This document shows positions 1 through 24,865 of a stretch of 24,865 bases of DNA, one piece after another. The stretch covers positions 1-24,865 of the IMG/VR virus record IMGVR_UViG_3300017917_000682. One strand, written 5' to 3'. A program made the translations under genes and the position numbers. Numbering within the stretch: the first letter of the stretch is position 1; each line of letters starts with the position of its first letter. Source of the stretch: a virus. A model generated the notes under the pieces. That model had not been told where the DNA came from and did not search any database. It saw only the letters and a list, made by a program, of their open reading frames with translations.

Positions 1-167
1 GCACGTACATCTCCACATAGTTCCTCGCCAGCTATTTTTGCTGAGGTATATATTGTGTAGTGTGTAGGTAGAGAGTATATTCCCATATTAACAAGTCTAG
101 GGTCTGTAGCCATTGATCCTGTTAGTGTAACATCTATAACCAGATTATCTTTTAACCAGGCTTTCAT
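1..167 (-). CDS. Partial gene of unknown function, runs off left edge
   Basis: An open frame starts with ATG at 165-167, 4 nt after the stop of the DUF5522-like gene, and stays open for 55 codons to the window edge. The visible N-terminus begins MKAWLKDNLVIDVTLTG and has no signal peptide or recognisable motif. Same-strand placement and tight spacing make it the next gene of the leftward operon. Only the N-terminus is visible, so no function is offered. Confidence 0.6.
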   Translation of the reverse strand, partial: MKAWLKDNLVIDVTLTGSMATDPRLVNMGIYSLPTHYTIYTSAKIAGEELCGDVR

Positions 168-171
168 TTCA

Positions 172-399
172 TCATGAAGGAAGAACCTGGGTTTGTCCCC
201 TTCCTTCCGGTCTTTCATTATATCTGTTATCATTTTCTAGGATAGTGTTTCCTTTAGTGTGTGGTTTAGTATAAGGACAATGCCGGCAACCTTTACCGCA
301 GCAGCTTCCACGTTTAATATGGAAAGCTGCTGTCAGTACTATTTTACCATTCTCCTCATAGTAATCTTCAGAGGGTTTTAGTATCGGTTGCATTTTCAT
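172..399 (-). CDS. Small Cys-rich DUF5522-like protein
   Basis: A 75-residue protein beginning MKMQPILKPSEDYYEENG. It carries the pattern DYYEENGKIVLTAAFH followed by RGSCCGKGCRHCPY, a compact CCxxxCxxC cluster likely to bind zinc or another metal. This matches my memory of the small DUF5522 family, common in Bacteroidota and of unknown role. The start at 399 is chosen because family members begin just before the LK...DYY block; the frame is open to an ATG at 426. The gene overlaps the 3' end of thyX by 32 nt, so the two are probably translated from one message. The residues after the Cys cluster are polar and look disordered. Confidence 0.7.
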   Translation of the reverse strand: MKMQPILKPSEDYYEENGKIVLTAAFHIKRGSCCGKGCRHCPYTKPHTKGNTILENDNRYNERPEGRGQTQVLPS

Positions 400-1045
400 A
401 TCCAAAAGCCAGAAGGGAATGTTCAAACGGATTACCAGGAATATTCTGTACCTGCTCTAACATCTGCTGAGCAATGTGACGGATCTCTACTTGGGCGTGT
501 TCATCATTACGTAACTTCTGGAAATGCATAAAGCTTCTGAAGTTAAACTGCACATCAGCTGTAATCTGAGAGTTATATGTCTTAAAGAACCTGGCGGATT
601 CTTTAGCTCGTTTACGACCTAAGATAGGGGTGAGATCTTCCAGAGCTTTGTGATATAGACGATTGCCGTAGTTACTATACTCTTGCAGTACGGTCATCCA
701 ATCTTTTCCCTGGAGATGTTCCATAGTGCATGGAATATCTTTCCAGTCTTCAGGTAGGTAAAGCTTATCTTCTTTAAGCTCTTTATACCTGGCAGATTCT
801 GCGTTTACTGATACACCTACACGGTGTTTCAGAATGTGTATATGTGATGCTATATCAGTGGTAACTAGAAAGTGTAGCGTGCTTTTCTCAAACGGAGTAT
901 GATGTCCTTCAAACGCCAGCATTTTAAGAAGAGCAGGTACCCGGTCTTTTTTCTGATCATAGTCACGGCTGGTGGATGTCCATGCAGACATGGCGTGACA
1001 AGTATCTCCCCCATAATACCCTAATAACTCAACTGAGTTCTGCAT
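368..1045 (-). CDS. thyX: Flavin-dependent thymidylate synthase ThyX
   Basis: ThyX converts dUMP to dTMP using FAD, NADPH and methylene-tetrahydrofolate, feeding dTTP synthesis with the dNMP kinase encoded at 5301-6119. The 225-residue length fits the family. The ThyX signature is at residues 73-87 (KHRVGVSVNAESARY), with Lys for the first Arg and one extra residue before the Ser compared with the textbook RHRX7S motif. The C-terminal LRNDEHAQVEIR block (FAD/dUMP site) is present. The start at 1045 is chosen because similarity to the duplicated upstream copy (1621-1679) begins exactly at this ATG; in-frame ATGs at 1063 and 1069 lie inside the HNH gene. The protein looks intact and probably active even though its original 5' end was invaded by the HNH gene. 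Confidence 0.93.
   Translation of the reverse strand: MQNSVELLGYYGGDTCHAMSAWTSTSRDYDQKKDRVPALLKMLAFEGHHTPFEKSTLHFLVTTDIASHIHILKHRVGVSVNAESARYKELKEDKLYLPEDWKDIPCTMEHLQGKDWMTVLQEYSNYGNRLYHKALEDLTPILGRKRAKESARFFKTYNSQITADVQFNFRSFMHFQKLRNDEHAQVEIRHIAQQMLEQVQNIPGNPFEHSLLAFGYENATDTKTL
987..1045 (-). repeat. thyX 5' end, functional downstream copy of a 59-nt duplication
   Basis: This segment encodes MQNSVELLGYYGGDTCHAMS, the N-terminus of the intact ThyX. It aligns without gaps to 1621-1679; by hand about 40 of 59 bases and 15 of 20 residues match. The 11 bases gacatggcgtg at the junction end are identical. The divergence is far above that of a fresh duplication. Confidence 0.85.
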
Positions 1046-1679
1046 AATATTGTCTTTTTTCATTATCAAACTTGATTATTCCTTTCTGTACTAGTTCAAA
1101 CGCCAAAGCTTCTAGTTGACTGTGGATACTTCTATGCTCAGATTCAGAAGAATAAAGTAGAAGATTGTCTAAGCTATTGTTTAGCTTGTTACCATCTATA
1201 TGGTGAACACCTTCTCCAACACCTGTTTTACTTCTATTTAATGGTCTTCCTATATGCTGTTCCATTATGTAAAGGTGCTCAGGTCTATAAGAGACCCAAC
1301 CTTCTGTTGTATCTTCAGCTATGTTTATACACCTGTAACCTCTATTGCTGATGTACTGGTTACCTTTGTATCTAGGGTTGTTAGCTCCTTTCATAGCGTC
1401 CCAACTTTTGCCTTTATTCCAAGGTGATTTACCTTTTCGGTATGTGTTACCAACATTGTTTTTAACAGTACGAGTAAGTTTATGAGTAACTTTAGCTCGT
1501 GTCATGATAGCATCCCAGGATCTATTAGGTAAACCTTCAAGAATCAAACCTTTGGAACTTGTAGCGTAATGTTCTATAAGAAAAGCATCTTCTTCAGAAG
1601 TCCAGCTGTTTTTACGTTTTGACATGGCGTGCTCTTTATCTCCTCCATACCAGCCCAGTAGTTCTACAGTATTATTCAT
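1029..1679 (-). CDS. HNH homing endonuclease fused in frame to a ThyX N-terminal remnant
   Basis: The 216-residue frame has three parts. Residues 1-20 copy the ThyX N-terminus. Residues 25-70 form a Myb/SANT-like DNA-binding helix-turn-helix (SWTSEEDAFLIEHY, then LPNRSWDAIMTRAKV). After a PWNKGK element reminiscent of NUMOD3 comes an HNH domain with VHHIDGNKLNNSLDNLLLYS and a trailing SEHRSIH. Such proteins cut an allele lacking the insert and spread by repair. The frame opens at 1679, overlapping the HAD gene by 8 nt, so it inherits the old thyX start. An internal ATG at 1625 (ThyX Met19) could give a 198-residue protein without the leader. Its 3' end overlaps the new thyX start. It is neither an intein nor a simple intron ORF, because thyX restarts from its own beginning downstream. 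Confidence 0.88.
   Translation of the reverse strand: MNNTVELLGWYGGDKEHAMSKRKNSWTSEEDAFLIEHYATSSKGLILEGLPNRSWDAIMTRAKVTHKLTRTVKNNVGNTYRKGKSPWNKGKSWDAMKGANNPRYKGNQYISNRGYRCINIAEDTTEGWVSYRPEHLYIMEQHIGRPLNRSKTGVGEGVHHIDGNKLNNSLDNLLLYSSESEHRSIHSQLEALAFELVQKGIIKFDNEKRQYYAELS
1621..1679 (-). repeat. thyX 5' remnant, upstream copy of the 59-nt duplication
   Basis: It encodes MNNTVELLGWYGGDKEHAMS, matching the start of ThyX. Similarity ends exactly after ATGTC, where the HNH-specific sequence begins. This copy keeps an 8-nt overlap with the upstream HAD gene, as expected for the ancestral thyX start, so it is probably the original 5' end and the downstream copy the newcomer. Confidence 0.85.
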
Positions 1680-2064
1680 TGTTGGCTTCTTTTAGTAAAC
1701 GTTCACACTCAGCTTTCCACATAGTATTGTCTACATTTACCATGGGTACATTTAGCATGTGTATCTTGGCATGTTTAAATTCATCTGGGTTATCATCTAG
1801 GTGCCAGATAAAGTTTGTGCCTTTTAAATACGTGTGCTTCCATTCCATACAGGTGAAGCGTACTTTCCAGCGGGGAATACCGAGACGGTCTACTACTTCC
1901 CAGAGGTCATCCAGGGTGGGGTTGAAGCCATACTTGTGTTTGTGGTTCTCGTCCCAGCGGGTAGTTACTACCCAGACGTCCACACCTTTGCTGATTAGTT
2001 CAGCTGCAAAATCTTGTACCTGTTTAAATTCCAGGGTACCGTCAAAGTCAAATGATACTTTCAT
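1672..2064 (-). CDS. HAD-superfamily phosphatase-like protein
   Basis: A 130-residue protein opening MKVSFDFDGTLE, the HAD motif I with nucleophile and acid/base Asp. Motif II is the Thr of VWVVTTRWDE and motif IV is IWHLDDNPDE. The small size implies no large cap domain. HAD enzymes of this size remove phosphate from nucleotides or nucleic-acid ends; beside ThyX a nucleotide substrate is plausible, but the substrate cannot be read from sequence. The start at 2064 is preferred over one at 2091 because it places motif I at residues 5-10 and makes an ATGA overlap with the 38-residue membrane peptide upstream. Its stop overlaps the ThyX remnant/HNH start. Confidence 0.82.
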   Translation of the reverse strand: MKVSFDFDGTLEFKQVQDFAAELISKGVDVWVVTTRWDENHKHKYGFNPTLDDLWEVVDRLGIPRWKVRFTCMEWKHTYLKGTNFIWHLDDNPDEFKHAKIHMLNVPMVNVDNTMWKAECERLLKEANNE

Positions 2065-2177
2065 AGAATGGATTTTAAGACCCAGCTCCATAGTTTGAAG
2101 CTGAGATAGATAACAACGGACCAGGTAATAATGAAGGCCCAGTTGAGGTTTAGAATACGGATTAAAAACTGTTTCAT
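2061..2177 (-). CDS. 38-residue single-span membrane peptide
   Basis: A short frame begins one base after the stop of the 89-residue gene and ends in an ATGA overlap with the HAD gene, which is strong positional support. It begins MKQFLIRILNLNW and has one hydrophobic helix (WAFIITWSVVIYLSF) followed by a short basic tail. It is probably an inner-membrane peptide. The function is unknown, with no motif beyond the membrane span. Confidence 0.68.
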   Translation of the reverse strand: MKQFLIRILNLNWAFIITWSVVIYLSFKLWSWVLKSIL

Positions 2178-2178
2178 A

Positions 2179-2448
2179 TTATTCTGTCTCTTCTGATATG
2201 ATGGTACCGTACTGTTCTGCTGCTTTAGGATTTCTTCTAAGGAATATCTTGTAAGCTGTTTGGAACCGGTTCAGTTCAATCTGGCATGGATAGTTTTCAT
2301 CATACAAGGAGTCCACCTTATGCTGAAGGGTGTTTACTTCTTGCTGGAGTTTTGGTACTTGATTGGTCTGTTTTTTTAAGTCATAGAGACTAAAGAGAAG
2401 TACACCTATAGTGATTATAGTCACTAGGGGGGTGATATACTTTTTCAT
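2179..2448 (-). CDS. Membrane-anchored coiled-coil protein, unknown function
   Basis: An 89-residue protein. Residues 5-22 form an N-terminal membrane segment (ITPLVTIITIGVLLFSLY), then come a heptad-like stretch (LQQEVNTLQHKVDSLYDE) and a polar C-terminus ending NPKAAEQYGTIISEETE. That tail resembles one I recall from small membrane proteins of other Bacteroidota phages, also without known role. The topology is probably N-in with the coiled coil in the periplasm. The start makes an ATGA overlap with the upstream gene. A spanin-like role cannot be excluded, but the gene is far from the lysis cassette and on the other strand. Confidence 0.75.
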   Translation of the reverse strand: MKKYITPLVTIITIGVLLFSLYDLKKQTNQVPKLQQEVNTLQHKVDSLYDENYPCQIELNRFQTAYKIFLRRNPKAAEQYGTIISEETE

Positions 2449-2720
2449 AGAAATATGGATTTAGAACATTTACTGATCAGCTCTTCATCTTCTGGTTTTT
2501 TCTTGCTGATCCTGCAGGCTACTTCTTTTCCGTAGGAAGGAGAGTAGATCCTGGTTTTAGATACACATCGGTTGTGTACCTGGTTGGGTGTCACTCCAAG
2601 CTTGTGTGCTGCTTTAGCACAATTGATATAAACACCTATTAACTTCTGAAACTCTGGGTCGTAAACTTTAATACACGTATCCTTGTGTAGTCCGTTCAAA
2701 TCGTCTTTTAATGTAATCAT
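2445..2720 (-). CDS. Small protein with a possible helix-turn-helix, unknown function
   Basis: A 91-residue protein from MITLKDDLNG. The middle part (YINCAKAAHKLGVTPNQVHNR) has the look of the small helix-turn-helix found in NUMOD1-type DNA-binding modules of homing nucleases, followed by a basic region ending in Ser/Lys. No nuclease motif is present. An upstream in-frame ATG at 2744 exists, but the predicted promoter ends only 2 nt from it, so 2720 leaves a leader of about 20 nt like the other promoters here. It is the first gene after the terminator at 2781-2803 and probably starts a new transcript. It could be a regulator or a nuclease remnant. Confidence 0.65.
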   Translation of the reverse strand: MITLKDDLNGLHKDTCIKVYDPEFQKLIGVYINCAKAAHKLGVTPNQVHNRCVSKTRIYSPSYGKEVACRISKKKPEDEELISKCSKSIFL

Positions 2721-2745
2721 ATCCTGTCTGTAGAACTTACGCATG

Positions 2746-2777
2746 TAAAGTTATAGAACTTATAGAACATCTACAAA
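2746..2777 (-). promoter_or_regulatory. Candidate Bacteroidota-type promoter
   Basis: On the minus strand TTTG (2774-2777), 20 nt, then TAACTTTA (2746-2753) fit the Bacteroidota pattern TTTG-N19-21-TAnnTTTG with one mismatch. It lies between a terminator and the 2445-2720 gene. The upstream TTTG is part of the TTTGTAGA word recurring in this phage's intergenic regions. Confidence 0.55.
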
Positions 2778-2780
2778 TAG

Positions 2781-2803
2781 AAAAGCCGGGTTATTTTCCC
2801 GGC
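2781..2803 (-). terminator. Intrinsic terminator
   Basis: Read leftwards, a perfect 6-bp stem GCCGGG/CCCGGC (2798-2803 with 2785-2790), a 7-nt A/T loop and a TTTT run form a rho-independent terminator. The stop codon of the 84-residue gene lies in the loop, so the terminator overlaps the gene's end. Confidence 0.8.
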
Positions 2804-3045
2804 TCTTCATCTGGTATTTTACTGTGGTCAAAGTTGTAGGAGGTATCTAAGAGCTGCTTGTAATACTCCATCTCTAGACTGTCCTTCTTATACAGGATCT
2901 GGTTATGACTTGGTTTCATATCATACCTATCTGTCTGGGTTGCATAGTTCAGCGTCCAGAAGAACAAGATAATCAGCCCAACAGCTGTTAATGCAATAGC
3001 TGTAGCTTTTAAGACATCTGTCAATACTTTAAATGGTTGATTCAT
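2791..3045 (-). CDS. Small membrane-anchored protein, unknown function
   Basis: An 84-residue protein. An amphipathic N-terminus (MNQPFKVLTDVLKAT) leads into one hydrophobic span (ALTAVGLIILFFWTLNY, about residues 18-34). A charged soluble tail ends DHSKIPDEEPGK. It is probably anchored in the inner membrane. It overlaps the upstream zinc-ribbon gene by 17 nt and ends in the loop of an intrinsic terminator, making it the last gene of this leftward unit. No family recognised. Confidence 0.72.
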   Translation of the reverse strand: MNQPFKVLTDVLKATAIALTAVGLIILFFWTLNYATQTDRYDMKPSHNQILYKKDSLEMEYYKQLLDTSYNFDHSKIPDEEPGK

Positions 3046-3259
3046 AGTATATGTTTCTTACTTTTTCACCCAGCTCCATGTTATTAGGAGTGGATTTAAT
3101 CAATGATTCTGGTATAGCAATATGTCTACGGTTGGTTCCCTGGTCATAACAGGAACGGCATAACTGACCGGCCCCTTCTATATAACCGATACGCTGGTCA
3201 ATGTGTGTGGTTTCTTCGTAGGGAGTCTCAGCTCCACATAGGATACAAGAGTCTTTCAT
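3029..3259 (-). CDS. Small zinc-ribbon-like protein
   Basis: A 76-residue protein with two Cys pairs, CILC at residues 5-8 and CRSC at about 34-37, separated by a polar stretch (THIDQRIGYIEGAGQ). The pattern is a CxxC...CxxC ribbon likely to hold one zinc ion, as in small nucleic-acid-binding or regulatory proteins. The C-terminus is helical with no further motif. The start lies 1 nt after the upstream stop and the end overlaps the following membrane-protein gene, supporting coupled translation. The partner or target is unknown. Confidence 0.7.
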   Translation of the reverse strand: MKDSCILCGAETPYEETTHIDQRIGYIEGAGQLCRSCYDQGTNRRHIAIPESLIKSTPNNMELGEKVRNIYYESTI

Positions 3260-3260
3260 G

Positions 3261-3485
3261 TTATTCGGATTCTGTAGTTAAATCAAACTGGTCACCAATA
3301 GCCCTGATGGTTTTACCCAGCATCTTAGCCAGGTTTTTTACGGCTTCAGGCTCTAAAGAGTTAAGCCACTCGTCCTGCTTTTCTTCAGGGCAGTCTTCAA
3401 AGCAGGTAGGTTGTCTGCTTTCTTCATCTTCAAACTTGTGGAAGATGTAAATACCGCTAAGGGATCTTCTATTTACTGTACTCAT
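3261..3485 (-). CDS. Small acidic protein, unknown function
   Basis: A 74-residue acidic protein (FEDEESRQPTCFEDCPEEKQ, then an amphipathic helix EWLNSLEPEAVKNLAKMLGKTI and the tail DQFDLTTESE). I recall similar short proteins in related phages but know no function. It overlaps the metallophosphoesterase by ATGA, so it is translationally coupled. The CFEDC pair could bind metal, though two Cys alone are weak evidence. Confidence 0.7.
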   Translation of the reverse strand: MSTVNRRSLSGIYIFHKFEDEESRQPTCFEDCPEEKQDEWLNSLEPEAVKNLAKMLGKTIRAIGDQFDLTTESE

Positions 3486-4171
3486 AGTGTAAAAATATTT
3501 CCGTAAGATGTCAGCCCTTTATCAAAGCGTCCGTCCCAGACGCAGGCTGCGTTAGAAAAGATTGTAGGGCTGTCACCATAGGTAGACATTCCTTGGTTGG
3601 TTTCTACACCATCCATGTTGTGGATGTGACCAAAACACATAGCTTTAAGATTGAGCCTGTTTCTGATCTGTTTACCCAGGGCACTGCATCCGCAGAACTC
3701 TAGAGCTCCATACCTGTCAAAGCTTAGATCTCTATACCCTTTGGGAGGGCCGTGAACTATCAATACATCAGTGTCATCTGGAATAGTTTCCCAAACACGG
3801 TTGATCTTTTCACGGGCTTTCATAAAAGCCCACGAACCAAACGTAGGAGTGTGAGGAGATCCCCAGAATTTAATACCGTCTATAGTGGTAGCTGCATTCT
3901 CCAGGTAGATAATACCTGCCTGGGCAAAGTCTCCGGGCGTCACCATACGTCTTTCTATAGAAGTATCATGATTACCAGCTACGTAGATTTTATGCTTAAC
4001 AGGAACATCTTTATACCAGTCAATGAAGTTTCTCACCTCTGGTTCGTTTCTATAAGGATCCAACCAGTTAGAACAGTCCCCACTGTGGACTACTACATCT
4101 ATGTCTTTAAAGCGTTCATTTGGAAATGAACTGTGAAACCCATGGGTGTCACTGATGTGAAGGATTTTCAT
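3482..4171 (-). CDS. Calcineurin-like metallophosphoesterase
   Basis: A 229-residue single-domain phosphoesterase with the full two-metal signature: D8-x-H10 (ISDTH), G31-D32 (HSGD), G66-N-H-D69 (AGNHD), H140 (IVHGPP) and G181-H-x-H184 (FGHIH). Such enzymes cleave phosphomono- or diesters, for example on nucleotides, nucleic-acid ends or signalling molecules. The substrate cannot be read from sequence. There is no signal peptide, so it should act in the cytoplasm. Metallophosphatases are regular members of the replication/nucleotide region of crAss-like phages, which fits the neighbours here. It overlaps the next gene by ATGA. Confidence 0.9.
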   Translation of the reverse strand: MKILHISDTHGFHSSFPNERFKDIDVVVHSGDCSNWLDPYRNEPEVRNFIDWYKDVPVKHKIYVAGNHDTSIERRMVTPGDFAQAGIIYLENAATTIDGIKFWGSPHTPTFGSWAFMKAREKINRVWETIPDDTDVLIVHGPPKGYRDLSFDRYGALEFCGCSALGKQIRNRLNLKAMCFGHIHNMDGVETNQGMSTYGDSPTIFSNAACVWDGRFDKGLTSYGNIFTL

Positions 4172-4183
4172 AAGAGTAAAGGA

Positions 4184-4468
4184 TTATTTGTTTGGATCAA
4201 AGTCACTGTGTTTTAAACCCCACATTAGTGAACACATGCTAGCTTCCCGTTCAGCTATTTTGGCTGGATAACGGAACCGTGTCTTGAAGAAATCTTTCAT
4301 CCACTTCTTCCATTCTGTGTCCTGGTCTACTGTCATAGTCCATTCAGTGTACCAGTTGTCCTTACGGTCTTTTATATCCTGGTATGAGACATCATGACCT
4401 GCTATTTCAAACATCTTGTTGATGATGATTTCTACAGTTTCTTCTGGTGTAGGTCTTCTCTTTCTCAT
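4184..4468 (-). CDS. Protein of unknown function, Trp-rich
   Basis: A 94-residue protein starting MRKRRPTPEETVEIIINKMF with a mainly helical middle and several aromatics (NWYTEWTMT, TEWKKWMKDFFKTRFRYP). The C-terminus has a short Cys/Met/Trp stretch and ends SDFDPNK. There is no membrane span and no catalytic motif. It lies 3 nt after the radical SAM gene and 12 nt before the metallophosphoesterase, in one leftward unit. Aromatic/basic content could suit nucleic-acid or protein binding, but no family is recognised. Confidence 0.72.
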   Translation of the reverse strand: MRKRRPTPEETVEIIINKMFEIAGHDVSYQDIKDRKDNWYTEWTMTVDQDTEWKKWMKDFFKTRFRYPAKIAEREASMCSLMWGLKHSDFDPNK

Positions 4469-4471
4469 AGT

Positions 4472-5326
4472 TTAGAATATATACCGGATACCTGCGGGAT
4501 TAAAGTATTCACTGTACAGACTGGTGAACTCATGGATCATCTGTTTCTTCAGCTGCCACTTGTAACGGATGTTATCAGGGGCGTAATGGGAGTCTTTAGA
4601 TTCCTGTATATCAGGACGCCATAATAGATCCCTTACCGGCTGGCTGTTACGCTCATGCTGGTGAATGTTATGGGTCAAGAATATACATTCACTCTTGGTT
4701 TCTATACCTGCAGCTTTGATCTCTTTAAAGAGCTTACGGTATTCATCCAACCATCCGTCTGTATAGATGATTGGGGAGAAGTTGATGTGTACCTCCATGT
4801 GATCTTGTAACCTAGGTATACTCCATATACGTTCTTCTATGGTGTCTGTATTGGGCTCTAGTACATCAGAGTATTTCTGAGGCATCAGGCTTACGCGTAT
4901 GCGGTGCTTGTCTGGAACCAAACAGTAGACAGCCGGGTTAAACATCGTGGGATACTTGGTGGCAAACGTACTCTTGGCCATAGAGTCTTTGTACGAGAAG
5001 TAATCAAAGACCTCTTGCCAGTTGTAGTGTTTGGTCATCAGGGCAACGTCTGTACTACAGCCAATATCTATAACGTAGTACTTATCATCACACTGGTTGG
5101 GTGTTTTAGGCCAGTGTTGCCGGCCCACCCATTCATTAATAGAATGTAGAATATCAGATGTATTCTCGTTTATATACACCTTGTCATGGTTGTACCGTCC
5201 TACATAACAGTAGGATTTCATACAGCCACCAAGGCACCCGTAAATGAAGTTTGGGCTAACTGCATCCGAACTTCTTCCATTCTCTCGGGTGATAAGAGTT
5301 TTAGTTTTCTGTGGGATCATTTTCAT
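4472..5326 (-). CDS. Spore photoproduct lyase-like radical SAM protein
   Basis: A 284-residue protein resembling the spore-photoproduct-lyase branch of radical SAM enzymes, which use a 4Fe-4S cluster and S-adenosylmethionine to make a deoxyadenosyl radical and, in the classical enzyme, repair UV-damaged thymine dimers. The likely cluster ligands are C31, C35 and C40 in YGCLGGCMKSYCYVGR, a CX3CX4C spacing one residue longer at the end than the usual CX3CX2Y/FC pattern. A later DIGCSTDVALM block resembles the SAM-binding region. The start is the ATG at 5326; an upstream TTG at 5332 is less likely. It overlaps the dNMP kinase gene by 26 nt. DNA repair or modification of a pyrimidine base is plausible given the ThyX/dNMP kinase neighbours, but the substrate is inferred. 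Confidence 0.75.
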   Translation of the reverse strand: MKMIPQKTKTLITRENGRSSDAVSPNFIYGCLGGCMKSYCYVGRYNHDKVYINENTSDILHSINEWVGRQHWPKTPNQCDDKYYVIDIGCSTDVALMTKHYNWQEVFDYFSYKDSMAKSTFATKYPTMFNPAVYCLVPDKHRIRVSLMPQKYSDVLEPNTDTIEERIWSIPRLQDHMEVHINFSPIIYTDGWLDEYRKLFKEIKAAGIETKSECIFLTHNIHQHERNSQPVRDLLWRPDIQESKDSHYAPDNIRYKWQLKKQMIHEFTSLYSEYFNPAGIRYIF

Positions 5327-6119
5327 GTACAAGGATTCCAGCTTGAGACAATACTTCTCTGGTCATGTTTACTAGATCTTCCAGACTTCCGTCATTATTA
5401 ATGACATAGTCAAAGTCATAGTCATCCAGCCCCACTTCAGATGCGTGACTGTTAACAGGTTTTACACCAGGGCGTTCAACGCGTATGAGGATACCGCCAG
5501 CTTTCTTAATAGCTTTTGCTTCATTAGGAAATCGGGTGTCTGTAATGATCCAGTTGTCACAGTCCCATCCACCGGGTGCACGGTCTGCTGGTACACATTT
5601 GTAGTCAGCCATAAGAGCGTTCACCCATACATTAGTATGAAGTCCTTCACGCAGACCATCTGTACCTAGCTTTTGTAAGAAGTCTCGTACACTTGTTTGT
5701 TGCATCTCAACTACATATTCCATTCTGAATACACCGTATGCATTAACTAAATGTGGTATATCAGCTTCAGCTTCTTCTTTGGAACTATATCTTCCTTTTT
5801 TAAACATAAGTTTACCATTACTGATAACTGATATAGTCCAGAAGTCCCACTCAGGACCAAGGTTGGTCTTCTTAAACTCCTGGTCTTCAAACCTGCTGAA
5901 GTGTACGCCAAGAATTATAGAAGCTACTTGCTTTAGTTTACCAGCCCACTTCTTGATTTCCCAGTCAGAATAGTACTCAAGCTTGTGATCATACTTTTGT
6001 TTGTCACTTAGGATATCTTCTATAGGTGTATCCTGTAGTTGTGGACAGTTTAGATACTGAATGATAGTACCCACTGTATCTTTTCCGGATCCTGCATATC
6101 CGTTAATACCTATAATCAT
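5301..6119 (-). CDS. Deoxynucleoside monophosphate kinase
   Basis: A P-loop kinase opening MIIGINGYAGSGKDT (Walker A residues 7-15), with the lid/substrate region FLQKLGTDGLREGLHTNVW and the conserved IITDTRFPNEAKAI, as in T4 gp1-type dNMP kinases. It would phosphorylate dNMPs, including the dTMP made by ThyX, to dNDPs for phage DNA synthesis in the cytoplasm. At 272 residues it is slightly longer than typical because of an insertion at about residues 85-125 (WDFWTISVISNGKLMFKKGR). The start ATG overlaps the upstream stop by one base (TAATG). The C-terminus has an acidic SHASEVGLDDYDFDYVINND block common to the family. Confidence 0.88.
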   Translation of the reverse strand: MIIGINGYAGSGKDTVGTIIQYLNCPQLQDTPIEDILSDKQKYDHKLEYYSDWEIKKWAGKLKQVASIILGVHFSRFEDQEFKKTNLGPEWDFWTISVISNGKLMFKKGRYSSKEEAEADIPHLVNAYGVFRMEYVVEMQQTSVRDFLQKLGTDGLREGLHTNVWVNALMADYKCVPADRAPGGWDCDNWIITDTRFPNEAKAIKKAGGILIRVERPGVKPVNSHASEVGLDDYDFDYVINNDGSLEDLVNMTREVLSQAGILVHENDPTEN

Positions 6120-6457
6120 TATTTATCATTTTTTAGTTCAGGAAATGGGACGCCATCTTTCTTCCATTCTGCAGCCTGTTGTTCATCATACAAGAGATTA
6201 GCTGTAAGCTGCTTTAATTGTTTTATATCTTTTCTTAGGGACTTTTTAACAAGACTGGTCAGATGCCAACCCTGGCAATGAGAACAATAGTATATCCGAC
6301 ACTGTGCTGGTTTTCCAGCCCTTCTGTTCTGTCTCTTGCCTTGGATATGGTCAAAAAAACGGGTACAGGTTTTTATATTAAGTAGAGCCTGCTTAGCTGC
6401 ACCCAGGTCATAGTACCTCGTCTTTCCCGTGGCTCTGCACTTGCTCGTCTGTTCCAT
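6119..6457 (-). CDS. Small zinc-finger-like protein
   Basis: A 112-residue basic protein. An N-terminal segment (SKCRATGKTRYYDLGAAKQA) reads like the start of a short zinc-binding fold. A second half-site, CRIYYCSHCQGWHLTS, supplies CxxC plus a His at about residues 52-68. This arrangement resembles zinc ribbons in small phage proteins that sit near replication genes. The rest is helical and Lys-rich. The only available ATG makes a 50-nt overlap with the upstream gene, unusually long for this window, but no internal start keeps the N-terminal Cys. The role is unknown; nucleic-acid binding is likely. Confidence 0.7.
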   Translation of the reverse strand: MEQTSKCRATGKTRYYDLGAAKQALLNIKTCTRFFDHIQGKRQNRRAGKPAQCRIYYCSHCQGWHLTSLVKKSLRKDIKQLKQLTANLLYDEQQAAEWKKDGVPFPELKNDK

Positions 6458-6791
6458 ACTTTTCGATCAAGAATTTGTCTATGAGTTCTACTATTTCTTC
6501 CATGTCATGGGGTTTAATACGCATCAGCTGTTCTGTTAACAACATGACGTATACTAAATCTGCACTGTCCAGTTGCTTCTTTACTTTCAGGACACTGTCT
6601 GAGCTGGGTAATAAACCGCAGATATGATTAACTGCAGCGTTCACCTTGTTTAATGCATTAGTCAGCACATACTTTTGTTGCTGGCTAGTAACAGCTCTTG
6701 CGTAGTCTATTCTTACCTCTATACATTTTGCGTGCTGTAGCACGGTCTCAAACAACTGACTAATAGATTGTACGTTTAATGTCTCTGCCAT
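6408..6791 (-). CDS. Helical protein of unknown function
   Basis: A 127-residue protein predicted to be almost entirely helical (for example ISQLFETVLQHAKCIEVRID and NALNKVNAAVNHICGLLP), with a polar tail ending SHGKDEVL. There is no membrane span, signal peptide or catalytic motif. It lies after a stem-loop (6803-6829) that follows the DUF932-like gene and overlaps the zinc-finger-like gene by 50 nt. No family recognised. Confidence 0.7.
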   Translation of the reverse strand: MAETLNVQSISQLFETVLQHAKCIEVRIDYARAVTSQQQKYVLTNALNKVNAAVNHICGLLPSSDSVLKVKKQLDSADLVYVMLLTEQLMRIKPHDMEEIVELIDKFLIEKYGTDEQVQSHGKDEVL

Positions 6792-6802
6792 AGGATATAT
6801 AA

Positions 6803-6829
6803 AGGGGAGGAGTGGTTATTTCCTCCCCT
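6803..6829 (-). terminator. Strong hairpin, probable weak terminator
   Basis: A perfect 9-bp inverted repeat (aggggagga / tcctcccct) with a 9-nt loop lies directly after the stop of the DUF932-like gene. On the minus strand it is followed by TTTATAT, a poor U-tract, so it may end transcription partially or protect the 3' end of the message. Confidence 0.55.
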
Positions 6830-6835
6830 GGATTA

Positions 6836-7672
6836 TTAGTTAAACACTACACCATAAGAAGCCAGGGCTTCTAAGGATTCCATTACTTCTTGCTTATCTG
6901 CTTCTAAGATTTCTTCCTCTTCTTCTGTTTCCTCTACAGGAGCATAAACATTCTGCAGCTGACCGAACTCATTCACAAAGAAGTTGTGAACTTTCTGGTG
7001 ATCGTTCAGATAGCTAAGAGGGTGAGAATCTTTTAGAGCCAGAGTGATATGATTGTACAGATCCCAAGCTGAGTTAGGATTGTTAGAATACTGGAACGTT
7101 GGTTTGTCCAGTTCACGTTGTACTACACTCACCTGGGAGATAGACAATACTTCTTGCTCTATAAGCAATCTACCTATAACTGAAGCTTGAGTGGCCCTGT
7201 CCAGGTTGATCTGCTTAAGCATCTCTTTATCTGCTACCAGGTTATCATAGTATTCCTTGGCATGTGATATCTGTAACTGGATAGCATTGGTCACATCTAC
7301 TAGTGCAGATCCAGTGTGCTTCCGTTTATAGTTGGCCAAATCTCCTGATACCACTCCGTTCATACAGATGAAGACCTGTGCACCAACGGCACACTTAAAC
7401 CTCATCATTTTGTTATAAGAGTTAGACCAGGCAAACATGAGACCCATGTCTTTATCTGTTCCATAGTTTAGATGATAGACACCTTGTGCTATCTGTCCAT
7501 CAAAAGTTGTTTTATACAACTCTTGGGAAATTTGAAATCCTGCCTTAGTTAATTCCTTACGGGTCTCATCAATGATGTACCCGTGTGGAATAGCTTTGTA
7601 CCTTTTACCATGAGCTGGTAAGGGAGTGTTACGAATGTGCTGTTCTGTTACTAGCTGTATTTTAGCTGGCAT
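6836..7672 (-). CDS. DUF932-like phage protein
   Basis: A 278-residue protein. The central segment CAVGAQVFICMNGVVSGD followed by YKRKHTGSALVDV resembles the DUF932 / phage-plasmid-like family (TIGR03299 type), whose members occur next to replication genes but have no proven biochemical role. After it comes a long helical region (about 125-215), and the C-terminus carries an acidic run (VEETEEEEEILEADKQE) that is probably disordered. There is no signal peptide. It follows the polymerase gene by 10 nt and is followed by a strong hairpin, so polymerase and this protein may share a transcript. The family call rests on one block and is moderate. Confidence 0.68.
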   Translation of the reverse strand: MPAKIQLVTEQHIRNTPLPAHGKRYKAIPHGYIIDETRKELTKAGFQISQELYKTTFDGQIAQGVYHLNYGTDKDMGLMFAWSNSYNKMMRFKCAVGAQVFICMNGVVSGDLANYKRKHTGSALVDVTNAIQLQISHAKEYYDNLVADKEMLKQINLDRATQASVIGRLLIEQEVLSISQVSVVQRELDKPTFQYSNNPNSAWDLYNHITLALKDSHPLSYLNDHQKVHNFFVNEFGQLQNVYAPVEETEEEEEILEADKQEVMESLEALASYGVVFN

Positions 7673-7682
7673 AACATATGGT

Positions 7683-9620
7683 TTAAAAAAGTGATAGTTG
7701 TGTAAATGACTTATGTTTGACTTTCTCTATCTGCTCAATCTGTTTATAGATCTCTTCCAGATAGTACTGTCGGTTGATATTATACGCTTCAAAAGGTGTG
7801 TTCGGATCTAGTTTGTTCACTACTGTCTGTAGCCACTGACCCGACTCTACTTGGATTTCACGACCATCTTTGTGACATTTAACCAGTTTACTGCCGTCAT
7901 TGGACACGTAATACCTAACGATCTTCTGAAGTTTCTTTACCTGAAGCTGTTGGTTTTCTACACCGCGGGACTCATAGTACCATCCTGCTCTGGCTTTAAC
8001 ACCAGCACAGTAGTCTGCTATCTCCTGGTTCTGATCCAGGAAGTCTTCTGGATCTACACCATTAACAAAGTAGGCATAGATAGCCTTGGGAATGATCAGG
8101 AAGCTTTTGTTCTTATGGAAGACAGCAACCTTCTTGTTAGCCAGGTCTTCCCATTCAAACGCACCCTTGCATTTTACCTTGTCTTTCTGGTTGATAGCAA
8201 TGTAGTTGTTGACGTCACGGATGATCATTTTCTTGTACTGGTCATGCTCCAGGCTGAGCTGGGTCATCTGCTCCCATCTGGTACAGATATCCATGTATTT
8301 TCCTACAGCAGCTGAGGGGATCATGGTCTCCAAACCGTCTGTGTTTTGCATCAGTGGAATGGCATCCGGGATCTCCTCACAGATCATCTCATATAGCATT
8401 GACAGACTTAGCTGTCCGTTAATGGTGATCTGCATGGTCATCTGTGGATCATACAGGAAACTGTTCTCGTCACCAGTGAGACCGTAGGTAGAGTTTAAGA
8501 TTAATTTGTATACGTAGTTCTTAGGATCTGTTTTAGGGATCTTCTTACGTTCTTCAAATACCCACTCGTACAGCTCACAGAATTCCTTCTTAGGAAGGTG
8601 TGCTGGGTGAAAACCGTTCTTGATAGCCAGGTTAGGATAGAAACTGGTAACATCAGAGGTCATGATGGTCCATCCAGGTTTGGCTTCATATACACCTGCA
8701 GATGCAGCACCATGGATACCACCCAGTCCGTAGTCTGTTTTTACCCCCTTGTAGTTAATGGAATACTTAAACCCATCTTTAGTGGATATGATTACAGTTT
8801 TACGGAAGAAGTCCAGCACCTGTTGAAACTCCGGGGTCTGGAACTTGATATAATCAAGAATAAGATCTCCCAGTACAACATGTGTACGCGGAGTACGCAG
8901 CTGTTTGAGTTCAGCTTTAGGTATACCGGTTCTCTGTTGCAGGAAATACAGGAATAATTCCTTGGAAATCCTGGGCTCGGAAGCACTGTACAGATTGATC
9001 TTATATTCCCTAGTGAGACTTTGACGCAGAACGATCTGTTCCTTGCTATGTTCCAGGATCTTCTTTGTACTGAGGACGTCATTAAGGCAATACTGCACGG
9101 TCATTTTAAGCTGTTCATCTGTAGTGATAGGCTCATAATGCGGATGCGGCATCTCTTCAACGTTCTCCCAATCCATAGAATACTGGATCCACTTAAGACT
9201 ACTCATCTTGGCTTTGTTATCCCAGTGGTTCATCTTAAAGAGATCTATCTGACCAATCTGTAGTTTAAACTGCGGATAGTCTGGAAACTCTCCTCTGTCT
9301 GTACGGTTAACAGTTTTCTGTGCGTAGTCATAGATGGCAGCAAGAACCTGCTCAGTATTCATCTTTAACAGAAGGAGTTTGTTGTCCAGGATCCACTGAG
9401 TGATCTGGGCGTCAAACGCCAGTCCGTTATAGGAAATATGCCACTGATGGTTCTTTACGCAGCTCTCAAGAAAGTTGATGAATTTTAGAAGGTCATTACG
9501 GTCTTTGTGAATGACAAAGACGTGGCGTACACCATCGTCTTTATAGTGCTGGAATACTGCTACGAAACAGTTCACGATAGTTTCGTAGTCCATCACCCAA
9601 TGTGTTTGTTGGTTACTCAT
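7683..9620 (-). CDS. Family-B DNA polymerase with 3'-5' exonuclease
   Basis: The replicative polymerase, 645 residues. The proofreading domain comes first: ExoI D11-Y-E13, ExoII SYNGLAFD (N65, D70) and ExoIII YCLND (Y177, D181). The polymerase motifs follow: YGLGGIHGA near 297-305, motif A SDVTSFYP (D323), motif B KLILNSTYG (K372, Y379) and motif C QNTDGL (D428). In motif C the usual DTDS reads NTDG, so one of the two Asp is Asn; phage members with NTDG are known to me and are presumed active. The protein is short for family B but holds all essential parts. It lies downstream of an intrinsic terminator, so it either has its own promoter or is controlled by readthrough. Confidence 0.93.
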   Translation of the reverse strand: MSNQQTHWVMDYETIVNCFVAVFQHYKDDGVRHVFVIHKDRNDLLKFINFLESCVKNHQWHISYNGLAFDAQITQWILDNKLLLLKMNTEQVLAAIYDYAQKTVNRTDRGEFPDYPQFKLQIGQIDLFKMNHWDNKAKMSSLKWIQYSMDWENVEEMPHPHYEPITTDEQLKMTVQYCLNDVLSTKKILEHSKEQIVLRQSLTREYKINLYSASEPRISKELFLYFLQQRTGIPKAELKQLRTPRTHVVLGDLILDYIKFQTPEFQQVLDFFRKTVIISTKDGFKYSINYKGVKTDYGLGGIHGAASAGVYEAKPGWTIMTSDVTSFYPNLAIKNGFHPAHLPKKEFCELYEWVFEERKKIPKTDPKNYVYKLILNSTYGLTGDENSFLYDPQMTMQITINGQLSLSMLYEMICEEIPDAIPLMQNTDGLETMIPSAAVGKYMDICTRWEQMTQLSLEHDQYKKMIIRDVNNYIAINQKDKVKCKGAFEWEDLANKKVAVFHKNKSFLIIPKAIYAYFVNGVDPEDFLDQNQEIADYCAGVKARAGWYYESRGVENQQLQVKKLQKIVRYYVSNDGSKLVKCHKDGREIQVESGQWLQTVVNKLDPNTPFEAYNINRQYYLEEIYKQIEQIEKVKHKSFTQLSLF

Positions 9621-9671
9621 GGTACAGATGTGTTCAGTTAAGCTGTTCCCCCTCTACTTATAGGTAAAACC

Positions 9672-9696
9672 AAAAAAAGGCAGTAGAAACTGCCTT
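9672..9696 (-). terminator. Intrinsic terminator upstream of the polymerase gene
   Basis: Read leftwards: AAGGCAGT, loop TTCT, ACTGCCTT, then a run of Ts. The 8-bp stem is perfect and the tract 9672-9678 supplies the U-run. It lies between the 135-residue gene and the polymerase. Loop and flanks (GTTTCTAC) match the terminator at 13387-13419. Confidence 0.85.
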
Positions 9697-9720
9697 TAAC
9701 TTGGTTTTTACATCATAGGG

Positions 9721-9740
9721 CTGTCTAGGGTATTAGACAG
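9721..9740 (-). other. Small perfect hairpin at gene end
   Basis: CTGTCTA and TAGACAG form a 7-bp stem with a 6-nt loop spanning the stop codon (9733-9735) of the 135-residue gene. No U-run follows. With the terminator 24 nt further on it forms a double-hairpin 3' end, possibly protecting the message. Confidence 0.5.
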
Positions 9741-10140
9741 TGATAAGGTTAGATGGAGCCTGGGCTACAGTAGCTTCAGCTTCCATATACTGATTGAAGT
9801 CAAATGTGTCTGCGTTGATAGACAACATGTTCACTACATCTACAATTTCTTCAGGATTCTCTATATAATACTCGTAGTATGTCTCAATGGTCTTACGCTC
9901 TTCTGCGTAGTCTTTACCGTTTTCACGCTTACCGATCTTGAGACGTTGTACATCTCCAAACTCGTTAAGCTTAGCCAGCATATGCATGCTCTGCTTTCTT
10001 TCTTTACCGATCAGAGCCAGCACCTTACTATCTCTATCATAGATAGCTTCGTTATACGGGCAATCCGGGGTCACCGGTATCATTTTAAAAGTCTTGCCGT
10101 TACCCCATGTTCCAGTAACGAGCATCATTGATTTTGTCAT
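9733..10140 (-). CDS. Protein of unknown function with Walker A-like motif
   Basis: A 135-residue protein starting MTKSMMLVTGTWGNGKTFKM. GTWGNGKT fits GxxxxGKT formally, but there is no Walker B and the next part (IPVTPDCPYNEAIYDRDSKV) reads like beta structure, so nucleotide binding is doubtful. The C-terminal half is acidic and helical (NPEEIVDVVNMLSINADTFD). It has its own promoter-like site 21 nt upstream and ends in two hairpins, so it is probably transcribed as a single, strongly expressed gene. Abundant small proteins next to a phage polymerase are sometimes accessory replication factors; that is a guess. Confidence 0.75.
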   Translation of the reverse strand: MTKSMMLVTGTWGNGKTFKMIPVTPDCPYNEAIYDRDSKVLALIGKERKQSMHMLAKLNEFGDVQRLKIGKRENGKDYAEERKTIETYYEYYIENPEEIVDVVNMLSINADTFDFNQYMEAEATVAQAPSNLITV

Positions 10141-10160
10141 AGTTCTACAGATTAGTTCTA

Positions 10161-10193
10161 CAAATTTAAACTGTTTTCTTCAAGTTCTCCAAA
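10161..10193 (-). promoter_or_regulatory. Bacteroidota-type promoter for the 135-residue gene
   Basis: On the minus strand TTTG (10190-10193), 21 nt and TAAATTTG (10161-10168) match the Bacteroidota consensus TTTG-N19-21-TAnnTTTG at every fixed position. It overlaps the 3' end of the 186-residue gene; the -7 box ends 21 nt before the start codon at 10140, predicting a leader of about 15 nt. Confidence 0.72.
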
Positions 10194-10726
10194 TCTTCTA
10201 CAGGAATTTTTAAGGATTCTTTTTCCATATCACAGGGATCACACAGCTCACCTACTTTTTTGAGTAGGTCTACATCTATGTCCAGGAGTTTGGCATATGT
10301 TTCATAGTACTTATCTGGGTATAGATAAGACTCTATATACTTGTACTCACTGGACTTATCTCCGTAATAGGCTTTGATTGCACGCTTTAATACCGGGGAG
10401 AGTTTAGAGTACTTACCCATAATGAAGGTGAACCAGTCATCTGCATATTGTTGAAAGTCAAAAACATACAGTTTATAGTCACTTATGGTTAGTACGTGAC
10501 TAAACAGTGGGTTGGTCAGCAGCATCTGCTCTTCAAAAATTCTGAAGCCTTCAGAAGGATCATCCTTGTAGGCACAGACCAGTTTAACATCCTCAGGTTG
10601 TATCACGCCATCCAGGGCTATGTACGTACCAGAAGGGGAAAAGTTTGCGGTCTTCTTGATTCCTAGTGCAGGAAACAGGAAAGACCTGGACTTCTGAAAA
10701 TACTTGGTATACAAGCTATCAATCAT
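10166..10726 (-). CDS. Conserved-looking phage protein of unknown function
   Basis: A 186-residue protein with a mixed N-terminal half (SFLFPALGIKKTANFSPSG, VKLVCAYKDDPSEGF, TISDYKLYVFDF) and a helical C-terminal half rich in Tyr (AIKAYYGDKSSEYKYIESYL, YETYAKLLDIDVDLLKKV). A lone CDPC lies near residue 163. There is no signal peptide or membrane span. I recall proteins with the KAYYGDKSSEYKYIESYL block in other Bacteroidota phage replication regions, without known function. It lies 12 nt after the PD-(D/E)XK nuclease, and its last codons hold the promoter for the next gene. Confidence 0.75.
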   Translation of the reverse strand: MIDSLYTKYFQKSRSFLFPALGIKKTANFSPSGTYIALDGVIQPEDVKLVCAYKDDPSEGFRIFEEQMLLTNPLFSHVLTISDYKLYVFDFQQYADDWFTFIMGKYSKLSPVLKRAIKAYYGDKSSEYKYIESYLYPDKYYETYAKLLDIDVDLLKKVGELCDPCDMEKESLKIPVEDLENLKKTV

Positions 10727-10738
10727 CTATTCTCATCT

Positions 10739-11767
10739 TTAGAGAGCTACCAGTCCCTTAGCAAATTCATATGGGAGATCATAGCTCCGGTTCACATAAT
10801 GCCATTCTGCTTTCTCCAATGCTGCAGTGAATCTGTTTAACCAGGTTTTCATAGTGGTTTCTGTTACAGGAAAAGCATAACTCTGAAATGCCCTGTCTAT
10901 CACCACAAAGCTGAACCTCACTTCATAACCTGACTTGATCAGGTGTTCATACTTTTTGGTTACCATGATCATATAGATCACAGCCTGTAACCAGTAGCCG
11001 AAGTATTCTACAGATTCAGGAAAGTCTTTGAGATCTTTACCGGTGGTCTTGACGTCATTGACGTTGATCACGCGTTTATCATGATCTATAACAATATTGT
11101 CTATGATACCTTTGATACCATAGGTTTTGTTAGGTATATCCATAACGATCATCTCTTCGTTGATTACTTCCTTACTATCAAAATCGGTTACATTACAACC
11201 AAGTAGATCTGTAATAGCTGTGTTGGTCTTAATGATTTCTACAGCATCACTACAGAACTTCATAGTATCAGGATCTATCAGGGTCTTGTCACCTTTCAGT
11301 TTCAAGAAATCCCAGTAGCTAACAGCATCAGGGGTGATGATCTTGTCCAGACGTTGTTGGTCTGTCTTCAGGTTCTGGAAATAGTTCATGTCTCTCATAA
11401 CATCCAGAATAGCCTGATCAAATTGAGCCAGCTCTGTACGGTCATCGCCATTACGAGAAAGCTCTACATAGTGCTTGAACACGCGGTCTACTACCTGACG
11501 AAGGCTATCCGTAGGAAGTTTTCCTGGTGTCATCATAAACTCTTCTGCAAACTTTTGTGGTTCCAGTAGAAGAAGGTGGATCAACTTACCCTGAACAAGA
11601 TGACTGTCCAGCTTTTCTTCTTTCATTCCAAGTACATACATCTGGTAGAATACCTGGGGATTCCACAGCAGCTTATTTAAACTGCTGTAGGAATAATAAA
11701 ACTTTTTACTGTAGAAATCACCTTCCAGGTGTTCTACACTTTCTTGCATTAGAGCTTCTAATTCCAT
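10739..11767 (-). CDS. PD-(D/E)XK exonuclease, RecB/ExoVIII-like
   Basis: A 342-residue nuclease of the PD-(D/E)XK fold. Visible active-site parts are H64 (GKLIHLLLLEP), D223 (GIKGIIDNIVI), D238-V-K240 (INVNDVKTTG) and the Q261...Y265 helix (WLQAVIYMIM), the order seen in RecB-family and exodeoxyribonuclease VIII-like phage proteins. Such enzymes resect DNA ends for single-strand-annealing recombination, which fits the Sak4-like ATPase and SSB-like protein upstream in the same block. It should act in the cytoplasm on linear double-stranded DNA. Neighbours are spaced by 6-12 nt, so it is probably co-transcribed. Confidence 0.85.
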   Translation of the reverse strand: MELEALMQESVEHLEGDFYSKKFYYSYSSLNKLLWNPQVFYQMYVLGMKEEKLDSHLVQGKLIHLLLLEPQKFAEEFMMTPGKLPTDSLRQVVDRVFKHYVELSRNGDDRTELAQFDQAILDVMRDMNYFQNLKTDQQRLDKIITPDAVSYWDFLKLKGDKTLIDPDTMKFCSDAVEIIKTNTAITDLLGCNVTDFDSKEVINEEMIVMDIPNKTYGIKGIIDNIVIDHDKRVINVNDVKTTGKDLKDFPESVEYFGYWLQAVIYMIMVTKKYEHLIKSGYEVRFSFVVIDRAFQSYAFPVTETTMKTWLNRFTAALEKAEWHYVNRSYDLPYEFAKGLVAL

Positions 11768-11773
11768 GGGATA

Positions 11774-11965
11774 TTATTTTTTAGGCCAGTAGCCATTGTC
11801 TCTCATGAACTTCTGAATACGTTCACGGGTTTCTCTATCATAAGTCATAGCCTCTACATACTCTATAAACTTTAGAAGATCTGAGATCTCCTTATGGCGT
11901 AGGTTTAGTTCCGCATACGGATCACCTAGTGTAGGACTAGTAGTTTGTTCTAAAACGTTATCCAT
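11774..11965 (-). CDS. Small helical protein, unknown function
   Basis: A 63-residue protein beginning MDNVLEQTTSPTLGDPYAEL, followed by one long amphipathic helix (LLKFIEYVEAMTYDRETRER) and a basic end (FMRDNGYWPKK). The start at 11965 gives an 8-nt overlap (ATGGATAA) with the HNH gene; the longer frame to 12031 would run 74 nt into it. It lies 6 nt before the nuclease gene and could be a nuclease partner. No family recognised. Confidence 0.68.
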   Translation of the reverse strand: MDNVLEQTTSPTLGDPYAELNLRHKEISDLLKFIEYVEAMTYDRETRERIQKFMRDNGYWPKK

Positions 11966-12350
11966 TTTTTTCTGCTTTAGTTTTTTGATCGTGACAGGTT
12001 TCACACAGCACCTGTAGATTCTCCTGTTCACAGAACAGTCTTTCTACAAAGCCTGGAAGATCCTGGGCACAATTGAGAGAGCCGGCAGGGATAATATGAT
12101 CTACGTTGATCTGCTTTTCAGCAAACCAACCTTTACATAAGAAGCACTGGTATTCATACTTCTGACGTTTGTTAGGTCCTCTGTATGGCCTGCGGGCTTT
12201 GGTTTTACATTCCGTGATGGGTTTCCACCAGCGGGATTTCTGCCTGAGTGCAGAACGGATGAAACTCCAGAAAGCAGCTTCTGTCATTGTACCCGCATTA
12301 CGGGTCTTAGGTACACGGGGTTTCTTGGGAGTTTTGGTTTTCTTGGGCAT
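11958..12350 (-). CDS. HNH endonuclease, small zinc-binding type
   Basis: A 130-residue protein. A very basic N-terminus (MPKKTKTPKKPRVPKTR) is followed by a compact HNH domain: YQCFLCKGWF, INVDHIIPAGSL and LQVLCETCHDQKTKAE. The two CxxC pairs hold a structural zinc, the DH supplies the first catalytic His and the N/H of the last helix complete the site. It differs from the thyX-linked HNH protein (no Myb-like domain, different core). In a replication/recombination operon between primase and exonuclease it may be a recombination or processing nuclease rather than a homing enzyme, though free homing cannot be excluded. Confidence 0.87.
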   Translation of the reverse strand: MPKKTKTPKKPRVPKTRNAGTMTEAAFWSFIRSALRQKSRWWKPITECKTKARRPYRGPNKRQKYEYQCFLCKGWFAEKQINVDHIIPAGSLNCAQDLPGFVERLFCEQENLQVLCETCHDQKTKAEKNG

Positions 12351-12370
12351 GGACTTGTAGAATAGTTCTA

Positions 12371-12378
12371 CAAATCTA
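12371..12378 (-). promoter_or_regulatory. Candidate -7 box for the HNH gene
   Basis: TAGATTTG on the minus strand fits TAnnTTTG and ends 21 nt before the HNH start at 12350, the same distance as the stronger promoter upstream of 10140. The TTTGTAGA word occurs twice in tandem here (12367-12374 and 12375-12382). No good TTTG lies 19-21 nt upstream, so the call is tentative. Confidence 0.45.
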
Positions 12379-12396
12379 CAAATAAACTGTATAACA

Positions 12397-13374
12397 TTAG
12401 GAGTTCTCCAACTTTTTATTAATCAGAGGAACTAGTCTGTTTCTCACTTCTTTGGCTCCGTAATCTTTTACAGAGTCAGAAACATCTTTACTCATGGGGA
12501 GTAGGATGTAATCCAGGTCTGGATACTCTTCTTTATATCGGATCATAGACTTTATACCTGCCTCGTCATTATCAAACATAATAAGCACCTTTTTGTAGAT
12601 GCTTAGGTAGTTTTCTATATCAGAACGTTTGATCATGCTGTTCTCACTGTCCGGGGCTACGTAGTCCATGGTCAGCTTTAGGCTTCTTAAAGACATGATA
12701 TCTTTAAGGGAAGAGGTTATGATCAGCCACTTGTTACCCTGACGCTGTTCGTCACCCTGGATGTAATCCTTAATCTTCAGAAACTTCTTGTCCAGGGTTT
12801 TGGGCTGGTAGATCTTGTAGAGTGTTCCGTCTTCTTTAAAATACCCATACAGATAGTTTCCCCGGATAGTCAGTTCTTTTTCATCTTTCACCATAGTGTA
12901 AGACACTAAAGGAACCACGCGGTATTCTGTAAGCAGACGGGTACCAATGTTATACTGTGTCCAGTAGTATTGATCCTGGGTGGTCCACTGTCGTTGTTTG
13001 TACGAAGACACTCTATACTTGGAGGATTGTTTAAACTCTTGTACATCATATCCTCCGTTATTGTGTAATACAAAGTCGTTGTAGTTCTCAACTACCTGCT
13101 GAGCTGCCTTGTGATAGGGGAGTTCTGTCAGATCTTTGACCAGATCTATAGCAGATCCGCCTTTACCGGTGGAAAAGTCCTTGTATTTATACGTACCGGA
13201 TTGGTGTACGTATATACACATAGATGGAGTACGTTCCTTTTGGTTGAACATACTCTTAATCTTAATATCCTGACCGGTTAGCTTTTCTTTCAGCTTGCAA
13301 TAGTGCTCAAATATCCAGGTAGTGGGAACATCCTTGATGTCATGCACCAGGTTCTTAGTCATAAACATAGGCAT
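12397..13374 (-). CDS. DNA primase with degenerate zinc domain and TOPRIM core
   Basis: A 325-residue DnaG-type primase that would lay down RNA primers for the phage polymerase with the DnaB-like helicase. The N-terminal part keeps the outline of the primase zinc-binding domain (FNQKERTPSMCIYV, YKYKDFSTGKGGSAIDLVKD), but the Cys/His ligands are absent. The TOPRIM part has the metal motif VLIMFDNDEAGIKS (DxDxxG) and then DVSDSVKDYG. The usual catalytic Glu of the first TOPRIM strand is replaced by Ser in LIITSSLKDIMSL. I recall ITSS-type primases in related phages, so this is probably a lineage trait and not decay. It is preceded by an intrinsic terminator with almost no room for a promoter. 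Confidence 0.85.
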   Translation of the reverse strand: MPMFMTKNLVHDIKDVPTTWIFEHYCKLKEKLTGQDIKIKSMFNQKERTPSMCIYVHQSGTYKYKDFSTGKGGSAIDLVKDLTELPYHKAAQQVVENYNDFVLHNNGGYDVQEFKQSSKYRVSSYKQRQWTTQDQYYWTQYNIGTRLLTEYRVVPLVSYTMVKDEKELTIRGNYLYGYFKEDGTLYKIYQPKTLDKKFLKIKDYIQGDEQRQGNKWLIITSSLKDIMSLRSLKLTMDYVAPDSENSMIKRSDIENYLSIYKKVLIMFDNDEAGIKSMIRYKEEYPDLDYILLPMSKDVSDSVKDYGAKEVRNRLVPLINKKLENS

Positions 13375-13386
13375 AGACTTTAGAAG

Positions 13387-13419
13387 AAAAAAAAGAGGGG
13401 GAGTGTAGAAACACCCCCC
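13387..13419 (-). terminator. Strong intrinsic terminator directly upstream of the primase gene
   Basis: Read leftwards: GGGGG(T)GTGT-type arm, loop TTCT, ACAC(T)CCCCC with one bulged base, then CT and eight Ts. It follows the SSB-like gene. The primase ATG (13374) is only 13 nt beyond the T-run, leaving no room for a separate promoter. The loop word GTTTCTAC is shared with 9672-9696. Confidence 0.85.
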
Positions 13420-13446
13420 GGATATATGGTAGAAAATGAGATGGGT

Positions 13447-14058
13447 TTACATCTCAAAATCGTTAGCTGCTGGCTCAAAACTGCTTACAGGTTTAGAGTC
13501 CAGAGCTTTATAATGATACTTGTTGTTCTTATCGAACTTATCAAGTTTGCTCTCATCTACAGATGCAAACTTGTACTTAGGAAATGAAAGCTTGATGATG
13601 GTCTTTCCGTTGTATTCCTCTTCTGTACCCTTCAGGAAAAGATACAGGTCTTTACCTTTAACCAGATCAATAGCTTGAGCTACCCATGCTTCGATGGTGT
13701 CAGCTTTGATACGGTTGAGTTCATCACGCAGACCCAGCTCAGTAGCAATCATAGTGAGCTTGTACAAGATCTCGTTACGAGATACGTTTACGTTATTGAA
13801 CTCATCTGTCCAGATAGTAGCCGCAACACGTGCAGTTTGACCTTTGTACTTAGGTCCGTCCGGATTGTCTTTGTCTATTGGCCAACCTTCAAAGCCTTCT
13901 AATGCTGGTCCTTCCAGGTAGAGCTCAAGCATCTTCTTGTCTCCCTTGTTAGAAGTTCTCAGGTTACCACTGTTGATGTGTGCGTATACTACGCCTGCTT
14001 GTAATGACTTGGGGGTACCACCGCCAGTCTTGACTTCTTGTCCTTGTGTACTGAACAT
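13447..14058 (-). CDS. Probable single-stranded DNA-binding protein
   Basis: A 203-residue protein. The N-terminal Gly/Thr stretch (QGQEVKTGGGTPKSLQAGVV) leads into beta-rich segments (YAHINSGNLRTSNKGDKKML, LELYLEG, QTARVAATIW) suiting an OB-like fold, and the end is acidic and flexible (KPVSSFEPAANDFEM), like SSB tails that recruit partner proteins. It lies between Sak4-like ATPase and primase genes, the usual place for a phage SSB. It would coat single-stranded DNA during replication and recombination. No diagnostic catalytic motif exists for this family, so the call rests on context and tail shape. Confidence 0.68.
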   Translation of the reverse strand: MFSTQGQEVKTGGGTPKSLQAGVVYAHINSGNLRTSNKGDKKMLELYLEGPALEGFEGWPIDKDNPDGPKYKGQTARVAATIWTDEFNNVNVSRNEILYKLTMIATELGLRDELNRIKADTIEAWVAQAIDLVKGKDLYLFLKGTEEEYNGKTIIKLSFPKYKFASVDESKLDKFDKNNKYHYKALDSKPVSSFEPAANDFEM

Positions 14059-14093
14059 ACTGTCTGTTTTGATTTTGTTTTTAGAAAAGGGGT

Positions 14094-14777
14094 TTAGTTC
14101 TCATAGTCCTGGATAGCTTGCTTGACGTATGCCAGGTCATTAGGAATTTCAAAGTCCGGGAACATTCCCTTAGGACTTTTACAAGTATTTTCTCCGTTGT
14201 TCTGTGTTTCAAAAATGTAACGGATGTTACCTTCTTTATCTTTCTTCACCTTACCGAAGAGTACAATGGAGAACAGACCTTCCAGGCTCAGCTTCTCGTC
14301 CACCATACGACCAATGGTCTTGGCTTTGAACTTACGCTTACCTTCTAAGTCTGTAGACTCTTCAGCGTGGGTTAGGAAAATAACGGTTAGGTCTTCTCTG
14401 AGGTCTTTAGGCATGCGTGCAATACGAGCCAGGTTGGCACCGATCTGTGTAAACTTCTCGTAACCTTTCTCATCTGAGCGGTCAAAGAACTCAAAGGAAC
14501 TCATGTACTGAAAATCATCTACCACTATGGTTTTGATCTCAGGACGTTTGGTATTGATGTAAGCCAGAGCAGCTTCAATCTGCTGAGCAGATGAACCTGT
14601 ATAAAGATTACCGGTGGGGTTATCTTTACTCCAGAGTACATACTTTTTCTTCCAGCCTTTAAAGGGCAGGGGTTTGTTTGCAACGTTGATGATAAACGTT
14701 TCTTTAGGATCCAGGTTTTCAATGGATGTTGACTTACCAGAACCACTCTCTGCAATAACTAGGATGCCATGTGCCAT
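14094..14777 (-). CDS. Sak4-like recombinase ATPase
   Basis: A 227-residue P-loop ATPase. Walker A is AESGSGKST (residues 9-17) and Walker B is TIVVDDFQYM (about 83-92), followed by a TVIFLTHAEE sensor-like strand. It resembles the phage nucleotide-binding family TIGR01618/AAA_24, including Sak4, a small RecA-like protein that promotes single-strand annealing together with phage SSB. The SSB-like gene lies immediately downstream, as in known Sak4 pairs, and an exonuclease is in the same region. It should act in the cytoplasm on resected DNA ends. Confidence 0.85.
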   Translation of the reverse strand: MAHGILVIAESGSGKSTSIENLDPKETFIINVANKPLPFKGWKKKYVLWSKDNPTGNLYTGSSAQQIEAALAYINTKRPEIKTIVVDDFQYMSSFEFFDRSDEKGYEKFTQIGANLARIARMPKDLREDLTVIFLTHAEESTDLEGKRKFKAKTIGRMVDEKLSLEGLFSIVLFGKVKKDKEGNIRYIFETQNNGENTCKSPKGMFPDFEIPNDLAYVKQAIQDYEN

Positions 14778-14799
14778 AGTCTATATCTATTCTTATTTT

Positions 14800-15423
14800 T
14801 TACTTAAGGGTCTTGATCAGCTCATTCAACCAGTTCTTGGTACTTACGGGCTTGCCGGTATGGATAGCCATAAAATCCCTGATGGTCATCTCCTGGTAAG
14901 GAGCATCTTCCATAGGAGCGGGAGCTTTGTAAGCAACAGAAGGTTTAGGTGAAGCTGCAGGAGTGCTACGTCTTTGCTCATCCAGAATAGCTGATGCACC
15001 ACTTATGGCCACACTACTTGGGTTAACAATACGTAGTTCTTCTAAAGGCACGAGATAGGATCCTTTTTCATTCAGTTCATACTCTTCTTCAAAGGATGAA
15101 TTGTAAGGGATCTTGTACACTGTACGGTTCTCGTCTGCAGGGTGAAATTCCCTGGTGATCAGTTCAAAGTAAAAACCTTTTTCTTTCTTAAACTCAGAAG
15201 CAAAGATGCCTACGACATTCTTTCCCTGCTTGTTATAGAAAGCCATTTTCATATTGAAGTCCATACGGGAAATACCCAGGTCACCAATAAGTTTCTGGTG
15301 GTAGTCCCTCATGTCTTCAAGGATCTCTGTTTTGTACTTGCGTTGGTCTTCCAGGCTCAGAGCTTTATACTCTTCATAGCTCAGCCTACGTTTGACCGAT
15401 GATTGTTCTGCGGTTGTAAACAT
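14800..15423 (-). CDS. Replication-region protein of unknown function with linker
   Basis: A 207-residue protein with three parts: a charged helical N-terminus (RRLSYEEYKALSLEDQRKYK), a central beta-rich domain (about residues 50-130, NVVGIFASEFKKEKGFYFEL) and, after an Ala/Pro-rich linker (STPAASPKPSVAYKAPAPM), a short conserved-looking end (EMTIRDFMAIHTGKPVSTKN). A domain-linker-peptide layout suggests a hub whose tail binds a partner, perhaps helicase or Sak4, its direct neighbours. It lies 2 nt after the helicase stop. No enzyme motif and no known family. Confidence 0.75.
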   Translation of the reverse strand: MFTTAEQSSVKRRLSYEEYKALSLEDQRKYKTEILEDMRDYHQKLIGDLGISRMDFNMKMAFYNKQGKNVVGIFASEFKKEKGFYFELITREFHPADENRTVYKIPYNSSFEEEYELNEKGSYLVPLEELRIVNPSSVAISGASAILDEQRRSTPAASPKPSVAYKAPAPMEDAPYQEMTIRDFMAIHTGKPVSTKNWLNELIKTLK

Positions 15424-15425
15424 GT

Positions 15426-16487
15426 CTATTGATTTAATTCTGTTCCAATGGGAGCAAATCCTGTCCTAGGACCGCCACCGCTATTACTTCTTTGTGAACG
15501 TAATGTGTAGGCTCCATCAGGTCTGGTAGGTTGGAAAGGTGCCACCTCTACCATACGTTGATGTTTACCATCCATTTTCATGAACACTATGTTCTTTTTC
15601 TCATTACCGTTTCTCACTTTAAGCAGGTGCATGAAAACGTCATCTTCTTCCACTTCATACGCGTAAGGACCGTATGATTTAATATCTGCTTTCCAGGGTC
15701 GGGATAATACCACCACCATATCAGATCCTTGCATCAGGGCGTCACCACCAAAGATGTCGGAGCTGGTAGGGTAGTTACCGATAGTACCTGGGGTTTTACG
15801 AGTTGCCTCGTCTATAGATCTGTTCAACTGTGTTATCATGATGACAATGATGGGGATCTTCTTTTTGAGCATCATTAGCATTTCTGTAGTGTTATACAGA
15901 ACATCAAACTTATCCTTCTCATTGGTGCGTTTCTTGATCAGCCAGGAGTGGTCTATAGTGACGATCATGGGTTTACTGCCTCCTTCTACATAAGCCTCTT
16001 TAATGGCTTCTTCCATTTCTGTATGGGTGAGGGAGTCTGAAATGATCTCACGTCTAAGTCCTTTGGATTCTAAGTACTGACAGTGGGCTATATAGTCTTT
16101 CATCTGGTCTACTATAAATTCGTCCAGTTGTCTTTCAGTACTTAGTACCACTTTATAGTCTTGAGCCACTTCTCCAGCAAACTGTCGTGCAGCATATTGT
16201 TCATCACCCATCTCAAACTGGAACTCCAGGATGTTAAACTCCTGGTCAGGATTGAGACGGTGTGCTTCCCGTAGCATATGGGATACGATCATGGTCTTAC
16301 CGGCACCTGGTCGGGCACCAATGGTGAGCATAGATCCCCACTCCAGACCGTCAATACCGGCTGAATTAAAACCAGGCCACGGGGTACGTAAACTTCTGAT
16401 ATCACCGTTACGTCTCTTCTCTATGTACTTTAAACCTTTGTTCAGTACATGGACATAACTCTTTCTTCCAAACTTTTTAGCGTCCAT
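15426..16487 (-). CDS. dnaB: DnaB-type replicative DNA helicase
   Basis: A RecA-fold helicase of 353 residues. Walker A is GARPGAGKT (57-65), Walker B is MIVTIDHSWL (174-183) with D179, and the ITQLNRSIDE segment (218-227) and the SDIFGGDALMQGSDMVVVL block are typical of DnaB. It lacks the N-terminal DnaG-binding domain of bacterial DnaB and so is shorter, as in many phage helicases. It would unwind the fork as a hexamer with the primase encoded at 12397-13374. The C-terminus is Gly/Ser/Asn-rich and disordered (QRSNSGGGPRTGF). The ATG follows a 4-nt gap from the upstream 67-residue gene. Confidence 0.92.
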   Translation of the reverse strand: MDAKKFGRKSYVHVLNKGLKYIEKRRNGDIRSLRTPWPGFNSAGIDGLEWGSMLTIGARPGAGKTMIVSHMLREAHRLNPDQEFNILEFQFEMGDEQYAARQFAGEVAQDYKVVLSTERQLDEFIVDQMKDYIAHCQYLESKGLRREIISDSLTHTEMEEAIKEAYVEGGSKPMIVTIDHSWLIKKRTNEKDKFDVLYNTTEMLMMLKKKIPIIVIMITQLNRSIDEATRKTPGTIGNYPTSSDIFGGDALMQGSDMVVVLSRPWKADIKSYGPYAYEVEEDDVFMHLLKVRNGNEKKNIVFMKMDGKHQRMVEVAPFQPTRPDGAYTLRSQRSNSGGGPRTGFAPIGTELNQ

Positions 16488-16491
16488 AGTT

Positions 16492-16695
16492 TTAATCTGT
16501 AAGGCCCATCATGGTTTTTACCTGCTTGATGCCGTCTATTTCACCTCTGAGAAAGGCTTGCTGCAGCAGGTTGTCTACGATCTTTAGAAGGATGGGGAGA
16601 TTAATAATCCGCATGTCTGTGGTGGGAGAGCCAGGCGGGATGGGGAGTTTTTCAAAGAGCTCACGAAGCTCTTTTTTCTGTTTTTCTGTTATCAT
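16492..16695 (-). CDS. Small helical protein upstream of helicase
   Basis: A 67-residue protein, two helices joined by a Pro/Gly turn (LFEKLPIPPGSPTTDMRIIN, then KIVDNLLQQAFLRGEIDGIK). It is the first gene after a promoter-like site and lies 4 nt upstream of the helicase, so it leads the helicase/Sak4/SSB transcript. A helicase-loading or regulatory role would suit the position, but nothing in the sequence proves it. Confidence 0.7.
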   Translation of the reverse strand: MITEKQKKELRELFEKLPIPPGSPTTDMRIINLPILLKIVDNLLQQAFLRGEIDGIKQVKTMMGLTD

Positions 16696-16717
16696 GGGGT
16701 TTGAATTTTGAAGGGTG

Positions 16718-16749
16718 TAAATTTAGAGAACTAACTGTAGAACTCCAAA
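16718..16749 (-). promoter_or_regulatory. Candidate Bacteroidota-type promoter for the helicase operon
   Basis: On the minus strand TTTG (16746-16749), 20 nt and TAAATTTA (16718-16725) fit TTTG-N19-21-TAnnTTTG with the last base changed. The -7 box ends 23 nt before the start at 16695. Both this site and the one at 10161-10193 have TTTGGAG as upstream element. Confidence 0.6.
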
Positions 16750-16767
16750 TAAATCTACAAAATATTT

Positions 16768-17349
16768 TTAGCTTTCTTGCGTAGCTATTTCTGGATTATC
16801 CAGGATCATCTGACAGTAGTCTGCCAGGAGGGAGCGGTTGGCTTTAGTAAACGTATCCGTACGTTGAATGAAATAAGAACTCGTGGTAATAAACTCCATG
16901 TTCTCTTTACTCTTGGTATAGATGTAATAGTCTGTGGCATCCAATACCAGATCCCAGTCATATTCAGGATAGGTTTTAAAGAACCATACAAACTTCTCTT
17001 TAAGTTCCTGAACCGTCTGCCTAAGTAGTCCCACTTTGGGTACCCGTTTGGCAGGAAACATTTCTCTGTAAGTGGTAATGTGTGATAGAGCGTCAGTACC
17101 AAGCAGTTCTGAAGCTACCTTCTTTTTGGTCTTGACCAATAGGGATTCAAACTCGTCCAGTATGAACACGGCACCTGGTGTCAGGTTACCGTTACTGTCA
17201 ATGTGTCCCCGGATAACGGCAGCCTGCTTTTCCTGTTCTTCGTTTATAATACTGGTGGGGCGGATCTTATGCCTGCAGCAATCAAGGAAGTACAGCTGGT
17301 TCGGGCTGATATTGTACTTGATCAAAGAGGTCCAAAGCTGATGACTCAT
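16768..17349 (-). CDS. Replication-region protein of unknown function
   Basis: A 193-residue protein overlapping the DnaA-like gene by 68 nt. The N-terminus (NISPNQLYFLDCCRHKIRPT) reads like a winged-helix or replication-initiator fold. The C-terminal half has an aromatic block (KFVWFFKTYPEYDWDLVLDA, DYYIYTKSKENMEFITTS) that I recall from unnamed proteins of other Bacteroidota phages. There is no membrane span and no catalytic motif. Its place between the DnaA-domain protein and the helicase suggests initiation or helicase loading; this is inference. The N-terminal sequence looks genuine, so the overlap is probably real. Confidence 0.72.
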   Translation of the reverse strand: MSHQLWTSLIKYNISPNQLYFLDCCRHKIRPTSIINEEQEKQAAVIRGHIDSNGNLTPGAVFILDEFESLLVKTKKKVASELLGTDALSHITTYREMFPAKRVPKVGLLRQTVQELKEKFVWFFKTYPEYDWDLVLDATDYYIYTKSKENMEFITTSSYFIQRTDTFTKANRSLLADYCQMILDNPEIATQES

Positions 17350-17782
17350 GGTGACTTTTTATGGTTTTTAGGATACGTGCATACTTGGTCTGGAAGTTCT
17401 CATCAGTTTCCAGCAGGTTCTTACAAGTATGAATGTTGTGAATGACGGTGGTGTGATCACGGTTACCTAAGAATTGGCCAATGATGACCAGGTTGTATCC
17501 CATCTGACGGGCCATGAAACAGAACATACTGCGGAGTTCCACCAGGGGACGGTGTCTGCACTTGCTGGACAAGGGTAAGGGTGAACCGCACCTTTCTGGT
17601 AAGAAATCCTGGAAGTATATCTCCAGTTCATCCAAGGTCATCATGGGAATATAATCATCAGAGTCTTTGTGGTAGACCCTGGTAAGGACAACAGGGATGT
17701 ACCCTATCTTTTCATGAAATGTTCTTTTAAACTGTTCTACCATCCGCTTTTCCAGCATGATGGAATATGATTGTGTATCCAT
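17282..17782 (-). CDS. Stand-alone DnaA domain IV (origin-binding) protein
   Basis: A 166-residue protein whose C-terminal half is the DnaA DNA-binding domain: a basic region KCRHRPLVELRSMFCFMARQ (about 74-93), then IGQFLGNRDHTTVIHNIHTC (101-120), containing the DnaA signature GxRDHTTV. In bacterial DnaA this domain reads the DnaA box. Here there is no AAA+ ATPase domain; the first about 65 residues are of unknown fold and the last 20 are acidic/Pro-rich. The gene is the first of the leftward replication block and starts at the divergent intergenic region, so it may bind the phage origin, recruit host DnaA or block the host origin. A TATATTTG -7-like box lies 22 nt upstream of its start. Confidence 0.88.
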   Translation of the reverse strand: MDTQSYSIMLEKRMVEQFKRTFHEKIGYIPVVLTRVYHKDSDDYIPMMTLDELEIYFQDFLPERCGSPLPLSSKCRHRPLVELRSMFCFMARQMGYNLVIIGQFLGNRDHTTVIHNIHTCKNLLETDENFQTKYARILKTIKSHHESSALDLFDQVQYQPEPAVLP

Positions 17783-17895
17783 AAATCTCCGAAGTTTATT
17801 CTACAAATATAGGTTAGTTCTACAATTATTCGTATATTATATTGTAGAGTTTGGAATATTTCTACATATAGGAAGTTTATATAAATATTTATACA
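17783..17895. promoter_or_regulatory. AT-rich divergent intergenic region, candidate control region or origin
   Basis: This 113-nt stretch separates all leftward genes from all rightward genes. It is very AT-rich, holds several TCTACA/TGTAGA words (17800, 17819, 17843 and 17861 areas) in both orientations, and ends in an A/T run before the ATG at 17896. A TTTGGAA element at 17850-17855 with TTTATATA 22 nt downstream may be the rightward promoter. Location and composition would suit a replication origin near the DnaA-like gene, but no perfect DnaA box was found. Confidence 0.5.
17804..17811 (-). promoter_or_regulatory. Candidate -7 box for the DnaA-like gene
   Basis: TATATTTG on the minus strand fits the TAnnTTTG box exactly and ends 22 nt before the start codon at 17782, continuing into TAGAA as at 10161 and 12371. 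No TTTG lies at the expected 19-21 nt; the nearest TTG is 14 nt upstream. Confidence 0.5.
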
Positions 17896-18420
17896 ATGGC
17901 TAAGAAGTTTTATGCCCAAAAAGATGCTCTGGGTTATCCTATTCCAGGGACATTAATGAGTGCGGCTGCTGTCGTACCTCCTGGGAATATTGAGATCCCA
18001 GCAGAAGATATTACTACCGGTGCTCTGCATCCTGGTAAACTGCGGTACTTTGTACGGAAGGATCTCAAAGGAAACATCATCCCTAACTCTCTGATTATCA
18101 GTTTAAAAAGACCTCAGGGTTTGGTGTATGAGTTTCGTCCGGTTTCAGGTGGTCCTGTGGTACCTGCTACAGCGGTGACTTTCATTGTGGACGCTTTAGC
18201 CAATGACGCTTTCTATGTTAAGTTTGGTGCAACTACTGGTCAAACTCCTACCATCACTGTAAACTTTGGTGACGGAACAGCTCCTGTTACTCAAACAGTA
18301 ACTGCTAATCAGCTTCTGACATTTAACCATACATATGCTACCGCTGGTACCTATACAGTTTGGTTTGACTCAAGCGATCCGTTAGTAATTCAAGAATTCA
18401 CAGCCGATATAAATAACTAA
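17896..18420 (+). CDS. PKD-domain phage surface protein
   Basis: A 174-residue protein without a signal peptide. The N-terminal about 85 residues (MAKKFYAQKDALGYPIPGTL, YFVRKDLKGNIIPNSLII) resemble a virion-attached module I recall from Bacteroidota phages. Residues 92-165 form a PKD/Ig-like beta-sandwich with ITVNFGDGTAPV and the hallmark FNHTYATAGTYTVWF. Such domains sit on virions and bind surfaces or carbohydrates. The last residues, LVIQEFTADINN, look like the first strand of a leucine-rich repeat, and the LRR gene begins two bases after the stop in another frame. It is the first gene of the rightward block, so it is probably structural. Confidence 0.78.
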   Translation: MAKKFYAQKDALGYPIPGTLMSAAAVVPPGNIEIPAEDITTGALHPGKLRYFVRKDLKGNIIPNSLIISLKRPQGLVYEFRPVSGGPVVPATAVTFIVDALANDAFYVKFGATTGQTPTITVNFGDGTAPVTQTVTANQLLTFNHTYATAGTYTVWFDSSDPLVIQEFTADINN

Positions 18421-18422
18421 TC

Positions 18423-19247
18423 ATGGGAGCTAAGATCACTACTATAGACAACCTGTTTACCAAACTACCTAACGTTAGATGGGTAAACCTGAATGGTAAT
18501 AAACTTACCAGCTTGAACGCCAAGAACCACCCAAAACTTAATGTATTGCGGGTGAACAAGAACCAGTTGACATCTTTACAGCTGGGTAACAATCCTTTGT
18601 TATACATTTTAACAGCTACTTATAATTCTAATCTCCAGGAAGTGACCACAGAAGGTTCTCTGCCTATATTAGGATCATTTGACGCTTTTAATTCTGCTAT
18701 CAAAAAGGTATCTAACCTGGGCACCCCGTCCACTTTGATGTTTAGTGCCAAGGGGACAATGACGGAAGCTATCAGTTTCACTGCAAACCCTAACCTGTTT
18801 GATGTACGTATCTATGAAGCCACCGGGTTATCGTTTACAAACTACGACACTAACAACCTGAACTTCTTGGTGTTACAGAGTAATACGTTTACTAGTCAGC
18901 TTGATATCAGCAAGTTTACATCGCTCAAATATTTAACTCTCAGCAGCACTAACCAGACTTCTGTATCACTTAATAGTTCTAACCTGGAGTACGTTTATGT
19001 TGGCTTTAATCCTCTGACTAGTGTGACAATTGCACCAGCTGCACTTACTAAACTGGATCAAATAACTTTCTATGACTGTGGTTTGACCGCGTCTGTGGTG
19101 GATTCTATCCTTGTAAGTATGGCTAACACTGCGGTTACAAACGGGTTCATTGATTTATCAGGTGCGTCTAACGCTGCTCCCACTGCTACAGGATTAGCAG
19201 CTAAGTCAACACTTCAAGGTAAAGGTTGGTTAGTAGTTCATAAGTAA
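18423..19247 (+). CDS. Leucine-rich-repeat surface protein
   Basis: A 274-residue protein of irregular leucine-rich repeats of about 20-22 residues (VRWVNLNGNKLTSLNA, LNVLRVNKNQLTSLQLGNN, LKYLTLSSTNQTSVSLN, LEYVYVGFNPLTSVTI). The C-terminus closes with a capping region (FYDCGLTASVVDSILVSMA) and a short tail ending GWLVVHK, seen in phage LRR proteins of Bacteroidota. Such solenoids bind proteins or glycans and would suit host recognition. There is no signal peptide. The start ATG lies 2 nt after the PKD gene stop, and the two read like one protein cut in two. Ser/Thr/Asn-rich composition matches the PKD neighbour. Confidence 0.8.
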   Translation: MGAKITTIDNLFTKLPNVRWVNLNGNKLTSLNAKNHPKLNVLRVNKNQLTSLQLGNNPLLYILTATYNSNLQEVTTEGSLPILGSFDAFNSAIKKVSNLGTPSTLMFSAKGTMTEAISFTANPNLFDVRIYEATGLSFTNYDTNNLNFLVLQSNTFTSQLDISKFTSLKYLTLSSTNQTSVSLNSSNLEYVYVGFNPLTSVTIAPAALTKLDQITFYDCGLTASVVDSILVSMANTAVTNGFIDLSGASNAAPTATGLAAKSTLQGKGWLVVHK

Positions 19248-19260
19248 TAAATCATAAGTC

Positions 19261-19455
19261 ATGTCAACATATAAAGAACAATTAGATATTGCTAAGGCAG
19301 CATACACAGAAAGTCCAAGTAATGCTGCAGCTAAGAAGCTGATTACCCTGGAAAAGATTGTAAAGCTTGAAGAAAAAGCGGCTGAACAACCTGATCTGGC
19401 TGCAGATATTCAGCGTATCATAGATGCTAGAAAAACAGATTTAGTAGACCTGTAA
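19261..19455 (+). CDS. Small helical protein, unknown function
   Basis: A 64-residue Ala/Lys/Glu-rich protein with strong helix propensity (YKEQLDIAKAAYTESPSN, ITLEKIVKLEEKAAEQPD). There is no membrane span or motif. It lies 13 nt after the LRR gene and 10 nt before a membrane-protein gene at the head of the lysis cassette. It may be a virion accessory or chaperone, but nothing supports a specific role. Confidence 0.7.
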   Translation: MSTYKEQLDIAKAAYTESPSNAAAKKLITLEKIVKLEEKAAEQPDLAADIQRIIDARKTDLVDL

Positions 19456-19465
19456 ATATTTCTAA

Positions 19466-19753
19466 GTGGCAGCACCTAATCCTGTAGATAAAGTGAAGCT
19501 TTGGATATTTCCTTCACTGGTATCCGTTATCGGACTGTTTATTTACCAGGAAATAAAGGAAGTCAAGGCTGATGTAAAACAGTTACTTACGCAGTCAAGC
19601 GTAAACAAGACCCGTATTGATAATCTGGAAAGAGAGGTGTTCAAGACCACATCTGTGTCTTATCCTTATATGCCGGTAGAGATACCGCAACCTGAAAAAC
19701 CAACGCGTGAGGCAACACTGCCTGAAGAGAGAAGACTGATCTCTAAGTACTAA
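19466..19753 (+). CDS. Small membrane protein with coiled coil, GTG start
   Basis: A 95-residue protein with one N-terminal hydrophobic span (LWIFPSLVSVIGLFIYQEI, about 12-30), then a heptad-like stretch (IKEVKADVKQLLTQSSVNK) and a Pro/charged tail. The start is GTG at 19466; no ATG gives a fitting N-terminus and the frame begins 10 nt after the previous stop. Small single-span coiled-coil proteins next to a holin candidate are often lysis accessories or tail-associated membrane proteins; the role here is unknown. Confidence 0.72.
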   Translation: MAAPNPVDKVKLWIFPSLVSVIGLFIYQEIKEVKADVKQLLTQSSVNKTRIDNLEREVFKTTSVSYPYMPVEIPQPEKPTREATLPEERRLISKY

Positions 19754-19763
19754 ACGCGTATAT

Positions 19764-20015
19764 ATGACCTTTAAACAATGGGTGGTTGACCTGTTCAAGG
19801 ATGAACGGGGATCCACCAGCATGAAGCCTGTAATAGGCTTATTCCTATCTCTCTGTCTGGGAGGTACCCTTATTGCCAATTCATTCTCACACGGTGACAT
19901 TAAACCTTCTGACTCTTTAGTAGAGATCATAGGGCTTGTTATTGTAGCCATGGTAGCCGGTGATACACTGGACAAGTTCTCACATAAGAAAAAGAAAGAA
20001 GATGAAGTTAACTAA
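19764..20015 (+). CDS. Holin candidate, two membrane spans
   Basis: An 83-residue protein. A charged start (MTFKQWVVDLFKDERGST) precedes two hydrophobic spans (VIGLFLSLCLGGTLIANSF, about 23-41, and LVEIIGLVIVAMVAGDTL, about 52-69) joined by a polar loop and followed by a Lys-rich tail (DKFSHKKKKEDEVN). Length, topology and position ahead of the GH19 endolysin suit a holin that would open the inner membrane at lysis. I recall similar proteins in Bacteroidota phages. It overlaps the next gene by 14 nt. Confidence 0.7.
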   Translation: MTFKQWVVDLFKDERGSTSMKPVIGLFLSLCLGGTLIANSFSHGDIKPSDSLVEIIGLVIVAMVAGDTLDKFSHKKKKEDEVN

Positions 20016-20634
20016 ATATGCCATCATAGCCCTGGTGGTTATAGGGATCCTTGTGCTTACCCGCCTGGGATGTAACAATGGTTTGGGTCTGTTCACTAAA
20101 CCAGTGGCGGACACTGTAGTCGTACGTGACACCACCTGGGAAGTACACGATAGTCTAATTGTAAAAAAAGTTCCTGTAAAGGAAACCATTTATGACATTG
20201 ACACCCTACCTCCTCAGTATATCCCGGACACTAATTATCCTGCACTGAAAGCCCAGTATGAATTACTGGTACAGCAGATGCTGAGTAAGAATATTTATGC
20301 AGACACCGTAAAGCTGGATACCCTGGGGTATGTGGCTATAGCGGATACCGTACAAGAGAATAAACTCCAGAACCGTGGTATCCATTACAACTATAAGATT
20401 CCTACTATCACTGAGAAGATCACTATTACTAAACAGGCTCCTCAGAGAAACCAGGTCTACGTAGGACTTGGACTGAACACCAGCAAAACGTTTATGCCCC
20501 AGGCTGTAGAGGCTGGTCTTATTCTGAAGACTAAGCGTGACCAGATCATGGGTATTAATGCTGCTTCAGACATTAACGGAAACATCACTTATGGATTCCA
20601 GAGCTACTGGAAAATTGGTAAAAAACCCAAATAA
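20002..20634 (+). CDS. Membrane-anchored periplasmic protein, possibly spanin-like
   Basis: A 210-residue protein from the ATG at 20002; the frame is open to 19960 but that part lies inside the holin gene. An N-terminal span (YAIIALVVIGILVLTRLGC) may be an anchor or lipoprotein signal. The periplasmic part has Asp/Val repeats (DTVVVRDTTWEVHDSLIVKK) that look like an extended rod, and the C-terminus ends in beta-hairpins (VYVGLGLNTSKTF, GLILKTKRDQIMGINAAS). Position between holin and endolysin suits a spanin-type lysis protein that disrupts the outer membrane. It also resembles unnamed Bacteroidota phage membrane proteins, so the role is inference. Confidence 0.68.
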   Translation: MKLTKYAIIALVVIGILVLTRLGCNNGLGLFTKPVADTVVVRDTTWEVHDSLIVKKVPVKETIYDIDTLPPQYIPDTNYPALKAQYELLVQQMLSKNIYADTVKLDTLGYVAIADTVQENKLQNRGIHYNYKIPTITEKITITKQAPQRNQVYVGLGLNTSKTFMPQAVEAGLILKTKRDQIMGINAASDINGNITYGFQSYWKIGKKPK

Positions 20635-20643
20635 ATAACCCCT

Positions 20644-20811
20644 ATGAACAAGATCATCAAGATGCTGCTCAGTCTTTTTAAAAAGAAGGCAGTAAAGAAA
20701 GCTGAAGAAGTTAAGAAAGTAATCACTGTCCACGCTCCTGTAGTGGTGGCAGAACCTGCGGCTAAGCCTAAGAAGAAATACTACAAGCCTAAGCCTAAGA
20801 AGGATAAGTAA
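20644..20811 (+). CDS. Small Lys/Pro-rich basic peptide
   Basis: A 55-residue frame, MNKIIKMLLSLFKKKAVKKA then a Val-rich middle and a Lys/Pro/Tyr tail (KPKKKYYKPKPKKDK). The N-terminal amphipathic, cationic helix could insert in membranes. It lies between the spanin-like protein and the endolysin with 9- and 28-nt gaps. It shares the tail motif KPKPKKD with the protein at 24463-24774. Such cationic peptides can help lysis or DNA binding; the role is unproven. Confidence 0.6.
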   Translation: MNKIIKMLLSLFKKKAVKKAEEVKKVITVHAPVVVAEPAAKPKKKYYKPKPKKDK

Positions 20812-20839
20812 TCCACAGCTAACATAATCCAATTAACCT

Positions 20840-21439
20840 ATGAATTTAGAAAAACTGAAAGGACACATTCCTGACACAGTGATCGCACAGATCCCGGAAG
20901 TTATGGAGAAGTTTCAGGTGAACACACCACTTCGTCTAGCTCACTTTCTGGCTCAGTGCGGACATGAGTCTGGAGGATTCCGTCTTACACAAGAGAACCT
21001 AAACTACTCTGCTAAAGGTTTGATGGGAATCTTTAAAAAGTATTTCCCTACAGCTGCTTTAGCTAATGCTTATCAGCGTCAACCTCAGAAGATTGCCAAC
21101 CGTGTTTATGCTTCCCGTATGGGTAATGGCCCTGAAGCTTCTGGTGAAGGATACAAGTTCCGCGGACGCGGTTATATCCAATTGACAGGTAAGCAGAACT
21201 ACACTGCATTTGATGCTTCTGTACCAGAATCTATTGTAGATAATCCAGACTTAGTAGCTACTAAGTATCCACTGGCTTCTGCTGCATGGTTCTGGAGCAA
21301 GAACGGTCTGAATAAGATTGCTGATGAAGGAGCTACTGATGCTGTAGTAACTAAGGTGACTAAGCGTGTAAACGGAGGAACCATTGGTCTTCCAGATCGT
21401 ATTAAACATTTCAAAGAATACCATAAACTCTTAGCATAA
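20840..21439 (+). CDS. GH19 endolysin (chitinase/lysozyme fold)
   Basis: A 199-residue glycoside hydrolase family 19 protein, here expected to cut the host cell-wall glycan at lysis. The acid catalyst is E43 in FLAQCGHESGGF, a second Glu (E52) lies in TQENLNYSA, and GYKFRGRGYIQLTGKQNY (about 104-121) is the family's core motif; the end has the TKRVNGGTIGLPDRI block. There is no signal peptide, so export would need the holin candidate at 19764. The stop overlaps the next ATG (TAATG), so the 41-residue peptide is translationally coupled. Confidence 0.93.
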   Translation: MNLEKLKGHIPDTVIAQIPEVMEKFQVNTPLRLAHFLAQCGHESGGFRLTQENLNYSAKGLMGIFKKYFPTAALANAYQRQPQKIANRVYASRMGNGPEASGEGYKFRGRGYIQLTGKQNYTAFDASVPESIVDNPDLVATKYPLASAAWFWSKNGLNKIADEGATDAVVTKVTKRVNGGTIGLPDRIKHFKEYHKLLA

Positions 21440-21564
21440 TGGCAAAAGGTAAAGGTGGAGAAGCTCGTAAGATAAACTTTGGTAAACGCAGAGAAGGATC
21501 CGCTGTAAAAAGAAAGGGACCTAAAGACAAGAAAGTATCTAAGTACAGAGGGCAAGGTAGGTAA
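21439..21564 (+). CDS. 41-residue very basic peptide
   Basis: A short frame starts on the last base of the endolysin stop (TAATG) and encodes 41 residues rich in Lys, Arg and Gly, beginning MAKGKGGEARKINFGKRREG and ending SKYRGQGR. I recall small Bacteroidota phage proteins with the same KYRGQGR end, which supports a real gene. High charge and lack of hydrophobic residues suggest nucleic-acid or capsid contact, or a packaged peptide. No known family. Confidence 0.62.
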   Translation: MAKGKGGEARKINFGKRREGSAVKRKGPKDKKVSKYRGQGR

Positions 21565-21604
21565 TAAATATGTTACCTGCTGAGCTCTTATAAAATGGTA
21601 GAAA

Positions 21605-22252
21605 ATGAGAGTGTATGCAATGAATGCCTACACCTGGATGAAGGAAAGGATTGCAATGTTGTTTGTAATCCTTGTTCTTATCTGGACTATGGCAGCTTTA
21701 AGTTTTCAGGTGTTCATGGTATACCTGGAGTTTTCTGGTAAAGACCAGACTATTAAAGAGATCGTTGACTGGTTCAACGTTACGTTTGATGGTACCTGGA
21801 AGAATAACCCAAAGAACATATGGTATGAAGAACCCAAGGTTATTCATGTCACCAGTGTTTCTAATAAGGTGGTAGTAGGTTCAGTTGCCGGTAACCGGAA
21901 TATAGAGTTTGGTGTAAAGAACATGATAGAGGAAGTGCTGCAGGAGAAAGAATATGAGCTGGATACAACAGCCAAACTAAAACTGTCTGCACAGATTGTC
22001 TATCTGGATGTTCTTAAAACCCAGTCCAGTTTTTCCGTACTGCATAAGAATAAAGAATCTGTAGTGATCAGACTACAGGGTCAGCTCTTTGAAAATAATA
22101 AGCTTAAGAAGAAAGCTACAGTGGAAGAATCTGCTGATGAGGTGAGTATGAGCACGCTCCTGATTGACCAGGGAGGTAAGTTCAACCAACAGAATCTGAG
22201 TTCTGCATTGAAGAAAGCTTCTAGTTCACTTGTAAACAAACTAATAGAATGA
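21605..22252 (+). CDS. Membrane-anchored protein of unknown function
   Basis: A 215-residue protein with one N-terminal span (IAMLFVILVLIWTMAALSFQ, about 17-36) and a soluble part of mixed alpha/beta type. Helical segments such as EFGVKNMIEEVLQEKEYELD alternate with strands (LSAQIVYLDVL, SVVIRLQGQLFE). The GGKFNQQNLSSALKKASSSL end is like secreted lipoprotein-assembly domains (CsgG/LptE-like folds) and like phage proteins I recall from marine Bacteroidota, but no family can be named. The stop makes an ATGA overlap with the signal-peptide protein downstream, so the two belong together. Confidence 0.72.
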   Translation: MRVYAMNAYTWMKERIAMLFVILVLIWTMAALSFQVFMVYLEFSGKDQTIKEIVDWFNVTFDGTWKNNPKNIWYEEPKVIHVTSVSNKVVVGSVAGNRNIEFGVKNMIEEVLQEKEYELDTTAKLKLSAQIVYLDVLKTQSSFSVLHKNKESVVIRLQGQLFENNKLKKKATVEESADEVSMSTLLIDQGGKFNQQNLSSALKKASSSLVNKLIE

Positions 22253-24063
22253 GAATACTCTTAGTTATATCCGTACTTCTTTTAACTGTTGGAGCTTACG
22301 CCCAGAACCCTATTAAGTTCAGGCTAAGCTCTGAAGTTTTTACAGAGCCTAAGGACACTGTAAAGTTTAACATTAATGGTCAGAACCTGAAGAAGGGTGA
22401 CCAGTTTGTAATGTACATTTCTGGTGCCGGTAATGGTAACACTACCACCCGCCAGCTGCTGTTTGATTTACAGTATGACAACAACGCTCTCACTTTAAAT
22501 AGTATAAACAACACTGGTACGGGTGGTAATGGTGGGATACTTCCCCAGGGATCTAACGCCCAGGAATCTTTGTTTCAGTATCCAGGATATTCTTTTGCCA
22601 GAAATAGTAATAACACTACTAGTAATGGTACAACTAACTATCAGTTTGCCCAGTATCAGTATGTAGCAGGCGGACCATCTACTATTGTCAGATATAATCT
22701 GACCTGGTCTGGTACCGCTGGTATGCCTTATGGAGGATACTGGGGATTTATTAAGCTGGTATTTACAGTGAAGTCTTCTTTAGTAGGGTTTAACGTAAGT
22801 CCTGTTCAGCTAAACTTTGTAGCTGGTTGGAACGGTCAGGGAGTTTTAGATCCCACCTTTCAGGAGAACCCTCTTCAGACTCAGATCTACCTTAATCCAA
22901 ACTTTGATTCTTACGTAAACGCCAAGGTGGATATCAATCAGAATCTAACCAGTATAGCTCCAATGAAGGTGTTATTCATGGATACCACTACAAAGGTGGG
23001 GGATCTGTTTGATATAACAACAACTGGTCAGGTGAATGTAGATAACACCAAGCTTAAACCTAATACAGTGTATAGAGTGCTGGCTATGGTGAATATGGAT
23101 AAGCTTTATCAGTTATACAACAGTGCTGTCACTGTATCAGACTTTACCGGCCCGCAAAATGAGTTTGTAAAGACGGGGCTAGATGGTACACCTGCGTTAG
23201 TCAACATGACTACTGGTGCCAGTTTCCTGGCTGCTGATATGAACAATGACAAGAAGTTTGATGGTGGGGATCTGCCAAAACTTTTAGCAGCAGCTGTATC
23301 CCAGGATACATTGATTCAACTTCCTCAGGGATACACTCCTGGTACAAACGGCTTTATGTCTGTATGGACATTTAGAGATACGGCATTTAATAACATGACA
23401 CCTAACTCATGGAAAACCGTAGATCCTGGTACAGGTGTTCTTTTTAAGACCGGAGCTATTGGTGAACACCTGCCGCTCAATCTGAAGTATTTGTTGTGGG
23501 GAGACGTTAACCGTTCCCATAGTTCTCAGGTGGTTCGTAATAACACCACTGTTGTGAGCAGTGCTCCTCCTTCATTGATTACGTCTGGTACCATGACCAA
23601 TTCTATGAACACTGGAGTAAACTTTGGCGGTGTCATGAATGAAGTGCAGACTATAGAAGTAAATCTGAATAATGTAACGGTTACCTCTAATACTATCAAT
23701 ATTCCTGTAAGTGTAGATACAAAAGGTGTAAACCTTTCTGCTTTACAGTTCGAGTTCCAGTATGATCCTACTAAGATAAAGTTTGAGGAACTGAAACTTA
23801 ACCTGCCAAATACCTGGTACACGTTTGTAAACAGTAAAACCGGCAAGGTGAAGTTCGGTGCTCTGGACAGAAGTGCGGAAAATCCGGTAAGTGGTGTGTT
23901 GACCCCGTTTACACTGAAGTTTTCTACCCTGGTACCAGGTGTAGATATTCTTTCTACAGTGAAGGTTACACCTACAATGGATGCCAGTGATAAGAACGGC
24001 AACCAGGTGGGTATTACTCTTAACACCACAACAATTAGATTAACTGGTTATAATAACTTCTAA
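22249..24063 (+). CDS. Secreted protein with dockerin-like loops and cohesin-like domain
   Basis: A 604-residue protein beginning with a signal peptide (MRILLVISVLLLTVGAYA, predicted cleavage after Ala18). Residues 20-300 are beta-rich, Asn/Gly/Thr-rich and of unknown fold. At about 329-340, ADMNNDKKFDGGDL has the calcium-loop spacing D-x-N-x-D-x6-D of dockerins, and GDVNRSHSS near 418 is a second, shorter dockerin-like loop. From about 480 to 600 (INIPVSVDTKGVNLSALQFE, FQYDPTKIKFEELKL, VSGVLTPFTLKFS) the sequence resembles a cohesin-type beta-sandwich. It probably acts outside the cytoplasm as an assembly or surface-binding protein, possibly on the virion or on infected cells. A phage gene with both cohesin-like and dockerin-like parts is unusual. 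It lacks a membrane anchor. Confidence 0.78.
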   Translation: MRILLVISVLLLTVGAYAQNPIKFRLSSEVFTEPKDTVKFNINGQNLKKGDQFVMYISGAGNGNTTTRQLLFDLQYDNNALTLNSINNTGTGGNGGILPQGSNAQESLFQYPGYSFARNSNNTTSNGTTNYQFAQYQYVAGGPSTIVRYNLTWSGTAGMPYGGYWGFIKLVFTVKSSLVGFNVSPVQLNFVAGWNGQGVLDPTFQENPLQTQIYLNPNFDSYVNAKVDINQNLTSIAPMKVLFMDTTTKVGDLFDITTTGQVNVDNTKLKPNTVYRVLAMVNMDKLYQLYNSAVTVSDFTGPQNEFVKTGLDGTPALVNMTTGASFLAADMNNDKKFDGGDLPKLLAAAVSQDTLIQLPQGYTPGTNGFMSVWTFRDTAFNNMTPNSWKTVDPGTGVLFKTGAIGEHLPLNLKYLLWGDVNRSHSSQVVRNNTTVVSSAPPSLITSGTMTNSMNTGVNFGGVMNEVQTIEVNLNNVTVTSNTINIPVSVDTKGVNLSALQFEFQYDPTKIKFEELKLNLPNTWYTFVNSKTGKVKFGALDRSAENPVSGVLTPFTLKFSTLVPGVDILSTVKVTPTMDASDKNGNQVGITLNTTTIRLTGYNNF

Positions 24064-24066
24064 CGT

Positions 24067-24456
24067 ATGAAAAGGAAAGATCCATTAAATATTCTGCTGC
24101 TTTTATATCTAGGTAGTCTTCTGTTAGGCGTATTGTTAATAGAAGCCTGTCGTAAGATAGCCACGCCTGTACAACCTATAGATCTGGGTGTCCAGTCTGT
24201 GTCTACAGGAATTAAGTTTATTAATCAATCAGGGAATGCTGTTACAGCTGAGTTCCAAACTACACCTGGTGCTAAGTATTCTATCCAGGTGATTCCATTT
24301 GGTAAAGATGTCCCGGCTTTTAAAGACGGGTTTACAGCGTCTGATACTATTACTAAAAGATTCTATGAGTTAAAAGACCTGCCTAAGATGAACTATGATT
24401 TTGTACTGATAGATGTGGCAGGTAAAGAAATAAAGTATCCAATCATCATTAAATAA
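24067..24456 (+). CDS. Membrane- or lipid-anchored protein with small beta domain
   Basis: A 129-residue protein. The hydrophobic N-terminus (NILLLLYLGSLLLGVLLIEAC) may be a membrane span or a lipoprotein signal with Cys28 as the lipidated residue; the lipobox is imperfect. The soluble part is a compact beta domain (TGIKFINQSGNAVTAEF, FVLIDVAGKEIKYPIII). It lies 3 nt after the secreted cohesin-like protein and probably works with it at the cell envelope. No family recognised. Confidence 0.7.
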   Translation: MKRKDPLNILLLLYLGSLLLGVLLIEACRKIATPVQPIDLGVQSVSTGIKFINQSGNAVTAEFQTTPGAKYSIQVIPFGKDVPAFKDGFTASDTITKRFYELKDLPKMNYDFVLIDVAGKEIKYPIIIK

Positions 24457-24462
24457 AAACCT

Positions 24463-24774
24463 ATGTCAGAAGAACAAAAAGAGTCCACAGGTACCTCTCT
24501 GAAGAATATCATTCTTGGTACCGTATCTACCATCACCTTAGGTGTAGGTACATGGGTGACTACTAAGCTCACCGGTGGAGAAGAAGACAAAGCTCCAGCT
24601 GCTACAGCAGCTCCTGCTCCTGTGATCAATATTACTAACTCTAACCAGCAGTCTCAAGCTGCCGGTGGTGGTAAGACTGTGGTCATCAAGGAAAAGTCTG
24701 TACCTGCAGCTGCTCCTGCAGAGAAACCTAAACCTAAGAAAGATGAGTTCCTAAAAGAGGAACCTAAATGGTAA
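24463..24774 (+). CDS. Small membrane protein with Ala/Pro/Lys-rich tail
   Basis: A 103-residue protein. Residues 12-36 are weakly hydrophobic (SLKNIILGTVSTITLGVGTW), then come an Ala/Pro linker, a polar Asn/Gln stretch (INITNSNQQSQAAGGG), a short strand (KTVVIKEKS) and the end KPKPKKDEFLKEEPKW. I recall this N-terminus and PKW-type ending from unnamed Bacteroidota phage proteins. The KPKPKKD segment also occurs in the peptide at 20644-20811. The role is unknown; a membrane-linked, partly disordered scaffold is possible. Confidence 0.7.
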   Translation: MSEEQKESTGTSLKNIILGTVSTITLGVGTWVTTKLTGGEEDKAPAATAAPAPVINITNSNQQSQAAGGGKTVVIKEKSVPAAAPAEKPKPKKDEFLKEEPKW

Positions 24775-24792
24775 AATATTAATCCCTATCCT

Positions 24793-24865
24793 ATGAGTAA
24801 ACAACAAGCCCCAGAAACAGGCTTTCAGGCCCTGTTAAATTCTATGATGAAAAGACGCTGGTTTA
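24793..24865 (+). CDS. Start of a partial gene at the right edge
   Basis: An ATG at 24793, 18 nt after the previous stop, opens a frame (MSKQQAPETGFQALLNSMMK then RRWF) that continues to the window end. It uses the CCTATG start context seen at several neighbouring genes. Only 24 codons are visible, so no function is offered. Confidence 0.5.
   Translation, partial: MSKQQAPETGFQALLNSMMKRRWF

Follow-up and report, generated by a model that had tools for sequence, protein, structure and literature searches.

DnaA is the near-universal bacterial initiator, and the locus described here raises the question of what role its box-reading domain alone could have as a conserved phage gene. The phage proteins known to act on DnaA are unrelated to DnaA. 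The window, which is the whole stretch of 24,865 nucleotides analyzed here (IMG/VR virus record IMGVR_UViG_3300017917_000682), contains such a gene, designated DnaA-IV. A first-pass annotation had proposed that its product could mark the phage origin, recruit host DnaA or helicase, or occupy host DnaA boxes and stop host replication. The reading that we prefer, at a probability of roughly 0.45, is by analogy with GafY and would make the protein a sequence-specific transcription regulator built from DnaA domain IV. The gene is a ready probe of box competition versus action as a transcription factor, as in gene transfer agents (GTAs), and its natural loss variants supply a built-in comparison. 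The features of the operon discussed below are as follows.

17282..17782 (-): standalone DnaA domain IV gene; ORF of 166 aa with an ATG start
17429..17572 (-): codons of the Bac_DnaA_C match (PF08299 profile search), containing the invariant DNA-contact residues
16768..17349 (-): 193-aa partner gene, conserved beside DnaA-IV in orthologous loci
16736..16759 (+): second inverted repeat TGTAG-N14-CTACA, upstream of the 67-aa gene
16492..16695 (-): 67-aa gene lying behind the partner gene and ahead of the helicase gene, conserved in many relatives
15426..16487 (-): DnaB-like replicative helicase of 353 aa, same operon (Pfam DnaB_C, PHROG 19)

A DnaA domain IV without the ATPase

By sequence and predicted fold, the 166-aa protein carries a genuine DnaA domain IV. 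Its residues 71-118 matched Bac_DnaA_C (PF08299) in Pfam with 42.9 bits against a cut-off of 31.5 (E 5e-11), the same family was matched by all 32 orthologs scanned, and phmmer matched the protein to 1j1v, a crystal structure of DnaA domain IV with DNA (E 4e-6). The AlphaFold model, built with the 32 orthologs (mean pLDDT 80), predicted a long N-terminal helix at residues 3-26, a linker of low confidence, domain IV at about residues 71-143, and a disordered tail at residues 147-166. Foldseek again placed 1j1v first for this model (E 4e-4, TMt 0.85), with other DnaA structures next.

The description of the protein in the first-pass annotation as a DnaA box-binding domain without an ATPase was confirmed by the Pfam and 1j1v matches and by a search of the window and of 14 related contigs, 60-130 kb long, that gave no match to the DnaA AAA+ domain (PF00308). 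NCBIfam DnaA models aligned to the protein solely at their C-terminal end, and the DnaA equivalog model TIGR00362 gave 45 bits against a cut-off of 343.9, which places the protein outside the equivalog with its ATPase domain III and Walker motifs. What the protein has in common with DnaA is a domain IV that carries the DnaA-box contact residues, with the Pfam score above cut-off and those residues invariant. No PHROG family was found for the window's 166-aa protein, and an unnamed PHROG was matched weakly by 4 of the 32 orthologs.

In the alignment of the 32 orthologs (E. coli DnaA numbering), R399, R401, R407, D433, H434, T435 and T436 were invariant and H439 was retained in 84%, while Q408 and K443 had drifted. 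We take D433, H434 and R407 to be DNA-contact positions in 1j1v. T435 touches bases and R399 occupies the minor groove of DNA (PMC9638019). The invariance of the contact residues while Q408 and K443 drift indicates selection for base reading; this property is strongly constrained, and DnaA-box recognition by the 166-aa protein is therefore plausible. In three distant members of the family (L243, L257 and L280) D433 is replaced by H, giving HHTT instead of DHTT, a candidate for a possible shift in DNA specificity.

Distribution and natural loss of the gene

A direct query of IMG/VR with the 166-aa protein returned no match, and relatives were collected by a helicase-based scan followed by a second scan using the neighbouring gene. 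The helicase-based scan gave 80 related loci, 64 of which carried an ortholog in the same position, and the neighbouring-gene scan added 42 ortholog-bearing contigs, bringing the total to 106 related IMG/VR contigs. The order of DnaA-IV, the 193-aa gene, often a small gene, and the DnaB-like helicase gene was retained in about 100 contigs. The same position in 106 contigs, the overlap with the next gene and the site upstream of the helicase gene together indicate that the gene is real.

Eleven contigs, all of them partial, contained the 193-aa gene and the helicase gene with no DnaA-IV gene ahead of them (examples are L083, L085, L088-L090, L212, L213, L215, L217, L231 and L232). In five of these loci that were read in detail, the 193-aa gene lies directly behind the divergent region, and the 57-kb contig of L083 had no Bac_DnaA_C match anywhere. 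Since the DnaA-IV gene is present in more distant relatives, its absence from the 11 contigs represents loss; judged from these partial contigs, the gene appears to be dispensable in the relatives concerned. The first-pass annotation had named loss of the gene in close relatives without effect on replication as evidence against its proposals, and the first part of this was observed in the 11 helicase-bearing relatives that lack it.

The nearest cellular matches were full-length DnaA proteins of Bacteroidota, mostly of Chitinophagaceae, the likely host group. The phage family, which is widespread and whose promoters have the Bacteroidota -7 element, probably infects Bacteroidota. In a tree of the domain, which with about 70 residues has little resolution, the window's phage family came out as a single, moderately supported group (87/64) and the proteins of Microcystis phages formed a separate clade (98/93), which suggests that phage DnaA-IV genes arose independently at least twice. 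Full-length DnaA in records labeled as phage (MT837016 and others) was set aside as complete DnaA, probably bacterial sequence. Domain IV lacking the ATPase is already known from GafY/GafA, from transposases and from single annotations in a few phages; no description of a large phage family with DnaA-IV beside a helicase gene was found in the open-licence papers searched.

The replication operon and the 193-aa partner

The minus-strand arm reads DnaA-IV, the 193-aa gene, the 67-aa gene, the DnaB-like helicase, a Sak4-like protein, primase and PolB. This order and the AT-rich, 113-bp region ahead of it bear out the earlier placement of DnaA-IV as the first gene of a replication arm beside an AT-rich divergent region. 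In the window and in many relatives, 68 nt are shared between the DnaA-IV gene and the 193-aa gene, which is strongly conserved (mean column identity 67%). No convincing family was found for it in Pfam or NCBIfam, and Foldseek gave a weak similarity to MarR-like folds with non-significant matches. A function of the partner as helicase loader was considered and rejected, having neither family nor fold support, and no DnaC/IstB-type loader scored above cut-off. PolB (7683-9620, -) terminates in FTQLSLF, a typical sliding-clamp-binding motif, and this ending suggests use of the host clamp.

DnaA boxes in the phage genomes

No perfect DnaA box is present within the window, and boxes with one mismatch are rarer there than in shuffled sequences (20 versus 31.7). 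The first-pass annotation had advised a search for the binding motif in the divergent region (17783-17895), and that search gave no DnaA box with one mismatch allowed. Six long contigs (115-130 kb) had 2-11 DnaA boxes apiece and no cluster.

The family's genomes show no excess of perfect DnaA boxes, yet those present are unusually often intergenic. Four low-GC genomes have 38 boxes, of which 12 are intergenic (1.7 for permuted words; reached by 0 of 300). The figure is 22 of 88 in 16 contigs (4.4; reached by 2 of 400) and 14 of 49 in seven mostly dissimilar contigs, a value that 0.24% of composition-matched words equalled. These statistics overstate the bias because related genomes share homologous sites and the box counts are thus non-independent. 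Among the genes preceded by an intergenic box are an exonuclease-like 438-aa gene and a 170-aa gene. In a low-GC sub-clade, the -7 element of the DnaA-IV gene's own promoter shares positions with a box (TGTGNATAA, in which the N position varies); this promoter box is lacking in the window's group and in more divergent relatives. One intergenic box remains in a contig without the gene (G012, 11721). A joint test of box loss and gene loss is limited by the longest gene-less contig, which at 57 kb stops short of two late-side boxes.

The divergent region and its promoters

The features of the divergent region and the intergenic occurrences of the word TTGTAGAAC are as follows.

17783..17895: AT-rich divergent region of 113 bp, between the DnaA-IV gene and the divergent gene
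within 17783..17895: DnaA-IV promoter, with the Bacteroidota -7 element TATATTTG and then TAGAA
within 17783..17895: inverted repeat TGTAG-N14-CTACA
17829-17845: 17-mer TCTACAATATAATATAC, nearly invariant across the family (G001-G016)
17817..17825 (-): exact copy of TTGTAGAAC
17798-17806: one-mismatch copy of TTGTAGAAC, overlapping the -7 element
10141-10165, 12351-12396, 16696-16767 and 17783-17895: examples of intergenic regions of the window with TTGTAGAAC

TAnnTTTG is the -7 element of Bacteroidota promoters, and the early promoters of the window's phage group contain it. Most long contigs have the 17-mer at two main sites separated by about 60-65 kb, each copy reading as GTATATTATATTGTAGA toward a late-side gene; it is probably a phage promoter, in the window that of the divergent gene. 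The gene-less relatives have no DnaA-IV promoter in the divergent region but retain the 17-mer, and with it the divergent promoter, as well as the greater part of the inverted repeat. The 17-mer and the repeat had been considered as sites for the DnaA-IV protein and were dropped as evidence on account of this retention.

TTGTAGAAC is the dominant and most over-represented intergenic word in the window's phage group, with 21 matches versus 8.3 in shuffled sequences when one mismatch is allowed. It is strongly over-represented intergenically in the relatives of 40% GC, where early promoters have it at their -33 and -7 elements. As the DnaA-IV protein's own target it is unproven, being not over-represented in low-GC relatives that have the gene. 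If the protein is a regulator, intergenic TTATNCACA or TTGTAGAAC would be the candidate words at phage promoters.

Comparison with known systems

The closest parallels come from phage-derived elements: Caulobacter GafY (HdaB) and, in Rhodobacter capsulatus, the N-terminal part of GafA, both small, DNA-binding homologs of DnaA domain IV without the ATPase. GafY binds at GTA promoters and contacts RpoD (PMC9632790, PMC11150451). It is followed by its partner gene, GafZ, as DnaA-IV is followed by the 193-aa gene, whose product matched no known family in Pfam or NCBIfam. GafYZ drive GTA genes, whereas a regulatory role of the phage protein would be by analogy. GafA departs from DnaA at the base contacts (R399 corresponds to E8 and T435 to S43; PMC9638019), while the phage protein retains both.

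With bacterial DnaA the phage protein shares the domain IV fold, the RDHTT motif and 41-47% identity over about 60 residues in many of the best matches, those of Chitinophagaceae being nearest; unlike DnaA, it has no domains I-III and no ATP binding, and it possesses an N-terminal helix and a tail of its own. Short proteins with Bac_DnaA_C above the Pfam cut-off are also found in the Microcystis phages Mae-JY35 (XAI96573.1) and Mvi-Yong1342-1 and in podovirus ctfjg026 (UOF82498.1). The Microcystis phage proteins belong to a clade apart from the window's family and the ctfjg026 protein is very divergent; in Mae-JY35, the standalone gene is close to the end of the early genes. RAYT/TnpA-REP transposases have also reused the domain apart from the ATPase, as a C-terminal Bac_DnaA_C (PMC6006769), but there it is fused to an HUH transposase and is neither standalone nor phage-encoded.

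Possible roles of the DnaA-IV protein

Loss of the gene from a few close relatives makes a regulator likelier than an indispensable replication starter, and the intergenic box bias together with the GafY precedent makes a regulatory role at least as likely as the functions suggested in the first-pass annotation, among which transcription regulation did not figure. Dispensability, intergenic boxes, the lack of a box cluster and the analogy with GafY thus make regulation the best single reading. The protein, consisting of domain IV and a conserved N-terminal helix specific to the family, would be the first product of the early operon and would bind at phage promoters, its own included, either to DnaA boxes or to a site derived from them. 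It might adjust early or later phage transcription, possibly jointly with the overlapping 193-aa partner, by a mechanism like that of GafY, in which a domain IV homolog binds the promoter and contacts a sigma factor. Having no ATPase, it would not melt DNA at an origin as DnaA does. Against regulation stand the box-poor window, the lack of the promoter box in the window's group and in more divergent relatives, and the box that persists in a gene-less contig, which indicates that the boxes may serve host DnaA; the location in a replication operon suits a replication role equally well.

That role would be an initiator that binds the phage origin and delivers the DnaB-like helicase via its N-terminal helix or the 193-aa partner, comparable to lambda O and P. 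We regard it as possible, though on the doubtful side. The leading position in the operon, the conserved order with the helicase gene and the 68-nt overlap with a conserved partner fit it, as does the fact that domain IV is the origin-binding module in DnaA itself. The site cluster expected of a lambda O-like protein failed to appear among canonical DnaA boxes, an altered site being conceivable, and with no boxes in the divergent region and the gene missing from 11 relatives the proposal of origin marking is weakened. The 11 relatives without the gene retain the partner and the helicase (a replacement elsewhere is possible, these contigs being partial), the overall GC-skew extreme is at another divergent region (gene orientation confounds the skew), and Mvi-Yong1342-1 has a separate O-like initiator in addition to its DnaA-IV gene.

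It is unlikely that the protein is instead directed at the host, occupying chromosomal DnaA boxes there and thereby blocking or misregulating initiation. The base-contact residues are retained although the window is poor in DnaA boxes, and the closest cellular relatives belong to the likely host group, the host itself being a predicted one. According to PMC9632790, overexpression of HdaB, as GafY was earlier named for its replication effects, altered chromosome replication in Caulobacter, but the same source attributes these effects to GTA induction. The dispensability of the gene in some relatives and the intergenic boxes, which suggest targets in the phage, also argue against it. A combined role, in which a domain captured from DnaA would take over the boxes of both host and phage, freeing host replication from its control and timing phage transcription, appears slightly less likely still. 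The least probable reading is a relic or moron that binds DNA with altered specificity and has little present role; the absence of the gene from one sub-clade and the change of D433 to H in a few divergent members are consistent with it, but 106 contigs retain the gene and the DNA-contact residues are invariant in the 32 aligned orthologs.

Other genes in the window

A gene with an endonuclease-like appearance (1029-1679, -) overlaps thyX (368-1069, -) by 41 nt, and its start nearly repeats the N-terminus of ThyX (NTVELLGWYGGDKEHAMS versus NSVELLGYYGGDTCHAMS); no Rfam intron was found. The window also encodes a spore photoproduct lyase-like protein (4472-5332, -), a leucine-rich-repeat-like protein (18423-19247, +) and a cohesin-domain-like protein (22249-24063, +).

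Follow-up and report, generated by a model that had tools for sequence, protein, structure and literature searches.

A phage-encoded secreted cohesin-family protein within a conserved cassette of envelope genes

Why would a phage encode a secreted protein with a cohesin domain? Bacteroidota phages abound in fresh water and guts, and how they cross or alter the outer membrane of these hosts is poorly known. The question is raised by a gene in a 24,865-nt virus record (IMGVR_UViG_3300017917_000682, positions 1 to 24,865), the whole of which was analysed and is called the window here. Replication genes lie on the minus strand of the window, and the plus strand carries a block that includes a GH19 endolysin. 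At the start of this plus-strand block, a PKD-domain protein gene (17896-18420) adjoins a gene for a leucine-rich-repeat protein (18423-19247, +). The features relevant to the argument are as follows.

19466-19753 and 19764-20015 (+): holin-like TM proteins, named from topology only
within 19960-20634 (+): spanin-like protein, named from topology only
20840-21439 (+): GH19-type endolysin (Pfam 1.1e-9; PHROG endolysin 1.1e-71)
21605-22252 (+): YajG-like (Lipoprotein_16) protein with an N-terminal TM segment; 4-bp ATGA overlap with the cohesin gene
22249-24063 (+): cohesin-family secreted protein P0001, 604 aa (ORF, conservation, Pfam, structure match)
22249-22305 (+): signal peptide, residues 1-19 (by pattern; predicted helix 2-16; Q19 invariant)
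22306-22893 (+): N-terminal beta-sandwich, about residues 20-215, probably a second cohesin-like domain
23095-23295 (+): putative dockerin-like helix/loop/helix module, residues 283-349, with loop 1 degenerate and loop 2 intact (pLDDT 40-60)
23236-23271 (+): dockerin-type calcium loop DMNNDKKFDGGD, residues 330-341 (ligand positions kept in 25/25 relatives)
23500-23526 (+): invariant partial loop GDVNRSHSS, residues 418-426 (conservation)
23644-24060 (+): C-terminal cohesin domain, residues 466-604 (Pfam, AlphaFold2 model, PDB matches)
24067-24456 (+): lipoprotein-like protein with a predicted T9SS sorting-domain-like beta-sandwich (invariant Cys; PF18962 in the L004 homologue; profile scan)
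24463-24774 (+): small one-TM protein with a conserved C-terminal Trp (EEPKW)

The cohesin fold and the calcium loop

The open reading frame at 22249-24063, which a first-pass annotation had taken for a secreted phage protein combining cohesin-like and dockerin-like elements, exists as described, and its Sec-type signal peptide is conserved, with the boundary residue Q19 invariant in 25 relatives. The proposed C-terminal cohesin-like beta-sandwich was borne out by structure prediction: an AlphaFold2 model of the window protein (pLDDT 75.6, pTM 0.49) is all-beta over residues 466-604, where it forms the nine-stranded jelly-roll of cohesins. The best PDB matches of the model are all cohesins (E 3e-10; target-normalised TM 0.77-0.81 over the domain), including Archaeoglobus 2xdh, the C. 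perfringens GH84C/GH33 modules and the clostridial type I cohesin 6kgf, the predicted fold being that of a cohesin and not an unrelated one. At the profile level, PF00963 (Cohesin) matches the window protein with E=5.6e-4 and 20.6 bits, under the curated cut-off of 24.1, and it matches 24 of the 25 relatives with a best E of 6.5e-10; a relative in locus L005 (25.6 bits) and Flavobacterium phage immuto (36.6 bits) score above the cut-off. Nothing useful for the window protein came from PHROGs, from searching the PDB by sequence only or from scanning genome contigs with a single sequence. The C-terminal domain has a cohesin fold, and dockerin binding by it is putative. Pfam Cohesin also matches the N-terminal region in several relatives, from which the N-terminal beta-sandwich is probably a second cohesin-like domain; in the PDB structure search the model was aligned with cohesin dyads, and a profile-profile comparison of the N- and C-terminal domains gave a weak match.

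Is the same chain also a dockerin? The perfect dockerin-type calcium loop that had been claimed is present at residues 330-341, and its ligand positions are conserved: D330, N332 and D341 do not vary among the 25 relatives, 24 of which also have D at position 338, and position 334 is N, S or D. The loop is followed by a predicted helix (341-349), in a region that was modelled with low confidence (pLDDT 40-60). The calcium-ligand pattern D-x-[ND]-x-[DNS]-x3-[DN]-x2-D is matched by this loop only, and shuffling the window protein 20,000 times produced the strict pattern in 0.1% of cases and the loose pattern in 0.5%. In a count over all fetched loci (11,264 ORFs), the pattern turned up in 119 cohesin-family proteins and only 3 others, two of which are secreted neighbours of the same gene cassette, one of them a C-type lectin. 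The loop is unlikely to have arisen by chance.

In a canonical type I dockerin, two F-hand calcium loops, each with a helix after it, are spaced about 30 residues apart. The window protein has one intact loop. The second, partial loop that had been pointed out, GDVNRSHSS at 418-426, is indeed there and invariant at D419, N421 and S423, but it lies 89 residues from the intact loop, has no acid at position 12 and is unable to complete a calcium site. Pfam Dockerin_1 (PF00404) does not match the window protein and matches 1 of the 25 relatives (E 5e-4). By its missing Dockerin_1 match and its incomplete second loop, the window protein is not a canonical dockerin; the dockerin-like description was right about the loop, and a dockerin as such is putative. 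Homology with proteins of immuto and of locus L087 suggests that a degenerate first dockerin half (AVTVSDF...) precedes the intact loop.

A separate exported dockerin-like partner was not found by the loop scan in P0001-type loci. In the 254-kb phage-like contig L087, a secreted protein (L087:11284-12513) carries the calcium loop, has no sorting domain and is encoded beside the same cassette, which makes it a candidate there for a dockerin-like protein that pairs with the cohesin protein. Proteins matched by Dockerin_1 in large Bacteroidota phages (L192, L193, L194, L195, L196 and immuto 191, L197:8963-11488) contain one or two EF-hand/dockerin-like half loops (DKNHNGEIDAEDF); we rejected them as partners because they have no signal peptide. 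The gene for immuto 191 lies near terminase and capsid genes, shortly before the terminase and a T4-like gp20 gene.

A six-family cassette next to lysis genes

The cohesin gene had been described as overlapping the gene for a membrane-anchored protein and preceding a putative lipoprotein gene. It shares an ATGA with the upstream gene, whose product has an N-terminal TM segment, and a lipoprotein-like gene with an invariant Cys begins at 24067. These neighbours belong to a cassette of six families in the order YajG-like protein, cohesin protein, lipoprotein, small TM (EEAPKW) protein, CsgG-like protein and Ser-rich presumed outer-membrane barrel. Among the fetched loci with at least four cassette members (143 loci, some records being present twice), the genes lie on one strand in 143/143 and in the canonical order in 139/143, with gaps of a few bases from the YajG-like to the cohesin gene, from there to the lipoprotein gene and on to the EEAPKW gene. 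The fixed place of the cohesin gene in this outer-membrane cassette supports a link between the cohesin protein and envelope genes. In a second arrangement, two cohesin-family proteins are encoded; one such second cohesin (L129:4693-6987) contains a C-type-lectin-like region (Pfam 5.5e-4, just under the cut-off). The window holds the first four members together with the endolysin, two holin-like genes and one spanin-like gene, and the record ends before the CsgG-like position; we infer the CsgG-like and barrel genes of the window's phage from its relatives. The first-pass annotation had not mentioned the cassette because most of it lies past the end of the record.

What are the neighbours? For the upstream protein, PF03923 (YajG, Lipoprotein_16) scores 13.2 bits in the window (cut-off 25) and 28.3 bits in the L003 homologue, and 18 of 23 relatives are matched. 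The TM part is fused to the YajG-like protein in 69 loci and missing from it in 62, of which 21 have a separate TM ORF. The lipoprotein family appears to have a fold like that of the T9SS sorting domain: PF18962 (T9SS type A sorting domain) reaches 27.4 bits in the L004 homologue (cut-off 27), and nearly all weaker matches in a scan with the sorting-domain profile fall on the protein at the lipoprotein gene position, the window copy (24067-24456) itself having no match in Pfam, the T9SS domain included. The CsgG-like protein has about 239 residues. Its model, built from the relative at L003:10822-11538, has the CsgG fold, and its 22 best PDB matches are all CsgG (E 2.6e-7 to 3e-5), followed by PelC. 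Since Pfam CsgG matches neither this protein nor its relatives and the global TM-scores are only about 0.4-0.5, we call the CsgG-like pore putative. Pfam and PDB profile searches gave no identity for the CsgG-like or barrel families.

Lysis genes are found near or within the cassette in most loci: holin-like genes in 92, tm193 in 74, spanin-like genes in 72 and GH19 endolysins in 71 of 118 distinct loci. Homologues of the window's two holin-like genes and of its spanin-like gene adjoin the cassette in 43, 92 and 72 of the 118, respectively. The holin-like and spanin-like names come from topology, not from family matches, and PHROG gave no match for the L003 homologues of these proteins.

A version of the cassette is carried by an isolate, Flavobacterium phage immuto (MW353176), with cohesin proteins 14 and 15 and lectin 13. 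As in the cassette, a cohesin domain is accompanied by the same neighbours (EEAPKW, CsgG-like, barrel and YajG-like), and proteins 14 and 15 jointly cover the window protein. In contrast to the window, the cohesin protein is split over two genes, there is a fusion to a true T9SS sorting domain, and a separate C-type lectin (immuto 13, 1.9e-15) carries the same calcium loop. The fusion of cohesin to a clear T9SS sorting domain is found in immuto 15 (5e-9) and in L087 (1.9e-11). In structural comparison with viral proteins, the closest match over the full length of the window protein is a phage protein labelled 'Secretion system C-terminal sorting domain' (E 1.2e-24); the next two, judged by their lengths of 243 and 363 aa, are presumably immuto 15 and 14. 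The immuto cohesin proteins have been annotated by name only, the accessible literature gave no function for them, and a paper on Baltic Flavobacterium phages makes no mention of immuto or of cohesin.

What the cassette may do for the phage

The reading that we favour, and to which we give an even chance, is that the window protein, exported through Sec, acts on the surface as a calcium-dependent, adhesin-like protein of cohesin type, forms the outermost component of an outer-membrane complex that the phage encodes, and remodels the surface of the infected cell. What makes surface remodelling probable to us is that the secreted cohesin protein always travels with the same outer-membrane genes next to lysis genes. 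In this reading the cassette would be expressed late, and an envelope-spanning complex for export or anchoring would be built from the CsgG-like ring, the barrel and the YajG-like protein, which often has an inner-membrane tether in its own TM segment. The cohesin protein would be shown on the infected cell via the adjacent lipoprotein, a putative display anchor with a fold resembling the T9SS sorting domain that is fused to cohesin in related phages. Cohesin/dockerin-type contacts, intra- or interchain, could hold the resulting surface layer together in a calcium-dependent manner, and the layer would present binding modules, such as the C-type lectin in immuto. The likely benefit would be a remodelled cell surface that blocks competing phages or sticks cells and debris together.

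An alternative that we consider rather improbable is that the cassette is itself lysis machinery, in which the CsgG-like/YajG-like complex spans the envelope and, as infection ends, breaches or weakens the outer membrane of the Bacteroidota host, the cohesin protein serving as its structural or calcium-controlled plug or cap. The frequency of holin-like, tm193, spanin-like and endolysin genes around the cassette would fit such a role, as would the inner-membrane tether of the YajG-like protein, which recalls spanins, and the CsgG pore of phage Melnitz, which has been proposed as a lysis regulator (PMC9004378). However, cohesin, C-type lectin and T9SS sorting domains serve adhesion and display, not lysis; endolysin and spanin-like genes are already present in these loci; and in immuto the cassette lies several kb from the annotated peptidoglycan hydrolase.

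The pairing of cohesin and dockerin elements had also prompted the idea that the protein polymerises. A secreted scaffold whose chains join by means of their dockerin-like loop and cohesin domain would account for the presence and conservation of both elements in one chain, and two cohesin-like domains per chain are likely; but with a single intact loop, no Dockerin_1 match in the window protein, no exported dockerin-like partner in P0001-type loci and intramolecular packing equally possible, we judge it unlikely. That the protein is a virion component (a tail or decoration protein) merely resembling cohesin is very improbable, although phage virions often carry Ig-like sandwich domains: its signal peptide is conserved, and its gene belongs to an operon for envelope proteins and does not lie among tail genes. 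Export for the virion, which had been floated, is unlikely, since it fits badly with a cleavable signal peptide and with a fixed position beside outer-membrane and lysis genes.

Returning to surface remodelling, we tentatively extend it to an undescribed envelope-spanning phage apparatus that is widespread in Bacteroidota phages. With an inner-membrane-tethered YajG-like protein, a CsgG/PelC-like ring and a barrel as its parts, it would coat the infected cell, at about the time of lysis, with a surface layer of cohesin/dockerin type that sometimes bears a lectin. If true, phages would have their own counterpart of a cohesin-dockerin surface assembly, supplied through a curli-like or T9SS-like route.

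Known counterparts and possible ancestry

Clusters with CsgG/CsgF (curli, T8SS) are known in pelagiphages and phage Melnitz, where roles in sibling capture or lysis have been proposed (PMC7029224, PMC9599517, PMC9004378). They share with the cassette a phage CsgG-fold protein inside a conserved surface-secretion block. They differ in having recognisable CsgG/CsgF, curlin repeats, FecR and adenylate cyclase, whereas in the cassette CsgG is seen by fold only and the secreted protein is the cohesin protein. The PelC/PelB pair is similar in that a CsgG-family ring protein adjoins a presumed barrel, and PelC is among the fold matches; however, PelC/PelB exports polysaccharide, and no polysaccharide genes were noticed around the cassette. 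The non-cellulosomal and clostridial type I cohesins among the PDB matches (2xdh, the GH84C/GH33 modules, 6kgf) have the same fold but are cellular, while that of the window is phage-encoded and occurs in tandem with a dockerin-like module that has a single loop, and with an outer-membrane cassette. In the literature outside subscription journals, we found no papers on phage cohesin-domain proteins or on a cohesin-bearing block.

Scans of viral contigs yielded at least 128 relatives of the cohesin protein and at least 494 of its CsgG-like neighbour, and no full-length relative of the former was present in 394 other Bacteroidota genomes sampled. The cohesin family looks phage-restricted, in keeping with the phage origin assumed for the protein in the first-pass annotation, and a dN/dS of about 0.04-0.2 indicates strong purifying selection on the gene. 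As a fixed, phage-restricted block in which a CsgG-fold protein and a type IX-sorting-like lipoprotein are combined with a cohesin/dockerin surface protein next to lysis genes, the cassette is a candidate for superinfection exclusion, infected-cell aggregation or outer-membrane opening. And where did it come from? A search for host origins returned only L087 and L088, which are phage-like contigs binned in MAGs, and a distant pair of genes in Ignavibacteriales (L089). This CsgG-YajG pair hints at a possible cellular ancestor of the phage pair. On the Ignavibacteriales chromosome, the genes for a lipoprotein CsgG-like and a YajG/CsgG-like protein are adjacent (L089:8986-10289); next come an adenylate cyclase, part of which resembles an extracellular sensor, and a protein resembling outer-membrane barrels.
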